Positions 1 to 64,000 of a DNA stretch of 64,000 bases are shown here, piece after piece. The notes beneath the pieces were generated by a model. The model was not told the DNA's origin and did no database searches. It was given only the letters and a program-made list of their open reading frames with translations. The stretch is taken from positions 62,001 to 126,000 of the forward strand of contig CAIRYK010000042.1 of NCBI GenBank assembly GCA_903882805.1, given 5' to 3'. Position 1 is the stretch's first letter. Each line of letters begins with the position of its first letter. The translations under genes and the position numbers were made by a program. This stretch comes from an uncultured Bacteroidota bacterium (GTDB lineage Bacteria > Bacteroidota > Bacteroidia > Chitinophagales > Chitinophagaceae).

Positions 1-132
1 GTAAATACCAAAGGCAAGGAAGTAGTGCCTGCCATTTATGACGAAATTGTCAGTATTACAGATGGAAAAATAAAAATGACTCAAAAAGGCGTCTCTTACA
101 TCTTCGACAAGAATGGAAAACCAGTGAAGTAA
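1..132 (+). CDS. WG-repeat protein, C-terminal end (partial)
   Basis: The reading frame is open from the first base and ends in TAA at 130-132, giving the last 43 residues of a protein that starts before the window. The residues read like one and a half WG (KWG) repeats: a 'GKEVVPAIYDEI' stretch followed by 'GVSYIFDKNGKPV', the usual alternation of a strand ending in YDEI and a strand of the 'GxxG-IDKxGK' kind. WG-repeat proteins are common secreted or lipid-anchored proteins of Bacteroidota with no single defined function. Only the terminus is visible, so subfamily and localisation cannot be judged. Confidence 0.65.
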   Translation, partial: VNTKGKEVVPAIYDEIVSITDGKIKMTQKGVSYIFDKNGKPVK

Positions 133-170
133 TAGGCTTATACGTTATCAATAAACAAAATGTATCGTCA

Positions 171-1307
171 ATGAAAGTTGCAATAATTGTCTTTTGTGTG
201 CTCCTTTTGCAATGTCCCACAAAAGCCCAGACCTCGTACACTACCTATAGCCGGGGGGCCAACTATACTGGAAGCAGCTCATTTGTGAATCCAGTTGTCA
301 CAAAGACATATACTTTCCGCGAATATACCCCACCTCCCCGACCGAGCAATTATGAGTCCAAATCAAGCTACGGCGGTTCAAACTACAAGTCTGATAATTC
401 GAGCGCTTCAAGCTCCAGCAGCAGAAACTCAAGCGCATCTACTACAAGGGAGGTTACAGCCGCCGACTACTTTTACGACGGAGAAAAAGAACTAAACAAG
501 GGAAATTATGCTACCTCCATCAATTATTTCGATAAAGCTATTAGCATGTATCCCAGGCACTTTGAGGCATTCTGCAGTCGGGGCAATGCAAAGCTACAGC
601 TCGGCAGAACGAGTGAGGCCATAAAAGATTACGACAAGTCTATCTATATTAATCCTAAGTTTCAGGTGGCGTATTTCAACCGGGCTCTGGCAAGTGAAGC
701 GCTTGGTAATTGGGCAGGCGCTATCGAAGACTTTACCGAAGCGTTGACCATCAATCCTAATGACGCCGACGTTTACTGTTTCAGGGGTAATGCAAAAAAG
801 CAAACCGAGCAAGCTGATGCGGCAATAGACGATTATAATAAAGCGATTGATATCAATCCAAAACACCATCGCGCATATTTCGAACGGGGGACCATAAAAT
901 ACGAAAAAATGGAGAACGAGGCGGCTATGGAAGATTTTAGCAAGGCCATCAAGCTGTCGGGGCAGATTGCAGATTATTATTATGGTCGTGGAGAAATTTA
1001 TACCAGACTGAAGGATGAACGTAACAGCGTGAAAGACTTTAATAAAGCAATTGCCATTGATCCTGATTATGTATTGGCATATGCTTCCAGGGGGTTGGTT
1101 CGGCTAAAGCATGAAGATTTTTCAAAAGCTGAAGAAGACTTTAGCAAGGCTATCGAGCTGCGACCGAAGGTAGGCGCTTACTATAGCTGCAGAGCTTTAG
1201 CGCGTGTATACAACAATGACCGCGCAAAGGGATGTGAAGACCTAATGATGGCAAAACGACTGGGAATCAATTCCATTGACGATCTCATAGCAAAGTATTG
1301 CAATTAA
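171..1307 (+). CDS. Secreted tetratricopeptide-repeat protein
   Basis: This encodes 378 residues. Residues 1-19 are a signal peptide ending KA before Gln20, so the mature protein probably starts with Gln. Residues 45-95 are Ser/Asn/Tyr-rich low-complexity sequence. From about residue 97 to the C-terminus there are seven to eight TPR units of about 34 residues, each with the typical spacing of a 'G..A..D..KAI.l.P....A...RG' consensus. TPR arrays are protein-binding scaffolds; an exported one probably acts in the periplasm or at the outer membrane. It starts 39 bp after the WG-repeat gene, so the two may be co-transcribed. No catalytic domain is seen and the partner is unknown. Confidence 0.85.
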   Translation: MKVAIIVFCVLLLQCPTKAQTSYTTYSRGANYTGSSSFVNPVVTKTYTFREYTPPPRPSNYESKSSYGGSNYKSDNSSASSSSSRNSSASTTREVTAADYFYDGEKELNKGNYATSINYFDKAISMYPRHFEAFCSRGNAKLQLGRTSEAIKDYDKSIYINPKFQVAYFNRALASEALGNWAGAIEDFTEALTINPNDADVYCFRGNAKKQTEQADAAIDDYNKAIDINPKHHRAYFERGTIKYEKMENEAAMEDFSKAIKLSGQIADYYYGRGEIYTRLKDERNSVKDFNKAIAIDPDYVLAYASRGLVRLKHEDFSKAEEDFSKAIELRPKVGAYYSCRALARVYNNDRAKGCEDLMMAKRLGINSIDDLIAKYCN

Positions 1308-1384
1308 ACATGATGTCAACTTAACAGATGCACAGCGCCCGCTATTCCAAACTTTAATATACAATGCACAAAAACTAAGCTAAA

Positions 1385-1903
1385 ATGAAACAACTGCTCA
1401 CGCCTCTTTTTCTTGTTTGTTTATCATCATTCTCCAATTCACTCTACGCACAAGCTATTGTCGAGTTTAAATTAGAGGGAAAAACATACAGGCTGAATAA
1501 TTCTACTGCGACACTCGCAAAAAATCAGGAAAACCTTTATGGCCTAACAATTTCGGCAAATGATGATAGCAACAGCGTTGTCAGTATATATTTAGTAGAC
1601 CGGATGAGCGCCATGCCTAAGCTAAGAATGACGGATCCGCCTATGTCTGTGGGCGTTAAGTACAAGCCGGCAGCTGGCATGAATGAGGCAAGCACAGTTG
1701 TCCGGTTTCCTAAGAACGCAAAAACTTATGGAAGCAGCCAGAAATACGGTGGCGCTTGTTTGGTAAACCTCGCTACCCTGAGCGAAAAATTAAAGACCGT
1801 GAGCGGAACCTTTGAAGGAACTATAACGCCCATTGTGAACGGATCTGTACCAGGAAATACCCTTCAAATCAGTGGCCGATTTACAGATGTTCCATTGAAA
1901 TAA
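1385..1903 (+). CDS. Small exported protein of unknown function
   Basis: This encodes 172 residues. Residues 1-22 form a signal peptide ending YA, followed by Gln23. The remainder alternates short hydrophobic and polar stretches, as expected for a beta-sandwich or lipocalin-like exported domain, but I do not recognise a family. There are no membrane segments after the signal peptide and only one Cys in the mature part (in GACLVNL). It lies 77 bp downstream of the TPR gene on the same strand and converges on the radical SAM gene. It is clearly a real gene (signal peptide, coding composition), but no function can be given. Confidence 0.7.
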   Translation: MKQLLTPLFLVCLSSFSNSLYAQAIVEFKLEGKTYRLNNSTATLAKNQENLYGLTISANDDSNSVVSIYLVDRMSAMPKLRMTDPPMSVGVKYKPAAGMNEASTVVRFPKNAKTYGSSQKYGGACLVNLATLSEKLKTVSGTFEGTITPIVNGSVPGNTLQISGRFTDVPLK

Positions 1904-1929
1904 TGGACACCTATCCAGTTAAAGTCGAC

Positions 1930-1958
1930 TATTCCCACTTTCCTTAAAAATGGGAACA
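1930..1958. terminator. Hairpin between convergent genes
   Basis: Arms TTCCCA (1932-1937) and TGGGAA (1951-1956), extended inside by TTT/AAA after a mismatch, lie between the convergent genes ending at 1903 (+) and 1972 (-). There is no long T-run, so it is at best a modest bidirectional terminator. Confidence 0.4.
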
Positions 1959-1971
1959 GGTAACCTAACCC

Positions 1972-3360
1972 CTATCCTCCCCTTACCTCCTCCAACCGCT
2001 TCACCTTATCATCTCGGTAAAAGAGATTCATGGTTTCGAAAGGTATTATGCGGCCGTCTTTGCTCACTATGTGCACACACGATTTTTTTATGGCGCGCAC
2101 ATCAAAATCGTAGGCATCTATAAACCGCATTATTATTATCCTGAACAGGTTTTCGTAGGCAAGGCCGGGTGCATATACCTGTGGCAGGCAACACAGCAAT
2201 TGGTTCATATCGGCAGTAGCTTTGTCTACAGATATGCCTGTGCTGAAAATCTTTATCAGGTGTTCGTGCAGGCGGGTGTCTTGCTCATATACTATGGTGT
2301 TTTTAGAGTTGTTGTCCAGCAGCACCGCAGGGTCTATGTAGCGGGTCAGGGGGGAAACCTGACCGCCCAGCTTCAAGGCATAGCCCATGGCCAGTGCATC
2401 GGGGTTGCAAGGCACGGGTATAATATCGTTTGGGGTAAACAACTTACTCTGTGCCAGTATGCCACTGCGCACCTCTGTTAGGGTTAGGCGGTTTTGGTCG
2501 GGGTTGTGGTCAAAACGGCCTGCCACCTGCACCGGCTGAAACGTAACACCCCGCACACACCGCTGTTGCAGCGCATAATCTATTATGGCGCCATATTCAT
2601 GGTCGTTCAGTCCCTTTTGCGCAGTTACCACCAGCGTTGTCGACAGGTTCAGTTCATTCAGTTTTTCTATAGCCTTGGTGTGCACCTCGGTCATGTCTTT
2701 GCCGCGCAGTGTTTGCAAGGTTACGGGGCTAAACGAGTCGAACTGCAAATACAGTTCAAAATCGGGCATATAGGTAGCCAGCCGCTCTGCAAATCCCGGG
2801 TCTTGCGCTATGCGTATGCCGTTGGTGTTCACCATCAGGTGCTTTATGGGCTTGCATTTGGCTATATCCAGTATCTCAAAAAACTGCGGATGAATGGTAG
2901 GCTCGCCGCCGCTAATCTGTACTACATCGGGCTGGCCCTCGCTGGCCACTATTATATCCAGCATTCGCTCCACCTCTTCCAGCGTTCGGTGCCGCCCATA
3001 GTGCGGGCTCGACATAGCGTAGCAGGTAGGGCAACTCAGGTTGCAGCGGTCGGTTATCTCTATCAGCGTCAGGCAGCTATGTTGTTCGTGGTCGGTACAT
3101 AATCCGCAGTCGTAGGGGCAGCCATAGTGCACTTTATTGTTAAAGTGCAGCGGCGTTTCAGATGGCTTGTTGTAGTTGCGTATGTTTTTGTAATATTCTA
3201 TATCGTCGGCAATCATCACCTTATGAAAACCATGGTCAGGACAGGTTTTCAGCATATATACTTTGCCATCTTCAAACACAATTTTGGCATCTATCCGCTT
3301 CAGGCATTCGGGACAAAGGCTAACGGTAAAATCGTAATAGGTGTATTTGCGAACAGGCAT
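1972..3360 (-). CDS. COG1964-type radical SAM enzyme (tetraether-synthase-like)
   Basis: This encodes 462 residues from the ATG at 3360; a longer reading frame back to 3462 would overlap the upstream Lgt-like gene, and the sequence before 'MPVRKY' does not look like protein. The radical SAM cluster motif is C106-x3-C110-x2-C113 (RCNLSCPTC). It is preceded by a Cys-rich N-terminus: CPEC (16-19), CPDHG (40-44) and CPYDCGLC (81-88). This N-terminal arrangement is characteristic of the MJ0619/COG1964 family, which includes archaeal tetraether lipid synthase (Tes). The family makes radical C-C bonds or alkylations, often on lipids. The upstream Lgt-fold gene ends 2 bp before it, so the two form an operon. 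A lipid substrate is an inference. Confidence 0.75.
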   Translation of the reverse strand: MPVRKYTYYDFTVSLCPECLKRIDAKIVFEDGKVYMLKTCPDHGFHKVMIADDIEYYKNIRNYNKPSETPLHFNNKVHYGCPYDCGLCTDHEQHSCLTLIEITDRCNLSCPTCYAMSSPHYGRHRTLEEVERMLDIIVASEGQPDVVQISGGEPTIHPQFFEILDIAKCKPIKHLMVNTNGIRIAQDPGFAERLATYMPDFELYLQFDSFSPVTLQTLRGKDMTEVHTKAIEKLNELNLSTTLVVTAQKGLNDHEYGAIIDYALQQRCVRGVTFQPVQVAGRFDHNPDQNRLTLTEVRSGILAQSKLFTPNDIIPVPCNPDALAMGYALKLGGQVSPLTRYIDPAVLLDNNSKNTIVYEQDTRLHEHLIKIFSTGISVDKATADMNQLLCCLPQVYAPGLAYENLFRIIIMRFIDAYDFDVRAIKKSCVHIVSKDGRIIPFETMNLFYRDDKVKRLEEVRGG

Positions 3361-3362
3361 AA

Positions 3363-4115
3363 TCAGTAATTTTTGAGCAAAAACCAGGGATTGAAAATAT
3401 AACGGATATAGTAAGCAAGCCCTGCAAGACAAGCCAATTGTATAGTACCCAACCCCAGACAATACCGCCAGCCGGGCTTTATATAATCGAGTGCAAGGCG
3501 GAATACCAAATACAAAATAAGAAATATTTTAAACAATGCCCCTTGTTGCAAATGGTAGTTTTTGCGAATGACATAAAGCGCACCCCACAGCAAGATCAGA
3601 AATACAATTTCGTAGAGCGTTACCGGATGCCGGATTATACCATCGCCCAAATTCATACCCCACGGCAAGGTGGTGGGCAGCCCGTAGGTTTGTTCGTGCA
3701 CACCCGCCGAAAAACAACCTATTCGCCCAATAATCATTCCCAGTATCAGCGGATAGGTAAAGAGGTCGCCGGTATTGGTGCGCTCGCCTACTATCTTCTT
3801 GCCCAGTTCCACCCCTATCAGTCCGCCTAGCAGGCCGCCCACCAGTGTGCGGTTGCCGTTAAAATAAGCCAGCCTTGCTGTAGACGCCATCCATTCGGGC
3901 AAATTTTCGAGTGCGCCCAGCAGGCGCGACCCTACCACAGCGCCCAGCGCAGCGCCTATTATGGTTACCAGTCGGGTTTCGTCTTTAATAGTATCACCTT
4001 GCCGCTTGCGCAAAAAAATATAGTAGCGAAATGCACAAAATATGGCCACAAACTCGAGGATGCCATGCAGCGGCAGAGAGTTGCCGCCTATGCTTATAGA
4101 TATAGGGTATTGCAT
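3363..4115 (-). CDS. Lgt-fold membrane protein (prolipoprotein diacylglyceryl transferase family paralog)
   Basis: This encodes 250 residues with about seven hydrophobic segments. The Lgt signature region is recognisable: 'GRIGCF..G..E.TYG.PT.LPWG' followed by 'RHPVTLYE', as in GRxGNF...HPxxLYE of true Lgt. Two residues important in E. coli Lgt appear changed: the Asn of GRxGNF is Cys, and the 'SFHGG' His region reads 'RTLVGGLLGG' without a His. True Lgt transfers diacylglyceryl from phosphatidylglycerol to the lipobox Cys; here the altered motif suggests a paralog handling another lipid. It sits 2 bp upstream of the tetraether-synthase-like radical SAM gene, so a joint lipid-modifying role is plausible but unproven. 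Housekeeping Lgt is probably encoded elsewhere. Confidence 0.75.
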   Translation of the reverse strand: MQYPISISIGGNSLPLHGILEFVAIFCAFRYYIFLRKRQGDTIKDETRLVTIIGAALGAVVGSRLLGALENLPEWMASTARLAYFNGNRTLVGGLLGGLIGVELGKKIVGERTNTGDLFTYPLILGMIIGRIGCFSAGVHEQTYGLPTTLPWGMNLGDGIIRHPVTLYEIVFLILLWGALYVIRKNYHLQQGALFKIFLILYLVFRLALDYIKPGWRYCLGLGTIQLACLAGLAYYIRYIFNPWFLLKNY

Positions 4116-4206
4116 TGGTGAACTAAATGTACGGGATAATTTGAAACGCAGAAGGAGAATGCCCCACTATTTCCATCGCCCAAAATCGTTTTACCAACCG
4201 CTATGC

Positions 4207-4214
4207 TACCTTTG
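4207..4214 (+). promoter_or_regulatory. TAnnTTTG -7 box directly before the helicase start
   Basis: TACCTTTG lies three bases upstream of the ATG at 4218. This is the Bacteroidota sigma -7 consensus; transcription would begin at or next to the start codon, so the mRNA is probably leaderless. It also argues against the ATG at 4203, which lies upstream of the box. No convincing -33 TTG is seen. Confidence 0.5.
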
Positions 4215-4217
4215 GGC

Positions 4218-6125
4218 ATGGATTACTTCAAACGGCTGCTGGAATTTGTGAAAATGGAACGCGAGGAAGATAAGAATGCTTATCTGGCGCAAACAAAATC
4301 GGCTACCATTGCAGAGCGGCGCAATAGTGGTCTGGCATGGTACCCAATAGCCATAAAAGGTACAGAGCTTGGCCGTGCCGACTACCTGACGGTTGAGGTA
4401 GAGCGACCATCGAATACCGATATTGCACATCAGTTCAGGTTTGGGGTATCGGTAGCTTTGTTCTCTAACCACAACGCCGCTAACGACAGGCTGGAAGGCT
4501 CGGTAACCTATGTAGGCGGTAACCGTATGAAGATAAGCCTGCGCACCGACGAGCTGCCCGACTGGGCGCGCGATGGTAAGCTGGGTGTTGACCTGCTGTT
4601 TGACGACAACACCTACGACGAGATGCAACAGGCCCTGAAACAGGCCATAACCCTTGCCGAAAAGAAAGAAAAAAGCAGGCTGATAGCCATACTTACCGGC
4701 ACCGCCAAACCTACTTTTGATAAAGACCAGCATACCTACCTCAATCCTAAACTAAATGCAGCCCAGCAACAGGCCGTAGACAAAATCATACAATCCAACG
4801 AACTGGCCATTGTGCATGGTCCGCCCGGCACGGGCAAAACCACCACACTGGTGCAGGCAATAAAAACGCTGATAAAACAAAACGCACAAAAAATACTGGT
4901 TATTGCCCCCAGCAATACCGCTGTAGACCTACTGAGCGAAAAACTTAGCGAAGAAGGGCTGAATGTGCTGCGCGTGGGCAATCCGGCAAAGGTATCTGAG
5001 CGGCTTATGGCGCTAACGCTGGACAGCAAGATGCAGGAGCATAGCGGCATAAAAGAAATAAAGCGACTGAAAAAGCAGGCATCGGAGTTTAAGGAGATGG
5101 CGCACAAATACAAGCGCAGTTTTGGCCGTGCCGAGCGCGAGCAGCGCAAGGCGTTGTTTGACGAAGCCTACAAAATAATGAAGGAGGTAGGCAATGTAGA
5201 GCAGTATATTATAGACGATGTGGTGGGTCGTGCACAGGTAATAGCCGCTACGCCGGTGGGCGCCAATCACTATACGGTGCGCAATCTGGAATACCATACT
5301 GTGGTGATAGATGAGGCAGGGCAAGCCTTGGAACCCGCCTGCTGGATACCCATACTCAAGGCGCAAAAAGTAATACTTGCCGGCGACCACTGCCAGTTGC
5401 CCCCAACTATAAAATCGGAGGCGGCGGCAAAGGGCGGGCTGCGCCTCACGTTGCTGGAAAAGTGTATAGCCCTGCACCCCGAGGCGGTAACCCTGCTGGA
5501 GGTACAGTACCGGATGCACGAACTGATTATGGGCTATTCGTCGAAGGTGTTTTACGATAACCGCCTGAGCGCTCACGCATCGGTAGCAGGGCACACCTTG
5601 TTTGCTTCCGACGGACCACTGGCTTTTGTAGATACCGCTGGTTGTGGTTTTGACGAAAAAATCGAAAATGTAAGCATCTCTAACCCCGAAGAAGCCGCGC
5701 TGTTGTTTAAGCACCTCACCCAATTGGTGGAGGGCCTTGCAGGCCGCCTCCAGTCTGCCGACTTCCCCAGCATAGCCGTAATATCGCCCTACCGCGAGCA
5801 GATTATAGCTATGAAAGAATTGATGCTGCACTCTCCCACCCTCATGGCCTATAAAGACAAGATAGCGGTAAACACCATAGATAGTTTCCAAGGGCAAGAG
5901 CGCGATATTGTGTACATAAGTATGACCCGCAGCAACGCCAACGGCATCATTGGCTTCCTCTCCGACATCAGGCGCATGAATGTGGCTATGACCCGCGCCC
6001 GCAAAAAACTGGTAGTAGTGGGCGACAGCGCCACACTTTCGCGGTTGCCGTTTTATGCCAACTTTATTGCTTATGCCGAGGAAAATGGCGCTTACAATAG
6101 CGCCTGGGAGTATATGGATGTGTAG
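4218..6125 (+). CDS. DNA2/NAM7 (IGHMBP2-type) superfamily 1 helicase
   Basis: This encodes 635 residues from the ATG at 4218; an in-frame ATG at 4203 is rejected because the -7 promoter box lies between them. The order is an N-terminal OB/stalk-like region, Walker A (GPPGTGKT, about residue 201), Walker B (DEAGQ, about 365), then superfamily 1 motifs III (GDHCQLPPT), IV (QYRMH), V (VNTIDSFQGQERD) and VI (VAMTRARKKL). This order is typical of UPF1-like helicases of the IGHMBP2/SMUBP-2 group, 5'-3' RNA/DNA helicases. Bacterial members are widespread in Bacteroidota and poorly characterised, probably acting in nucleic-acid repair or RNA surveillance. It is transcribed alone, divergent from the Lgt-like gene. 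Confidence 0.9.
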   Translation: MDYFKRLLEFVKMEREEDKNAYLAQTKSATIAERRNSGLAWYPIAIKGTELGRADYLTVEVERPSNTDIAHQFRFGVSVALFSNHNAANDRLEGSVTYVGGNRMKISLRTDELPDWARDGKLGVDLLFDDNTYDEMQQALKQAITLAEKKEKSRLIAILTGTAKPTFDKDQHTYLNPKLNAAQQQAVDKIIQSNELAIVHGPPGTGKTTTLVQAIKTLIKQNAQKILVIAPSNTAVDLLSEKLSEEGLNVLRVGNPAKVSERLMALTLDSKMQEHSGIKEIKRLKKQASEFKEMAHKYKRSFGRAEREQRKALFDEAYKIMKEVGNVEQYIIDDVVGRAQVIAATPVGANHYTVRNLEYHTVVIDEAGQALEPACWIPILKAQKVILAGDHCQLPPTIKSEAAAKGGLRLTLLEKCIALHPEAVTLLEVQYRMHELIMGYSSKVFYDNRLSAHASVAGHTLFASDGPLAFVDTAGCGFDEKIENVSISNPEEAALLFKHLTQLVEGLAGRLQSADFPSIAVISPYREQIIAMKELMLHSPTLMAYKDKIAVNTIDSFQGQERDIVYISMTRSNANGIIGFLSDIRRMNVAMTRARKKLVVVGDSATLSRLPFYANFIAYAEENGAYNSAWEYMDV

Positions 6126-6148
6126 CGGCGAATGCGGCAGGACAAAAA

Positions 6149-6166
6149 ATACGTAATATTACGTAT
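6149..6166. promoter_or_regulatory. Perfect 18-bp palindrome, candidate operator
   Basis: The sequence ATACGTAATATTACGTAT is a perfect inverted repeat with no loop, located 54 bp upstream of the start at 6220 and 24 bp after the helicase stop. Loopless palindromes of this size usually bind homodimeric regulators rather than ending transcription. No regulator is identified. Confidence 0.4.
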
Positions 6167-6219
6167 AGTGCAGCCGGGCTTCATAGATGAGTTTTGCAAC
6201 GTAAATCAAAACTAATTTT

Positions 6220-7170
6220 ATGAGAAGCAGCAAATTGTACACGCTCTTATTTTCATGTATTTGCCTTATCGGCACGCCTACCCTTCAAGCACAGGATAAA
6301 GGCCTCGGCAAAACACCAAAGGATAAATCGGAATACAAGGAAGGCGAGATTAGCAGCCACCCAAGCCACGACTTTTTCTCTGCTTCGCTGGGACTGGGCG
6401 GAATAGGGTTTACACATTTCAATCTTTACGTTCAGGCTACAACGCCTGTATACAAACGACTGGGCGCTTATGGTACTTGGGCAATACCCATTTTCAACTC
6501 ACTGAAAAGCGAAAATCCCGTCGACCAGTCGTACTACGACGCCGGTCTGAACTTTACCTTATTTGGTGGTAAGTCCAACTCAAAAACCAAAGTAGCGCTT
6601 AGTCGTTCGGCCATTAACAAGGGCGACAACTACCGGCTAATCTACTATACTACAGAATATCTGAATCATTATACCGGACTTAGCGCACGGGGCGGATATA
6701 TGCAGCTTAATCTTGCGCGCAATGGCAAAAAGGGACTCTACCACGAAACCGCAACCCGCCCAACACCCGGTTTCCCTATTAGCGAACTGCCTGTACAATA
6801 CACCTATCAAACGCCATATGTAGGTATTGCGCTCGAAGATAAGGTAAACTCAAAACTGGGACGCGGTGGCAAGATTTACAATGTGGTCTACAAAAAGAAA
6901 TTCTATTTCGATGTGTTGCTTCCCAACCTCTCCGTGTCGTCGCCTACCTACAATATAGCTTTAGATACGGCCAACGGTGTTTCGGCCAAAAAAACAGGAT
7001 ACCGTTTCGGGTATGGAGTCAGCAATGCCGGTGTAGGCATGGATTTCGACTTGCTACTTCTTCCATACGACAAGCTAAAAGATGAAAAAGCGTTGTTTAC
7101 CGCCAGCCTTACCTGGAGAGCAACTTTTATGATATCGCAATTTTTTACAAAAAAGAAAGCTATAAAATAA
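6220..7170 (+). CDS. Exported protein of unknown function
   Basis: This encodes 316 residues. Residues 1-24 are a signal peptide ending QA before Gln25. A charged linker (residues 25-48) is followed by alternating amphipathic strands rich in Tyr, Gly and Asn, ending with a stretch that finishes in 'MISQFFTKKKAIK'. This looks like an outer-membrane-associated or periplasmic beta protein, but it lacks the terminal aromatic residue of a classic barrel and I do not recognise a family. It is flanked by an 18-bp palindrome upstream and a hairpin downstream, so it is probably transcribed alone. Confidence 0.65.
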   Translation: MRSSKLYTLLFSCICLIGTPTLQAQDKGLGKTPKDKSEYKEGEISSHPSHDFFSASLGLGGIGFTHFNLYVQATTPVYKRLGAYGTWAIPIFNSLKSENPVDQSYYDAGLNFTLFGGKSNSKTKVALSRSAINKGDNYRLIYYTTEYLNHYTGLSARGGYMQLNLARNGKKGLYHETATRPTPGFPISELPVQYTYQTPYVGIALEDKVNSKLGRGGKIYNVVYKKKFYFDVLLPNLSVSSPTYNIALDTANGVSAKKTGYRFGYGVSNAGVGMDFDLLLLPYDKLKDEKALFTASLTWRATFMISQFFTKKKAIK

Positions 7171-7225
7171 TTCTGTTTAATAATCCTAAAATCAATTCCC
7201 CAACACTATGAATGCCTCGCAATAA

Positions 7226-7256
7226 ACTACCGGCCTATCCAAAATTGGCCGGTAGT
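7226..7256 (+). terminator. Hairpin after the 6220-7170 gene
   Basis: Arms ACTACCGGCC (7226-7235) and GGCCGGTAGT (7247-7256) form a perfect 10-bp stem with an 11-base loop, 55 bp past the stop codon. There is no T-run, so termination is likely but not certain. Confidence 0.5.
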
Positions 7257-7379
7257 AATACACGGGCTCGTTAGCTACAACAAATTGCTCCAGGGTGGCA
7301 GACATTGGTCATTTATTCGAAAGCAGTTTAACCTTATCTTAGTCCGCTGAATTGATTATCTTAACTTTAAAACTGTGCT

Positions 7380-10325
7380 ATGCGCCTGCTGCTTACAAGC
7401 CTGCTGTTTCTGCTGGTAAGCTATATGCCTTGCAGCGCATATTTTGCCAAAAAAGCATTCATAAAGCAGTACACTGTAGAAAACGGACTCCCGCAAAACT
7501 CGGTGATTGATATACTTCAGGATAGCGATGGTTTTATATGGGTATCTACTACGGGCGGCGTCAGAAAAACAGATGGGTCGCGGGTTTATGAACTAACAGG
7601 GCCCAATGCACAGCGTGTAAGCAATATGCAAAGCGCATATATGGCCATAGATAGCTGCAAAAATATTTGGTTTGCCACCTCCTACCTGCTGGCAATGTAC
7701 AATCACCGCAAACAAACGTTCGAGATAATCAGGGAATTCAGGAATGCATCTTCATCCTTTAATGTTCTGCTGTTTCCCTACCCCGCAGGCAATAAACTAT
7801 ATTACTACAAGCGCGATGAGGGTTTATTCTGCATTAATACCAATACCCGGAAAATAGATTTCCTAGGCGCAAAAAACTACTACCTTGCCAAATCGCCCAA
7901 CCAGATTTACTATACCTACCTGCCCGACAAAAACTCATTCTATTATTTTCTCGACGGAAGCTTTTATGCGATCAACCTTGAGACACTGGCTGAACGATGG
8001 CTATTTGAAAATAAAGGCCACAAAGGACAAAATGCAAGCCAATATTTCCACAACACATTCATGTCTTATTTACAACCCTTATTAAACAAAAAGGGTTTCG
8101 TAGGCGGATTTGAGATAGAACGTTCAGACGCGCTGATGGCATTTACCGAAACAAATTCGTTCTTAATCAACCCCACTGGCAATTACCCGCAGTGCGAAAT
8201 TCGCTACAGTCAGGGAACTTCCTTTAGCCCTGGCTCCACTATACATAAACAAATAACGGATAAAGCCGGGAACATATGGGTGAATGCACTAAACAACGGC
8301 CTATGGATGATAGGCAACTACAACAACCCCTTTACATTTTGGCTTAACGAACAACAACCGCTAAATTTTGTAAGAAGCATTTATCACGATAAAACTAACC
8401 GGCAAATAATCGCGACGCTTTATCAGGGTGGATTCAATTTTTTTGATGAACAAGGTCGATTTCTGGAAGACCACACCCATTATAAACACCACGAACTGAT
8501 AGATAAGGCCAATGTAACAAATGCGATACAAACAGATAGCGCGCATTATGTTTTATTCACTCAAAAATCACCCTACAACTATCTGGTTGATTTAAAAAAG
8601 AAAACCATTCTGCCTATATCCCTACTACCCGCCGGAGCCGAAGAACTGTTCAGCTTTTATACTTCTGTTTATCAAACCGGTCTGTTCGATTACCTGGTGT
8701 GTAGTAGCCATGATATTTATGCAGTTAAAAATAGCAATTCGCGCCCCACGGCAAGCAGAATATATACCGGAGCAAATGTGATCGGAGGAGTTAAACAATA
8801 TGGGAAAGCGCTTTATATTGGCGAAACCGGCGGATTCTCGGTATTCGACAGAATAAACGGCAATACAAGACACATCAAACTATACGATAAAGCGGAAGCC
8901 ATGGTCAAAGATTTCTGGCAGGCTGCTGATGGGAGCATGTACATTGCTACCACTCAAGGGCTTTTTGTATGGCACGAAAAGCAGGAACCAAGACAAATTA
9001 CCGGCTTACCCGACGATTTCCTTTATGGCCTAATACCCGGAGATAAACAAGGAGATCTTGTGATGCCTTGCAATAAGGGACTGATTACTTACAACACCCA
9101 AACACGGGTTGTCGGGCAATTCACTTCAAAAGACGGACTCATTAGTAATGAATGCAATACCAATGCCTTCTGTAAATTACCCGATGGGCGCATATTAATA
9201 GGTTCGTTGGCAGGAATCAATGCGTTTCACCCAACCGAGCTGTATAGTGTCCGCCCACCTGCTATGCCTGTTATTACCAGCATACAGGTTGATGGCCAAT
9301 CATTATTTACAGATTCTATGCCGGTACATACCAACAAATTGCTACTTGGGTACCGACAAAACGAAATCACAGTATCGCTGGCCGACTTATCTTTTACCCC
9401 CGACCACCAACGTATATACAGGTATAAACTAAATACTTACGACACCGGATGGCGCTACATAACAAACACCAATGAAGTCTCTATTGCATTGCAGCCGGGC
9501 AGCTACCTGTTGCAATTACAAACCGGAAATAGCGTAACGCACCAGTATAGCCCAGCCCGCTTACTGACAATAGACATTGAGCCTCCATTCTGGAAAAAAT
9601 GGTGGTTCTATTGTAGCGAATTGGCTGTTGCCCTGCTCTCTGCTTATGGCGTAGGCGCTTTACTACACCGGCGAAAACTAAAAAAAGCGCTGGCAGAAAT
9701 AGCGCTACAACAAACTATACAGCAAGGCCGCGAACGCATATCGCGAGAGTTGCATGACAATTTAGGCGCACAGGCCACCGCGCTCAACGCCGGCCTACGC
9801 AATCTGCAACACAACGCCGCCATAGCGCCCGAGCTACTGCGGGATGTAACCGAAACGGGAGCTACCATAATGCAAAACCTGCGCGAGAGCATCTGGGCGC
9901 TTAATAATCAACAAATATCGCTCCAAAACCTGTCGGACAGGTACAAAGTGTTTGCAAAAAACATTCTAAAAAACTATCCCGAGATAAAGCTAATTTATCG
10001 CGAAAACATGGACGAGGAGTTCATGCTGATGCCCGTAGCGGCGCTAAATCTGTTGCGCATAATGCAGGAAGCGCTGCACAATACCCTAAAGCACGCCGCC
10101 GCCAGCGAAATAACTGTCCAAATAGCATGCAGGGACCGTTTCAGCATACAGTATAGCGACAACGGCAAGGGGTTTGACACGACGCGGTATGCCGACCCTA
10201 ACAGCAACGGACTGCACAATATGCAGGCGCGAGCCAGTGAAGCCGGACTGGAAGTCATTATCAGTTCGCAACCCGGCAACGGTACTCTTATAACCATCAA
10301 TCAAAAAATTGCCACCCAACCATGA
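7380..10325 (+). CDS. Sensor histidine kinase with periplasmic propeller (Reg_prop/Y_Y_Y/HisKA_3)
   Basis: This encodes 981 residues. A signal peptide or anchor (residues 1-20) is followed by a large periplasmic part (about 25-650) resembling Reg_prop beta-propellers ('GLPQNSVIDILQDSDGFIWVST', split here by its own motif pattern; later 'GNIWV', 'DGSMYIATTQGLFVW'). A Y_Y_Y Ig-like domain (about 665-730) and one membrane span (about 740-762) follow. The cytoplasmic HisKA_3 dimerisation box is 'RISRELHDNLG' with phospho-His near 792, and the HATPase has its N box at about 889-900 and G1 box DNGKG near 927. Hybrid propeller sensors in Bacteroidota often detect surface carbohydrates or other periplasmic cues. 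The stop codon overlaps the response-regulator ATG by ATGA. Its partner is interrupted, so the pathway may be inactive. Confidence 0.9.
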   Translation: MRLLLTSLLFLLVSYMPCSAYFAKKAFIKQYTVENGLPQNSVIDILQDSDGFIWVSTTGGVRKTDGSRVYELTGPNAQRVSNMQSAYMAIDSCKNIWFATSYLLAMYNHRKQTFEIIREFRNASSSFNVLLFPYPAGNKLYYYKRDEGLFCINTNTRKIDFLGAKNYYLAKSPNQIYYTYLPDKNSFYYFLDGSFYAINLETLAERWLFENKGHKGQNASQYFHNTFMSYLQPLLNKKGFVGGFEIERSDALMAFTETNSFLINPTGNYPQCEIRYSQGTSFSPGSTIHKQITDKAGNIWVNALNNGLWMIGNYNNPFTFWLNEQQPLNFVRSIYHDKTNRQIIATLYQGGFNFFDEQGRFLEDHTHYKHHELIDKANVTNAIQTDSAHYVLFTQKSPYNYLVDLKKKTILPISLLPAGAEELFSFYTSVYQTGLFDYLVCSSHDIYAVKNSNSRPTASRIYTGANVIGGVKQYGKALYIGETGGFSVFDRINGNTRHIKLYDKAEAMVKDFWQAADGSMYIATTQGLFVWHEKQEPRQITGLPDDFLYGLIPGDKQGDLVMPCNKGLITYNTQTRVVGQFTSKDGLISNECNTNAFCKLPDGRILIGSLAGINAFHPTELYSVRPPAMPVITSIQVDGQSLFTDSMPVHTNKLLLGYRQNEITVSLADLSFTPDHQRIYRYKLNTYDTGWRYITNTNEVSIALQPGSYLLQLQTGNSVTHQYSPARLLTIDIEPPFWKKWWFYCSELAVALLSAYGVGALLHRRKLKKALAEIALQQTIQQGRERISRELHDNLGAQATALNAGLRNLQHNAAIAPELLRDVTETGATIMQNLRESIWALNNQQISLQNLSDRYKVFAKNILKNYPEIKLIYRENMDEEFMLMPVAALNLLRIMQEALHNTLKHAAASEITVQIACRDRFSIQYSDNGKGFDTTRYADPNSNGLHNMQARASEAGLEVIISSQPGNGTLITINQKIATQP

Positions 10326-10990
10326 TAAAAATTGGAATAGTAGATGATAAACCATCTAACAGAAACCTGGTAAAAGATAAACTGAGAGATAAGACCAACT
10401 GGAAGGTAACGCTCGAAGCTGCGGACGGAGCCATGTTTCTCGATAAATTACGCAGCCTGCCCGCCGAAGAATTACCCGACGTTACACTGATGGACATAGA
10501 AATGCCCATAATGAATGGTATTGATGCCATACGTATTGCCTCGGCATTGCACCCAACCATGAAGTTTATAGTGCTGACTGTTTTCGACGACGACGACAAA
10601 ATATTTGAGGCTATCAAATCGGGGGCGGCGGGCTACCTGCTCAAAGATGAGTCGCAGGATGTACTGCAATAGGCAATTACCGATATGCTGGAAATGACGG
10701 GCTCGCCCATGAGCCCGTCTATAGCTCGCAAAGCGCTCAAATTGTTGAGCATGGCGCAAATACCTACCTGGGCGGCTACTAAAAGCCCCGTTACCCTGCC
10801 GCTACTCACGCCCCGAGAAAAGGAGATACTCTCGCTGCAAGTAGAGGGGCTTGACTATAAAGAAATAGGCGAGCGACTGTATATAAGCCACAATACGGTG
10901 CGCACACACATTTGCAACATCTACGAAAAACTCCACGTAACGTCAAAAGCGCAGGCCATACAAGTGGCATTAAAGCATGGCATAGTATAG
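10322..10990 (+). pseudogene. NarL/FixJ-type response regulator split by an in-frame TAG
   Basis: The first part (10322-10672, 116 residues) is a receiver domain: acidic DD near residue 8, phospho-acceptor Asp in 'LMDIEMP', and conserved Lys in 'LLKDE'. It ends at TAG (10670-10672), just where helix alpha-5 should start. The same frame continues without a gap into a linker ('MSPSIARKAL') and a LuxR helix-turn-helix ('LTPREKEILSL...SHNTVRTH') to 10990. A single base change (CAG or GAG to TAG) would explain this. An ATG at 10685 could start a free 101-residue DNA-binding domain. TAG is an ordinary stop in neighbouring genes, so recoding is unlikely. It is a pseudogene, a sequencing error or, less likely, a genuine split regulator. 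Confidence 0.85.
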
Positions 10991-11001
10991 TCGGCGAACA
11001 G

Positions 11002-11688
11002 CTACAGCCTCAGCGCTCCCATACCGCCATCTACCGCCAATACCTGCCCGGTAACCCATGCCGATGAGGGGGTGAGCAGGTAAGTAATGGCATTGGCCAC
11101 GTCGGCGGGGTCGCCTATTTTCCTCAGCGGGTTCTTTTTTTGGATGGCTTCCATTTTCTCGGGGGTGTTAATGAATTTGTCGCTGAGGGGCGTGGCCGTA
11201 AGGCTGGGCGCTACGCAATTCACCCTTATATCCGGGGCAAACTCTGCCGCCAGCGACCGTGTGAGGCTTTCTATGGCACCCTTGGCCATGGCTATAGAGG
11301 AGTGAAACGGCATACCCGCTTGTGCCGCTACCGAGCTGATAAGCACTACCGATGCATTACCCGCTTTTTTGAGCGGCACAAAATATTGCCTAATAACAGC
11401 CGTTGCACCTATACAGTTTATCTGAAAATCGTTCATAAAATCGGCCTCGGTAATACTCCGGAATGGTTTTAGCATAATGGTGCCCGGAAAATATACCAAT
11501 CCGTTTATAGGCTCGCCAAGCTCGGGCAACTGCCCGGCAGTATATGCCGATACTTGTATAAAACGATCATAATCACCTTGTTGCGGCTTTGTGCTGATAC
11601 CCGTTACCGTATGGCCCAATGCCTGCAATTGCTGCGCGGTTTCTATTGCTATTTTACTGGATGCACCAGCTATCACGTAATTTGCCAT
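11002..11688 (-). CDS. Short-chain dehydrogenase/reductase
   Basis: This encodes 228 residues with an SDR Rossmann fold. The nucleotide-binding motif is 'VIAGASSKIA' near residue 5, with the active-site Ser in 'VLISSVAAQ'. The expected YxxxK Tyr is replaced: the segment reads 'SIAMAKGAIES', with Ile four residues before Lys. C-terminal 'GxVLAVDGG' matches the FabG-like tail. The Tyr change makes a standard oxidoreductase mechanism doubtful, although related Bacteroidota SDRs seem to share this 'SIxxAKGA' form. It is divergent from the PTPS-folE-SRPBCC genes and both promoters carry TTTGTTTAA boxes, suggesting common regulation. It could be a sepiapterin- or dihydropteridine-reductase-like enzyme; that is an inference. 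Confidence 0.8.
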   Translation of the reverse strand: MANYVIAGASSKIAIETAQQLQALGHTVTGISTKPQQGDYDRFIQVSAYTAGQLPELGEPINGLVYFPGTIMLKPFRSITEADFMNDFQINCIGATAVIRQYFVPLKKAGNASVVLISSVAAQAGMPFHSSIAMAKGAIESLTRSLAAEFAPDIRVNCVAPSLTATPLSDKFINTPEKMEAIQKKNPLRKIGDPADVANAITYLLTPSSAWVTGQVLAVDGGMGALRL

Positions 11689-11711
11689 TGTTTATTTTTG
11701 TGTAAATTTTA

Positions 11712-11724
11712 TTAAACAAATGTA
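11712..11724 (-). promoter_or_regulatory. SDR promoter -7 box with TTTGTTTAA motif
   Basis: On the minus strand TACATTTG (11724-11717) matches TAnnTTTG and lies 28 bp before the SDR start at 11688. It is immediately joined to the nine-base motif TTTGTTTAA (11720-11712), which also occurs twice upstream of the divergent PTPS gene. No strong -33 element at ideal spacing is seen. Confidence 0.4.
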
Positions 11725-11880
11725 AACAATAATTCGCTCAACTATCCCAACTAAAAGCTCCGGAATAAACATAATTGCAATAAATGATAATGGCATAGAC
11801 AAACTATATAAACAGCACAAAAGCAGCCACAGTAAAGGCTTTCAGACGCATATGTGAGGCAAATAGCCATGAAACCGAAT

Positions 11881-11930
11881 TTTGTTTAACTTTTTATCTT
11901 TTTGTTTAAACAAATTTACTCCTACCTTTG
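11881..11930 (+). promoter_or_regulatory. PTPS-folE promoter with palindromic operator
   Basis: TTTG (11901-11904), an 18-bp spacer and TACCTTTG (11923-11930) match the Bacteroidota promoter consensus, 29 bp before the PTPS start. The -33 element lies inside a perfect 14-bp palindrome, TTTGTTTAAACAAA (11901-11914), and another TTTGTTTAA copy starts at 11881, exactly 20 bp (two helical turns) upstream. A regulator bound here would overlap RNA polymerase. The inverted copy near the SDR promoter suggests shared control. Confidence 0.6.
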
Positions 11931-11959
11931 TCTTGTAAACAGAAAGAAAATAACAAGAA

Positions 11960-12370
11960 ATGAACAAAACAGCGGTTTATAGAAAAGAACATTTCAACGC
12001 TGCACACAGACTGAATAATCCGCAGTTGAGTGCCGATGAAAATGCAGAACTCTACGGAAAGTGCAATAACCCAAACTACCATGGCCACAATTATGAAGTA
12101 GTAGTAAAAGTAACCGGTGATATAGATTTGAGAACAGGTTATGTAACCGATACCAAAGCACTAAGCCAAATAATAAAAGAAAATATTACCGACCGTCTGG
12201 ATCACAAAAACCTAAACCTTGATGTGCCAGAACTAATAGACACCAACCCTACTACCGAAAATATAGCTGTATTCATTTACAATTCGCTCAGAAACAAAAT
12301 CAACCCACAATTCGATCTTAAAATCTTCCTATATGAAACAGAACGCAACTTTGTTGAATACCCTGCATAA
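11960..12370 (+). CDS. 6-pyruvoyl-tetrahydropterin synthase-like protein (QueD/PTPS family)
   Basis: This encodes 136 residues. The zinc His residues are in 'EHFNAAHR' (near 11-17) and 'HGHNY' (near 47-51), and the catalytic Cys is in 'YGKCNNPN'. The 'YGKCNNPNYHGHNYEV' segment and later 'LDHKNLNLDVP' and 'TTENIAVFI' closely resemble animal PTPS, which makes 6-pyruvoyltetrahydropterin from dihydroneopterin triphosphate, rather than typical QueD for queuosine. No queC/queE genes are adjacent; folE follows with a 38-bp overlap. Together these point to tetrahydrobiopterin-type synthesis. A queuosine role cannot be excluded from sequence alone. Confidence 0.85.
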   Translation: MNKTAVYRKEHFNAAHRLNNPQLSADENAELYGKCNNPNYHGHNYEVVVKVTGDIDLRTGYVTDTKALSQIIKENITDRLDHKNLNLDVPELIDTNPTTENIAVFIYNSLRNKINPQFDLKIFLYETERNFVEYPA

Positions 12371-13052
12371 CCGCTTAACCATATCAATTTCAGACCTCGA
12401 TATAGATCAGGTAGGAGACGACCACATCAGCACGGGTATAGAAACCCCCATGCGCCCGGGAGCTTTTGACCTCACCGATGCCGAAAAAATACATACCATT
12501 GAGCATCACTTTGCAGAAATAATGCACACGCTTGGCCTCGACCTTACCGACGATAGTCTGAAAGGGACACCACTGCGCGTAGCTAAGATGTATGTAAAAG
12601 AAATATTCTCGGGTCTAAACCCCGAAAACAAACCAAAAATTGCCCTATTCGATAATAAATATAAGTACAACCAAATGCTTATTGAGCGCGACATTACGCT
12701 GTTCAGCAATTGCGAGCATCATTTTGTGCCTATTTATGGCAAAGCACACATCGGCTACATATCAGCCGGCAAGGTTATTGGTTTGTCAAAGCTCAACCGA
12801 CTGGTTCAATACTTCGGCAAACGCCCTCAGGTGCAGGAACGCTTGACCATGCAAATAGGTCGCGAACTTCAGGATATACTGGAAACTAACGATGTAGCGG
12901 TGGTAATAGATGCTAAGCACATGTGTGTATCGTCGCGGGGTATAACCGATACTAATTCGGCTACCGTAACGTCATTTTACGACGGGCAATTTTTGAACGA
13001 GAAAACAAAAAGCGAATTCCTGCACTATCTGGGCATGAAGGCGACCGACTAA
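12333..13052 (+). CDS. folE: GTP cyclohydrolase I
   Basis: This encodes 239 residues and converts GTP to 7,8-dihydroneopterin triphosphate, the first step to folate and tetrahydrobiopterin. The zinc ligands are visible in 'SNCEHHFVP' (Cys and His) and 'DAKHMCVSSRG' (Cys); 'GLSKLNR' and 'RPQVQERLT' are the usual substrate-site segments. The start at 12333 lies within the end of the PTPS gene (38-bp overlap). The conserved sequence begins around residue 25 ('IDQVGDDHIS'), upstream of the next ATG, so this start or one very close is needed. It is translationally coupled to PTPS and followed 45 bp later by an SRPBCC gene. Confidence 0.93.
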   Translation: MKQNATLLNTLHNRLTISISDLDIDQVGDDHISTGIETPMRPGAFDLTDAEKIHTIEHHFAEIMHTLGLDLTDDSLKGTPLRVAKMYVKEIFSGLNPENKPKIALFDNKYKYNQMLIERDITLFSNCEHHFVPIYGKAHIGYISAGKVIGLSKLNRLVQYFGKRPQVQERLTMQIGRELQDILETNDVAVVIDAKHMCVSSRGITDTNSATVTSFYDGQFLNEKTKSEFLHYLGMKATD

Positions 13053-13097
13053 GATATACCATTACAAAAAAGTTCACTACAGTTAACAACTAAAGCC

Positions 13098-13574
13098 ATG
13101 GTACATGTATTCAAGCAGACCCAATTCCTGCCGGTAGACATTAAGACAGCCTGGGATTATTTTAGCACTCCCGAAAATCTGAACGATATAACGCCGCCGG
13201 AACTTAGGTTTCAGATACTTACCAAACTACCTCCTAAAGCCTACCCCGGCTTAATGATAGCCTACAAGGTGCAGGTATTCAAAGGAGTGGTGGTAGACTG
13301 GCTAACGGAAATAACGCATGTAGATGAACACCATTTTTTTGTAGACGAACAACGAAAGGGACCATATAGAATCTGGCACCATGAGCATCATTTTGTGGAA
13401 GTGGCAGGTGGAGTGGAAATGACAGACATCGTGCACTATATGCTTCCCTTTGGTTGGTTCGGCAATTTGTTTCATGGACTGATAGTGAAACCAAAACTGG
13501 ATAAGATATTTATTTACCGGGCCGGAGCAATAAAAATTCTGTTCGGCAAAGACAAGTACAAACTCGCTAAATAG
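13098..13574 (+). CDS. SRPBCC (START-like) family protein
   Basis: This encodes 158 residues resembling the COG4276 SRPBCC group: N-terminal 'FKQTQFLPVDIKTAW.YFSTPENL', central 'ITHVDEHHFFVDEQRKGPYR.WHH.H.F' and C-terminal 'MLPFGWFGNL'. The fold is a helix-grip hydrophobic pocket for small ligands. In many Bacteroidota and Proteobacteria this group sits beside photolyase/cryptochrome and SDR genes, which matches the SDR-PTPS-folE neighbourhood here, although no photolyase is in the window. It has no signal peptide and is probably cytoplasmic. The ligand is unknown. Confidence 0.75.
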   Translation: MVHVFKQTQFLPVDIKTAWDYFSTPENLNDITPPELRFQILTKLPPKAYPGLMIAYKVQVFKGVVVDWLTEITHVDEHHFFVDEQRKGPYRIWHHEHHFVEVAGGVEMTDIVHYMLPFGWFGNLFHGLIVKPKLDKIFIYRAGAIKILFGKDKYKLAK

Positions 13575-13623
13575 CGCAAAGATTGTTGAATAGCCATTCT
13601 ACCTGTAACCCGATTATTTTACC

Positions 13624-13656
13624 GATTATCGCCGCGGCCATTCCGCGGCGATAGTC
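13624..13656. terminator. Strong hairpin between convergent genes
   Basis: Arms ATCGCCGCGG (13628-13637) and CCGCGGCGAT (13643-13652) form a perfect 10-bp stem with a five-base loop, followed by GTCGTTTTAT on the plus strand. It lies between the SRPBCC gene (+) and the TRIC channel gene (-), and can serve both. Confidence 0.65.
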
Positions 13657-13693
13657 GTTTTATATCTTACCGTTTGGGGTTTCTGGCAAGGGG

Positions 13694-14335
13694 CTATTCA
13701 TCCTGCTGTGTCGCGGCAGGGAGCGGTTCTCGTTTAAAATGGGGTAAGGACAGTTTGTAGCGCACCGCCAACACGCGAATGGCGAAAATAACCAACACAG
13801 AAGCTATCATACATACCTCGCGGTTGCAGTGCAGGTAGTTGAGCGTAAGGTACACTACTGCGCCGGCAAGGCAGGCAGTAGCGTAAATTTCCTTTCTGAA
13901 AATAACCGGTATTTCATTCGTCAGCACATCGCGCATTACGCCGCCCATAATGGCCGAAAACATGCCCATGATAGCTGCAATAAAAGGCTGAACGTGAAAC
14001 AACAATGCCTTTTCGGTGCCCAAAATGGTAAACATGGCAATACCCAAGCTATCGAAGATGAACAGCAGCTTGCGCTGCCGCACTAAATGGTTGAAGAATA
14101 TGCTGGTAAATACTATTGCGGCAATAATCACATACATACGGGTGGCATCAGCCACCCAAGACAGCGGATAGCTACCCAACAGCATATCCCGTATACTACC
14201 GCCGCCGATAGAGGTAATGAAGCCGATAAAGGTGACGCCAAACCAATCGGGCTTTGATTTCTGATTGGCCACGAGTGCGCCCGACATGGCAAAAAAGCCG
14301 GTTCCCATCAACTCTAAAATATATTGTACAGACAT
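13694..14335 (-). CDS. TRIC-family cation channel (YadS/UPF0126 type)
   Basis: This encodes 213 residues with seven hydrophobic segments arranged as two three-helix repeats. Each repeat carries a glycine-rich signature, 'GGGSIRDMLLG' in the first half and 'GGVMRDVL' in the second. These are the hallmarks of prokaryotic trimeric intracellular cation channels (UPF0126). The family conducts monovalent cations; the bacterial physiological role is unclear. It lies 38 bp downstream of the thioesterase gene on the same strand, so both are probably read from the tandem-leader transcript upstream. Confidence 0.88.
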   Translation of the reverse strand: MSVQYILELMGTGFFAMSGALVANQKSKPDWFGVTFIGFITSIGGGSIRDMLLGSYPLSWVADATRMYVIIAAIVFTSIFFNHLVRQRKLLFIFDSLGIAMFTILGTEKALLFHVQPFIAAIMGMFSAIMGGVMRDVLTNEIPVIFRKEIYATACLAGAVVYLTLNYLHCNREVCMIASVLVIFAIRVLAVRYKLSLPHFKREPLPAATQQDE

Positions 14336-14373
14336 TGTTCCTAGTTTTTATTGTTTAATTATAGTTTAATTGT

Positions 14374-14763
14374 TTATGCGCAATCTGCCAAAGCCTGTTG
14401 CAAATGCTGTTGTTTTCGAAGCGTAAACGTAAAGTCGCCGGTTAGCGCCAGTATTTTGTTTTTACCCTTGCTTTTGTAAATAACGACGCTGATGTGCAGG
14501 CTTTCGGGGCCGCTACGCGAGTAGCGCGATTCTATTTTCATAGTATCGCCCAGCAAAGCGGCGGCATGAAAATCTACCTGATAGCGTTGTACGCCAACAT
14601 CGTTATAGTCCAGCTCACCCAACACCTGCATTATCAGGCTGTCGTTTACGTTTGTCACCTCCTTTAGCATGGCGCAGGTTGGCCATATGTTGTATTCGTT
14701 TACCAGATCGCGGCTTATGGTTACTATACTTGTTTGCAATTGATTGTTTAGTTGATATTTCAT
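14374..14763 (-). CDS. Hotdog-fold thioesterase family protein
   Basis: This encodes 129 residues. The length, the 'DVGVQRYQVDFHAAALLGDTMKIESRYSRSGPESLHISVVIYK' pattern (a long helix-strand transition with 'GD.m.i.s' turn) and C-terminal 'LTGDFTFTLR' fit a hotdog-fold acyl-CoA/acyl-ACP thioesterase. A catalytic Asp or Glu is not certain. The substrate is unknown. The start codon is 22 bp downstream of a terminator hairpin that ends a leader-peptide unit, so expression probably needs read-through. It is followed by the TRIC channel gene. Confidence 0.65.
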   Translation of the reverse strand: MKYQLNNQLQTSIVTISRDLVNEYNIWPTCAMLKEVTNVNDSLIMQVLGELDYNDVGVQRYQVDFHAAALLGDTMKIESRYSRSGPESLHISVVIYKSKGKNKILALTGDFTFTLRKQQHLQQALADCA

Positions 14764-14784
14764 GTCTCTAAAAAATTTATTGGA

Positions 14785-14817
14785 TAAAAAAAGCCCCGAA
14801 ACAGGATGTTTCGGGGC
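14785..14817 (-). terminator. Intrinsic terminator/attenuator of leader unit 1
   Basis: On the minus strand, an 11-bp perfect stem (arms 14817-14807 and 14803-14793, GCCCCGAAACA-type) with a three-base loop is followed by seven T residues. It sits between the 19-residue leader ORF (14911-14852) and the thioesterase ATG at 14763. AACATC in its 5' arm/loop can instead pair with GATGTT at the leader stop codon (14859-14854), an antiterminator arrangement. Confidence 0.75.
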
Positions 14818-14851
14818 AGATTATATAATAGCTGGTATATAAATAGCGTCC

Positions 14852-14911
14852 TCAACATCGGGCTTGCGAGCCGACGTAGCAACAATGAGTGTGCTTTATG
14901 TTCTGTATCAT
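14852..14911 (-). CDS. Leader peptide 1 (19 residues, HTHCCY)
   Basis: ATG at 14911 to TGA at 14852 on the minus strand encodes 19 residues: MIQNIKHTHCCYVGSQARC. The codons His-Thr-His-Cys-Cys-Tyr are strikingly similar to those of leader 2 (Lys-His-Thr-Cys-Cys-Tyr). The Cys-Cys-Tyr codons lie just before a hairpin-forming segment (TCGGCT/AGCCCGA) that overlaps the antiterminator strand; an intrinsic terminator follows 35 bp later. This is the layout of translation-coupled attenuation. Which amino acid or condition stalls the ribosome is unknown; there is no ribosome profiling or comparative evidence here. Confidence 0.6.
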   Translation of the reverse strand: MIQNIKHTHCCYVGSQARC

Positions 14912-14942
14912 TTTCTAAGTTTTTGCTCGGTTATTCGTAAAA

Positions 14943-14972
14943 TAAAAAAATCCTTCAGTGTTGCTGAAGGAT
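14943..14972 (-). terminator. Intrinsic terminator/attenuator of leader unit 2
   Basis: On the minus strand, a nine-bp stem (arms ATCCTTCAG at 14972-14964 and CTGAAGGAT at 14958-14950) with a five-base loop is followed by seven T residues. CTGAAGG overlapping the leader 2 stop codon (15004-14998) is identical to the 3' arm and can therefore compete for the 5' arm, forming an antiterminator. Confidence 0.75.
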
Positions 14973-15000
14973 CTATATGAATGCAGTTACACTACCCCCT

Positions 15001-15048
15001 TCAGCGGAAAGTTGCACGATAACAGCATGTATGTTTCACAATGTTCAT
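15001..15048 (-). CDS. Leader peptide 2 (15 residues, HTCCY)
   Basis: ATG at 15048 to TGA at 15001 on the minus strand encodes 15 residues: MNIVKHTCCYRATFR. It shares the Lys-His-Thr-(His)-Cys-Cys-Tyr core with leader 1 although the rest differs, which argues for selection on the codons. The stop codon overlaps CTGAAGG, which can pair with the 5' arm of the following terminator. The order on the transcript is leader 2, terminator 2, leader 1, terminator 1, thioesterase. No clear TAnnTTTG promoter was found upstream. Confidence 0.6.
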   Translation of the reverse strand: MNIVKHTCCYRATFR

Positions 15049-15290
15049 GGAGCAATATTCGGTATTCCGTTAGAAATAACCAAATAAAAATCACAAAAAC
15101 CTGCGACGGTAGCGCCCGAAAAACAATAGAAATTGTCTAAGTAATTGGTCAACAATGCGCTTCATCACAAAACGGGTAGAAATATTTTTTTGCGCCATCT
15201 ATTTTCTGACCAAAATCATAATCGCTTATGCCTGTAGTCATACTCCTGCCATTGGCGGCAAGGTAGGTTTGCATCCACAAATATATACTC

Positions 15291-16448
15291 ATGCCATTTT
15301 ATCATACACTGGGAACAATACCCGACAAACGCCATACAGTAAGCCGCCAACCCAATGGCGAATTGTATCAGGAAGAGTTGGTAGGCACACAAGGGTTTGC
15401 TGGTCTTTCATCGTTGGTTTATCACCTTTATCCACCTACACGCGTTAAGCAAAAAGGCAAGCCCTACTCGGTGCAACCCAAGGTAGCAATAGAAAACGGC
15501 CTGAATGCCATGAGTTTCAACGGCTTCAATATTGCGCCCACTGCCGACTATATGGAAAGCAGGAAGACGCTGTTTGTAAATGCGGCCATGCACATAGGTC
15601 TGGCAGTGCCTATGGAGTCTACTGAATATTTTTATAAAAATGCCGACGCCGATGAAATGCTGTTTGTGCATCGCGGTAGCGGTATACTGCACACCATGTA
15701 CGGCTCATTACCCTTCAGGTACGGCGACTATATCGTAATTCCCCGCGGCACCGTTTACCAGATTGTGTTCGATACTACCGACAATATGTTGCTCTATATC
15801 GAATCATTTGACCCAATCTTCACACCACGCAGGTATCGCAACGATTTTGGTCAACTGTTGGAACACTCACCATTCTGCGAGCGCGATATTAAACGCCCGA
15901 TCGATCTCCGCACGTACGACATCAAGGGCGAATTCGATATTTACATCAAGAAAAAAGGAATGATGTTCCCATACACCTATGCCAACCATCCGTTTGATGT
16001 AGCCGGCTGGGACGGATATCACTACCCTTATACGTTCTCTATATTTAATTTCGAGCCGCTTACCGGTCGCATACATATGCCTCCGCCAATACACCAGACA
16101 TTCGAGAGTCGCAATTTTGTGGTATGTTCTTTTGTACCGCGCCTTTACGATTATCATCCGCTGGCCATACCCGCTCCATACCACCACAGCAACATAGACA
16201 GCGACGAAATACTGTATTACGTAGACGGCGACTTTATGAGCCGCAACAATATACAGGCAGGCCAGTTTACGCTGCACCCAGGCGGCATACCCCATGGTCC
16301 GCACCCGGGAGCTATAGAGCGTAGCATAGGCCAGAAAGAAACAAAAGAACTGGCTGTGATGATAGACCCCTTCAATCCGGTAATGATTACCGAGGAAGCG
16401 TTGAAAATAGAAGTAGACGGCTATTACAAATCATGGTTAACAGAATAA
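15291..16448 (+). CDS. hmgA: Homogentisate 1,2-dioxygenase
   Basis: This encodes 385 residues and opens the ring of homogentisate to maleylacetoacetate in tyrosine catabolism. The N-terminal 'YHTLGTIPDKRHT' and 'NGELYQEEL..TQGF' are typical of bacteroidetal enzymes, which are shorter than the roughly 440-residue mammalian form. The cupin core has 'HRGSGILHTMYGSLPFRYGDY' style motifs and 'IPRGT'; candidate iron ligands are in 'PYHHSNIDSDE' (His, Glu) and 'GGIPHGPHPG' (His). It is first in a seven-gene operon, 13 bp before HPPD. It is divergent from the tandem leaders. Confidence 0.93.
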   Translation: MPFYHTLGTIPDKRHTVSRQPNGELYQEELVGTQGFAGLSSLVYHLYPPTRVKQKGKPYSVQPKVAIENGLNAMSFNGFNIAPTADYMESRKTLFVNAAMHIGLAVPMESTEYFYKNADADEMLFVHRGSGILHTMYGSLPFRYGDYIVIPRGTVYQIVFDTTDNMLLYIESFDPIFTPRRYRNDFGQLLEHSPFCERDIKRPIDLRTYDIKGEFDIYIKKKGMMFPYTYANHPFDVAGWDGYHYPYTFSIFNFEPLTGRIHMPPPIHQTFESRNFVVCSFVPRLYDYHPLAIPAPYHHSNIDSDEILYYVDGDFMSRNNIQAGQFTLHPGGIPHGPHPGAIERSIGQKETKELAVMIDPFNPVMITEEALKIEVDGYYKSWLTE

Positions 16449-16461
16449 ACAATCATTTTTT

Positions 16462-17619
16462 ATGACTACCCACAATCTGAAAAGCGTAACCAATTACAAT
16501 TACGGGATAGAAAAGATCTTCGACAAAGCGCAGGACTTTCTACCCATCAATGGCACCGACTATGTGGAGCTGTATGTAGGCAATGCCAAGCAAGCGGCAC
16601 ACTATTACAAAACGGCATTCGGTTTTCAGTCGCTGGCTTATGCCGGACTGGAAACGGGGGTAAGAGACCGCGTCTCGTATGTGTTGGTGCAGGATAAAAT
16701 AAGACTTGTGCTTACTACACCGCTGGTAAATGACAGTCCTATATCAGATCACATAAAAAAACATGGCGACGGCGTAAAAGTGATTGCATTATGGGTAGAC
16801 GATGCCCGCGAAGCTTTTAAAGCCACCACCGAGCGCGGCGCCGAAGTATATTTTGAACCAATGGTAGAAAGCGATGCAACAGGCGAAGTGGTGAAAGCCG
16901 GCATACGCACTTACGGCGACACCGTGCACATTTTTGTAGAGCGCAAAAACTACAACGGCGTATTTCTGCCAGGCTACGAAGCATGGACATCAGAATACAA
17001 TCCCGGCTCCTGCGGACTAAAGTACATAGACCACATGGTAGGCAATGTAGAACTGGGCAGCATGAATAAATGGGCTGATTTCTACGCAAACGTAATGGGC
17101 TTTGCTAATCTGGTAACCTTTGATGACAAAGACATATCTACTCAATACACAGCGTTGATGAGCAAGGTAATGACCAATGGCAATGGCCGCATCAAATTCC
17201 CGATTAACGAGCCAGCTATCGGTTTGAAAAAATCGCAGGTAGAAGAATACCTTGATTTTTATGGCGGCCCTGGTTGCCAGCACATAGCTGTGGCCACAGA
17301 CGACATTGTGTTTACCATATCTGAAATGAGAAAACGCGGCGTAGAGTTTTTATACGTGCCAGGCAAGTATTACGACACTGTAGGCGAGCGCGTAGGCGAA
17401 ATAGCTGAAGACATGGCTACGCTGAAGAGTCTGGGTATAATGGTAGACCGCGACGAAGAAGGCTACTTGTTGCAGATATTCACAAAGCCGGTAGAAGATC
17501 GTCCGACACTGTTTTTCGAAATCATACAGCGCAAAGGGGCGCGTTCGTTTGGCAAGGGCAATTTTCAGGCGCTATTCGAATCGATTGAAGCAGAACAGGA
17601 ACGCCGCGGCACGCTATAA
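16462..17619 (+). CDS. hppD: 4-Hydroxyphenylpyruvate dioxygenase
   Basis: This encodes 385 residues and converts 4-hydroxyphenylpyruvate to homogentisate, the substrate of the preceding gene product. Two vicinal-oxygen-chelate halves are visible: '[17 protein letters not shown]' in the N-terminal half and the catalytic half starting 'YIDHMVGNV'. Fe(II) ligands are the His in 'YIDHMV', His in 'GCQHIAVAT' and Glu in 'LFFEIIQR'. The C-terminal '[11 protein letters not shown]' gate helix is present. Length and motifs are complete. It lies between hmgA and the paa genes, making a tyrosine-phenylacetate gene block. Confidence 0.95.
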
Positions 17620-17681
17620 GCGAAAACGGCCGCTGCCAACCTCAGAACACAATATCTATTACAATCATAAACATCAACGAT

Positions 17682-18647
17682 ATGGAACTATTAGAAAAAA
17701 CTGATAAGATTCATGAGGAATTGCTGAAGAATTTTGAGGAGAAGATAAACCGGGGCGATGCAATAGAGCCCAAAGACAAAATGCCCGACGCCTACCGCAA
17801 ACACCTGATGCGCCAAATGTCGCAACATGCGCACTCTGAGGTAATAGGTATGCAACCAGAGGGCAACTGGATTACCCGCGCCCCAAGTTTGCGCGCCAAG
17901 CAAATATTGCTGGCCAAAATACAGGACGAAGGCGGACACGGCCTGTACCTGTATAGCGCTGCAGAAACGCTGGGTATCTCGCGCGACGAGATGATTAGCC
18001 AGCTACACAGCGGCAAGGCCAAATACTCTAATATCTTCAACTACCCCGCCCTTACCTGGGCCGATATTGGCGCCATTGGCTGGCTGGTAGACGGAGCGGC
18101 AATCGTAAATCAGGTGTCGCTACAGCGCACATCATACGGACCATATAGCCGCGCCATGGTGCGTATTTGCAAAGAAGAAAGTTTCCATCAGCGTCAGGGC
18201 TACGAAATAATGGCCAAAATGATGAAGGGCACAAAGGATCAGCAGGAAATGGCGCAGGATGCCATGAACAGATGGTGGTGGCCATCGCTGATGATGTTCG
18301 GCCCGCACGATAGCGAGTCTCCGCACACAGGCGATGCAGTGAAATGGAAAATCAAAAGGCACTCAAACGACGAACTGCGCCAGAAATTTATAGACAAAAC
18401 TGTGCAGCAAGCAGAGGTTATCGGATTGACCATACCCGATAAAGACCTGAAGTGGAATGAAGCTGCTGGCCGCTACGACCACGGAGCGATAGACTGGAAC
18501 GAGTTTTATCGTGTAATAGGCGGCAATGGCCCCTGCAACAAACAACGTATGGCGCACCACATAAAAGTGCACGAAGAAGGTGTATGGGTGCGCGAAGCAG
18601 CTGAAGCCTACAGAGTAAAAAAAGAAAAACAATTACTTCACTCATAA
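17682..18647 (+). CDS. paaA: Phenylacetyl-CoA 1,2-epoxidase catalytic subunit PaaA
   Basis: This encodes 321 residues. PaaA is the diiron oxygenase subunit of the PaaABCE multicomponent epoxidase, which epoxidises the ring of phenylacetyl-CoA. Diiron ligands are visible as 'DEGGHG' (ExxH, near residue 84) and 'EESFHQRQG' (ExxH, near 167). '[18 protein letters not shown]' and '[13 protein letters not shown]'-type segments are family-specific. It follows HPPD by 62 bp and paaB starts 12 bp later. Genes for PaaE, PaaG, PaaZ and PaaK are not in the window. Confidence 0.95.
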
Positions 18648-18659
18648 TAACAACAGATC

Positions 18660-18950
18660 ATGACAAAGGATTCTCAGTTAGCAACATGGGAAGTGTTTAT
18701 ACAGTCTAAGCCCGGAGCAAACTATATACATGCCGGTAGCGTACACGCATCGGACAACAAAATGGCGCTACAAAACGCCCGCGATACTTACACCCGCCGC
18801 GGCGAAGGCACCAGTATTTGGGTAGCGCCCACCGAAAGTATTACTGCATCGAACCCCGATGACAGCGAAATGTTTTTCGACCCTGCAAATGATAAAGTTT
18901 ACCGCTTGCCCACCTTTTATGTAATGCCCGAAGGCGCAAAGGCCATCTAA
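18660..18950 (+). CDS. paaB: Phenylacetyl-CoA epoxidase subunit PaaB
   Basis: This encodes 96 residues, the usual PaaB length. Family features: 'WEVFIQSKPGANYIHAGSVHA', 'NARDTYTRRGEG..IWV' and the C-terminal 'F.PANDKVYRLPTFY'. PaaB is a small structural subunit thought to bridge PaaAC heterodimers in the phenylacetyl-CoA epoxidase. The spacing is 12 bp from paaA and 14 bp to paaC, so the stoichiometric subunits are co-transcribed. Confidence 0.92.
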   Translation: MTKDSQLATWEVFIQSKPGANYIHAGSVHASDNKMALQNARDTYTRRGEGTSIWVAPTESITASNPDDSEMFFDPANDKVYRLPTFYVMPEGAKAI

Positions 18951-18964
18951 AAAACAGCCAAATT

Positions 18965-19723
18965 ATGACACATCAAGAAGCGTTATACAGCTATTGTCTC
19001 AGATTGGGAGACAATGCATTGATACAATCTTACCGTTTGTCGGAGTGGTGCAGCAATGCGCCCTTGCTGGAAGAAGATCTGGCCCTGACTAACTTTGCGC
19101 TAGATATGACTGGCAGAGCGCAAGCCCTGCTCACCTATGCCGGACAAGTAGACGGTAGCGGCAGAACAGACGACGAGCTGGCCTACCGCCGCAGCGAGCG
19201 CAAGTTTCGTAACAACCTGATGCTGGAATTGCCCAATGGCGATTTTGCATTTACTATCGCTCGTTTGTTGCTCAATGCTACCTACGAATATTACTTCTTT
19301 ACAGAATTGCGCAAAAGCGCCGACGAAACGCTCAGCGCAGTGGCTGCAAAAACACTGAAAGAAGTAAAATACCACATGACCCACGCTACCGACTGGACGC
19401 TGCGACTGGGCGACGGCACTAATGAAAGCCACCGCCGTATGCAGGCTGCTATAGACGCCCTGTGGATGTATACGGGCGAAATGTTTGAAACAGATGAGGC
19501 CGACGCACTGCTGCAAGATAAAAACGTGGCTGTAGATATGGCTCCGGTACAGGCAAGCTGGAAAGCATACATAGAAAATGTGCTGAAAGAAGCGACCTTG
19601 ACCATGCCTGCCGACGGCTATATGCAAACAGGCGGACGCAAAGGCGTGCACACCGAACATCTGGGTCATATTTTATCTGAAATGCAATACCTGCAACGCG
19701 CTTATCCCGAAGCAACATGGTAA
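18965..19723 (+). CDS. paaC: Phenylacetyl-CoA epoxidase structural subunit PaaC
   Basis: This encodes 252 residues. PaaC is a ferritin-like, iron-free partner of PaaA that stabilises the epoxidase. Typical segments are 'GDNALIQSYRLSEWCSNAPLLEEDLALTN.ALD' near the N-terminus, 'FAFTIARLLLNATYEYYFF' in the core and 'GGRKGVHTEHLGHIL.EMQYLQR' at the C-terminus. The stop codon overlaps the paaD start as ATGGTAA, so translation is coupled. Confidence 0.92.
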   Translation: MTHQEALYSYCLRLGDNALIQSYRLSEWCSNAPLLEEDLALTNFALDMTGRAQALLTYAGQVDGSGRTDDELAYRRSERKFRNNLMLELPNGDFAFTIARLLLNATYEYYFFTELRKSADETLSAVAAKTLKEVKYHMTHATDWTLRLGDGTNESHRRMQAAIDALWMYTGEMFETDEADALLQDKNVAVDMAPVQASWKAYIENVLKEATLTMPADGYMQTGGRKGVHTEHLGHILSEMQYLQRAYPEATW

Positions 19724-20208
19724 GGTCTACACATACTAAGGAAGATATATTCAGGATGCTTTCGGTAATACCCGACCCCGAAATACCTGTGGTAAGTATT
19801 TATGAAATGGGTATGCTGAGAGATGTGCTGATAGACGAAGATGGCTACAACGTAGTACTTACGCCTACATACAGCGGCTGCCCGGCTATGGGCATCATAG
19901 CTCAGGATATAAAAATGACGCTCGACGCCAACAGCGTTTTTCCAAATAAGGTTTCGCTGGTGTACCATCCGGCGTGGACAACCGACTGGATGAGCGACGA
20001 AGCCAAACAAAAAATGAAGAATTATGGCATTGCACCACCTCTGCATTCATCGTGCAATCAGGATGTATTTCACCATAACATAATAGAATGCCCCAGATGC
20101 CATTCTGAAAACACAGTAATGTTGAGTCGTTTCGGGTCTACGGCTTGTAAGTCTATGTATCAGTGCAACGACTGCAAAGAACCCTTCGAATACTTTAAAT
20201 GTCATTGA
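19717..20208 (+). CDS. paaD: PaaD-type Fe-S assembly factor (DUF59/MIP18 domain)
   Basis: This encodes 163 residues. The N-terminal DUF59 (MIP18) domain has 'IPDPEIPVVSIYEMGML' and 'VVLTPTYSGCPAMGII', the conserved Cys lying in the latter. The C-terminal zinc-ribbon-like tail has CPRC, 'STACKSMYQC' and CKEPF. PaaD is needed for maturation of the Fe-S cluster of the epoxidase reductase PaaE rather than catalysis. Since PaaE is not in this operon, its substrate reductase must lie elsewhere. The start overlaps the end of paaC. Confidence 0.9.
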   Translation: MVRSTHTKEDIFRMLSVIPDPEIPVVSIYEMGMLRDVLIDEDGYNVVLTPTYSGCPAMGIIAQDIKMTLDANSVFPNKVSLVYHPAWTTDWMSDEAKQKMKNYGIAPPLHSSCNQDVFHHNIIECPRCHSENTVMLSRFGSTACKSMYQCNDCKEPFEYFKCH

Positions 20209-20224
20209 GTAAACAACAAAGCAT

Positions 20225-21610
20225 ATGTACATTCAGCAGATATATACCAATTGCCTGGCTCATGCAGCATACTACATAGAGGCAGGCGGAGAAGCGGCAG
20301 TTATAGACCCGCTAAGAGACCCTGAGCCCTACATAAAGCTGGCCAATGAGCGTGGCGCAACTATAAAGTATGTACTGGAAACACACTTTCATGCCGATTT
20401 TGTATCCGGTCATCTTGATCTTGCGAATAAAACGGGCGCTACTATTGTGTTTGGGCCGGGCGCTACGCCAGACTATAAAGTGTATGTTGCCGACGATGGC
20501 GAATTACTCCATTTAGGTAAGGCTGCTATCGAAATACTGCATACTCCGGGTCATACTATCGAAAGTACCTGCTACCTGCTACTTAACGAACATGGCAATA
20601 AAGAAGCAGTTTTCACTGGCGACACTCTTTTCGTTGGCGATGTGGGTCGCCCCGACCTGCTAAGCGGGAACTTGCCCAAGGAAACTCTTGCAGGTATGCT
20701 GTACGAATCGCTGCGAAACAAAATCAAAACCCTGCAGGATAATATCGTTGTTTATCCCGGCCACGGGGCCGGATCTGCCTGCGGCAAGAACATCGGCACG
20801 AGCTCTTATACTACCATTGGCGAACAAAAGTCGGGCAACTATGCCATGCTTATAGAAGACAAAGACGCCTTCATAGAAGCGGTTACTACCGACCTGCCTA
20901 TGATACCCGGCTATTTCTTTACCGATGCGGTCATCAACAGAAAAGGGTATACCTCCTTCGACGATGTGCTTACCGCCAGCCTGAAACCACTATCGGTAGC
21001 CGCGTTTAAGACACTACAGAGCGATGGCGCGCTTGTGCTGGATACCCGCAATCCTATGGAGTTTGCCGCTGGCTTTATAACAGGCGCAATAAACATAGGC
21101 CTTAATGGCGATTTTGCCGTATGGGTAGGAACACTCATAGAGGCTGCCACTCCGCTACTACTGGTAACAGATGCAGGTAAAGAAAAAGAGGCTATTGAGC
21201 GACTTGCGCGTATAGGGTTTGAAAATGTGCAAGGCTATCTGGACGGCGGAATGAACAGTTTCTTTGCTACCAACGAAGCCTACGACAAAATAATGACTTT
21301 TACAGGAGCCGAATGCACAGCGCTACTGGAAATAGAAAACTACGACCTGCTGGACGTACGCAACCGGCGCGAAGTACTGAAACACAGAATGACAGGCGCA
21401 ACGCACATTGCCCTGAACATGCTGAAATCAAAATACGAAACGCTGGACAAGAATAAAAAATGGCTCATATACTGCGCCGGCGGCTACCGCTCTATGATAG
21501 CCGCATCGTTCCTTAAATCTTGCGGTTTCCATTTTGTGGCCAGCGTAGAGGGCGGAATAAAAGAAGTATTGGCACAAGCCCCCGAGCTTGTGGAAATGGA
21601 TATGGAATAA
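20225..21610 (+). CDS. MBL-fold persulfide dioxygenase with two rhodanese domains (CstB-like)
   Basis: This encodes 461 residues. An N-terminal metallo-beta-lactamase domain (1-235) has 'THFHADFVSGH' and later 'GHT', 'TGDTLFVGDVGRPD' and 'YPGHG' metal motifs, as in ETHE1-type non-heme iron persulfide dioxygenases. Two rhodanese domains follow: the first (about 255-350) has Asp-Ala-Gly where the active Cys loop should be, so is a pseudo-rhodanese; the second (about 360-455) keeps the catalytic Cys in 'IYCAGGYRS'. This order matches CstB. The family oxidises low-molecular-weight persulfides. As last gene of the aromatic operon (16 bp after paaD), its link to phenylacetate catabolism is unclear. 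Confidence 0.88.
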   Translation: MYIQQIYTNCLAHAAYYIEAGGEAAVIDPLRDPEPYIKLANERGATIKYVLETHFHADFVSGHLDLANKTGATIVFGPGATPDYKVYVADDGELLHLGKAAIEILHTPGHTIESTCYLLLNEHGNKEAVFTGDTLFVGDVGRPDLLSGNLPKETLAGMLYESLRNKIKTLQDNIVVYPGHGAGSACGKNIGTSSYTTIGEQKSGNYAMLIEDKDAFIEAVTTDLPMIPGYFFTDAVINRKGYTSFDDVLTASLKPLSVAAFKTLQSDGALVLDTRNPMEFAAGFITGAINIGLNGDFAVWVGTLIEAATPLLLVTDAGKEKEAIERLARIGFENVQGYLDGGMNSFFATNEAYDKIMTFTGAECTALLEIENYDLLDVRNRREVLKHRMTGATHIALNMLKSKYETLDKNKKWLIYCAGGYRSMIAASFLKSCGFHFVASVEGGIKEVLAQAPELVEMDME

Positions 21611-21634
21611 GAGTACGGCAAATAAGATGATGCG

Positions 21635-21674
21635 CAACCCGGAGGTTCCCCTCTCCGGGTTGTTTGTTTTTTAG
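21635..21674 (+). terminator. Intrinsic terminator of the aromatic operon
   Basis: Arms CAACCCGGAG (21635-21644) and CTCCGGGTTG (21653-21662) form a 10-bp stem with an eight-base loop, followed by TTTGTTTTTT on the plus strand. It closes the operon starting at 15291. Confidence 0.8.
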
Positions 21675-21686
21675 CAGTGAGGTTTA

Positions 21687-22703
21687 CTACAAATTTACCT
21701 GCTCCTCATAAATTACCTGTAACAGCGTTTGACCAACAGCCTTTAGGGTAGCCTTATCTATTACCGTCATGTTGTCGCCATGAGTATGCCAGTGCGGCGC
21801 AAAGGGGTTCTCGGGATCAAACGACATATTGATGATATCTATGGTTTTAATACCGGTCAGTTTGTTCACAGGCACATGATCGTCGGTAATGGGCGGCCCT
21901 GCCACGTAAGCAAAAAACGACGAATAACCAGCATGGGCGCCTGCCTGCCAAACCTTTTGCTGCACTCCGCCGGCTACTTCGCTCGAATAACCCTCCATAG
22001 GGAAGGTAGCGCCCTTAGCGCCTACCATATCCAGCAGTATACCATAGTCGGCCTTATAACCTGGGGTGTGTAGATGTGTAGCCCAATATTGCGTGCCCAG
22101 GCAATACGAATCCTCGCCCCATTTTTCTGAATTGCCATAGTCTTCCACATCGGTCAGTAGTATATCTACCCCAATATTTGCTGGTAGTTTTGCCCCTTTC
22201 AGTTGTCTGGCCAGCTCTATCAGCGTTCCCACGCCGCTACCACCGTCGTCGGCGGCCAATATGGGCTTGTCTGTGTTTATCGTATCCTGGTCGGCCCATG
22301 GGCGGCTATCCCAGTGGGTGAGTAGCAGTATGCGTCGTGTGGCCGACGGATTTATTACACCTATAAGATTGATGCAAGGCAGCAATTGCCCATCGCCGGC
22401 TTTCACTTTTACATCCTGCTTATATACAGTGTCGCAATACTGTTTTAGTTCGGCCTCCATGTAGTCTGCACACTTGCGCTGTGCTGGCGTACCCGGCACC
22501 CTTGGGCCCATTGCCACCTGCCGCTCTATATGCCTATACGCGCTATCGGCATCAAACACCGGCACCTGCTTAGGCATAGCCCATGCCGAAGCAGCGGCGG
22601 GAGCCTCCTTGGGTTGCTCCGGCTGATTGTTACAACCTACAATAAGCGCAGCCAAAAGTGTAGTTAGTGGAATTATTCGGGAAAGCCTTCTATGGTAAGC
22701 CAT
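21687..22703 (-). CDS. M28-fold glutaminyl-peptide cyclotransferase (type II QC-like) lipoprotein
   Basis: This encodes 338 residues from the ATG at 22703; a frame back to 22781 adds 26 residues not resembling a signal sequence. A lipobox (IVGC) lies at about residue 24. The zinc-site residues are in 'LTHWDSRPW', 'ADDGGSG', 'DVEDYG', and 'HTHGDNM'. 'TPAQRKCADYMEAELK' and 'CLGTQYWATHL' resemble Porphyromonas gingivalis QC and animal QC. These enzymes form pyroglutamate at N-terminal Gln of exported proteins. An aminopeptidase of the M28 family is the alternative. The window holds eight exported proteins predicted to start with Gln after signal cleavage, potential substrates. Confidence 0.75.
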   Translation of the reverse strand: MAYHRRLSRIIPLTTLLAALIVGCNNQPEQPKEAPAAASAWAMPKQVPVFDADSAYRHIERQVAMGPRVPGTPAQRKCADYMEAELKQYCDTVYKQDVKVKAGDGQLLPCINLIGVINPSATRRILLLTHWDSRPWADQDTINTDKPILAADDGGSGVGTLIELARQLKGAKLPANIGVDILLTDVEDYGNSEKWGEDSYCLGTQYWATHLHTPGYKADYGILLDMVGAKGATFPMEGYSSEVAGGVQQKVWQAGAHAGYSSFFAYVAGPPITDDHVPVNKLTGIKTIDIINMSFDPENPFAPHWHTHGDNMTVIDKATLKAVGQTLLQVIYEEQVNL

Positions 22704-22817
22704 GGTAAATGAATTGCGGCGGCAAAATACGGTTTTATAGGGAGGAATGAGAGAGGGATGGATATTTTGAAGGGGCAGCAAGGAACACGCATTTTAGTAC
22801 GATATAGGGTAAACTAA

Positions 22818-22865
22818 ATATCCTTCAAAATTGACTTCCCAATTAGGGTCAACCTTGAAGGATAT
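22818..22865 (-). terminator. Long hairpin after the T9SS protein gene
   Basis: Arms ATATCCTTCAA (22818-22828) and TTGAAGGATAT (22855-22865) form an 11-bp perfect outer stem, with an inner TTGAC/GTCAA stem. It follows the minus-strand gene ending at 22890 and precedes the QC gene, so it probably separates their transcripts. Confidence 0.55.
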
Positions 22866-22889
22866 ATGCTAAAGATAATCACCTTCTAA

Positions 22890-23894
22890 CTACCTCGCCA
22901 CCACCAACTTTATCACCTGCGTTTCGCGACCAATTCTGTTGATGCGGCATTGATACAGGCCGGGCATAAGCTGCGCTACCGATACTGTAACGCTTGCGCC
23001 TTGCAGATCGTAGCGGGCTACTTCTCGGCCATCTATGCCAATAACTGTCATATACGAACCAGCCTCAAAACCTGCCGGATTGCGAACTATACATTCATTT
23101 GTAGCAGGGTTAGGATATAGCTGCGTTGGACCATCACTTGTGCAAACTGGCGGCAAACCTACAGGAGCTTGTATGGTATAGTAGGTAGATAAGTTAGTGA
23201 GTATTGAGTTGCGGTACATACGCGTAATAGACAACAATTCCATATGATAACCCGGCACATACCAGGTATAGGCTATGCTATTGTACTGCCATATATAGGG
23301 CGACCCTCCGGTACTGGTGCTATCGCCAAAGATTTCTGTAGTCTTCAGGCGTAGCGCATTTGGGAAGCTGCCGTAAGGCAAATTGAGCGTACCGTAGGCG
23401 TCGGCTTTTACCGTTATAGCTCCTCTGCGGTAGTAAGTATAGCCTGCCGATGTAAATACAGACTTAAATGAATCGGCATAAAAGTCGTTGTAAGTAAGTG
23501 GATAACGGAGTATTTCCTCTGGGTTTGTATAGGTCAAAGGCACAGTATTGTAAGAGCCATTGAATGATACGCCCGCTGATGATGGAGTAAAATAAGACAC
23601 ACCGTCGGGGGTTGCAACATTGTAAGATGCCAATACCGCACCCGGAAAATCGGCGCAATAGGCGGTGGCGGCGCAAGGAGCTATTACAAAGGTGTCGGTA
23701 GCATAATGAGCCAGCGTATCAAAATTCCAGACAAGACCAGCGCCAATAGGCCCTACCGAAAATGTATCGGTAGAAAACAATTGGAAACGCTCGCCTGGTA
23801 AGGGATTGCTTGTTGCTGTAAGTATGGGCGCTTGTGCATTGGCGTTGGCGGCAGCCGCAAACATTAGGGCTATAAGTAATTGAATCTTAGACAT
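22890..23894 (-). CDS. Secreted protein with T9SS C-terminal sorting domain
   Basis: This encodes 334 residues. Signal peptide 1-20 (ANA before Gln21). The central 230 residues contain beta-rich sequence with aromatic repeats; no enzyme motif is recognised. The C-terminal domain, from about residue 255, has 'LYPNPATNECIVRNP', 'MTVIGIDGREVARYDL' and 'LMPGLYQCRINR', the three-motif pattern of type A T9SS sorting domains. The protein is therefore likely exported across the outer membrane and attached or released at the surface. It has its own promoter and terminator. Confidence 0.85.
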   Translation of the reverse strand: MSKIQLLIALMFAAAANANAQAPILTATSNPLPGERFQLFSTDTFSVGPIGAGLVWNFDTLAHYATDTFVIAPCAATAYCADFPGAVLASYNVATPDGVSYFTPSSAGVSFNGSYNTVPLTYTNPEEILRYPLTYNDFYADSFKSVFTSAGYTYYRRGAITVKADAYGTLNLPYGSFPNALRLKTTEIFGDSTSTGGSPYIWQYNSIAYTWYVPGYHMELLSITRMYRNSILTNLSTYYTIQAPVGLPPVCTSDGPTQLYPNPATNECIVRNPAGFEAGSYMTVIGIDGREVARYDLQGASVTVSVAQLMPGLYQCRINRIGRETQVIKLVVAR

Positions 23895-23913
23895 TTAAGG
23901 TAGGTTTGGCATG

Positions 23914-23944
23914 CAAAGTTAAGGTATATTTATGATGGGAACAA
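23914..23944 (-). promoter_or_regulatory. Bacteroidota-type promoter of the T9SS protein gene
   Basis: On the minus strand TTG (23944-23942), a 20-bp spacer and TAACTTTG (23921-23914) match the TTG/TAnnTTTG consensus, 20 bp before the start codon at 23894. Confidence 0.6.
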
Positions 23945-24244
23945 TTACGAAAACGCCCTGTTTGTACAGCATGAAAATCATTACATTCCGGACATTAAAA
24001 ATCGCCATACGGTCTTTCTTCAAACCTATTGCACCCAACGGCGCAATGACATGCGTCGGCATTCAATTTTAATGTTGATTTGGTATTACACAAAGCTATG
24101 TCGGGTTGCAGACTGTACAGTTTTGCTTCCACGCAGACTTTTACCGACAAAACGCGGCAAAGAGTACTGCCTTCATTAGCTAGATTTAGTCCTTAACTAC
24201 CCTACCCATAATGTAAACTAGACACAACCTGCGATCATAATCTA
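23945..24244. other. Gene-free stretch
   Basis: No coding region, RNA gene, repeat or convincing hairpin was found here. It lies upstream of a minus-strand promoter (23944-23914) and downstream of the minus-strand 96-residue membrane protein gene. Confidence 0.5.
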
Positions 24245-24535
24245 TTATTTTATCCACGCAAACACAGCCACGCCCACTACAAGCCCTATAACAGAAGATA
24301 GGAGCATGGCCAACGCCGGCTGCCGCTTGAAAAAACCGGTATTGGTTGGCGAAACAAAGGCCTGCTTATTCCGGCTCCATACCAGCAATTGCAACGCAAG
24401 ACACAGAATGCCAATAAGCATTAACCCCACAAACCGCACGGTGGCTGGCGGCTCGTTGAGCGCCGCCCCTACTGTGGCTATCGCCACCCCTTCCAGAAGG
24501 GCAATGTACATAAATGGCAGGCGGTGTTTTATCAT
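24245..24535 (-). CDS. Small three-helix membrane protein of unknown function
   Basis: This encodes 96 residues with three hydrophobic segments at about 9-28, 31-50 and 74-94. The loop between segments 2 and 3 is polar (residues 51-70). There is no signal peptide cleavage site or catalytic motif, and the family is not recognised. It is bounded upstream by a 20-bp perfect hairpin, so is probably transcribed separately from the Omp28-like gene. Confidence 0.6.
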   Translation of the reverse strand: MIKHRLPFMYIALLEGVAIATVGAALNEPPATVRFVGLMLIGILCLALQLLVWSRNKQAFVSPTNTGFFKRQPALAMLLSSVIGLVVGVAVFAWIK

Positions 24536-24560
24536 AGCTCAGTTTGGGTAAAGGTAGCCA

Positions 24561-24605
24561 TAAACTAATAGCCACAACCGGCTTGGTTGTGGCTATTAGT
24601 TTATA
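24561..24605 (-). terminator. Perfect 20-bp stem-loop after the Omp28-like gene
   Basis: Arms 24561-24580 and 24586-24605 are exact reverse complements (starting ATAAACTAATAGCC) around a five-base loop. It lies 31 bp past the end of the minus-strand Omp28-like gene. A dedicated T-run is lacking, but the A+T-rich outer stem can act in either direction. Confidence 0.6.
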
Positions 24606-24635
24606 TCTAACACTATACTGTTGGTAGCTATAGCG

Positions 24636-25553
24636 CTATGGAACCAGCTTTGTTTCTACGGCCTGCAGCACGCGGTAATCGCCCGATGCCGAGTTGACGC
24701 TGTTTACAAAAGCAACTATGCGGCAATTGGCGGGCACAATAGCGGGGGTAGTTGTTTTGGGGGTGTAGGTGTAGGTGCGCCTGTATACTCGGCCGGCTTG
24801 TTTTACCGCCATAGTATCCATTATCGGGTCGCCAAGCGGAGCAGCGGTAATCATTTCTCTGAACACGCCCTTGAACTTATAGGCTGTATCGAAACCGCTC
24901 TCAAATGGACCTATTGGATATCCGGGATATTCCTGCACATCAATAATATTGTCTTCCAGTGACACCAGCGTCAGGTTGTGCTTATAGCCCACGGGGGCCG
25001 TGTATTTGAGGGTGACTGTTATCTTATACTTACCCGATGTGGCGTCGAATACGCTGGCGATGCTCATATTCACAGAGTCGGACAGCGCTTTCTGACGATT
25101 GAATGCATCGGACCAAGATCCGCGCGACAATATCAGCGATCCTGCCGTGGGACTACGATCTACAAATGCGCTGGGCAAGCTACCTACCGTGGTGCCGGTG
25201 ATGGCGGTGGCGAGTACGTTTGGAGTATCCGACCTGAAGTCGTATTTAGCGCCTTCAGAATAGGGAGGTATGGTTAGCGAATTATTGGTTTCGTGGTAGG
25301 AAATCACAATCAGCCTACCGGGATTTGCGGTTTCAAGCGCCTCCAGCTGCACATGACCGGCCGGACAGTTAGAGCATTTAGCGCCGGTATATTCTTCTAT
25401 TAGCACCACATGCGGGTCGGCGGCGGGCGCCGGGGTTTCCATATAAGTAGTGTCTACGCTTGCCGAATCCGAAAAATTGATGATAGGCGCTTTTTCTTCA
25501 CAGCTTGCCAACAGTATTATGCCACCGGCAAGCGCCAAAAGTTGTTTTCTCAT
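24636..25553 (-). CDS. Omp28-related outer-membrane lipoprotein
   Basis: This encodes 305 residues. The signal peptide ends in a lipobox LASC (Cys18). 'VVLIEEYTGAKCSNCPAGH' at about residues 49-67 is a thioredoxin-like CxxC entry motif typical of Omp28-related proteins of Bacteroidota. The rest is beta-rich with 'FVDRSPTAGSL' and a C-terminal 'NCRIVAFVNS' segment. The family is outer-membrane or surface-associated; its function is not established. It is divergent from rbfA, 167 bp apart. Confidence 0.8.
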   Translation of the reverse strand: MRKQLLALAGGIILLASCEEKAPIINFSDSASVDTTYMETPAPAADPHVVLIEEYTGAKCSNCPAGHVQLEALETANPGRLIVISYHETNNSLTIPPYSEGAKYDFRSDTPNVLATAITGTTVGSLPSAFVDRSPTAGSLILSRGSWSDAFNRQKALSDSVNMSIASVFDATSGKYKITVTLKYTAPVGYKHNLTLVSLEDNIIDVQEYPGYPIGPFESGFDTAYKFKGVFREMITAAPLGDPIMDTMAVKQAGRVYRRTYTYTPKTTTPAIVPANCRIVAFVNSVNSASGDYRVLQAVETKLVP

Positions 25554-25692
25554 ATACCAAAATATGGAGCGAATTTAAGGAATATTGGGTGAATATTCTT
25601 TTTCAATTAAGATTTTACACGTTTAATACAGAGCAATGGTCCGTGGCGGCAAATTTAAACCGCTCGCATATCGCTCACATTTTAAAATCAGG

Positions 25693-25700
25693 TACCTTTG
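25693..25700 (+). promoter_or_regulatory. rbfA -7 box
   Basis: TACCTTTG lies 20 bp before the rbfA start and matches TAnnTTTG. The -33 TTG is not obvious. Confidence 0.45.
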
Positions 25701-25720
25701 CAGGGTAATAGTACATAATC

Positions 25721-26107
25721 ATGGAAGAGAATAAAAGGCAGAAGCAGGTAGGCAAGCTGATAATGGAAGAACTTAGCGACATTTTTCAGCGCGAGGGTAT
25801 GAATATAGTAGATGGCGGCATGGTGTCTATATCTAAAGTTATGGTTACGCCCGACCTGCTCGAAGCAAGAGTGTACCTGAGCTTGTTTCAGGTAAAAGAT
25901 ACGTCGGCATTGCTGTACAAGATCAAGGATCGCGGATGGGAATGGCGCAAACTGCTGGGACAACGCATAAAAAACCAGTTGCGCCGGGTGCCCGAGCTCA
26001 CTTTTTATAACGACGATACGCTGGACCATGTGTTTAAAATGGATCAGTTGTTTAAGAAAATAGAAGAAGAACGCAAAGCCCAAACACCCGCCACGCCCGA
26101 CGCCTGA
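25721..26107 (+). CDS. rbfA: 30S ribosome-binding factor A
   Basis: This encodes 128 residues, typical for RbfA, which binds 16S rRNA near helix 1 during 30S maturation. Recognisable features are the N-terminal 'RQKQVGKLIMEELSDIFQRE', 'VSISKVMVTPDLLEARVYLSLF' (strand 1-2) and 'IKNQLRRVPELTFYNDDTLDHV' with the KH-like core. A Lys-rich tail follows. The stop codon overlaps the start of the next gene (TGATG), so the permease is translationally coupled. Confidence 0.93.
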   Translation: MEENKRQKQVGKLIMEELSDIFQREGMNIVDGGMVSISKVMVTPDLLEARVYLSLFQVKDTSALLYKIKDRGWEWRKLLGQRIKNQLRRVPELTFYNDDTLDHVFKMDQLFKKIEEERKAQTPATPDA

Positions 26108-27333
26108 TGAACTACTCACTCATAGCGCGGCTTGCATGGAGGTATCTGCGGGGGAAGCGGAGCGGCAATGCCGTACCCGTACTGTCGCGCATAAGCATGG
26201 TGGCTATAGCGGTGAGCAGCGCAGCTATGATAGTGGCTTTTTCGGTGTTCAATGGCATTGAGGGTTTGGTAAAAGATCAGTACAATAGTTTTTACCCCGA
26301 CCTGCGCATCAGCGCTGAGCGGGGTAAGTTTTTTAGTATAGACAAAGCCCGGCTCGATGCAGTGCGCCATGCGCCCGGAGTACTCAATATGAGCGGAACC
26401 ATAGAAGACAATGTGTTTGTACTGCACAACGAACAACAAAAAATAATAACGCTAAAGGGTATTACCAACGACTACTTTGGCGTAAATGCGCTGAAAGAGT
26501 TTGTGGTGGAGGGCGACGACACTGTGCGCGAGAACCCCAATACCGCTATACTGGGCGCGCACATAATAAGAGAGCTGGGGGCCGATGTAGATAATGTATC
26601 GTATATACAGGTAAACTACCCCAATCCGGAGGTGAGCAACCCCAGCCTCAATCCGCTGGCGGCATTTACCTCGCTAAAGCTATACCCTACCGGTATTTTT
26701 AAAATTCAGGACGATTTTGACAACCGCTATGCGCTGGCGCCGCTGGCTTTGGCGCAGGAATTGTTTCATGCGCGGGGGCAATATTCGGCCATAGAACTAA
26801 AAACGGAGCCCAAACTACTTGGCAAGACCAAGGAAGCCATTGCTGCAATACTGGGCGGCGGCTACAAAATAGAGTCGCGCTACGAGCAAAACAAAACGAT
26901 GTATAGCGTGATGGGGGCCGAAAAATGGGTGATATATGCTATAACGGTATTGGTATTGCTCATAGCCTCGTTCAATATGGTAGGGGCGTTGACGATGCTG
27001 GCGCTCGAAAAGCAAAAAGACATAGCCATACTCAGGGCCATGGGCGCCGAGCCGTCCACCATTCGCGGCATTTTCTTGCTCGAAGGTATTTTATGGTCGG
27101 CAGTGGGTGGGTGCGCCGGTATAGCGCTGGGCACAATAGTGTGCGGACTGCAGCAGTATTTTGGATTGCTGAAAATGGGCAGCAGCTTTGTGGTAGACGC
27201 CTACCCTGTAATCATGAACTGGACCGATTTTGTTGTGGTGTTGTGCACCATACTGGTAGTGGGGCTGCTTGCGGCATGGTATCCGTCGGCTAAAGCAGCG
27301 GCCGTTGCCGACCCATCGCTGAAGAGCGCATAG
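26107..27333 (+). CDS. FtsX/LolC-E-type ABC transporter permease
   Basis: This encodes 408 residues. A cytoplasmic N-terminus and first membrane segment (about 30-48) are followed by a periplasmic domain (50-265) and three C-terminal membrane helices (about 270-295, 320-345, 370-395) with 'EKQKDIAILRAMGAEPSTIRGIFLLEG' between, the FtsX coupling-helix signature. The N-terminal 'ARLAWRYLRGKRSGN' resembles LolC/LolE, which release lipoproteins from the inner membrane. The ATPase partner is not adjacent. The start overlaps rbfA by one base, a coupling common in Bacteroidota. Confidence 0.88.
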   Translation: MNYSLIARLAWRYLRGKRSGNAVPVLSRISMVAIAVSSAAMIVAFSVFNGIEGLVKDQYNSFYPDLRISAERGKFFSIDKARLDAVRHAPGVLNMSGTIEDNVFVLHNEQQKIITLKGITNDYFGVNALKEFVVEGDDTVRENPNTAILGAHIIRELGADVDNVSYIQVNYPNPEVSNPSLNPLAAFTSLKLYPTGIFKIQDDFDNRYALAPLALAQELFHARGQYSAIELKTEPKLLGKTKEAIAAILGGGYKIESRYEQNKTMYSVMGAEKWVIYAITVLVLLIASFNMVGALTMLALEKQKDIAILRAMGAEPSTIRGIFLLEGILWSAVGGCAGIALGTIVCGLQQYFGLLKMGSSFVVDAYPVIMNWTDFVVVLCTILVVGLLAAWYPSAKAAAVADPSLKSA

Positions 27334-27381
27334 GGCTCTTTATCTATAAATCGCTAATATTACATAATAAACAATGCCGAT

Positions 27382-27795
27382 ATGCGTTGGATACAACGGT
27401 TCAACAACTATAGAAATGCATTAGCCAAACTAAAAGAAGCTATTAGCGATGAGCGGCTGTCTGTTTATTCTGATCTTGAAAGGGAGGGAATGATACAGCG
27501 TTTTGAATATACATATGAGCTATCTTGGAAAACACTGCAGGATTTGCATGAGCATAAAGGATACCTTGATATAAAAGGCCCTAACCCCACCTTGGAACAG
27601 GCATTGAAAGACGGATATATAACCGATGAAAAGGGTTGGCGGAAGATGAAAAAATCGAGGGAACTGACATCGCATACTTACGACAGTGATACAGCGCAAG
27701 CAATTGCACAAGACATTGTTACAATGTTTTTGGGACTGTTACTGGCTTTGGAAGAAAAATTGCTGTTAGAATGGATGAAGAGCAAACAGGTATGA
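27382..27795 (+). CDS. HI0074-family nucleotidyltransferase substrate-binding protein (HEPN-like)
   Basis: This encodes 137 residues with an all-helical TIGR01987/HI0074 pattern: 'RWIQRFNNYRNALAKL', 'EREGMIQRFEYTYELSWKTLQD' and 'RKMKKSRELTSHTYD'. HI0074-type proteins pair with a minimal nucleotidyltransferase (HI0073/MNT) in putative toxin-antitoxin-like units. Here the MNT gene overlaps the end of this gene (ATGA) but is frameshifted, so the pair is probably broken. No tail residues in the R(X)nH HEPN RNase motif could be confirmed. Confidence 0.85.
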   Translation: MRWIQRFNNYRNALAKLKEAISDERLSVYSDLEREGMIQRFEYTYELSWKTLQDLHEHKGYLDIKGPNPTLEQALKDGYITDEKGWRKMKKSRELTSHTYDSDTAQAIAQDIVTMFLGLLLALEEKLLLEWMKSKQV

Positions 27796-28101
27796 CCAAT
27801 TGTTATAGGTTGACGAAGGAAGACCTCAAACGAATTGTCGCTGTTTTTGCTGCAAACAAAGCAGTAGAGCAACTTGTTTTATTTGGCTCTCGAGCAAAAG
27901 GTAATTATAAACCAGGGTCAGATATCGATCTTGGCGGTGTGCAGAGACACCCTAAACCACAAAGACTTACTACAAATACACTTAGCGCTTGAAGATACCG
28001 GCATGTTATACGAGTTTGACCCATTAAAGTACAATAACCTTACCAATGCGGCGTTAATTGATCATATAGATCGCGTTGGTGTTGTACTATACGCGTCCTA
28101 A
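27792..28101 (+). pseudogene. MNT-domain minimal nucleotidyltransferase, frameshifted
   Basis: The first half reads in frame from the ATG at 27792 (ATGA overlap with the partner gene): 'LVLFGSRAKGNYKPGSDIDL' contains the GS-x10-DxD signature of MNT transferases. After codon 'DL', at the GG near 27933-27934, the sense continues in the +1 frame as 'AVCRDTLNHKDLL...' to TAA at 28101. Removing one G restores a roughly 107-residue protein, the normal MNT size. So this is a one-base insertion, a sequencing error or a programmed shift; the first is assumed. The HI0074-like partner is intact. Confidence 0.8.
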
Positions 28102-28391
28102 ACTGCCTATTTTCATTAAAAAAATAATTATTCATACTTTTACCCAAGATTATGGGCAAGTAGTACGTCTATATAGTTGTGTAGCAGCGCGCAGCCATCA
28201 CAAACAGCAATTGAAACAGAAAACAAACATAATCAACCCCATAGATTGCCCTATGTAATGAGCTTGCCCCTAATACTACTATCAGTAAAATGAATAAAAA
28301 CAACCGGTGTGATGTAACACTAACAACAAAAGACGGCATGGACAACGGGTAGCGCGCCTGCCCGATAGCATAACAAAACCAAGCATCGATT

Positions 28392-28973
28392 ATGCCCGCA
28401 TATTCTGAAGAAGAAATAATAGCAGGGTGCCGGAAAAAAAACCGGGCATTACAGGAGCAACTGTACAAAACGTACTATAGTATGTTTTTGAAGGTGTGCG
28501 CCCGTTATGCTAAAAGTATGCAAGATGCCGAGCAACTACTCAACGATGGATTCCTCAAGATTTTTACACAAATAGACAGCTTCAAAAACACAGGTTCGTT
28601 TGGCGGATGGATGCAGCGCATTATGGTAAACACTTGCCTCGACTACTTGCGGAGCGCTGCGCTAAAAGAAGAAATGAATGTGCAGGAGCGGTCTATACCG
28701 GCCGAGGAAAGCAATCTATCGGTGAGCAACGAAGGACTGGAAAACATGGAGTTTAAAGAGCTGTTGCTGATTATACAGCAATTGCCAGCAATGACTAAAA
28801 CCGTATTCAACTTGTTTGTGTTTGATGGTTTCAATCACAAACAAATTGCCGAACAAATGAATATCAGCGAGGGTACTTCTCACTGGCATGTGCACCAGGC
28901 GAGAAATATTTTGCAGAAAAAAATAATAAAAAGCGAACAACAAAAAGTGACGTATGAAGCCAAGAGATTTTGA
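28392..28973 (+). CDS. RNA polymerase sigma-70 factor, ECF type
   Basis: This encodes 193 residues. Region 2 is 'LYKTYYSMFLKVCARYAKSMQDAEQLLNDGFLKIF' (split motif) with the core-binding and -10-recognition helices, followed by 'FGGWMQRIMVNTCLDYLR'. Region 4 is 'MTKTVFNLFVFDGFNHKQIAEQMNISEGTSHWHVHQAR', with a helix-turn-helix. This is typical for Bacteroidota ECF factors partnered by a downstream transmembrane protein. The next gene starts 20 bp before the end and encodes such a protein. The target promoters are unknown. Confidence 0.9.
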   Translation: MPAYSEEEIIAGCRKKNRALQEQLYKTYYSMFLKVCARYAKSMQDAEQLLNDGFLKIFTQIDSFKNTGSFGGWMQRIMVNTCLDYLRSAALKEEMNVQERSIPAEESNLSVSNEGLENMEFKELLLIIQQLPAMTKTVFNLFVFDGFNHKQIAEQMNISEGTSHWHVHQARNILQKKIIKSEQQKVTYEAKRF

Positions 28974-30213
28974 CGAACTGGTCAGGCAGAAGTTTGACCA
29001 GAACGAATTTGAGTATAATCCGGGCAACTGGAGTAAACTCGAAGAACAGTTGGACGGCCGTGCGAAAAAACGCAGCTTGCTAATGATGTGGTGGATGCCC
29101 GCCATGGGCGTGGCTGCATCGGTAGCATTGGCTATTGGCATAACCACAATGGTAAAAATGGACGATGGCACAGTAGCGCGCAACGGCCGCCAGCCTGTGG
29201 CAAGCGCACAGGTAGCGCAGCCCGCTACCGGATGGGCTAAGGGCGCGGCTACCGCCCCTGCGCCCACTGAGGCAAACAACAACACTACCGGAGCAGACGC
29301 ACATTCTGCCCCTGTAAAACCTATACTTGCCGCAGCGCACACCAACAAGAAAAACACCCAAAAACACAATAAAAAAACTGCAGCTCCCCTACCCGAAACA
29401 AGCGGCAACAACGGATTTGCGATAGTATATGAGAATGCTATAGGCAAGGCTACGCCTGCGCCGGTAAAAACCTTCAACCTGAATGTAAGACCCGAAACGC
29501 TGGCGGCCATCAATAAAAAGAAAAACGAACAGCCTGTTGCTGAGCCGGTAAAAACATTTAAGGCAGAAGACGCGGTTGTGCGCAAGGCGCCAAAACTATC
29601 GGTAATACTATCGGGCGGTATGGCCAAGGGTAGCATGAATAGCGGCTACACAGCGGGCGCCACCATTCGCCGCATGATCAATGAAAAGGTATATGTAGAG
29701 GGCGATATAGCGTTTACTACCAGCAGCAACACACAGTCTAAACAGTTTGCAGTAACCGATGGCGCAACAGGCGCTGGCGGCGTAACAGCAGGTAAGCAGG
29801 GCTTCACTGCCGCTAAAAATGCCAATGTAGAAAGCAGCAAGAGCAGCATAACAACAGCTCCGGCCGAAATAATAAAAACACAAAACGTTTCGTACGATCT
29901 GTATTATGCTCAGGTTACGCCCAGCATAGGCTGTAAAATAATGAAGAAGCTGAGCATAGGCGCCGGTCCTGATTTTCAGAAAGCGCTGGTTGATAACCGC
30001 CCTGCGCCATCTACGGTAGACCGCGGCACCATACAGGAAGCGCCCCTGTTCGACATAGGTATGATGGGCAAAACCGAATATGCGCTCAACAAGCGCGTGC
30101 AGGCTGCAGTGCTGTATCGCAAAGGCATCAATAATATACTTACCCCCATGGGCAAGTACATAGACCGCGATTATGTGCAGTTTCAGGTGAGGTGCACAAT
30201 CTTCAATAAGTAG
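28954..30213 (+). CDS. Membrane-anchored partner of the ECF factor (putative anti-sigma-like/beta-domain protein)
   Basis: This encodes 419 residues. A short cytoplasmic N-terminus (1-42, rich in charged residues, ending 'AKKRS') precedes one membrane segment (about 45-63). The periplasmic part is Ala/Pro/Lys-rich to about residue 215, then a beta-rich C-terminal domain ('GYTAGATIRRMI', 'IGCKIMKKLSIGAGPDFQKALV') resembling outer-membrane-barrel-like modules. In Chitinophagaceae an ECF gene is often followed by such a protein, which may act as anti-sigma or co-regulator. The reading overlaps the sigma gene by 20 bp, indicating coupling. Confidence 0.7.
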   Translation: MKPRDFDELVRQKFDQNEFEYNPGNWSKLEEQLDGRAKKRSLLMMWWMPAMGVAASVALAIGITTMVKMDDGTVARNGRQPVASAQVAQPATGWAKGAATAPAPTEANNNTTGADAHSAPVKPILAAAHTNKKNTQKHNKKTAAPLPETSGNNGFAIVYENAIGKATPAPVKTFNLNVRPETLAAINKKKNEQPVAEPVKTFKAEDAVVRKAPKLSVILSGGMAKGSMNSGYTAGATIRRMINEKVYVEGDIAFTTSSNTQSKQFAVTDGATGAGGVTAGKQGFTAAKNANVESSKSSITTAPAEIIKTQNVSYDLYYAQVTPSIGCKIMKKLSIGAGPDFQKALVDNRPAPSTVDRGTIQEAPLFDIGMMGKTEYALNKRVQAAVLYRKGINNILTPMGKYIDRDYVQFQVRCTIFNK

Positions 30214-30240
30214 TACATAAAGCTGGTGTTTTATATAACG

Positions 30241-30279
30241 AGGGAGGTAAGCGAAAGTTTATCTCCCTTATTTTTTTTG
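30241..30279 (+). terminator. Intrinsic terminator inside the upstream extension of the methyltransferase frame
   Basis: Arms AGGGAG (30241-30246) and CTCCCT (30263-30268) with inner GTAA/TTA pairing are followed by TTATTTTTTTT (to 30278). It closes the ECF/partner transcript and shows that the open frame upstream of about 30300 is not the true methyltransferase N-terminus. Confidence 0.75.
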
Positions 30280-30306
30280 AGCGCTGCGGCTGCTGGCTCG
30301 CTACCT

Positions 30307-30954
30307 TTGGCAAAAACAAATCAACTGGCGCGCAGCTACAACCATATCGCCCGCTTTTACGATGCTCTTGCCCGCCTTGTGTTTGGCAATAGGCTTCGGG
30401 CGCCGCAACTGCATCTGCTGGCCTTTATACCGGCTGGCGCCCGCCTGCTGATACTGGGCGGCGGAACCGGCTGGATACTGGAAGCGATAGCGGCTGTACA
30501 CGCTACAGGGCTGCAGATAACCTATGTAGATGCATCGGACAAAATGGTGGCGCTTGCTCGCCAACGCCCTGCCGGCGGCAATACGGTTACTTTCGTAACG
30601 GCCGATGCCGCCACTGCCCCGCTACTGGCCGACTACGATATTGTGCTCACACCCTTCCTGCTCGACAACCTCACCACTGCGCAGGTAGCCCAACTGGTAG
30701 CGCACATACACCCCACGCTAACGCGCGATGCCCTGTGGCTGAACTGCGACTTTTGCAACACCCGTAGCCCCGGCGGCAAACTGCTGCTCCGGACGATGTA
30801 TGTATTTTTCCGGGCTTTGTGCGGCATCAGCGCCCGCTCGCTCCCCGACATGGACGCCTGTTTTGCCAATGCAGGATTTACAACCGCCTACCGTGCGGGC
30901 TTTTCTAACGGTTTTATACAGGCGGCGGTGTATAAATGCGCAGACGCTGTGTAG
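30307..30954 (+). CDS. Class I SAM-dependent methyltransferase
   Basis: This encodes about 215 residues. Motif I 'LLILGGGTGWILEAI' binds SAM, with acidic 'ITYVDASDKMVALAR' (motif II) and 'YDIVLTPFLLDNL' (motif IV). The open frame reaches 30226, but a terminator (30241-30279) and a TACCTTTG box (30302-30309) lie within it, so the start is placed at TTG 30307 ('MAKTNQL'). This is uncertain: the box overlaps this codon, and CTG at 30325 is an alternative. The substrate is unknown; the position before the M23 peptidase gives no clue. Confidence 0.7.
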   Translation: MAKTNQLARSYNHIARFYDALARLVFGNRLRAPQLHLLAFIPAGARLLILGGGTGWILEAIAAVHATGLQITYVDASDKMVALARQRPAGGNTVTFVTADAATAPLLADYDIVLTPFLLDNLTTAQVAQLVAHIHPTLTRDALWLNCDFCNTRSPGGKLLLRTMYVFFRALCGISARSLPDMDACFANAGFTTAYRAGFSNGFIQAAVYKCADAV

Positions 30955-31000
30955 CTATTGCTGTAGTGTGGGTAAATGCGTAACTTGCTTACCAATGACG

Positions 31001-32737
31001 ATGAAAAAACTCCTGTGCCTGCTTGCGGCAATACCTGCGCTGGCTACTGCCCAACAAAAAGAAAAACCCGCCAAAACGGGTTATCCGCTCGACTATTTCC
31101 GCAACCCGGTGGATATACCTATTTATCTGGCCGGCAACTTTGGCGAATGCAGGCCGGGGCATTTTCATAGCGGCATAGATATAAAAACGCTGGGCAAAGA
31201 AAACCAACCGGTGCATGCCGCCGCCGATGGTTATGTATCGCGCATAAAAATGGAGAAGGGCGGCTTTGGGCACGGCTTGTATATCACCCACCCCAACGGC
31301 TACACTACCCTGTATGCGCACCTCAATAAGTTTGCGCCCGCTATACAGAAGTATCTGGAGACGCAGCAATACGACCAAAAAAAGTGGAACCTCGACCTGC
31401 AGCTATCGCCAATGCAGTTTCCGGTAAAGAAAGGACAGCAAATAGCCTGGTCGGGCAATACGGGCGCATCTTCGGCGCCGCATCTGCACTTCGAGATCCG
31501 CAACACCAAAACCGAACATCCGCTCAATCCGGAGCTATTTGGGCTACCCATTACAGATAAAATACCGCCCACGCCGGTGGAAGTAGTGTTTTACAAAGGC
31601 AATGTGTATGAAGACAATACCGTAACCGTAACGCTCGCCAAAAAAGGCAATGAGTACAAACCGGTAAAAACCGACAATAACCGCTACGGCATAAATAATA
31701 ATGTGGTAGACGCGCCCGCCGGCTTTACAGGTATTGGCATAAACGCCGACGACTTTATGGATGGCAGCGACAACACCATAACTTTTTATACCGCGCAACT
31801 ATATATGGACGACAGCCTGCAAGCACAGGTGACGCTCGACGATGTAGGCTATGACGAAACGCGCTACATAAACGCCTATGCCGACTTTAAAACCAAGCAA
31901 CAACGGCGTAAATGGGTGCAATGTCTGTTTCAGCTGCCGGGCAACCGACTGAATAATCTTTTTCAGAACCTCAACCAAAATCGCGGACGACTGAACCTGA
32001 CCGACAACAAACAACACAATATACACATTGTGCTTACCGATGACAATGGCAATGAAAGCGTAATAGCATTTAAAGTAAACCCGGTTACTGTGGCCGCCGA
32101 CAGCGCTGTAACCGCCCCCTGCACACCGTTTAAAGCCGCGCAACCCAATACTTTTACCGATGCAAATATTGCCTTTTCGCTCGATGACAGGCAACTGTAC
32201 GACGACATTTGCTTCAGATACAGCAGCAAGGAGTGGGCGGGAGGATATAGCAACAAATACAGCCTGCACGAACCCTATGTGCCGCTACACCACTACTTCG
32301 ATCTGCAAATAAAACCCAATAAACCCATACCGTTCGACCTGAGAAGCAAGGTAACGCTCATGTATTCGGACAACAAAGACGAAGACGGGCGCGCGGCCAC
32401 GGCTACAGACAAGGGCTGGTACAAGGCATCGGTGCGCAACTTTGGCGTGTACTGGCTGGATATTGATACTATACCGCCCACAATAAAACCGATTCAAAAA
32501 GATGGCGCCAACCTGAGCAAGGCCAAACAGATAACCTTTGAGGTAAAAGACGCTATGACATCGGTAAAAACCTTCGGCGGCTACCTGGATGGTAAGTGGA
32601 TATGCTTTGAACAACATGCCAACCTGTGCTTTTACGCGTTCGACAGTCACTGCCCGAAGGGCAAGCACGATCTGACCTTTAAAGCCGAGGACGAAAACGG
32701 CAATGTTAATACCGTACATTTGAGCTTTACAAGATAA
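31001..32737 (+). CDS. Exported M23-family metallopeptidase
   Basis: This encodes 578 residues from the ATG at 31001 (in-frame ATG two codons upstream also possible; the frame to 30800 overlaps the methyltransferase). A signal peptide (1-17, ATA before Gln18) leads to a LytM domain at about residues 35-190: 'HFHSGIDIKT' (HxxxD) and 'HLHFEIR' (HxH) are the zinc motifs. The remaining 390 residues are beta-rich, with 'TVHLSFTR' at the C-terminus. M23 enzymes cut peptidoglycan cross-links. Bcp starts 6 bp later, so the two are co-transcribed. Confidence 0.9.
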   Translation: MKKLLCLLAAIPALATAQQKEKPAKTGYPLDYFRNPVDIPIYLAGNFGECRPGHFHSGIDIKTLGKENQPVHAAADGYVSRIKMEKGGFGHGLYITHPNGYTTLYAHLNKFAPAIQKYLETQQYDQKKWNLDLQLSPMQFPVKKGQQIAWSGNTGASSAPHLHFEIRNTKTEHPLNPELFGLPITDKIPPTPVEVVFYKGNVYEDNTVTVTLAKKGNEYKPVKTDNNRYGINNNVVDAPAGFTGIGINADDFMDGSDNTITFYTAQLYMDDSLQAQVTLDDVGYDETRYINAYADFKTKQQRRKWVQCLFQLPGNRLNNLFQNLNQNRGRLNLTDNKQHNIHIVLTDDNGNESVIAFKVNPVTVAADSAVTAPCTPFKAAQPNTFTDANIAFSLDDRQLYDDICFRYSSKEWAGGYSNKYSLHEPYVPLHHYFDLQIKPNKPIPFDLRSKVTLMYSDNKDEDGRAATATDKGWYKASVRNFGVYWLDIDTIPPTIKPIQKDGANLSKAKQITFEVKDAMTSVKTFGGYLDGKWICFEQHANLCFYAFDSHCPKGKHDLTFKAEDENGNVNTVHLSFTR

Positions 32738-32743
32738 CGACAC

Positions 32744-33205
32744 ATGACACTAAAACAGGGCGATAAAGCGCCGGCATTTACCGCGCAAGATCAGAATGGC
32801 GCAACGCACAAGCTGAGCGACTACAAGGGCAAGAAAGTAGCGTTGTACTTTTACCCTAAAGACAATACCGCAACATGCACCAAGGAAGCCTGCAATCTCC
32901 GCGACAATTTTGAGGCGCTCAAGGCGAAAAACATCGTAGTATTGGGCGTTAGTCCCGATGGAGCTAAAAGCCATAAAAAGTTTGAAACAAAATTTACATT
33001 GCCATTTACCTTGCTTGCCGACGAAGACAAGAAGATAATAACCGTCTATGGACTGTGGGCTATGAAAAAACTATACGGCCGCGACTATATGGGCGTATTG
33101 CGCACTACTTTTCTCATAAATGAAAAAGGGAAAATAGACCACATTATAGAAAAAGTAAACTCTGCAGAACATAGCCGCCAGATTTTAGAACTCTGGGGAC
33201 TATAA
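32744..33205 (+). CDS. bcp: Thioredoxin-dependent peroxiredoxin (Bcp/PrxQ)
   Basis: This encodes 153 residues. The peroxidatic and resolving Cys pair 'TCTKEACNLRD' (Cys five apart) is the PrxQ arrangement, and 'YFYPKDNTATC' precedes it. 'VLGVSPDGAKSHKKF..KF.LPF.LL.DED' is typical. It reduces hydrogen and organic peroxides with thioredoxin. It lies 6 bp after the M23 gene and 150 bp before the NHL/Ig T9SS gene. Confidence 0.93.
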   Translation: MTLKQGDKAPAFTAQDQNGATHKLSDYKGKKVALYFYPKDNTATCTKEACNLRDNFEALKAKNIVVLGVSPDGAKSHKKFETKFTLPFTLLADEDKKIITVYGLWAMKKLYGRDYMGVLRTTFLINEKGKIDHIIEKVNSAEHSRQILELWGL

Positions 33206-33308
33206 AAAGAAACTACATACAACATTTATACAACCACTCAGCCGCAAAAAAGTATTCATAACCTGCTGTTAGCCAATATTGGGCTTGAAAAAATATTTAG
33301 GCATTTAA

Positions 33309-33340
33309 TTGCCATTACTGTAGGAAATGTAATAAATTTG
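33309..33340 (+). promoter_or_regulatory. Promoter of the NHL/Ig T9SS gene
   Basis: TTG (33309-33311), a 21-bp spacer and TAAATTTG (33333-33340) fit the Bacteroidota consensus, 14 bp before the ATG at 33355. Confidence 0.55.
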
Positions 33341-33354
33341 GTTTCAAATACAAT

Positions 33355-36300
33355 ATGATGAGCATAAACCGTTACATATTAAGCTGTGCACTATTCTTAT
33401 TTGGTTGCATAGCCCAAACAAATGCACAGGTAAAAATTATAACTACTATTGCCGGAACTGGTACTGCAGGAGCAGCAGGCGATGGCGGCGCGGCAACAGC
33501 AGCGCAAGTTAGCGCACCCTATGGCATGGCCTACTATGCGCCATCAAACAGCCTTTATATTGCTGACCAAGGCAACAATAAAGTGCGCAGAATAAACCTT
33601 ACTACAGGAATCATATCTACAATAGCAGGTACCGGCACATCGGGCTATACAGGCGAAGGAACAGCAACAGCTGTTAGGCTCAATCAGCCATCGGGCGTAG
33701 CGGTAGACGCTGCAGGCAATGTGCTTATAGCCGATGCAGGCAATAACAGAATAAGAAGAGTTACTCCGGCGGGCGTGATATCAACGATCGTTGGTAACGG
33801 ATTCGGCGGTTTCTTTGGCGATGGCGGCGTGGCCACCAATGCTGCAATCAACAGCCCACGCGGCATAGCGGTAGACGCATCGGGAAATATAGTATTTTCA
33901 GACGGTAACAACCAGCGTGTTCGTTATGTAGCCAGCCCTTCTTCCACAATCAGATCTGTTGCAGGTAATGGCACCGCAGGTTATGTAGCTGACGGCGTAG
34001 TGGCTACTACTACCCGCATAAATGGCCCAAGAGGCGTAGCGTTTGACGCTGCAGGCGATATATACATTGCCGATATGACCAACAGCCGCATCCGTAAAGT
34101 GACCATGAGTACCCTGACGATTTCAACTGTAGCAGGTACTGGATCCGCTGGTCCACTGGGCGATGGCGGCGCAGCCACTTCAGCTCAGGTCAACCTCCCT
34201 ACCGGCGTTTCATTCGATGCCGCGGGCAATTTGATTATTTCAGATGTATCAAACAATAAGATCCGTATGGTAAATGGCGCTGGCATCATATCAACGATTG
34301 TTGGTACGGGTACAGGCGGTTGGGCAGGCGATGGAGCTCCGGCTACAGCAGCGTTATTAACTGGTCCAAGATCGGTACAAATAATGCCTAACGGTAGCTA
34401 CTACATCAGCGATGCAGGCAACAACCGTATTCGTTTGGTAAAGAACAACAGCACACCTTATTTTGTTAGCGGCACCCGCCAAAACCTGATTGTCTGCGAA
34501 AACGACCCTGCTACGAACATCAGCGCGATGTTGTCTGTAATCGACTCAGATCGGTTGCAAACGCTCACTTGGAGTAGCATTGCCTTTACGCCATTGCATG
34601 GCACATTAGTAGCGGCTGCAACAAGCCCAACCAACGGAGGAACAGTGGTTCCTACCGGATTGAGCTACACTCCAACACCCGGCTACAACGGCGCAGATTC
34701 CTTTGTGGTGCGTATATCAGACGGCTATTCGTTTTCTACAGACACTATTGTAGTTACCATCAATCCTCTACCAACGGTGGCTGCTATTGCGGGCCCAACC
34801 AGTGTATGCGAGGCGGCCACTATTACACTTGTAGACCCAACATCGGGCGGCGTATGGAGCAGTAGCAGCGCAAACGCTACCGTAACAAGCGGCGGAGTAG
34901 TAACCGGCGTTTCTGCGGGCACATCTACCATAAGCTATACAGTTACCAACAGTTGCGGCGTAATATCCGCTACCTACAACATTACCATCAACCCATTGCC
35001 CGACGCAGGGTCTATCACCGGTCCTACTGCTGTTTGCGTAGGTTCTAACATTACCCTTACCGATATTGCTCCAGGCGGCATTTGGAGTGCAAGCAATACC
35101 AATGCTTCGGTAGTGGGTGGAGTGGTTACAGGCGTAAGCACAGGTACTGTTACGCTGAGCTATTCAGTAACCAACGGTTGCGGCACTGCCATTGCTTCTT
35201 ACAATGTTACTGTACTTACAACACCTGTTGCCGGAACCATCACGGGGCCGTCAAGCGTATGCGAAGGATCGAGCATCACACTTACCGACCTTGCGCCAGG
35301 CGGCGTGTGGACCACAAGCAACTCATCGGCTACAGTTGTAGGCGGCGTGGTTACAGGCGTATCAGCAGGTCTTGATACTATAGGCTATGTAGTTACCAAC
35401 ATTTGCGGCATAGCGACAGCTACCCATACGGTGTTGGTTAATCCATTACCTGTATCGGGCACCATTACCGGCCCAACCAATGTTTGTCTTAGCACCACTA
35501 TTACGCTTACCGATGCAGCTCCGGGCGGCGTGTGGTCGAGCAGCGACCCTACAGTTGCCAGCATAACCAGCGGCGGCGTTGTAACTGGCCTTACAGTAGG
35601 CACAACTACTATTAGCTACACCGTAACCAACGTTTGCGGCACTGCAATATCTACCACAATAGTTACCTCAATAGCATCGCCTACTGCGGGTACTATTTCC
35701 GGTCCTACCAGCGTATGCGTAGGCGCTAACATTACACTTACCGACCCTGTAACCGGCGGCGCATGGAGCGCAAGCAACAGTAACGCTACAGTAGTAGGCG
35801 GCGTTGTAACCGGCGTAGCAGGCGGACCGGTAACAATATCGTACACAGTAACTTACTCTTGCGGAACAGCTATTGCTACGTATCCAATAACAGTTAACCC
35901 ACTTGCCGATGCAGGTACCATATCTGGTTCTTCATTTGTTTGTCAGGGTGGCACCACTACCCTTACAGATGCTACTCCGGGCGGCACATGGAGCGCTACC
36001 AACAGTAACGCTACAGTGAGCAGCGCTGGTCTGGTTACCGGACTGGTAGTAGGTATAGATACCATTTTGTATTCTGTTACCAATGTATGCGGTTCGGCAT
36101 CTGCTACACATATCATTTCCATCAATCCTATACTCAACCCATCAGTATCTATTCTGGCATCGCCAGGTATAGCTAATTGCCCCGGCGTAACGGTTACTTA
36201 CGATGCTACGCCTGTACATGGCGGCACCTCTCCAAGCTATGTTTGGTTGGTGAATGGCAGCGTTCGCGCAGCAGGTGCAAGTTTTAGCTATGTTCCGCTT

Positions 36301-37488
36301 AACGGCGACATCATTATTTGCAGAATGACTACCAGCGAAGCATGCGTATCAGCGGCTACAGTTTCAGATACTGTTCGCGCTATCGTAGTTCCTTCACTTA
36401 CTCCATCTGCCACAATATCTACAGGCGTATGGGGCGATACCGTATGTAGCGGCGATGTAGTGCCGTTTACCGTTGCTCCTGTTAACGGCGGTTCTACACC
36501 AAGCTTCACATGGAGCGTAAATGGCATCCCAACATCAACAGGCAGCACATTCAATTATTCACCTGCCAATGGCGATATCGTTACATGCGCGCTTACCAGC
36601 AGCTATGTATGCCCAACTCCTGCAACTGTGAACAGTAATGCAATAAGAATGACTGTAGACGTAGCTCAAAACCCTGCATTGACCATTACCTCAAATCCGG
36701 GCAGCGCAGTTTGCGTTGGTTCGTATGCAACGCTTACAGCCCACAAATTGTATGGCGGCCCCGCCCCAATGTTGTTGTGGACTAAAAACGGTGTAAACGT
36801 AGCAACAGGTCCTACTTTTGCTTTCATTCCTACTACCGGCGATAATGTGTTCTGCACAATGACCAGCAGTTCATCTTGCCGCACTTACGATCTTGCTGTG
36901 AGCAATATCATTACGCTCACTACCGTTACGCCTACAACGCCTACTGTTAGCATTTCAGCTGTTTCAGGTTCAGTTATAGGTATTGGCCAGAACAACATAC
37001 TGATTGCAACCGTAACGCCTGTAACGCCTACAACCACCTACCAGTGGCAGATAAACGGCAGCAACGTTCCGGGCGCTACTTCAAATTCTTATATCTTCAA
37101 CCAGACAAGCGCAGGCGTATCCGCAGTAAACTGTGTAGTAGGTAGCGGCGATGCATGCAACATTGCAGTAGTAAGCAATATGCTGAACATTGCAGTAACC
37201 ACAGGCGTAACCAACATCAACGAATCGAACAGCGATGTGCAGTTGTTGCCAAGTCCTAACAACGGTACATTTACTGTAAAAGGCAAATTTGAAAACACTA
37301 ATGCCGATGCAAGAATCGAGTTGTTGAATGTAGTAGGTCAGGTTGTTTATTCAACTACTGCAAGATTGAACAATGGCGTTATAGACCAGGAAGTTAACAC
37401 CGGCGGCACACTGGCCAACGGCGTATACATGCTGCACGTAACTGCTGAAAACGAGCACAAAACAATCAGATTTGTGATTAGCAAATAA
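33355..37488 (+). CDS. Large secreted NHL-repeat/Ig-like repeat protein with T9SS sorting domain
   Basis: This encodes 1377 residues. Signal peptide 1-24 (TNA before Gln25). Residues about 30-345 are six NHL-type propeller blades, each with 'GDGGxAT' and 'GVAVDAAGNVLIADAGNNRIRRV'-like motif. A cadherin-like domain ('YTPTPGYNGADSFVVRISDG', about 420-475) follows, then six Ig-like tandem repeats of about 76 residues (470-925; each 'ITGPxxVC', 'GGVWSxSN', 'GVVTGVSAGT', 'NxCG'). Three to four further Ig-like domains lie at 925-1290. The C-terminal sorting domain is 'LLPSPNNGTFTVKG' to 'KTIRFVISK'. It shares its tandem repeat with the 3632-residue protein at 52697-63595. It is probably a surface adhesin. 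Confidence 0.85.
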   Translation: MMSINRYILSCALFLFGCIAQTNAQVKIITTIAGTGTAGAAGDGGAATAAQVSAPYGMAYYAPSNSLYIADQGNNKVRRINLTTGIISTIAGTGTSGYTGEGTATAVRLNQPSGVAVDAAGNVLIADAGNNRIRRVTPAGVISTIVGNGFGGFFGDGGVATNAAINSPRGIAVDASGNIVFSDGNNQRVRYVASPSSTIRSVAGNGTAGYVADGVVATTTRINGPRGVAFDAAGDIYIADMTNSRIRKVTMSTLTISTVAGTGSAGPLGDGGAATSAQVNLPTGVSFDAAGNLIISDVSNNKIRMVNGAGIISTIVGTGTGGWAGDGAPATAALLTGPRSVQIMPNGSYYISDAGNNRIRLVKNNSTPYFVSGTRQNLIVCENDPATNISAMLSVIDSDRLQTLTWSSIAFTPLHGTLVAAATSPTNGGTVVPTGLSYTPTPGYNGADSFVVRISDGYSFSTDTIVVTINPLPTVAAIAGPTSVCEAATITLVDPTSGGVWSSSSANATVTSGGVVTGVSAGTSTISYTVTNSCGVISATYNITINPLPDAGSITGPTAVCVGSNITLTDIAPGGIWSASNTNASVVGGVVTGVSTGTVTLSYSVTNGCGTAIASYNVTVLTTPVAGTITGPSSVCEGSSITLTDLAPGGVWTTSNSSATVVGGVVTGVSAGLDTIGYVVTNICGIATATHTVLVNPLPVSGTITGPTNVCLSTTITLTDAAPGGVWSSSDPTVASITSGGVVTGLTVGTTTISYTVTNVCGTAISTTIVTSIASPTAGTISGPTSVCVGANITLTDPVTGGAWSASNSNATVVGGVVTGVAGGPVTISYTVTYSCGTAIATYPITVNPLADAGTISGSSFVCQGGTTTLTDATPGGTWSATNSNATVSSAGLVTGLVVGIDTILYSVTNVCGSASATHIISINPILNPSVSILASPGIANCPGVTVTYDATPVHGGTSPSYVWLVNGSVRAAGASFSYVPLNGDIIICRMTTSEACVSAATVSDTVRAIVVPSLTPSATISTGVWGDTVCSGDVVPFTVAPVNGGSTPSFTWSVNGIPTSTGSTFNYSPANGDIVTCALTSSYVCPTPATVNSNAIRMTVDVAQNPALTITSNPGSAVCVGSYATLTAHKLYGGPAPMLLWTKNGVNVATGPTFAFIPTTGDNVFCTMTSSSSCRTYDLAVSNIITLTTVTPTTPTVSISAVSGSVIGIGQNNILIATVTPVTPTTTYQWQINGSNVPGATSNSYIFNQTSAGVSAVNCVVGSGDACNIAVVSNMLNIAVTTGVTNINESNSDVQLLPSPNNGTFTVKGKFENTNADARIELLNVVGQVVYSTTARLNNGVIDQEVNTGGTLANGVYMLHVTAENEHKTIRFVISK
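34770..36140 (+). repeat. Six tandem Ig-like coding repeats
   Basis: Six head-to-tail repeats of about 228 bp in the NHL/Ig gene, with the same 'TGPxxVC..GGVWSxSN' core as the giant gene. They begin at 'PTVAAIAGPTSVC' and end after 'SFVCQGG' units. Conservation with the giant gene shows common ancestry. Confidence 0.8.
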
Positions 37489-37511
37489 TTGCATTGTCTC
37501 TTTATTTTTTT

Positions 37512-37540
37512 ACAAAGCCCCGCCCATCGCGGGGCTTTGT
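37512..37540 (+). terminator. Intrinsic terminator after the NHL/Ig gene
   Basis: Arms ACAAAGCCCCGC (37512-37523) and GCGGGGCTTTGT (37529-37540) make a perfect 12-bp stem with a five-base loop, 24 bp after the stop. Only a short TTGTT follows. Confidence 0.75.
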
Positions 37541-37631
37541 TGTTAAGGTTTGGTTTACCAATATATTAACAGCAGACGCCTGTTACCTTTTGCGGTATGT
37601 AGCATAAACAAGTACAACCAACCACATTCGC

Positions 37632-38561
37632 ATGCAACTCCTCAAAAAACTTTGGCTCGCGCCAATACTGCTTCTTGCTGCCTGCTCGGCCCAAAATAGA
37701 AGCGAAAATTATGCTTCTTCCGATACCACAAGCGTATCGACCCAAGCTGCCCCGGCAATAACTGGCACAGATAAACATCCGAGCGGCACGGCTGTTGTCA
37801 ATCCTGCAGCGCCGCTCAATTCGCCCGAACGGAAGATAGCGCGAACGGCCGACATACGGTGTCAGGTGGCTAACGCGCTCAACGCCACCATGGCTTTAGA
37901 GCGACTGGCCAAACAACTGGGCGGCGCGACATTGGAAAGCACGTTGCAGCGCACCTATTCGCAAATTAACACTACTCCTTACAAGGCAGACTCTCTACGG
38001 GAAACAAAAACGAGCGTAGCTACTGCCACCATGACCATCAGGGTGCCGTCGGATCAGCTCGACTCGCTGCTGCAAGCGCTACCTGGGCTGGCTACTACTG
38101 TGGAAACAAGGAGTATCAAGCAGCAAGACCTTACATATAGTTTTGTAGCCAACGAACTGCGTAACAAAGCGTTTGAACAGGCAAGCAATAAGGGTATGTC
38201 GCCACAGCCAAGACGCAATGAAGCCCTGGAAACACAGCAATACAAAGACACCAAAACAAATGAACTGATAGACAGGAAAATAAACAGTCTGCAGATACTG
38301 GATAATGTAGCATATGCAACTATTACCGTAGCGCTTACTGAACCGGAAGCCATAACCCAGCGCGCGATACCCAACCCGGAATTTTATGCAAAAACGCCAT
38401 TGGCTATTGAGTTCCGTAATGCGCTCGCCAACGGCTGGGAAATAATGGCGGAGCTGGCGCTGATTGTCATTTCCATTTGGCCATTACTGTTGCTAGCAGT
38501 CGCAGCATGGCTAACCTTTAAAAAGATAGGCCGATACAGGTGGAGGACCGCTCATAAATAG
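37632..38561 (+). CDS. DUF4349-domain lipoprotein
   Basis: This encodes 309 residues. The lipobox LAAC gives Cys18. The central 'RKIARTADIRCQVANALNATMALERLAKQLGGATLES' and 'MTIRVPSDQLDSLLQAL' are DUF4349 features: a coiled, partly helical domain. A C-terminal membrane helix (about 279-299) is followed by 'LTFKKIGRYR', so the protein may be anchored at both ends. Function is not known; DUF4349 proteins are common in Bacteroidota as small operon partners. No obvious operon partner here. Confidence 0.8.
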   Translation: MQLLKKLWLAPILLLAACSAQNRSENYASSDTTSVSTQAAPAITGTDKHPSGTAVVNPAAPLNSPERKIARTADIRCQVANALNATMALERLAKQLGGATLESTLQRTYSQINTTPYKADSLRETKTSVATATMTIRVPSDQLDSLLQALPGLATTVETRSIKQQDLTYSFVANELRNKAFEQASNKGMSPQPRRNEALETQQYKDTKTNELIDRKINSLQILDNVAYATITVALTEPEAITQRAIPNPEFYAKTPLAIEFRNALANGWEIMAELALIVISIWPLLLLAVAAWLTFKKIGRYRWRTAHK

Positions 38562-38653
38562 CTGCAACTTATGAATCGAGCGATATTATAGACAGCGACT
38601 ATACCGTAATTAACAAGGGAAAGCAATAACGGAAATTATTGGGTTTAACGACT

Positions 38654-38661
38654 TAATTTTG
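38654..38661 (+). promoter_or_regulatory. -7 box four bases before the bacilliredoxin start
   Basis: TAATTTTG matches TAnnTTTG and ends four bases before the ATG at 38666, so the transcript is probably leaderless. No convincing -33 TTG is seen at correct spacing. Confidence 0.45.
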
Positions 38662-38665
38662 CAAT

Positions 38666-39001
38666 ATGAATTGGATAGACCTCAACGACGAACAACAACT
38701 TAACACAATAATAGAGCAAAGTAAGGCGCAGCCGGTGGTGATTTTCAAACACAGTACGCGCTGCAGCATAAGCAGTATGGCTAAAAACAGACTGGAACGC
38801 TCTGAACCTGCCGCCAATACCCTTTTTTACTACCTCGACCTCATTCGCTATCGTGCCCTGTCGAATAAAGTAGCCGCCGATTTTCATGTAGTGCATGAGT
38901 CGCCGCAAATACTAATGATAAAAAATGGCGAATGCACCTACGAAGAAAGCCATAACGGCATTAGCATGGATGAAATAGTAGCTCAGGGAGCTATGGCCTG
39001 A
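38666..39001 (+). CDS. Monothiol bacilliredoxin-like protein (BrxC/YtxJ family)
   Basis: This encodes 111 residues with a thioredoxin-like fold. The active-site segment 'FKHSTRCSISSMA' has one Cys, as in YtxJ/BrxC proteins that reduce bacillithiol mixed disulfides. 'SPQILMIKNGE' is the cis-Pro region. Bacillithiol use occurs in some Bacteroidota, but its biosynthesis genes are not in the window. The gene stands alone, convergent with the MATE transporter gene. Confidence 0.85.
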   Translation: MNWIDLNDEQQLNTIIEQSKAQPVVIFKHSTRCSISSMAKNRLERSEPAANTLFYYLDLIRYRALSNKVAADFHVVHESPQILMIKNGECTYEESHNGISMDEIVAQGAMA

Positions 39002-39042
39002 CATTGAGTTGCATTAAGGTTGCCGATGGAAGGGCGTGACTG

Positions 39043-40401
39043 TTAAATGGTCTTGCCCTTCCATCGTCCGCTTTTTAGGTACAATATCGACCCAGTTAGC
39101 AGCGATGTCCAGTAAATAAACTCTGAGCCCCAACACAGGTAAAGCGGACTATGCCACTTGTAAATGATAAAGTAGCAATAAATAATATAGGCGCTAACGC
39201 AGGTGATTTCCATTGTCAGGTTGACCAGCGTATTACCGGTACCCACCACGCCATTGAACACCACAGTAGAAATAGACATAATAATAGTAGCCACTACTAT
39301 TACGCGCAGACTGGGTATTGCAAACGCGATCAATTCCGCATCTGTGGTGTAAATACCTAAAAACTGCCCCGAAAAAGCCAACATAAACACACAGATTACT
39401 ACAGCGTATATCAGGCTGAGTTTACTTATTTTCAGGATGATGCGCATTACTTCGCTTTGCTTGTCCTGCCCTATTAGGTTGCTCACCATGGTATTGCAGG
39501 TGGTTGCCAGCGCCCAAGTACCCACGCCCACTATACCAAAAATATTACGCAACACCTGCGATGCCGCCAGCGACTGCTTGCCCAAATGCTCAATGAAAAT
39601 GAAGAACAACAACCAGCCGCCTATACTGAACAGAAACTGCACAATAAGGGGGGAAGAAACCGTAAGCGTACGGCGCGAAAGCTCAAAATCGAAATGCAAA
39701 TGACGGCGTATAGGGTATTCCTCATACATGCCGTGGAAGAAAAACATAGCCACCATAGTAAGGCAATAAAACACCTCCGATATTACCGACGCCACCGCCG
39801 CGCCATTGAAGCCCATAGCCGGAAAACCGCCATGCCCGAAAATAAGCAAGTAGTCGAACAAGATATTGAGGGCTGTAGCCACCACCGAGCCATATATGAG
39901 CAACCTGCTCCGCCCCACCGAAATAAAGAAGGAACTGAACAACTGCGCTATCATCAAAAATGGCAACCCCCAAACCCGGATATAGACAAAACCTACGCTC
40001 AGCGAAAAATTGCTGTAATCGTGCAGGCTATAACTAAACAGAAACGGTGAAAGCCAGAGCGTAACCATCATCAAGCCCAACGAAAACAGCATGGCCAGCA
40101 TAGCCCCGTTAGTGAGCAGTTGAGCTAATCCGCCCTTATCGCCCTCGCCTGCGCGGCGCGCCATCTGTATCTGCATGCCGCTACTCAGGCCATAGCCTAT
40201 CATAGACAGTATCAGGAAGAAAACGCCGGTTATGCCGTTTACGCCCAGCTCGCGCTCGCCCAGCCTACCCAGGAAAACAGTATTTGCAAAAAAACTTAAT
40301 TGCGGAATCAGCAATGCGAGGGATATAGGCGCTGCAAGCTGTAATATCTGTTTATTGGTAGCGGCAACTCCTAATGTATTGTTGGTATTCTTATTACTCA
40401 A
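39043..40401 (-). CDS. MATE-family efflux transporter
   Basis: This encodes 452 residues with twelve hydrophobic segments. The N-terminal half begins 'LQLAAPISLALLIPQLSFFANTVFLGRLG' with the MATE pattern (polar 'NT.FLGRLG' after helix 1), and the second half repeats it near residue 240 ('SSPLIVQFLFSIGGWLLFFIFIEHLG'). MATE proteins export drugs or metabolites coupled to H+ or Na+. The substrate cannot be deduced. No regulator is adjacent. Confidence 0.9.
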   Translation of the reverse strand: MSNKNTNNTLGVAATNKQILQLAAPISLALLIPQLSFFANTVFLGRLGERELGVNGITGVFFLILSMIGYGLSSGMQIQMARRAGEGDKGGLAQLLTNGAMLAMLFSLGLMMVTLWLSPFLFSYSLHDYSNFSLSVGFVYIRVWGLPFLMIAQLFSSFFISVGRSRLLIYGSVVATALNILFDYLLIFGHGGFPAMGFNGAAVASVISEVFYCLTMVAMFFFHGMYEEYPIRRHLHFDFELSRRTLTVSSPLIVQFLFSIGGWLLFFIFIEHLGKQSLAASQVLRNIFGIVGVGTWALATTCNTMVSNLIGQDKQSEVMRIILKISKLSLIYAVVICVFMLAFSGQFLGIYTTDAELIAFAIPSLRVIVVATIIMSISTVVFNGVVGTGNTLVNLTMEITCVSAYIIYCYFIIYKWHSPLYLCWGSEFIYWTSLLTGSILYLKSGRWKGKTI

Positions 40402-40591
40402 AATGAAAGGGCTCTATTGTTAATGCCGGTGTAAAAATATAGAATTACCGGTAATGTGGGGCGGATATTTGTGGAGGAGGTGGGGGGATTTTCAAATGCT
40501 GTACAAATAAACAGCGCTTGCCTGTAGCTTTACCTACCAAAACGTTCGAATAAAAATATAGTTTTACCTTTATAGCTGTAATGTTGCTTGT

Positions 40592-41974
40592 ATGAAAATA
40601 TCTAAGATTGAGATTGGAGAAGAGAACCAGTTTAAAAACCTTGTTATAGACCTAACCTACCCCGCTGGCCACCCAAAGGCCGGCAAGCCATTGGATAAAG
40701 TATGCATTATTGGTCAGAGCGGAACGGGCAAGACTACGTTGTTGAATACTATACAGGCAGCGTTTCAAAACATGTTTGCCCCACCTGCAAAAGAAAGATT
40801 AGAAATACCGGGGCTGGCTAATACATTTTTCTATATTAACCTAAATAACATCCTAATTAAAACAAGATCAAACATATTTCCTGACTTTTGGGTTAACAAC
40901 TTGTATGTTCCTGACCTAAATGAAATCCATCGAATTTCCATTTTTGTCAGATCCGTTTTGTTAGAAAATAGAGGCCCTATGTTAATTTACAATCAAACTA
41001 GAAGTGACTTCGACATACCTGAATTAAGCGAATATTCCAATAAATCAGTCAACCCAAATACGTATTACATTTTTGACAAAGTTGAATTAACAACTAACAA
41101 GAAATTCTACAACATAAATCCTGACGAAATAACACATGTTTGGCATGCTCTATACAAGGAAATAATGCAACATCATGAGAAAGAAATTAAAATGAATGAA
41201 AAAATCACCAATATTGTTATTGAGAAAGATTTCGATCCTGAAAAACTACAGGCAGCCAGAAAAGAACTAAACGAACTAAAAACAAAAAATCCATTACTCC
41301 GATTAGCAGAACAGTGCCTTGATCCACTACTTACACATTTTAACCTAAAGGTTAAAACCGATTTAGATTTCCAAACAAAAGACGATATTGGTTCTATAAA
41401 AATTACTGACAGACAAAACAGAATCATCCCAAATGCTCTGCTAAGTACGGGAACTAAGCAAATTTTATTAGGTGCGTTACCGTTGTTTGTACTTCAGCCT
41501 AAGGAAGCAGTAATAATGTACGACGAACCCGAGCGTTCGCTTTACCCAAATATGCAACAGATAATAGTTGATTACTACACCTCTATGGCAGAAGACAGTC
41601 AGTTCTTTTTTGCTACGCATTCGCCCATTATAGCTGCTTCGTTTGAGCCTTGGGAGATTGTCGAGCTAAAATTCAATGAAGATGGCTATGTAGAGCAAGA
41701 GCTATACTACGACACAACCAAAGAACGGCATGTAGACAACTACAAGATCATTCCCAAATACCTTACTTACGACCTGATGCTGAAAAAGGTGTTTGATATT
41801 AAAGAGCCATATAATCAGGAACGTATCAACAAAATGACTGAATTTCTTAGTATAAAGGGCAGAATGGATTACCTAAAAAAGGAAGGCATGTCTAATACGC
41901 AAGAATATTTGAGCATATTTGAAGAATATATGAAGGCCGGAAAAGAATTATCTTGGGACCTAACTAAAGCTTAA
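40592..41974 (+). CDS. PtuA-like AAA ATPase (Septu-type defence, candidate)
   Basis: This encodes 460 residues. Walker A 'GQSGTGKT' at residues 41-48; the insertion 190-240 is a charged coiled segment; Walker B 'AVIMYDEPE' at about 304-312 and switch His 'ATHSP' near 343 complete the SMC/ABC-like ATPase. A 110-residue tail follows. It overlaps an HNH gene by one base (TAATG). ATPase plus HNH nuclease is the architecture of Septu (PtuAB). The region is visibly more A+T-rich than its neighbours and is flanked by unrelated housekeeping genes, which suggests transfer. Septu identity is inferred from architecture only. Confidence 0.7.
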   Translation: MKISKIEIGEENQFKNLVIDLTYPAGHPKAGKPLDKVCIIGQSGTGKTTLLNTIQAAFQNMFAPPAKERLEIPGLANTFFYINLNNILIKTRSNIFPDFWVNNLYVPDLNEIHRISIFVRSVLLENRGPMLIYNQTRSDFDIPELSEYSNKSVNPNTYYIFDKVELTTNKKFYNINPDEITHVWHALYKEIMQHHEKEIKMNEKITNIVIEKDFDPEKLQAARKELNELKTKNPLLRLAEQCLDPLLTHFNLKVKTDLDFQTKDDIGSIKITDRQNRIIPNALLSTGTKQILLGALPLFVLQPKEAVIMYDEPERSLYPNMQQIIVDYYTSMAEDSQFFFATHSPIIAASFEPWEIVELKFNEDGYVEQELYYDTTKERHVDNYKIIPKYLTYDLMLKKVFDIKEPYNQERINKMTEFLSIKGRMDYLKKEGMSNTQEYLSIFEEYMKAGKELSWDLTKA

Positions 41975-42642
41975 TGCAACGTATTGACAAAAAACTGGAA
42001 CTGGCAACAGCATATAAAGCATGGCTTGATAAACTTGACCAAAGTGGCGCCCAACACCCTGCATACAACGCCCGACATGAGTTCTATAACGATGTTCGGG
42101 CAAATTTGTTATGGGTACAAGCAGGCTTGTGCGCTTACACAGAAACCTTATTGATAAGCTCAGACCGTGTTAGACCTGAGCTATGGAAAGACGGCAGATT
42201 TGTTGGAGAAACCAACAAAAGATTAAACCCATTTGGCCAACTCGACCATTATGACCACGAACTGAAAATTATTCGTGGCTGGGATTGGGACAATCTGTTT
42301 TTCATCCACTCAGATATTAATAACAGGAAAGGAACTAAGAAAGCACAAATACTAAAACCAGATAGAGTTGATTACCGACCTGATCAATATTTAGACTACG
42401 ACCCGACAAACCATCTTTTCTTAGCAAATCCAACTTTAACACGAGAAAGCCGGAATGCAGTAGAGTTGGATATAGATATATTAGGTCTTAATTTTGATGC
42501 AATAGTTGACCACAGAATTGAATACTTGAGCAAATTATTTGCCTACTTAGAATACGGTGGGTACACTATTGAACAATGTAGAGCATTACTCAATAAATTC
42601 CCCACAGCCTTCGAAATGGGCGCAACAAAAATAAATGCATAA
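41974..42642 (+). CDS. HNH-like nuclease partner (PtuB-like)
   Basis: This encodes 222 residues. The HNH-type region 'LDHYDHELKIIRGWDWDNLFFIHSDINNRKGTKK' (residue ~90-125) has His/Asp, then Asn-Leu, then 'INNRKG' in place of the usual 'CNxxK'. An upstream 'GLCAYTE' replaces 'CxYCE'. Both changes remove Cys residues that normally bind structural zinc in PtuB-type proteins, so this is a zinc-less variant or has diverged. Start overlaps the ATPase stop by one base. It is expected to cut DNA under ATPase control. Confidence 0.6.
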   Translation: MQRIDKKLELATAYKAWLDKLDQSGAQHPAYNARHEFYNDVRANLLWVQAGLCAYTETLLISSDRVRPELWKDGRFVGETNKRLNPFGQLDHYDHELKIIRGWDWDNLFFIHSDINNRKGTKKAQILKPDRVDYRPDQYLDYDPTNHLFLANPTLTRESRNAVELDIDILGLNFDAIVDHRIEYLSKLFAYLEYGGYTIEQCRALLNKFPTAFEMGATKINA

Positions 42643-42732
42643 CTCCCCCATCCATCAATTTCACTGATACTTTAATAAAGCATTGGCATATGGTTTGCAG
42701 GCGCTTATGGGTATTAACTACCTGCAACACAT

Positions 42733-42740
42733 TACCTTTG
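42733..42740 (+). promoter_or_regulatory. -7 box four bases before the UbiD gene
   Basis: TACCTTTG matches TAnnTTTG and ends four bases before the ATG at 42745, predicting a leaderless transcript. Confidence 0.5.
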
Positions 42741-42744
42741 TGCC

Positions 42745-44667
42745 ATGGCATATAAATCACTGCGAGAGTTTACGGAAGTATTGGAAAAGGCCGGGGAGTT
42801 GGTGAGGATTAAGACCTTTGTAGACCCGGTGTTGGAAATTGCGGAAATCACGGACCGCATATCTAAAACGCCCGACAGAAACAAGGCGTTGCTATTTGAG
42901 AACACAGGAACAGGGTTCCCGCTGCTCATCAACTCGATGGGTAGCGAACGACGCATGGCCATAGCGCTGGGCGTGCAGGAACTGGACGATGTGAGCAAAG
43001 ACATAGAAGAGTTATTTAAAAAACTGACAGCTCCCAAAAACGGCATATTCGAAAAACTGGCCATGCTGCCTCAGCTCAGTAAATTTGCATCGTGGATGCC
43101 TAAAGTGGTGAGCGGCCGCGGCGCATGCCAGGAGGTGGTAATGGAAAAACCAGACCTGAGCAAGATACCTGTGCTAACCTGCTGGCCACAAGATGGCGGA
43201 CCATTTATAACGCTGCCAGCCATACATACCAAAGACCCTAACAATGGCATACGCAATATAGGCATGTACCGTATGCAGGTGTTTACCCCTACCATGACCG
43301 GAATGCACTGGCACAAACACAAGGTATCGGCAAGGCACTACAACGAATACAAAAAACTAAACAAACGCATGCCGGTAGCGGTAGCCCTGGGCGGCGATCC
43401 GGTATATACCTATGCCGCTACCGCTCCATTGCCCGAAAATGTAGATGAATACATGCTGGCTGGCTTTTTGCGTAAGAAGAAGGTGGAACTGGTACGCTGC
43501 ATCACTCAACCCGAAATAGAAGTGCCCGGAGATGCAGATTTTATCATTGAGGGTTATGTAGATGTAAACGAAGACCTGATATGGGAAGGACCCTTTGGCG
43601 ACCATACCGGCTACTATTCCCTACCCGATTTCTACCCTCGTTTTCATGTTACCGCTATTACGCATCGTAAAGATGCAATATACCCGGCAACAATTGTGGG
43701 CATTCCGCCGCAAGAGGACGCCTGGATAGGTAAGGCTACCGAGCGCATTTTTATTACCCCTATTAAAATGACTATGGCGCCCGAAATAACCGACATGAAT
43801 ATGCCGGTAGAGGGTGTGTTTCACAATCTGGTAATAGCTACCATAGATAAAGAATATGCCGGACAGGGACAAAAGATAATGAATGCAATGTGGGGCGCCG
43901 GGCAAATGATGTTTAATAAAATACTGGTTTTGGCCGATAGCGCTACAACAAGCGGCATAAAAATAGACAATTACAAAACCCTTACCCAATATGTGCTCAA
44001 CAATGTAAATCCGGCAACAGATATTTATTTCAGTCAGGGACCGATGGACGTACTGGACCACAGCTGCTCAAAACTGGGTTTTGGCGGCAAAATGTGTATA
44101 GACGGCACAAAAAAACATGAGGAAGAAATAACCGAGCCGCTTGTACCATTCAAGTTATCTTCCACTTTTTCGGTAAAAGAAATGCTGGCGAAATACCCTG
44201 AACTAACTGGCATCAACGAAAACCTGGCTCGCAAATACGACATGCCGGTATTGCTGATAGCAGTGCGCAAAGACAGGCCAAACCATGTTGCCGACCTACA
44301 TCAGGCCCTATGTAATGAGCCCGGCATGGACAACATAAAAATGATACTCTATGTAGAGTATACCGTAAAAACCAACGATGTGGCTGATGTGCTTTGGCGT
44401 TTCTGCAATAATCTGGACCCTAAACGCGACCACAGTTATGGCGGCAAAAAAAGAAACATATTAGGGCTCGACGGGACTCGCAAAACAAAAAAATTAGATA
44501 ACTTTGAACGTCCGTGGCCAAACATTATAGTAGCTGACGATAAAACTATTGCGGCCGTAGATAGTAAATGGAGTACGCTGGGAATGGGACCATTAATAAA
44601 TTCGCCATCTTTGCGCTACAAGACCCAACTATATGGGGTGGGCGCTACTGTCTTGGATAGTGAATAA
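42745..44667 (+). CDS. UbiD-family prenyl-FMN-dependent decarboxylase
   Basis: This encodes 640 residues. Family segments include 'MAYKSLREFTEVLEKAGELVRI', 'GRGACQEVVMEKPDLSKIPVLTCWPQDGG', 'GMYRMQVF....TGMHWHKHK', 'IWEGPFGDHTGYY' and 'ATIVGIPPQEDAWIGKATERIF', covering the usual UbiD active-site Arg/Glu region. UbiD enzymes (de)carboxylate aromatic or alpha,beta-unsaturated acids using prenylated FMN made by UbiX, which is not here. The role may be in menaquinone synthesis or aromatic metabolism; nothing adjacent decides it. It has its own promoter. Confidence 0.9.
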   Translation: MAYKSLREFTEVLEKAGELVRIKTFVDPVLEIAEITDRISKTPDRNKALLFENTGTGFPLLINSMGSERRMAIALGVQELDDVSKDIEELFKKLTAPKNGIFEKLAMLPQLSKFASWMPKVVSGRGACQEVVMEKPDLSKIPVLTCWPQDGGPFITLPAIHTKDPNNGIRNIGMYRMQVFTPTMTGMHWHKHKVSARHYNEYKKLNKRMPVAVALGGDPVYTYAATAPLPENVDEYMLAGFLRKKKVELVRCITQPEIEVPGDADFIIEGYVDVNEDLIWEGPFGDHTGYYSLPDFYPRFHVTAITHRKDAIYPATIVGIPPQEDAWIGKATERIFITPIKMTMAPEITDMNMPVEGVFHNLVIATIDKEYAGQGQKIMNAMWGAGQMMFNKILVLADSATTSGIKIDNYKTLTQYVLNNVNPATDIYFSQGPMDVLDHSCSKLGFGGKMCIDGTKKHEEEITEPLVPFKLSSTFSVKEMLAKYPELTGINENLARKYDMPVLLIAVRKDRPNHVADLHQALCNEPGMDNIKMILYVEYTVKTNDVADVLWRFCNNLDPKRDHSYGGKKRNILGLDGTRKTKKLDNFERPWPNIIVADDKTIAAVDSKWSTLGMGPLINSPSLRYKTQLYGVGATVLDSE

Positions 44668-44713
44668 CGGAGTTTGATAAAAATATTGTATAACTTTATA
44701 AAAAAATAAAAAC

Positions 44714-45097
44714 ATGAAACGTATCCTCTTAGCTTGCTGTCTTATAGCGGCATCCTGCGGAATGACTTTTGCGCAATCGAACGCAACCGTATCTAAAACA
44801 GAATTTACTGCCAAGACTCAGCAGCTCAATACACTTATTGCCACCAACAAAATGGTCGACTCAAAAACCAAGTGGGATGAAGTGCATAAGATGATAATGA
44901 TGGAGTTTGCAGTGGTGAAAATCAAAATCAGAGATGCGCAAAGCACTGGCAACGAAGCAGACAAGAAAAAATATACCGATGTAATGATGAGCCAACAGCT
45001 TATATACAACGATATCATTAAACTGAAAGAAGACCTTGCCGGCAACAAAGAAAAACTAAATGCCAAGCTGGTAGAGTTTACCTCAAAAATGATCTAA
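44714..45097 (+). CDS. Small exported helical protein
   Basis: This encodes 127 residues. A signal peptide (1-20, TFA before Gln21) leads to a helical, charged mature protein (residues 30-127) with Lys, Glu and Gln repeating about every three to four residues, suggesting a coiled coil. An alternative lipobox 'AASC' at Cys15 is a poorer fit. The family is not recognised. It follows the UbiD gene by 46 bp and ends at an intrinsic terminator. Confidence 0.65.
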   Translation: MKRILLACCLIAASCGMTFAQSNATVSKTEFTAKTQQLNTLIATNKMVDSKTKWDEVHKMIMMEFAVVKIKIRDAQSTGNEADKKKYTDVMMSQQLIYNDIIKLKEDLAGNKEKLNAKLVEFTSKMI

Positions 45098-45119
45098 TAT
45101 TTCTCACTTTATATCCGGG

Positions 45120-45159
45120 CTACCAATGCGCTAATGATTTAGCCGTTGGTAGTTTTTTT
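45120..45159 (+). terminator. Intrinsic terminator after the small exported protein gene
   Basis: Arms CTACCAA (45120-45126) and TTGGTAG (45146-45152) with inner GCTAA/TTAGC pairing are followed by TTTTTTT (45153-45159). Confidence 0.7.
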
Positions 45160-45610
45160 ATATACTATTGGTAGGAAAGATAGAAAAAGAGTGATTGCGT
45201 TGGGCGGAATATCTATGAAATGCTAAGACCTTGCATCGCTGCTAACCGGCATAAAGAAAAGCTGGGATTCAATAACGCAATAGTCCTCAACATCATTTGA
45301 TTGGCTAAAAGCAGATATACCCGACCAGAAGGGTTATACGTTTGGAGTACATACGACATAGACACTACCTAATTTGAGCCGTCTGCAAAATAACTCATGA
45401 TTAACCTTAGGTTGATAATTTGGGAAGGTTAGTTGCGTAGTTAAAAACGGAGGGTGTGCTACAAATAGGGTAAATGCGCGTTTACGAATAGGGTAAGTTT
45501 GCACCCTTTTGACCCTGAAGCCTCAAACATTGACCTTTGGACACCGGTGGCCGAAGTAGAGGAACAAGCATCAAGAGGACACACTACAAAATAGTCATCA
45601 ACCGGCTAAA
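45160..45610. other. Gene-poor stretch with apparent gene remnants
   Basis: No complete gene is present. Two short open stretches without start codons have protein-like composition: 45296-45361 (reading 'FDWLKADIPDQKG...VHTT' to TAG) and 45469-45593 (reading 'DPEASNIDLWTPVAEVEEQ...TTK' to TAG). The words AATAGGGTAA occur twice nearby (about 45464-45473 and 45487-45496). This looks like decayed coding sequence of unknown origin. Confidence 0.35.
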
Positions 45611-45611
45611 A

Positions 45612-45640
45612 AAAATAGCCTGCCGCAAACCGGCAGGCTA
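45612..45640 (-). terminator. Intrinsic terminator after the flavoprotein gene
   Basis: Perfect 10-bp stem TAGCCTGCCG (45616-45625)/CGGCAGGCTA (45631-45640), loop five bases, with an A-run to its left that reads as a T-run on the minus strand. It ends the gene starting at 46777. Confidence 0.75.
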
Positions 45641-45664
45641 AAATATACTAAATCTCGTTATCTA

Positions 45665-46777
45665 CTATTCTGGCAAACCGCCATATACTAACAGCGTATG
45701 CTGACTAGCAGCATGCAGGTCGCGCCATACTCTGTTCATCTCGGTAGTTTTATCCATTGCTTGCATACCGCAGAAAGGATAAGTCGCATCTGCACATTCG
45801 CGAGCTCTTTTCGCCAGTTCGTAGGCTGCAGCGCTTACTTTATACAAAATAGCCTCTTTTACCTGCTGGAAGTTTACAGCGCCCATCCATGCCAGTTCAA
45901 TAGCATAAAACAGTTTTGTACGGGCGTCATTCATTTTTGCCATGTGCTTGTTCATAACGTCGCGCACCAGTCGCTCATTTATCAGCGGGTCTCCGTTTCT
46001 GTTTGTTTTCTCTGTAAGGTATGCCTCGCATAAATCCATAAAGCGAATTGCAATACCCGATATATTTGAAGCTAGTATTGCTTCAGCGAATTGAACTATT
46101 GGAAAATGATAAAGAGGAGCGTCAATCATATTTGAGCCCTTAGCCACCAAAAAGGCACGATCAGCAGGAATTTCCAGATTCTTCACTTCAAAACTTTGTC
46201 CTACAGCTGCAACTAGTCCTAGCGGAGACCATGAATTTACAACCGAGATTTCGTTTTTCAATAAAGCAAAAGTCATTATTTTATCGTCATTACCTTGTTT
46301 TTGGGCATTACCATTGTGTGTTACCACACAGGTTGCCATTACAGCTGTAGCATCAGCAACACCGGCAGTAAAATTCCATTTCCCGTTAATAACGTAACCA
46401 TTTTCAGTTTTTTCGGCCGTGCCAGATGGTTCTGTACCACCTGCTATACACACTTTTTCTTCGCTCAATATTTTTTTTGCTAATTCTGGTTCAGCAAAAC
46501 CACACAACCAACCTGCATTAGCGCAGGAAGTCACCGTCCAACCTGCGCTGGCATCAGCCCATGCAAGAGCTTCTACCACATGAGCAGCTTCTATCAGCGG
46601 CATCTGAAGACCTCCATAAGTAGAGGGCGCTAGCAATTTGAACCAGTTGTGTTCTGTTATTACATTCACTTGGGCTTTGGTAAGCCGCCCGTCTTTTTCT
46701 GCTTTTGCGGCCGCTTCTCTAATTACGTCATAGGCTTTCGCCTTGAGTACCGCAGATGGATGTGATGAATTGTTCAT
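45665..46777 (-). CDS. Acyl-CoA dehydrogenase-fold flavoprotein
   Basis: This encodes 370 residues. It has the acyl-CoA dehydrogenase organisation: N-terminal helical 'NWFKLLAPSTYGGLQMPLIEAAHVVEALA..DASAGW', FAD-region 'EPSGTAEKTENGYVINGKWNFTAG' and a C-terminal helical domain. The catalytic Glu base of true dehydrogenases is not evident, and 'SWSPLGLVAAVGQSFEVKNLEIPADRAF' resembles the HsaA/HpaB-like two-component monooxygenase subgroup. So it may be a flavin-dependent hydroxylase or desulfurase. The partner reductase is not adjacent. The region is fairly A+T-rich upstream. Confidence 0.8.
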   Translation of the reverse strand: MNNSSHPSAVLKAKAYDVIREAAAKAEKDGRLTKAQVNVITEHNWFKLLAPSTYGGLQMPLIEAAHVVEALAWADASAGWTVTSCANAGWLCGFAEPELAKKILSEEKVCIAGGTEPSGTAEKTENGYVINGKWNFTAGVADATAVMATCVVTHNGNAQKQGNDDKIMTFALLKNEISVVNSWSPLGLVAAVGQSFEVKNLEIPADRAFLVAKGSNMIDAPLYHFPIVQFAEAILASNISGIAIRFMDLCEAYLTEKTNRNGDPLINERLVRDVMNKHMAKMNDARTKLFYAIELAWMGAVNFQQVKEAILYKVSAAAYELAKRARECADATYPFCGMQAMDKTTEMNRVWRDLHAASQHTLLVYGGLPE

Positions 46778-46795
46778 ACCTGTAAAGTTAAAAAA

Positions 46796-47520
46796 GTTTT
46801 GGTATTGAAAAAATAAAAAAGAAGTATAATCGCGCTAAAAGTACAAATTCCCTAACAATTAACACAACTTTGCAAAAAAACTTTCAATGGTTAATGCTAT
46901 TTTAATTATCCCAGCGCTAGTTTATAATACACTACACTTATTTATCTACTGCATTAACTAAGCAATCAATATTAATACGCTTAGGAACCTAAGGGCAGTT
47001 ATTAAAAATCAAGCGCTGCAAAAACAAAAAATGCGCAAAATAACTTTGTAGAATCGGCCTAAATTACACAACTAATTTTACAAAGATAAACTACAATACT
47101 CTGATTATCAATACACAAACAACTGACACAACAACTAATATAGTTTATTTTTCATTTATTTTAACTGACATGCAAATTAATGAGGTCGAAAACAACTATT
47201 GACCGTAGCTACACCTGTATTTCAATGCACAAAATAAACCATATTTCCTATTATGTATAATTTTGGCAGCTAACTCGAAGCAAAAAAAACAAATAACAAA
47301 TCAACAAATACACAAATCGCATAAGCAAAAAATCATACACGTATTATATTTTCATTTTCCAAACATAAAAATAGCTATTCTGTAGATATATTCAGGGAAT
47401 ACCAGTAAAAAAACCATCAGCCATACCATATAGGTGCAAAAACTAATAGCAGCATCTACCCGTAAAATTAGCGTGGTATATATCGGCTATCAAAGTGTTT
47501 TGTTGCAATAACTAAATAGT
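46796..47520. other. A+T-rich gene-free region upstream of adk
   Basis: About 725 bp without a credible coding region. It holds isolated TAnnTTTG matches on the plus strand (TAACTTTG 47041-47048; TAATTTTG 47258-47265), but without good -33 elements. No hairpin, repeat or tRNA was found. It may contain a small RNA or nothing. Confidence 0.4.
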
Positions 47521-47523
47521 TGC

Positions 47524-47552
47524 TTGCTATTCCACAAGTATGGTTATTTTTG
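47524..47552 (+). promoter_or_regulatory. adk promoter
   Basis: TTG (47524-47526), an 18-bp spacer and TATTTTTG (47545-47552) fit the Bacteroidota consensus, 23 bp before the adk ATG at 47576. The upstream ATG at 47540 overlaps the box and is therefore not used. Confidence 0.65.
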
Positions 47553-47575
47553 CAGAATTAAATAATCCATTTTTC

Positions 47576-48160
47576 ATGTTCAATTTAGTGTTATTCGGCC
47601 CTCCAGGCAGCGGCAAAGGCACACAATCAGAAAACATTGTAAGCGCTTACAACTTGCATCATATTTCTACCGGCGACCTGCTCCGTGACGAAGTTAGCAG
47701 ACATACTCCGCTTGGCACAGAAGCTAAAAAGTATATGGATCAGGGTATGCTTGTACCCGACGAGGTTGTCATTGGTATGATCAGCGGTGTGATAGATGAC
47801 ACCCCCGATGCCCGCGGATTTATTTTCGATGGGTTTCCTCGTACCCGGCCACAGGCTGAAGCGCTCGATAAGCTACTCGAATTCAAGAACATCAAAATTG
47901 ATCTTGTTTTATCGCTTGAAGTACCGGAAGCGGAATTGACTAAGCGCTTGCTCAGCCGAGGAGAGACATCTGGCCGCAGCGATGACAACGATGAGGTTAT
48001 TACCAAGAGGATAAAGGAGTATAACTCAAAGACGCAACCTGTTGCCAGCTATTATCATAGCCTTGGCAAGCTGGAGCGTATAAACGGCGAGCACCCAATA
48101 CCAGAAACATTCAAACTGCTCGCAAAGCACATTAACAAGTACTTATTACCAGTATCATAG
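47576..48160 (+). CDS. adk: Adenylate kinase
   Basis: This encodes 194 residues from ATG 47576. The P-loop '[10 protein letters not shown]' (residues 8-17), '[11 protein letters not shown]', '[13 protein letters not shown]' and '[16 protein letters not shown]' are all present. It interconverts ATP + AMP and 2 ADP. The lid is short (no zinc Cys), as in other Gram-negative short-type enzymes. The stop codon overlaps obgE by one base (TAGTG), so the two are coupled. Confidence 0.97.
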
Positions 48161-49173
48161 TGGAGAAAGGAAATTTTGTAGATCATATACGTATTTTTTG
48201 CCGTTCCGGAAAAGGTGGCGCGGGAAGTTCCCATTTCGAGCGAAACAAATTCGACTCGATGGCTGGCCCTGACGGAGGTAATGGCGGAAGAGGCGGACAC
48301 ATAATATTGCGCGGTAACGCCCAGTTATGGACCCTGCTACACATGCGTTACTACAAAAACGTATTGGCGAAGGATGGCGATAACGGACTAAAAAACAACA
48401 GTACAGGACACGATGGAGCGGATATTATACTGGAAGTGCCGCTTGGCACTATTGCCCGGGATATAGAAACTGGCGAAATTGAGGCCGAAATACTGGAAGA
48501 CGGTCAAAAGGTAGTGTGGGTGCGCGGCGGCCGCGGTGGATTGGGTAATGCCAATTTCGCAACAGCAACCAACCAGGCCCCCGAATACGCACAGCCAGGT
48601 GAAATGGGTAGCGAAGGTTGGAAAATACTGGAGCTGAAAATACTGGCCGATGTAGGCTTGGTAGGTTTCCCAAATGCTGGTAAGTCTACGCTACTATCGG
48701 TAGTAAGCGCGGCCAAACCTAAAATTGCCAACTATGCATTTACTACGCTAACGCCTCAACTGGGTATAGTATCGTACCGCGACAATAAGTCGTTTTGTAT
48801 GGCCGACTTACCGGGTATTATAGAGGGTGCGGCAGAGGGTAAAGGTTTAGGACACAGGTTTTTGAGACACATAGAGCGCAATGCGGTATTGCTGTTTCTG
48901 ATTCCTGCCGACAGCGACGACCATGCAAAAGAATTCGCTATTCTGCTGCATGAACTGGAAGAATACAACCCTGAATTGCTGCACAAGCGGATGGTAATTG
49001 CCATCAGCAAAAGCGACATGCTTGACGATGAGCTAAAGACAGCTATTGCCGAAACATTGCCCGCAGAAGTTCCGCATGTTTTCATATCGTCAATGGTCAA
49101 TCAAGGCATTGTAGAGCTAAAAGACGAACTGTGGAAAGCGCTTACTGATGCTCAGGAAGAACTAAAAAAATAA
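48160..49173 (+). CDS. obgE: Obg-family GTPase
   Basis: This encodes 337 residues from GTG 48160 overlapping the adk stop. The Gly-rich Obg domain (1-158, '[10 protein letters not shown]', '[11 protein letters not shown]') precedes the G domain with G1 'GFPNAGKST', G2 'FTTLTP', G3 'DLPGIIEGA', G4 'SKSD' and G5 'SSM'. ObgE binds the 50S subunit and links GTP level to ribosome assembly and growth. The adk-obgE pair is common in Bacteroidota. Confidence 0.96.
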
Positions 49174-49214
49174 ATGCAAAAGGCCTCAAGACCGCAGCAT
49201 TTTTATGAATATAC

Positions 49215-49254
49215 AAATGCCTCAAAGATATACCAGTATCTTTGGGGCATTTTT
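49215..49254 (+). terminator. Intrinsic terminator after obgE
   Basis: A 14-bp stem (AAATGCCTCAAAGATA, 49215-49230, with TATCTTTGGGGCAT, 49237-49250, one G-T wobble) is followed by TTTTT. It ends the adk-obgE transcript, so the rhodanese gene start at 49262 rather than 49205 is preferred. Confidence 0.7.
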
Positions 49255-49261
49255 CATTACT

Positions 49262-49561
49262 ATGCAACAACTTACGCCCGGCGAACTGAAAACATGGCTT
49301 ATTAATGGAGTCGCACACAAACTGGTGGATGTGCGAGAGTTATGGGAACGTAAGCAATATAATATAGGCGGCGACCACATACCAATGAATGAACTACGGG
49401 GCAGTTGCGACCAACTCCCTAAAGACATACCCGTAATCCTCTATTGCGAAAAAGGAATAAGAAGCGTAATTGCCATTCAGCGTTTAGAAACAATGGGATT
49501 CGACAACCTATATAATCTTGCAGGCGGCATGGACGGATGGAAACGCACCGAGCGGGAGTGA
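49262..49561 (+). CDS. Single-domain rhodanese-like protein
   Basis: This encodes 99 residues from ATG 49262; the 49205 start is rejected because it lies within the obgE terminator. 'KLVDVRELWERKQYNIGGDHIPM', active-site 'LYCEKGIRSVIAIQRL' (catalytic Cys near residue 62) and 'NLAGGMDGW' are typical of GlpE/PspE-like rhodaneses, which transfer sulfur from thiosulfate or persulfides. It overlaps nothing and converges on the LD-carboxypeptidase gene, whose stop codon abuts it. Confidence 0.85.
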   Translation: MQQLTPGELKTWLINGVAHKLVDVRELWERKQYNIGGDHIPMNELRGSCDQLPKDIPVILYCEKGIRSVIAIQRLETMGFDNLYNLAGGMDGWKRTERE

Positions 49562-49562
49562 T

Positions 49563-50468
49563 TTACCTCACCAACCTCAACTCACCCCCATATTCCGTTA
49601 CAATCAGTTGATGCTCTACGCCAAGCGTTAGTGCATAATTGATTGTATCATGTCCGCAGGGAAAATTGAAACACACTGGATAATGATATTCCTTTACCTT
49701 ATCCCAAATTATTTCCTGTAGTGTTTGGCCAAAGGGACGTTCCGTATCCTTCATATCGGTAAAGTCGCCTACTATCAAGCCTTTCAGGTGATCGAGTTTG
49801 CCTGCGCGCTTCAGGTTCAGCAACAAACGGTCTATATGGTATAGATGCTCATCAATATCTTCAATAAAAAGAATCTTATCTTCTGTATCTACTTCCGACG
49901 CCGAGCCTGTAAGGTGCGCTAAAATGGACAGATTGCCGCCGGTGAGTATACCGGTTGCATCGCCCTCGCGATTGTATAACGATGGCGGAGCGTTATATAC
50001 CATCGGCTTTCCAGTAAGCGCATCGTGCAACGATTTCAGATAGGGTTCCTGCTCTGTTTCAGGCTTAAAAGCTCCACACATAGGACTGTGTATTGCCGGC
50101 AGAAAGTACCGCGCCTGCACATGACTGAGCATCACCACTATATCGCTAAACCCGCATATCCATTTTGGCTTTTGCAGAAATGCTGTAAAATCGAGCCCGT
50201 CTATTATTCGACTCATGCCATATCCTCCCCGCCCCATCAATATCGCATCTACTTCCAGGTCGTCTATCATTGCCTGTAGGTCGGCAAGTCGCTCTGCATC
50301 GGTACCTGAGAAGTAAAAGCTACCTGTACCTATGGTCTTACCATGTTTAACCTTAAAACCCCAACGTTGCAACACCTCCGTAGCGTATGCTACCCTACCG
50401 GCAGGTACATGACCCGATGGACAAGTAATACCAATTACAGAACCTTGTTTTAGAAATTGCGGATGCAT
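49563..50468 (-). CDS. Peptidase S66 (LD-carboxypeptidase)
   Basis: This encodes 301 residues from the ATG at 50468; the longer frame to 50573 has an unlikely N-terminus. The S66 features are 'GSVIGITCPSG', 'MGRGGYGMSRII', nucleophile region 'CGFSDIVVML', acid 'EDIDEHLYHIDR' and 'FNFPCGHDTINYAL' with the His. It removes the terminal D-Ala from murein tetrapeptide during recycling; no signal peptide, so cytoplasmic. It is the only gene on its strand before recA, ending at 49563 beside the rhodanese gene. Confidence 0.92.
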   Translation of the reverse strand: MHPQFLKQGSVIGITCPSGHVPAGRVAYATEVLQRWGFKVKHGKTIGTGSFYFSGTDAERLADLQAMIDDLEVDAILMGRGGYGMSRIIDGLDFTAFLQKPKWICGFSDIVVMLSHVQARYFLPAIHSPMCGAFKPETEQEPYLKSLHDALTGKPMVYNAPPSLYNREGDATGILTGGNLSILAHLTGSASEVDTEDKILFIEDIDEHLYHIDRLLLNLKRAGKLDHLKGLIVGDFTDMKDTERPFGQTLQEIIWDKVKEYHYPVCFNFPCGHDTINYALTLGVEHQLIVTEYGGELRLVR

Positions 50469-50535
50469 AATTACAGATTTAAAAGCCAGCAAAAGTAATG
50501 TTATTGAGCTATTAAAACAGACGAGACCGAAATAA

Positions 50536-50566
50536 AACGCTCCCCTGCAAGAAGCAAGGGAGCGCA
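50536..50566 (-). terminator. Intrinsic terminator after recA
   Basis: Arms CGCTCCC (50539-50545) and GGGAGCG (50559-50565), with an A-rich flank to the left (T-rich on the minus strand). It follows the recA stop at 50592. Confidence 0.65.
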
Positions 50567-50591
50567 AAAACATACTACAAATATTTTAGCA

Positions 50592-51605
50592 TTATGGCGT
50601 TATCACCAACGCCTCGCGTATTCTCGCTTCCATTTCGTCCATCATTTCTGGATTATCGAACAAGAACTGCTTAACAGCGTCGCGACCCTGACCGATCTTA
50701 CTGTCGCCGTAGCTAAACCAGCTACCGCTTTTCTGCAAAATGCCCAGTTCAACGCCCATATCTATTATCTCACCTACTTTGCTAATGCCTTCGCCGAAGA
50801 TAATATCAAACTCTACTTGCCTGAAAGGAGGAGCAACTTTGTTTTTAACCACCTTGACTCTTGTACGATTTCCACTTGCAAGGTCGCCATCTTTAATCTG
50901 ACTAATACGGCGAATGTCTAAACGGACAGATGCATAGAATTTCAACGCATTACCGCCGGTAGTTGTTTCAGGGTTACCAAACATAACGCCTATTTTTTCG
51001 CGTAGCTGATTGATAAAAATACAGCAACAGCCTGTGCGCGATATGGTAGCCGTAAGCTTACGCAACGCCTGACTCATCAATCTTGCCTGCAAGCCCATTT
51101 TGCTTTCGCCCATTTCGCCTTCCAACTCGCCCTTGGGCACCAACGCCGCTACAGAGTCGATAACTACTACGTCAATAGCGCCGGAAGAAATCAGCCTGTC
51201 GGCAATTTCCAAACCCTGCTCACCATAGTCTGGCTGAGAAATAATCAGGTTATCAACATCTACGCCCAGTTTGCGGGCATAGTTTGCATCAAATGCATGT
51301 TCGGCATCTATTATTGCGCAAATACCGCCTTTTTTCTGTGCCTGTGCAATTGTATGAATTGCCACTGTAGTCTTACCGGAAGACTCAGGGCCATATATTT
51401 CAATTATTCTGCCACGAGGAAGACCGCCCACGCCCAAAGCAACGTCGAGCCCTATAGACCCTGTGCTTATTACATCCATTTCGTCTTTCTGCTTGTCGCC
51501 AAGCATCATTACTGAACCCTTGCCATAATCTTTCTCGATTTTATCGAGGGCCAGTTTTAAAACTTTCATTTTATCATCTGCCATATTACTTACATTTTTT
51601 GCCAT
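50592..51605 (-). CDS. recA: Recombinase RecA
   Basis: This encodes 337 residues from ATG 51605; the longer frame to 51857 has an unlikely N-terminus of about 84 residues. '[19 protein letters not shown]', Walker A 'GPESSGKTT', 'VVIDSVAAL' and loop L2 '[16 protein letters not shown]' are intact. RecA mediates homologous recombination and SOS induction. A TAATTTTG box (51625-51618, minus strand) precedes the start by 12 bp. No SOS-like operator was recognised. Confidence 0.97.
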
Positions 51606-51617
51606 AAAACATTTTAC

Positions 51618-51625
51618 CAAAATTA
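51618..51625 (-). promoter_or_regulatory. recA -7 box
   Basis: On the minus strand TAATTTTG (51625-51618) matches TAnnTTTG, 12 bp upstream of the recA start. Confidence 0.5.
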
Positions 51626-51810
51626 CTCCAAAAACCCTTGCCTCAGCCAATCTCCGGGATAAGATATCCACAAATTCATTTTGCCTTAAAATCGGCTGCA
51701 GGCAATAGTTCTGGCCTGTTTGCACTACCTGATTGTTGGTTAATTGTCTAATAACTAAGGGTATGCGACCCAAAATAGCTAACCGGACCAAACAATATAG
51801 AAGACAAATA

Positions 51811-52572
51811 CTAAGTATCGGTAGTGATTTCATCCCACGACTGACTCTGGTAGCCAATCAACCAATTGAGCGCGTAATGCCATTCCATAATAACATCCGA
51901 CTCAAGGCCGCCGGGAATAGGTGTATTATTCAACCGCGCTTCTTCGCATGCCCAGTGCATACGCAACAATAAATCAGCCTGGTCCATAATTTCCGACTTG
52001 CTTCTAGGTCTTGCTCCTGCCTTCAATTGCTGCGGTGTTATGGAAAAAACCTGTAGTACCGTGGCATCAACATCGCATGCCTGTGATGGATATCCAAGCG
52101 TATCTACATAACCCAACGCCCATAGCAACACATGCATGCACTCTACCTTCCATCCGGCATCTATCATTTCCTGATCGGTAGGCGCTGCATTATTCATAAA
52201 AATCCGCTCCTTAGGCGAGAGCTTAGGCGACACATTATACTTGCGGTCAAAACTATCGAGCCAGGCCTGTTCCGTTTTTTCGCTTTTTAGCTCTGCGTAA
52301 CACAATGCTAGCAGTCGGTCGGTTATTTCATCAGGCGTACGTATCGTGGTGTTTTTCTCGGCAGTTACATAAAAATCGCCTTTAATCGGGTATACCGGTA
52401 TCTTATGCGCCTTGCAATAGACTTCAGATCGCTCCCTTCGCCGCACCTGATCGGGTGTCACAGCCATGGGCTTCACTCTATTTATTCTGTTCACTTCCGG
52501 CCCGGTATCTGTACCGCATCCCGCGCTAAAAACAGACCATAATAACGCAACTACAAGTATGACTTTTTGCAT
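51811..52572 (-). CDS. DUF4272-domain lipoprotein
   Basis: This encodes 253 residues from the ATG at 52572 ('[12 protein letters not shown]'); the frame to 52623 adds 17 residues that do not look like a signal. A lipobox-like SAGC gives Cys19. Mature residues include '[21 protein letters not shown]', '[18 protein letters not shown]' and '[10 protein letters not shown]', matching DUF4272, which occurs in Bacteroidota and Firmicutes and has no known function. It is upstream of recA on the same strand, with a separate promoter region. Confidence 0.8.
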
Positions 52573-52636
52573 AACAAAACAGCGAAAGGGCCTACTCAAA
52601 AATAATACATTTATCCTGAGCACAAGGTAATAGCAA

Positions 52637-52678
52637 CAAAAAACGGGGTCGCTTCTTTCCGAAACAGCCCCGTTTTAT
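52637..52678 (-). terminator. Terminator of the giant Ig-repeat gene
   Basis: Arms AAAACGGGG (52640-52648) and CCCCGTTTT (52668-52676) with a 19-base loop lie between the 3632-residue gene and the DUF4272 gene, both on the minus strand. The left flank is A-rich, so T-rich when read on the minus strand. Confidence 0.65.
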
Positions 52679-52696
52679 TTTATTCCATCAATCTGT

Positions 52697-55600
52697 CTAC
52701 TCGCTCTTTGCAAACTTAACTGTCTTGAGCAGCAGATTTTGCTGATCGTAAACCATAATCATATACATGCCATTGGCAAGTCCGCCAATGTTGATACTTC
52801 CTGCATCGTTTTGCGATACTACCACCTTGCCATCTACGCTCAACATGCGCACATTTACCTTCACTGGCGCATCCACCCGTATGTAGGTACTGGCAGGGTT
52901 GGGGTACACATTAATATCGCTGAGCGATATTGAGCCAACGCCTGCTCCTGTGCCGCCATTGAAAATATAGGCATTTGCAGTATCTGCACAACCTGTGCTA
53001 TCAGCCACCCTTACGGTATACGAACCACCAACGGTTGCATGTATGCTGCTGCTATCTTCGCCCGAAATAGCAACGCCATTCAAGAACCATTGATAGGTAG
53101 CAAACGAACCGGTAGACAGTACATTTGGCGGTGTAAACGAAATAACCGCATCAGGACCTGGAGTAACAGTAGTTGAACTCAGGGCACGTGAACATATTCC
53201 ATTGCTGATACGCACTGTATAAACGCCAGTATTAACTGCTGTATAGGTCACATTGGTAGCGCCTATAATTGGTGCGCCATTCCACGACCACTGATAAGTG
53301 ATGCCCGTACCTGCTGTCGTTACACTCATAACAAGCGCTCCATTACACAGCTTCTGTACACCTGAGGGAGTAACATCTGCAGTTGCAAGCGATGTACCAA
53401 TCATCATATTAATGGCTATAGTGCGGCTGCAACCAAATGAGTTGAACACCGTGTACCTGATAGCTACAAGGCCTCCAGAAACAGCTGTTACGATACCTGC
53501 GCTGTCCACTGTAGCAATAGCATTGTTGCTGCTGCTCCATATGCCACCCGGCGCCGTTGCTGTAACAGTAACTGTATTGCCTACACACAAACTTGACGAA
53601 GTTGCTGATATAGAACCTGCAGATGGCAACGGATTAACAATAACAACTGCTGTGTCTACTGTTGTTCCGCAGGCATTAGATACTGTATAATAGATGGTAG
53701 CAGTACCTGCTGCTATGCCTGTTGCCACACCGGTAATAGGATGTATAGTAGCTATCGCAGGGTCGACGCTGCTCCATACGCCGCCAGGAGTTGTATTGAC
53801 CAACGGGGTAAACGATGCTACGCAAACATTCAGTCCGCCAGTAATAGGCACTGCTGCTGGCAGGGTATGCACTGTATCATTAACCGCTGCAGCGCCAGAG
53901 CAACCGAGCGTATCGGTTACAGTATATACAATAGTTGCTACACCCGGCATAACGCCTGTGACGATACCGCTACCGGAACCTACCGTTGCTATAAGTATGT
54001 TGCTACTGCTCCATACTCCGCCTGGTGTTGCGCTTGCAAGCGTCGTAGTTGCCCCCATGCATTCGTGTGTAACGCCCGTAATTGCAGCCACCACAGGCAA
54101 TGGATTAACGGTTTCTGAAGCTCCGGCAAGTGAACTACAACCGAAGCCGTCGGTATAAATATAAAATACCATTGTTGTACCGGCTGTTCTACCTATTACA
54201 ACGCCGCTGGTGCTGCCTATGGTAGCGATATTGGTATCTACGCTTACCCATATGCCGCCCGGAGTGGCGTTAGACAGTGTTGTTGAAGCGCCAAGACAAA
54301 CATTGGGCGAGCCTGTAACTGGCGCAACCGTCGGTAGGTCGCGAACTGTAATAACTGCTGTAACAGCGCCCACACAGCCAACCGATGACGTAATAGTATA
54401 AGTAATAGTGGCAGTTCCCAATCCAAGACCGCTTACAATGCCAGTGCCTGGTTCTACATCGGCTATTGTAGGCGCGCTGCTGCTCCACACGCCGCCGCCA
54501 ACGCTATCGCGGAAGGTTACAGTCGCCCCCATACAAACATTTGCCGGGCCAGTAATTGGCGCTGGCGCAGGTAGCGCATGCACGGTATCGAGCGCAATAG
54601 CTATTGCCGAACAGCCAAGGCTGTTGGTAACAACATAAGCAATAAACAACTCGCCTGCAGATACGCCTGTTACGATGCCCGCGGCGCGATCTACAATAGC
54701 AATAGAAGTATCGCCGCTCGACCAGTATCCGCCGGAAACAGTATTAGTAAGGGTAGTTGATTCGCCTACACACTGATGCGTAACACCGCTTATAGCGCCC
54801 ACTACCGGTAACGCATTTACCGTATCGGTCTGAGTCACAATTGTATTGCAACCAAATGCGCTGGTTACAGAATAAGTAATTGTAGCTGAACCAGGAGTGA
54901 CGCCTGTTAACAAACCTGAAGATGTGCCCACAGTAGCTACTGCCGTATTGCTGCTACTCCACCTGCCGCCAGTAGTTGTGTTGGTCAGCATTGTGCTAGA
55001 ACCAGCACATACATGGCTGGCGCCGCTTATAGCAGCAACAGCCGGCAACGGACTAACTGCAAGCGCATGAACCGCAAAGTAAGAACCGCAGGGATTAGTA
55101 ACGGTATACCTGATAATCACCGAACCGGTAGTAAGGCCAGATACGCTGCCAGTAGCTGGGTCTATAGCAGCTACTGTCGGGTTGCTGCTACTCCATACGC
55201 CGCCTGCTAGAGCATTAGCGAGCGTTGTTGTAGATCCTTCACATACTGTTGCGCTACCCATAATAGCAGGCACTACAGGCACAGACAATACAGTATCTGT
55301 AATAGATACGCTTGCCGGGCAGCCAAAGCTATTGGTTATGGTATAAGTAATAGTTGCAGTTCCTGAACTGAGTCCGGTAACGATACCTGAAGTTAGATCG
55401 ACTGTGGCTACAGCAGGATTGCTGGTCGTCCATACGCCGCCCGCTATTGCGTTGGTAAGCGTATGCGATGTGCCTATGCAATGACTGGAAATACCAACGA
55501 TTGGCGAAGTAACGGGCAATGGATTGATGGAGATAATTTTGTTGGCTACTGCAGTTCCACAACTATTGGTTACCGCATAGAAAATAGAATCTATACCAAT

Positions 55601-58600
55601 TGTTACACCATGCACTATGCCGGGGCCTACAATTATAGCATTAGAATTGCTTGCCAGCCAGCGACCGCCGGGTGTAGTGTTGATGAGGGTAATACCTGAA
55701 CCAACACATACATTAGAACTACCGGTGATAACGCCGGCATAAGGCAATGAATTAATGCCCACAACCTTAACGGCAACTGCTGCTCCGCAGCTATTACTTA
55801 CCGTATAGGTAATAGGAGAAGTACCGGTGATAAGACCCGTAACAACACCTGCGCCCGACACCGAAACATTGGTATTGCCAGCGCTCCAAACGCCGCCGGG
55901 TATAGAGTTGGCCAACATAATAGTGTCGCCTATACATACGCTGTCGGCGCCGGTTATTGGTCCTACAATAGGTAGTGGATTAACTGTTATTGGTTTCACA
56001 TCCGAGATAGAACCACAGGCGTTAGCAATAGTAAATGAAATAATAGCCGAGCCTGTTGTAATACCAGTAACCAAACCAGACACAGACCCTACCGTAGCTC
56101 TGCCGTTGCTGCTGGTCCACAAACCGCCGCTCGATGGATTAGTGAAGGTGGTAGAAGAACCTACGCATACACTGCTGGCGCCTATTGTAGTACCTACAGT
56201 TGGGAATACATTTACAGTGATGGTTTTGGTGGTTATTGCTGTTCCACAGCTATTGGTTACAGCATAGGTCATTACTGCCGCGCCGGGCGATACGCCGGTC
56301 ACCAGCCCCGATGATGAGCCAACAGTGGCTATAGAAGGAGCGCTGCTGGTCCATGTGCCGCCGCCGGTTGTGCTGCTCAGTGTTATAGATGAAGTAAAAC
56401 ATACTGCCGCCGGACCAGTAATAAAGCCAGCCGTAGGCAAAGGATTGACGGTAATAACTGCAGTAGCCGAAGTAAATCCGCAGCCATTGCCTATAGTGTA
56501 AGATATGGTAGCGGTACCTGCATTTACGCCGTTCGCCACACCGCTCACCGAACCAACGGTAGCCACCAAGGTATTGCTGCTGGTCCAGATACCGCCGATG
56601 GTAGCATCTGTGAAGGTTGTAGCGCCGCCTATACAAACACTTGCTGCGCCAGCCACAGGGCTAACAGACGGCAGCGCGTTGACGCTGATGATTTTTGTAG
56701 CTGCAGCAGATCCGCAGAAGTTAGAGACTGTGTAGCTTATAGTATCGAGACCAGGTATTAGTCCAGTCACCACGCCTGCAGTTGTAACCGAAGCGTTTGC
56801 GTTGCTTGCGCTCCATGTGCCGCCAGGCGTTGCATTGCTCAACAGAATAATAGAACCTGTGCAAACGCCCGATGGACCGGAAATGATACCCGGCGCAGGG
56901 AAGTTATTGATGGTAACTGTTTTTGTAGCCGATGCTGAACCGCAGCTTGCAAATACCGTATAAGAAATAGTAGCTGTGCCTGCACCGCTGCCGGTTACTA
57001 TGCCAGTTGTGGAACCTACAGTAGCAATTGCCGGAGCGCTACTTGTCCAGATACCTCCGCTAACTGCATCGGTAAGTGTAAACGAAGAGCCGGAACAAGC
57101 GCCGCTTGCGCCTGTAATGCTTCCGGCGCTAAGGAATGCGCCAATGGTTACTGGTTTGTATGTCGAAGCTGTTCCGCAAGAATTGGTGATTGTATAAACA
57201 ATAGTATCTACTCCGGGAGTAATACCGGTCACTGTTCCATCGGTAGCAATAGTAGCCAGTGGATTGGTAACACTCCATACTCCGCCAGTTACTGAATTGG
57301 TGTACAAAATGGTAGGACCAGAGCAAATAGAAGAAGGCCCTGTTATAACGCCGGCATCTGGCGTAAGCTGTACCGAAATGGTAGTGGATGCCGTAGCCAC
57401 GCCGCAGGCCGAGGTAACAATATAATATATTGTATCGATACCCGGAGTAACGCCGGTTACAACGCCCGCAGATGTGATGGACGCTCTTGCATTACTGCGG
57501 CTCCATGCCCCGCCAACAACCGGATTGGTAAGGGTTGCCGTGCCGCCCACACATACCGAAGATGGACCAGCGATAGCCCCAACCGAAGTGCCTGTACCGA
57601 TAAATATAACCTGTGTAGATGATGCAACGCCGCAAGTGTTAGATACAGTATAACTGATAGTATTTGTACCAACGGTCAATGGTGTAACCATACCTCCGCC
57701 CGATACAACGGCAGTACCGTTGGCAAGACTCCATACGCCGCCCGGAGCTGCATCTGTAAATAATATCGGGAATCCTATACACATACTTCCGGGGCCGGAT
57801 ATAGCGCCGGCATCGGGCAATGGGTTTATCATTACCGTAGTAGCCGCGATAGCTACGCCGCAACCATTGGTAATATTATAGGTAATAGTATCGAGACCGC
57901 GCGCAATACCAGTAACAATGCCTGAAACGGAGCCAACGGTAGCGGTACTGTTGCTGCTGGTCCAGATACCGCCGGGCGATGTGTTGGTGAAGGTTGCTGT
58001 AGCGCCTGCGCATAAAGCAGCTACTCCGGTTATGGCGCTTACTGTAGGCGCCGTACCTATGGTAATAATGCTCGACGTCCGGGCTATGCCGCAACTGTTA
58101 GTTACAGTATAGGTAATGGTATCGAGACCATTAATGAGCGGGGTTACCAAACCTCCGCTGGTTATGGTTGCTCTCGAATTGCTTATGGTCCATAAGCCGC
58201 CTGGTGCAGCATTGGTAAATGTTACTGGCGAACCGATACATACGGTTGCAGGACCAGCGATCGCTCCGGCATCGGGCAAGGCTATCACTGTCACTGTTTT
58301 TACAGCCGACAATACGCCGCAGGTTCCTGTAACAGTGTACGAAATGGTATCTACCCCACCGGCTACACCTCTTACAACGCCTGTTGTGCCCACTGTGGCA
58401 ATAGCTATATTACCGCTACTCCATACGCCACCCGGAGCTGGGTCCGTTAGGGTAATGGTAGAACCTGCGCATACGCTTGATGGGCCTGATATGGTACCTG
58501 CTGTCAGGAATGCGCCGATGTTTACAGTTTGCGTAGCAGTAGCTGTGCCGCAGCCATTGGTCACAGCATACCTGATGGTATCCATGCCGGGCGAAACGGT

Positions 58601-61600
58601 TGTTAACAGGCCAAGCGACGTAATCGTAGCGCGAGGATTAGTAACGCTCCACACACCGCCGGAAACCGTACTGGTAACCGTGTACGTATTACCAGCGCAA
58701 ATTGGAGTTGGCAAAGAAATAACGCCCGCATTTGGTGCGGCATTAATAGTAATAGTTTTGCTCGCAGTCGCCGATCCACAAGCGCTGGTTACAGTATATT
58801 GAATAGTATCTATACCTGCAGTGATACCCCTCACGAGGCCGCCTACAACAGTAGCATTAGCATTGGTTGCGCTCCACACTCCGCCGGGGGCTCCGTTGGT
58901 CAGGGTAATAGTAGCGCCTTCGCATACGCTGCTCACGCCTAAAATAGTACCTGCTGTAAGGAATGCACCAATGTTTACCGTTTTAGTAGCTACAGCAGTT
59001 CCACATGCGTTGGTCACTGTATACACTATGGTGTCGAGTCCAGTAGATACGCCGGAAAGTAATCCTCCCGTTGTAATGGTAGCGCGTGCATTAGTAACGC
59101 TCCACACGCCGCCTGATGTAGCATTGGTATACAACGATGATGTGCCTGCGCACAATAGGGCCGTGCCCGATATAGCCGCTACGCCCGATGGCACTACTGT
59201 AACTGTCGCAAATGCTACTGCTGTGCCGCAACTGTTTGTAACAGAATAAGAAATATTTACCGTGCCTGCTCCGGTTCCGGTGACCACGCCAGTTGTAGAA
59301 CCCACAACTGCGATCGCGGTATTACCGCTGCTCCAGAAACCTCCGGGAGCCGCGTCGGACAAGGTTAATGATGAGCCCACGCATACCGGAGCTGCGCCTG
59401 ATACAATACCTGCAGCCGGCAACGGATTAACCGTAACAGTGGCAACAGAATAACATGCATTGATGGCATAAGTGATCGTTACAGTACCTACAGCGCCGCC
59501 GGTTACAACACCGGTGAGCGAACCGACAGTGGCTATAACCGTGTTAGCGCTACTCCATATGCCACCCGCTGTTAGGTTGGTAAGCGTTGTAGAGTTGGTA
59601 GAACATACCTGAACCGCACCGGGGACTATTGCCACCGGCGTCACATTTACAGTAATTGTTTTTACTGCCGAACAGCCGGAAGCATTGGTATAAGAAATAT
59701 TAACGGCTCCAGGAGCTACACCCGATACGATACCGGTTGTAGAACCTATTGTAGCAATTGCGGGATTAGCTGTAGACCATGTGCCTCCGGGGCTTGCATC
59801 AGTAAGCGTGGTGGTAGCGCCAACGCATATACCCACCGGAGTGCCGGGGGTGATAGCCGCCGGATTGGCATTTACAGTAACTGTAGCCACTGCAAAGCAA
59901 GAGCCAAAAGAATAAGTGATGGTTGTAGATCCTGCCGAAACCCCGGTTATAATACCTGTGGTAAGTCCGGCGGTGGCGATGCCTGTATTAGCGCTGGTCC
60001 AGTTACCGCCCGGCGTAGCGTCGGTTACGGTAGTGATAGCGCCCACGCAAACTGCCGACCCTGATGGCGTAATGGCCACCGGCGTTGGGTTGACAGTTAC
60101 GGTTTTGAAAGCGGGGCATCCTGCTGCATTGGTGTAAGATATGGTTACAACGCCTACTGAAACGCCGGTAACAATACCAGTAGTAGACCCTATTGTTGCG
60201 AACGAATTGTCGCTGCTGGTCCATACGCCGCCGGGGCTTGCATCGGTGAGGGTTGTAGTAAACCCGGTACAAACCGATACCGCACCGGGAGGATTGATGG
60301 CTGCCGGATTTGCATTCACCGTAACAGTAGCTACGGTAAAGCATGCGGCGATAGCATAGGTGATTGTTGCAGAGCCTGCGGCAACACCGTTAACTACGCC
60401 CGTTGTTGAGCCAATTGATGCAATACCCGAGTTACTGCTGGTCCACACACCACCGGCTACGCCGTCTGTAAGCGTGGTGGTAGCCCCCTGACAAATGCCT
60501 GATGTTAATGGACTTATAGCAACCGGGGTAATATTTACGGTAACTGTTTTTACTGCAAAGCAACCGGCTGCATTGGTGTAAGTAATATCTACCGGACCTG
60601 TTGTTACACCGGTAACTATGCCCGATAGCGAACCCACCGTTGCGATGCCCGTGTTGCCACTACTCCATGTGCCGCCCGGCGAAGGGTCGGATAAGGTAGC
60701 CGTGCCGCCTATACACAGACCAACTGGCGTTGACGGCGTAATAGCTGCCGGATTAGCATTTACTGTTACAGTGGTTGATGCCGTGCAACCAGCGGTAAAC
60801 GTATAAGTGATAATAGCGGTACCTGCTGCAACACCGTTGACGACGCCTGTGGTAGAACCGATGGTAGCAATACCTGTATTGCTACTGCTCCATGTGCCGC
60901 CCGATGTTATGTCGCTAAGTGTAGTAGAATTACCAACGCAGACACTTGTAGTTCCGGTAATGGGCGCCGGCGATGAATTGACCAATATGTTGAACACGGT
61001 AAAACAACCGGTATTCAGGATGTAAGAAATGGTTGCTGTACCCGGCGATACGCCTGATACTATACCTGTTAATGAACCAATAGTTGCTACTGCCGTGTTC
61101 CCGCTTGCCCATCTGCCTCCGGGGGTAGCATCGGTAAAGGTGGATGGTATTCCCACACACACATTAGTAGAACCTGTTATGGCTGCCGGCAATGGGTTAA
61201 CCGTTTCGGTAGCGACCGCCAAACAACCGGTGGCTAAACGGTACGTAATTATTGATGTGCCCTGCGAAACGCCGGAAACAACGCCGGACAAAGAGCCAAC
61301 GGTAGCTACGCCTGTCTGGCTGCTTATCCATGTTCCACCTGGGGTAGTATTAGTTAGAATTAACGACGACCCCACGCAAACCGGCGAAACGCCGCCGATG
61401 GCAGCGGGAACCGGATTGACGGTAAAAGTAACCGTACGGTTGCAACCGGTAGCCAGAGCATAAGATATGACCGTTGTGCCCGCCGATACGCCTGTAACCA
61501 AACCTGTTGTAGACCCAATGGTGGCTACTCCGGTATTGGTACTGCTCCATACTGCTCCGGGCGTGCCCCCCGTAAGCGTAGTGGTTAACCCCTGACATAC

Positions 61601-63595
61601 CTGGAACGTGCCTGTTATGGCTGCGGGTAAAGGATTGACCGTAACGGTAGCTACTGCCGCACAACCCGTAGGCATCATATAGGTAATGATAGTAGTGCCC
61701 GCCGAAACACCTGTAACCAAGCCCGTGAGCGAACCAATAGTGGCAACAGCCACCCTTGTGCTGGCCCATGTACCGCCTGCGGTGGCATCGGTTAGCGTTA
61801 TGGTAGATGCCACGCATACCGGAGAGACTCCGCCAATAGCCGCGGGATAAGGATCTACCGAATAGGTAATTGTTGCGGCGCAACCAGTTGTTGGCAGTGT
61901 ATACGAAATTATGGTTGTACCTACGCTAACACTGGCTACAGCGCCTGTACCTGAGCCAATAGTGGCTACCCCGGTATTGATGCTGCTCCATACGCCCGAT
62001 GGTGTGGCGCTGCTAAGCGTACTTCCTCCCCCGATACATACATGGTTGGTACCGGTAATAGGAGCAGGCAACGGATTGACAACAACCGTAACGGTAGCGG
62101 CAGAATCGGAAAAACACCCTGCCTTGAGTGCATAGACCGTGTACACGCCTGCCGATGCCAGCGTAGAGCTGGCTATTGTGGGGTTGTCGAGCGGTGATGT
62201 GAACCCTGCCGGCCCTGTCCAACTAAACGACGAAAATGGCGTGGTAGTGGAAGCTGTAAAGTTGATGGCGCTTCCCTCGCATACCGGGCTATTGCTACCT
62301 GCTGTGGGCGTATTAGGTAATGGCGTAGATGGTTTAAGATTTAAAATCAACGTATCGGGTAAGCCGGAACAACTACCGGTACCCACCACCATAAGCGATA
62401 TTATTGAAGTATCGGTGGTAACCTGCGTAGAAGGACCTACGTAGGTAGACAAAGCCTCGCCTGAGAGCGAATACCAGGTCCAGGTATAGTCGCCGGGATT
62501 GGTAATGGTTACTGTAGTTACTGTAGATACGCACACATTCGCAGTATCGCCTTCTACGTGCGGCGTGGTGGATGTGTCGCCCGTTGCCGTCCAGTTGGGT
62601 CGGGTTGCTTCAAATGCCTTTGTCAGGTCCGAGGTGTTCAGGATATATGCGTATGCGAAACTAACGCTGTCGCCCGGATTGATGTCGCCAAGATTAAACA
62701 CGATACCTATGCCGGCGTCAGCAGTATCGAATCCGCTGTAACGAGCCGTAGACCTACCCTGCCAATACAACGAATCGCAGTTTACTGATGGAGTAAGACC
62801 CGATGTGCAATAAAAACACTTAGCGCGACAGTCGAGCGTACCCAAACCAAGAAACGCATCGAGATAGGTAATACCCGTAGCCGTTACCAATGTTGCATTG
62901 AGCGCATTGGGCAACTGATAAAATATATTATTGATAGTGCGATAGTTACCATTTGTGGCCACCTCCTGATCGGGGTCCACGGTGCGCATGTAGTAAACTT
63001 TGTTTCTTCTGAAAGCCGATGTGTTGGTAAGCGTTACTGAAATAGAGAAAAACAGGTTTCCGGTATCGAGCGACGTTACCTGCCTGATGGTGATACTGTC
63101 GCCATTAATACCTTCCCAAACGGCTTTATTCTTTACGCCGTCGAAAGAGTAACCGGTATTGATGCCTGATAGCGAACCCGTAAACAACACAGGCGAACCA
63201 CCGCAGCCAGCTCCCTGGTTCCATGCATTGCTTTGAACGCCGTTCACCTGAAGGCTCCATCCTTCCTGCGGGCTTCCCGGCAAAAAGTAATCGCCAAAAT
63301 ATGCGGGCGTACCTACCGTCCAGCCGTCGCGATTAGGATCAGATACCCAACCCAGCCCTTGCGTGAGCGAACAGCCGCCGGTACAAGTATTTTGCATACT
63401 AACGCCGCCGCGCGGGTGATAACCCGCAGGCGCTGGTTCGCTGGAACCAAAAGCGCCGTTGATGTTAACGCCCACTTCTACATAATTACCTTTCAAAAAA
63501 GCATTGCAATTGTTGAGCTGTGCGCTAACGCTGCCCGACAAAAATAAAATTGCAATGATGAAGGATAATGACAGAATATATTTACTGAATCTCAT
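52697..63595 (-). CDS. Giant secreted protein with 38 tandem Ig-like repeats and T9SS sorting domain
   Basis: This encodes 3632 residues. Signal peptide 1-25 (VSA before Gln26). Residues about 27-340 form a unique N-terminal domain with several Cys and 'VDPDQEVATNGNYRT'. One Ig-like/PKD-like domain lies at 430-510. Then come 38 tandem Ig-like (BIG2-like) repeats of about 76 residues (510-3400), each with a 'TGxxxVCxG', 'GGxWSSxN', 'GVATVGSxTGxVTGV' and terminal Cys pattern. A further Ig-like domain and a T9SS sorting domain ('VYPNPASTYIRVD', 'GLANGMYMIMVYDQ') end it. It should be exported to the cell surface as a large fibre-like adhesin. It shares its repeat with the 33355-37488 protein. Confidence 0.9.
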   Translation of the reverse strand: MRFSKYILSLSFIIAILFLSGSVSAQLNNCNAFLKGNYVEVGVNINGAFGSSEPAPAGYHPRGGVSMQNTCTGGCSLTQGLGWVSDPNRDGWTVGTPAYFGDYFLPGSPQEGWSLQVNGVQSNAWNQGAGCGGSPVLFTGSLSGINTGYSFDGVKNKAVWEGINGDSITIRQVTSLDTGNLFFSISVTLTNTSAFRRNKVYYMRTVDPDQEVATNGNYRTINNIFYQLPNALNATLVTATGITYLDAFLGLGTLDCRAKCFYCTSGLTPSVNCDSLYWQGRSTARYSGFDTADAGIGIVFNLGDINPGDSVSFAYAYILNTSDLTKAFEATRPNWTATGDTSTTPHVEGDTANVCVSTVTTVTITNPGDYTWTWYSLSGEALSTYVGPSTQVTTDTSIISLMVVGTGSCSGLPDTLILNLKPSTPLPNTPTAGSNSPVCEGSAINFTASTTTPFSSFSWTGPAGFTSPLDNPTIASSTLASAGVYTVYALKAGCFSDSAATVTVVVNPLPAPITGTNHVCIGGGSTLSSATPSGVWSSINTGVATIGSGTGAVASVSVGTTIISYTLPTTGCAATITYSVDPYPAAIGGVSPVCVASTITLTDATAGGTWASTRVAVATIGSLTGLVTGVSAGTTIITYMMPTGCAAVATVTVNPLPAAITGTFQVCQGLTTTLTGGTPGAVWSSTNTGVATIGSTTGLVTGVSAGTTVISYALATGCNRTVTFTVNPVPAAIGGVSPVCVGSSLILTNTTPGGTWISSQTGVATVGSLSGVVSGVSQGTSIITYRLATGCLAVATETVNPLPAAITGSTNVCVGIPSTFTDATPGGRWASGNTAVATIGSLTGIVSGVSPGTATISYILNTGCFTVFNILVNSSPAPITGTTSVCVGNSTTLSDITSGGTWSSSNTGIATIGSTTGVVNGVAAGTAIITYTFTAGCTASTTVTVNANPAAITPSTPVGLCIGGTATLSDPSPGGTWSSGNTGIATVGSLSGIVTGVTTGPVDITYTNAAGCFAVKTVTVNITPVAISPLTSGICQGATTTLTDGVAGGVWTSSNSGIASIGSTTGVVNGVAAGSATITYAIAACFTVATVTVNANPAAINPPGAVSVCTGFTTTLTDASPGGVWTSSDNSFATIGSTTGIVTGVSVGVVTISYTNAAGCPAFKTVTVNPTPVAITPSGSAVCVGAITTVTDATPGGNWTSANTGIATAGLTTGIITGVSAGSTTITYSFGSCFAVATVTVNANPAAITPGTPVGICVGATTTLTDASPGGTWSTANPAIATIGSTTGIVSGVAPGAVNISYTNASGCSAVKTITVNVTPVAIVPGAVQVCSTNSTTLTNLTAGGIWSSANTVIATVGSLTGVVTGGAVGTVTITYAINACYSVATVTVNPLPAAGIVSGAAPVCVGSSLTLSDAAPGGFWSSGNTAIAVVGSTTGVVTGTGAGTVNISYSVTNSCGTAVAFATVTVVPSGVAAISGTALLCAGTSSLYTNATSGGVWSVTNARATITTGGLLSGVSTGLDTIVYTVTNACGTAVATKTVNIGAFLTAGTILGVSSVCEGATITLTNGAPGGVWSATNANATVVGGLVRGITAGIDTIQYTVTSACGSATASKTITINAAPNAGVISLPTPICAGNTYTVTSTVSGGVWSVTNPRATITSLGLLTTVSPGMDTIRYAVTNGCGTATATQTVNIGAFLTAGTISGPSSVCAGSTITLTDPAPGGVWSSGNIAIATVGTTGVVRGVAGGVDTISYTVTGTCGVLSAVKTVTVIALPDAGAIAGPATVCIGSPVTFTNAAPGGLWTISNSRATITSGGLVTPLINGLDTITYTVTNSCGIARTSSIITIGTAPTVSAITGVAALCAGATATFTNTSPGGIWTSSNSTATVGSVSGIVTGIARGLDTITYNITNGCGVAIAATTVMINPLPDAGAISGPGSMCIGFPILFTDAAPGGVWSLANGTAVVSGGGMVTPLTVGTNTISYTVSNTCGVASSTQVIFIGTGTSVGAIAGPSSVCVGGTATLTNPVVGGAWSRSNARASITSAGVVTGVTPGIDTIYYIVTSACGVATASTTISVQLTPDAGVITGPSSICSGPTILYTNSVTGGVWSVTNPLATIATDGTVTGITPGVDTIVYTITNSCGTASTYKPVTIGAFLSAGSITGASGACSGSSFTLTDAVSGGIWTSSAPAIATVGSTTGIVTGSGAGTATISYTVFASCGSASATKTVTINNFPAPGIISGPSGVCTGSIILLSNATPGGTWSASNANASVTTAGVVTGLIPGLDTISYTVSNFCGSAAATKIISVNALPSVSPVAGAASVCIGGATTFTDATIGGIWTSSNTLVATVGSVSGVANGVNAGTATISYTIGNGCGFTSATAVITVNPLPTAGFITGPAAVCFTSSITLSSTTGGGTWTSSAPSIATVGSSSGLVTGVSPGAAVMTYAVTNSCGTAITTKTITVNVFPTVGTTIGASSVCVGSSTTFTNPSSGGLWTSSNGRATVGSVSGLVTGITTGSAIISFTIANACGSISDVKPITVNPLPIVGPITGADSVCIGDTIMLANSIPGGVWSAGNTNVSVSGAGVVTGLITGTSPITYTVSNSCGAAVAVKVVGINSLPYAGVITGSSNVCVGSGITLINTTPGGRWLASNSNAIIVGPGIVHGVTIGIDSIFYAVTNSCGTAVANKIISINPLPVTSPIVGISSHCIGTSHTLTNAIAGGVWTTSNPAVATVDLTSGIVTGLSSGTATITYTITNSFGCPASVSITDTVLSVPVVPAIMGSATVCEGSTTTLANALAGGVWSSSNPTVAAIDPATGSVSGLTTGSVIIRYTVTNPCGSYFAVHALAVSPLPAVAAISGASHVCAGSSTMLTNTTTGGRWSSSNTAVATVGTSSGLLTGVTPGSATITYSVTSAFGCNTIVTQTDTVNALPVVGAISGVTHQCVGESTTLTNTVSGGYWSSGDTSIAIVDRAAGIVTGVSAGELFIAYVVTNSLGCSAIAIALDTVHALPAPAPITGPANVCMGATVTFRDSVGGGVWSSSAPTIADVEPGTGIVSGLGLGTATITYTITSSVGCVGAVTAVITVRDLPTVAPVTGSPNVCLGASTTLSNATPGGIWVSVDTNIATIGSTSGVVIGRTAGTTMVFYIYTDGFGCSSLAGASETVNPLPVVAAITGVTHECMGATTTLASATPGGVWSSSNILIATVGSGSGIVTGVMPGVATIVYTVTDTLGCSGAAAVNDTVHTLPAAVPITGGLNVCVASFTPLVNTTPGGVWSSVDPAIATIHPITGVATGIAAGTATIYYTVSNACGTTVDTAVVIVNPLPSAGSISATSSSLCVGNTVTVTATAPGGIWSSSNNAIATVDSAGIVTAVSGGLVAIRYTVFNSFGCSRTIAINMMIGTSLATADVTPSGVQKLCNGALVMSVTTAGTGITYQWSWNGAPIIGATNVTYTAVNTGVYTVRISNGICSRALSSTTVTPGPDAVISFTPPNVLSTGSFATYQWFLNGVAISGEDSSSIHATVGGSYTVRVADSTGCADTANAYIFNGGTGAGVGSISLSDINVYPNPASTYIRVDAPVKVNVRMLSVDGKVVVSQNDAGSINIGGLANGMYMIMVYDQQNLLLKTVKFAKSE
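53400..62080 (-). repeat. 38 tandem Ig-like coding repeats of about 228 bp
   Basis: Within the giant gene, about 8.7 kb consists of 38 head-to-tail repeats of roughly 228 bp, diverged in sequence but with conserved frame. Counting the 'TGxxxVC' segment gives 38 units. Repeats 1-12 mostly end with a short 'GC' turn; from repeat 13 most have 'NSCG'. Two-repeat units recur at least three times, recognised by 'TVNIGAFLTAGTI' (repeats 14-15, 16-17) and 'VTIGAFLSAGSI' (22-23), showing block duplication. Confidence 0.8.
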
Positions 63596-63633
63596 ACTAA
63601 ATCTATTGGAAAATGTTACATTAAAATACCCTA

Positions 63634-64000
63634 TTACTTGCCGCCCTGTACTTTCTGGAATGAAATACTGTATAAACTTTCCGACTTATTGCCGCTGGTG
63701 ATATTGATTTGATATGCGCCGGGTTCGAGTTTGGAAATATCTATCGATTCGTTGTAACTATGGCCTTTTTGCGAGGGCTGCCAATGTATTTTCTTTTCGC
63801 CCTTTGCATCTATGATATCTGCCGCAAACAGCATGGGGTCGGGAGTATTGAGTTGCAGATTGAGCGTAGTAGAGAAAGGCGCAGGAGCTATCGCGTAATT
63901 CACATTTATATGCTCAATTATGCCGCGCGCTTTGTTTGGTTTATCTATTTCAAAATGCCCCGAAACAATACTTTTATCCAATAAATCGTTTTGTTTGGCT
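63634..64000 (-). CDS. Exported-type protein, 3' part (partial)
   Basis: The minus-strand frame is open to the end of the window, and ends at TAA near 63634, giving about 121 residues of a protein that starts beyond it. The first Met-like codon in view (TTG 63981) is probably internal. 'INVNYAIAPAPFSTTLNLQLNTPDPMLFAADI' and 'WQPSQKGHSYNESIDISKLEPGAYQINIT' look like a beta-sandwich C-terminal domain similar to T9SS sorting or vWF-associated domains, ending 'YSISFQKV'. It is not fully identifiable. It lies 38 bp upstream of the giant gene on the same strand and could be co-transcribed. Confidence 0.55.
   Translation of the reverse strand, partial: AKQNDLLDKSIVSGHFEIDKPNKARGIIEHINVNYAIAPAPFSTTLNLQLNTPDPMLFAADIIDAKGEKKIHWQPSQKGHSYNESIDISKLEPGAYQINITSGNKSESLYSISFQKVQGGK

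Follow-up and report, generated by a model that had tools for sequence, protein, structure and literature searches.

The window analysed here, the whole 64,000-nucleotide stretch of DNA, comes from a 4.94 Mb genome (G000) of the Chitinophagaceae. On its minus strand, two short open reading frames, each followed by an intrinsic terminator, precede the genes of a small hotdog-fold protein and a membrane protein. A preliminary description had reported two ORFs of 15 and 19 codons, two terminators with T tracts and, at each stop codon, a segment able to pair with the 5' arm of the terminator, and all of these lie where it placed them. The hairpin TCGGCT/AGCCCGA that it assigned to leader 1 exists as a weak hairpin and lies in leader 2 (14874–14858). 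The parts of the region, in order of transcription, are as follows.

15081–15084, minus strand: −33-like TTTG, 20 nt upstream of the −7 element, by the generally known consensus
15053–15060, minus strand: −7-like promoter element GAATATTG, then 4 nt and the ATG of leader 1 (15048)
15001–15048, minus strand: leader peptide 1, MNIVKHTCCYRATFR*, 15 codons, with homologous leaders in relatives
15022–15027, minus strand: Cys-Cys control codons of leader 1, TGC TGT
14997–15005, minus strand: antiterminator strand 1, GCTGAAGGG, partner of the terminator 1 5' arm CCTTCAGC (−15.3 kcal/mol)
14944–14974, minus strand: intrinsic terminator 1 with T tract (hairpin 14974–14948), 26 nt past the leader 1 stop
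14852–14911, minus strand: leader peptide 2, MIQNIKHTHCCYVGSQARC*, 19 codons, its 3' end being the conserved CGATGTTGA
14879–14884, minus strand: Cys-Cys control codons of leader 2, TGT TGC
14858–14874, minus strand: weak hairpin TCGGCT...AGCCCGA, within leader 2 and adjoining the antiterminator
14846–14859, minus strand: candidate antiterminator strand 2, GATGTTGAGGACGC, weak at the window locus alone (shuffle p 0.113)
14786–14817, minus strand: intrinsic terminator 2 with 7 T (hairpin 14817–14793), 34 nt past leader 2
14374–14763, minus strand: small hotdog-fold protein, the first structural gene, 4HBT-like and under the curated cut-off
13694–14335, minus strand: TRIC/UPF0126 'Gly_transporter' (PF03458) membrane protein, an optional second gene

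Counting both strands of the window, 90 short ORFs have a terminator-like hairpin within 45 nt downstream. Requiring Cys-Cys and a hairpin at least as stable as −10 kcal/mol leaves three of the 90: leader 1, leader 2 and ORF 4846–4736, which runs antisense inside a 640-aa ORF. An Rfam search of the window gave no match above the gathering score. The divergent neighbours on the plus strand (15291–19723) begin with a homogentisate dioxygenase-like gene (HgmA_N), followed by what we take to be a 4-hydroxyphenylpyruvate dioxygenase-like gene and then phenylacetate (paaA-C-like) genes.

Tandem leaders and their target genes in relatives

The tandem arrangement was found at 17 loci, all within one family, and at 15 of them (L002–L011, L013–L016, L070) the leaders lie upstream of a hotdog gene. 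A search with the hotdog protein matched 10 of 60 genomes, its own included. A profile built from ten hotdog sequences matched 13 of 35 genomes of the genus (ten strongly), 9 of 147 in the family, its own included, and, at E 1e-6, 1 of 396 in the order sample, this being the window's own; a related-locus search with the hotdog protein confirmed no relative. Two leaders and two terminators are present at all ten strong genus loci (L002–L011) and at L013, L014 and L015, the last having a membrane gene between the leaders and the hotdog gene. L016, a weaker hotdog match, has the tandem leaders with a DUF2721 gene in that intervening place. Around the weak profile matches L017–L020 and L030–L032, a scan for similarly placed Cys-Cys leaders found none.

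Sequence models of the two leaders extended the set. The leader 1 model matched in at least 146 of 294 family genomes, and we examined 25 loci (L066–L090) and five further stretches; it added the tandem locus L070, and several of its matches proved to be plain gene-end terminators without a leader (e.g. L074, L085, L088, L094). The leader 2 model matched 8 of 294 family genomes and added L132, where a tandem pair, its first hairpin followed by an interrupted T tract, precedes a DUF2721 gene. Within the genus its ten strong matches were taken and weaker E-values left out, and at L133, a partial match, the scan found no such leader. The tandem pair of L091 is followed by genes for a peroxiredoxin and a YciA-like thioesterase. 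The distance from stop codon to terminator was 21–34 nt in 25 of 26 units, and an intrinsic terminator separates ORF and gene, less regular at L115, whose hairpin has no T tract, and at leader 1 of L132, where the T tract is interrupted.

Of the thioesterase and TRIC genes first proposed as targets, the hotdog gene stands as the commonest first target and TRIC is optional. Its rejection as a constant target follows from tandem loci without TRIC and TRIC loci without a leader: the examined stretches of L007, L009, L010, L011, L015 and L070 contain tandem leaders and no TRIC gene, a TRIC search in the genomes of L007, L009, L010 and L011 (G003, G021, G023, G034) returned no match, and at L038 and L040, the two of eight genus TRIC matches that lack the hotdog gene, no leader was seen. 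The ten aligned hotdog proteins share 21–32% identity with that of the window, so that the layout of the leaders is conserved more strongly than the sequence of the protein. Structure prediction from the single hotdog sequence gave a mean pLDDT of 40. The protein (14374–14763) is fast-evolving, with one position occupied by Cys in 8 of 10 sequences and by Gly in L009 and L011.

Second leaders end in CGATGTTGA at 14 of 15 loci (14852–14860 in the window), L015 ending in CAATGTTGA instead, and the ending is kept even where the antiterminator uses other bases upstream; the second leaders of L091 and L016 have different ends. Since even its synonymous positions are fixed, CGATGTTGA seems to preserve more than Arg-Cys-stop. 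The possibility that the ATG within CGATGTTGA opens a reinitiation ORF into the next gene was considered and rejected: by eye, among the loci read, such an ORF is open and in frame only in L007, L070 and L015, and in L015 the frame runs into the membrane gene. Between leader 2 and the hotdog gene, L006, L009, L011 and L014 carry a small ORF of about 36–44 codons, ending in IEDYEYYLF or similar in three of them and in EEDNYFI in L014.

Single leaders and other amino-acid leaders

Single leaders of like build lie directly before a YciA-like acyl-CoA thioesterase gene (PF03061; under the cut-off of NCBIfam YciA) at 19 distinct places, found through matches of the leader 1 model, which alone detected L068, and through a search with the YciA-like protein. 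The gene occurs in 12 of 35 genomes of the genus. Seven of the genus genes have a leader directly upstream (L096–L100, L102, L103), three lie downstream on contigs with tandem hotdog loci (L104–L106, on those of L010, L006 and L007), one is part of the peroxiredoxin operon (L101/L091), and at L107, a partial gene on the contig of L038, no leader was seen. The family sample yielded the gene in 21 of 195 genomes, comprising L101 again and 20 other loci, three of which (L111, L112, L116) are the same places as L092, L067 and L069. Among the 16 family loci at ≥68% identity, leader and terminator are present at 10, L115 has a leader and a hairpin without a T tract, and the leader scan found none at five (L117, L119–L122, the gene start being taken as the match start for L119–L122). 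The same scan found no leader at four low-identity YciA paralogues (L124–L127). At L102 and L103 a type III pantothenate kinase gene, its identity tested for L102, follows about 120 nt beyond YciA.

Leaders with other control codons occur in the same family. Lys/Thr-rich leaders of the KHTKRTKK type with terminators precede asd at nine loci in several genera (L071, L077, L078, L080, L082, L084, L087, L090, L095), the identity of asd having been tested for L078 and judged by eye for the other eight; the KHT that these leaders share is biased, because the search model favours AAACATACA. A Trp leader, MNWWWHTNSGWGM, with a terminator precedes trpE at L093 (about 2071–2030 on its minus strand). 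Poly-Cys leaders such as MKNCCCCCHGFY, with hairpins, precede some cysE genes (L083, L134–L136, L156). A cysE search matched 25 of 60 genomes at 26 places, with no match in G000 at E 1e-40, and 4 of the 26 loci (L134, L135, L136, L156) have a poly-Cys leader, in addition to the query locus L083, whose hairpin (−13.0) the automated hairpin scan did not pick up. An antiterminator test near the stop codon of these four yielded candidates in L156 (p 0.02) and L136 (p 0.08) and none in L134 (p 0.31) or L135 (p 0.51). With a candidate antiterminator in only part of them, the cysE leaders are better evidence that Cys-codon leaders occur with terminators than that they use exactly this switch.

Control codons, antiterminator spacing and promoter

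The quantitative comparison covered 48 units, namely 14 tandem leader 1s, 15 second leaders, the leader 1 of the peroxiredoxin locus and 18 single leaders; L016, L115 and L132 lie outside this set, and the five cysE units were kept apart. Cys accounts for 13.4% and His for 9.3% of the residues. Cys is encoded by TGT 80 times and by TGC 57 times, and this use of both codons indicates that the amino acid, not the DNA letters, is kept. The Cys codons of the leader ORFs, which have 14–34 residues before thioesterase genes, are conserved with synonymous changes. Several cores hold a single Cys (L069, L092, L113, L114, L123 and, outside the 48, L016), and the residue that follows it is often Trp or Lys. 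The core first described as His-Thr-(His)-Cys-Cys-Tyr thus needs revision: relatives keep His-x-Cys-Cys, sometimes as one Cys or as Cys-x-Cys, and the Tyr, earlier counted as part of the signal, is not conserved.

The antiterminator pairing is likewise conserved, so that both features on which the preliminary description made its proposal depend, leader codons and pairing, are retained in relatives. In permutation tests, which ignore shared descent, duplex energies for own and swapped terminators were −13.3 versus −10.2 for 13 leader 1s (p 0.0003) and −15.0 versus −11.7 for 13 leader 2s (0 of 20,000 permutations), while own-terminator pairing gave p 0.00025 for 14 leader 1s and 0 of 20,000 permutations for the 18 single leaders. 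The paired segments themselves differ in sequence by group (leader/arm: GCTGAAGG/CCTTCAGC, CCGGAG/CTCCGG, GATGTTG/CAACATC, GCTCAAAGG/CCTTTGAGC, TGCGGG/CTCCGCA). Against shuffles of single letters rather than dinucleotides, p exceeded 0.1 in 7 of 48 units (window leader 2, 0.113; L009, 0.42; L014, 0.25; L070, L097, L099 and L110), the clearest pairing failures being leader 1 of L009, leader 1 of L014, and L097.

The antiterminator starts a median of 22 nt from the core Cys codon (quartiles 17 and 23). In this median the core index of L092, L097 and L108 is one or two residues off; it is on Cys for the standard deviations, and the result is unchanged. Across the 48 units the SD of the antiterminator centre was 4.2 nt when measured from the Cys codon versus 8.2 nt from the stop codon, with the core Cys of L097 taken as an earlier Cys than the one aligned with L096. 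Single-letter shuffles gave SDs of 10.8 (Cys) and 11.0 (stop), and the observed Cys/stop ratio of 0.51 lies under all 200 shuffles (mean 0.99, minimum 0.75). With the search window fixed on the stop codon, the SDs were 5.1 versus 8.5, a ratio of 0.60 (shuffles: mean 1.11, minimum 0.91). Because the front edge of a waiting ribosome lies roughly 12–15 nt ahead, this Cys-anchored spacing points to a ribosome waiting at Cys. Co-variation and spacing together argue for an antiterminator that excludes the terminator and is free only when the ribosome stands at the control codons. Comparison with relatives thus upholds the earlier proposals of tandem leader-peptide attenuators, each with its own antiterminator, and of the Cys codons as the putative stall site.

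Leader 1 begins 4 nt after the −7-like element, so its mRNA is probably almost leaderless. Given the Bacteroidota promoter consensus TAnnTTTG, the transcript probably starts at or adjoining the leader 1 start codon. A spacing of 4–5 nt between the end of the element's TTG and the start codon is seen in 13 of 14 tandem leader 1s and 15 of 18 single leaders, two more single leaders having 6 and 7 nt. No such element was found in the 45 nt upstream of L015, L118 and leader 1 of L091, and none of the five cysE leaders has one so placed.

Proposed attenuation by cysteine supply and alternative readings

We consider the locus, with a probability of about three in four, to contain two ribosome-mediated transcription attenuators in series before the hotdog gene, gated by the supply of cysteinyl-tRNA. 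Comparison of sequences establishes the leaders, the terminators, the co-varying antiterminators, the Cys-anchored geometry and the −7-like element at the start codon; from these we infer that ribosomes stall, that tRNA-Cys is what they respond to and which way the response runs. The signal had first been left unnamed. As the control codons encode cysteine, it can now be proposed to be most likely charged tRNA-Cys.

Transcription would start at or beside the leader 1 start codon. With charged tRNA-Cys plentiful, the ribosome would reach the stop codon and cover the antiterminator strand, and terminator 1, then terminator 2, would halt RNA polymerase. When charged tRNA-Cys is scarce, the ribosome would wait at the Cys codons, leaving free the strand that starts about 22 nt downstream of Cys, which could capture the terminator's 5' arm while the 3' arm is still to be transcribed. 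This pairing would let the polymerase pass, and leader 2 would then have to repeat the event. Read-through would turn on the small hotdog (acyl-CoA thioesterase-like) protein and the neighbouring genes. As to purpose, we propose that when cysteine is short, thioesterases would release CoA from acyl-CoA, with thiol-protecting genes co-regulated. This idea is built on biochemistry, since coenzyme A obtains its thiol from cysteine, and on the types of gene that follow the leaders. The link of the downstream genes to cysteine is direct for cysE; for the hotdog, YciA, peroxiredoxin and CoaX neighbours it runs via CoA and thiol chemistry only.

Constrained folding of the window units is compatible with such a switch. 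When the ribosome is placed on the first Cys codon and the 3' arm is still absent, the predicted structure is the antiterminator (−14.8 and −14.4 kcal/mol). Moving the ribosome to the stop codon makes that structure impossible, and the terminator is predicted instead. Once the RNA is complete, the terminator has the lowest energy in each of the three cases, even while the ribosome occupies Cys (−19.8 and −24.8), so that antitermination would need to be a kinetic choice, made while the RNA is being transcribed, as it is in other attenuators. Further points against the attenuator reading are the seven of 48 units with a pairing p above 0.1 and the five of 16 YciA-like genes at ≥68% identity where the scan found no leader.

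In 44 of 48 units a His precedes the core Cys by at most five residues, a regularity for which codon sensing by itself offers no account. Starvation-sensing leaders usually carry more than one control codon, and the single-Cys cores have fewer than usual. Both features, like the peroxiredoxin and DUF4395 genes in some operons, would fit a nascent His-x-Cys-Cys peptide that is itself the sensor. Binding of an oxidant, a thiol-reactive compound or a metal such as copper or zinc would alter the speed of the ribosome and so work the same terminator/antiterminator switch. A parallel exists in Bordetella CruR, reported as a copper-sensing upstream ORF with a Cys motif whose functional Cys residues control operon read-through (PMC9426467). 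CruR itself, a protein of the DUF2946 family and of full size, contains CXXC and RAPP and works through Rho (PMC9426467). The thioesterase leaders described here measure 14–34 aa and have intrinsic terminators, and those of the window, of 15 and 19 residues, have neither CXXC nor a C-terminal RAPP. We regard the peptide sensor as unlikely. The trpE leader and most asd leaders also have His-Thr beside Trp or Lys/Thr runs, an observation biased by a model trained on CATACA, and in most cysE leaders no His precedes the Cys run. In addition, the core Cys lies at about residue 7–23 and, given the general dimensions of the exit tunnel, would be inside it much of the time, and the spacing of the antiterminator agrees with a ribosome that waits on the Cys codon.

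It is very improbable that the terminators end small regulatory RNAs or an upstream transcript and that the short ORFs are incidental. Each unit alone resembles a short RNA with a terminator, ORF-hairpin pairs are as common as the 90 in the window suggest, and the minimum-energy fold of the full RNA is the terminator; against this, Cys codons are conserved while synonymous codons change, the antiterminator is Cys-anchored, and the same architecture, built from different DNA sequences, holds a constant position ahead of the same genes across many genomes. Less probable still is a general sensor of translation speed (e.g. for an antibiotic or global starvation) with Cys codons as merely slow codons, for although an atypical ermC leader is described as sensing general slowdown (PMC2965389), thioesterase leaders keep Cys in the core (the nearest exceptions being L015 leader 1, Lys-Cys-Thr-Trp, and the Cys-Trp cores) and other operons of the family use the codons of their own pathway (Trp, Lys/Thr, Cys).

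The preferred reading, attenuation gated by cysteinyl-tRNA, can be set beside known systems. Classical leader-peptide attenuation operates in the trp, his and thr operons of Proteobacteria. The window units resemble it in having a short ORF with control codons and a mutually exclusive antiterminator and intrinsic terminator. They differ in that two stand in series, leader 1 is probably nearly leaderless, the antiterminator strand sits close to the stop codon of the leader, no conserved protector hairpin being known, and the target is not an amino-acid synthesis operon. Closer in codon content are the mycobacterial poly-cysteine short ORFs, leaderless and reported to respond to cysteine (Canestrari et al. 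2020, cited in PMC9031893), and the cys leader peptides that Seliverstov et al. 2005 predict (PMC1262725), all being short ORFs with Cys codons and an actual or predicted cysteine response. The leaders of PMC1262725 have no conserved terminator hairpins reported and serve cysteine genes, whereas the present units have intrinsic terminators and antiterminators and precede thioesterase, peroxiredoxin, DUF2721 and TRIC genes. Tandem terminators in the rimP leader likewise place two control elements in series before one gene (PMC2965389); in the present case both elements are ORF-based and share their type of control codon, while the rest of the sequence differs. A Bacteroides transcriptome study notes that some long 5' UTRs contain short ORFs which call attenuating leader peptides to mind (PMC7366714). 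Among open-licence PMC papers, none was found to describe this system by title or abstract. On our best reading the kind of system is known, and what would be new here are tandem, nearly leaderless units aimed at thioester and thiol genes.

A wider proposal, which we hold tentatively and with slightly more doubt than confidence, is a cysteine-gated regulon within one family. In it, near-leaderless leaders, often two in series, would tie cysteine supply to acyl-CoA hydrolysis (by two distinct hotdog thioesterase groups), peroxiredoxin and membrane proteins, forming a switch of the CoA and thiol economy run by the ribosome, not by a transcription factor. The geometry of the 48 units is a natural data set on the distance of an antiterminator from a waiting ribosome. 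It appears that one further family employs leader-peptide attenuation, both for its Trp, Lys/Thr and Cys genes and for thioesterases. If this is right, cysteine would be named as the signal for genes of unknown role, and the link from cysteine to coenzyme A would be directly testable.
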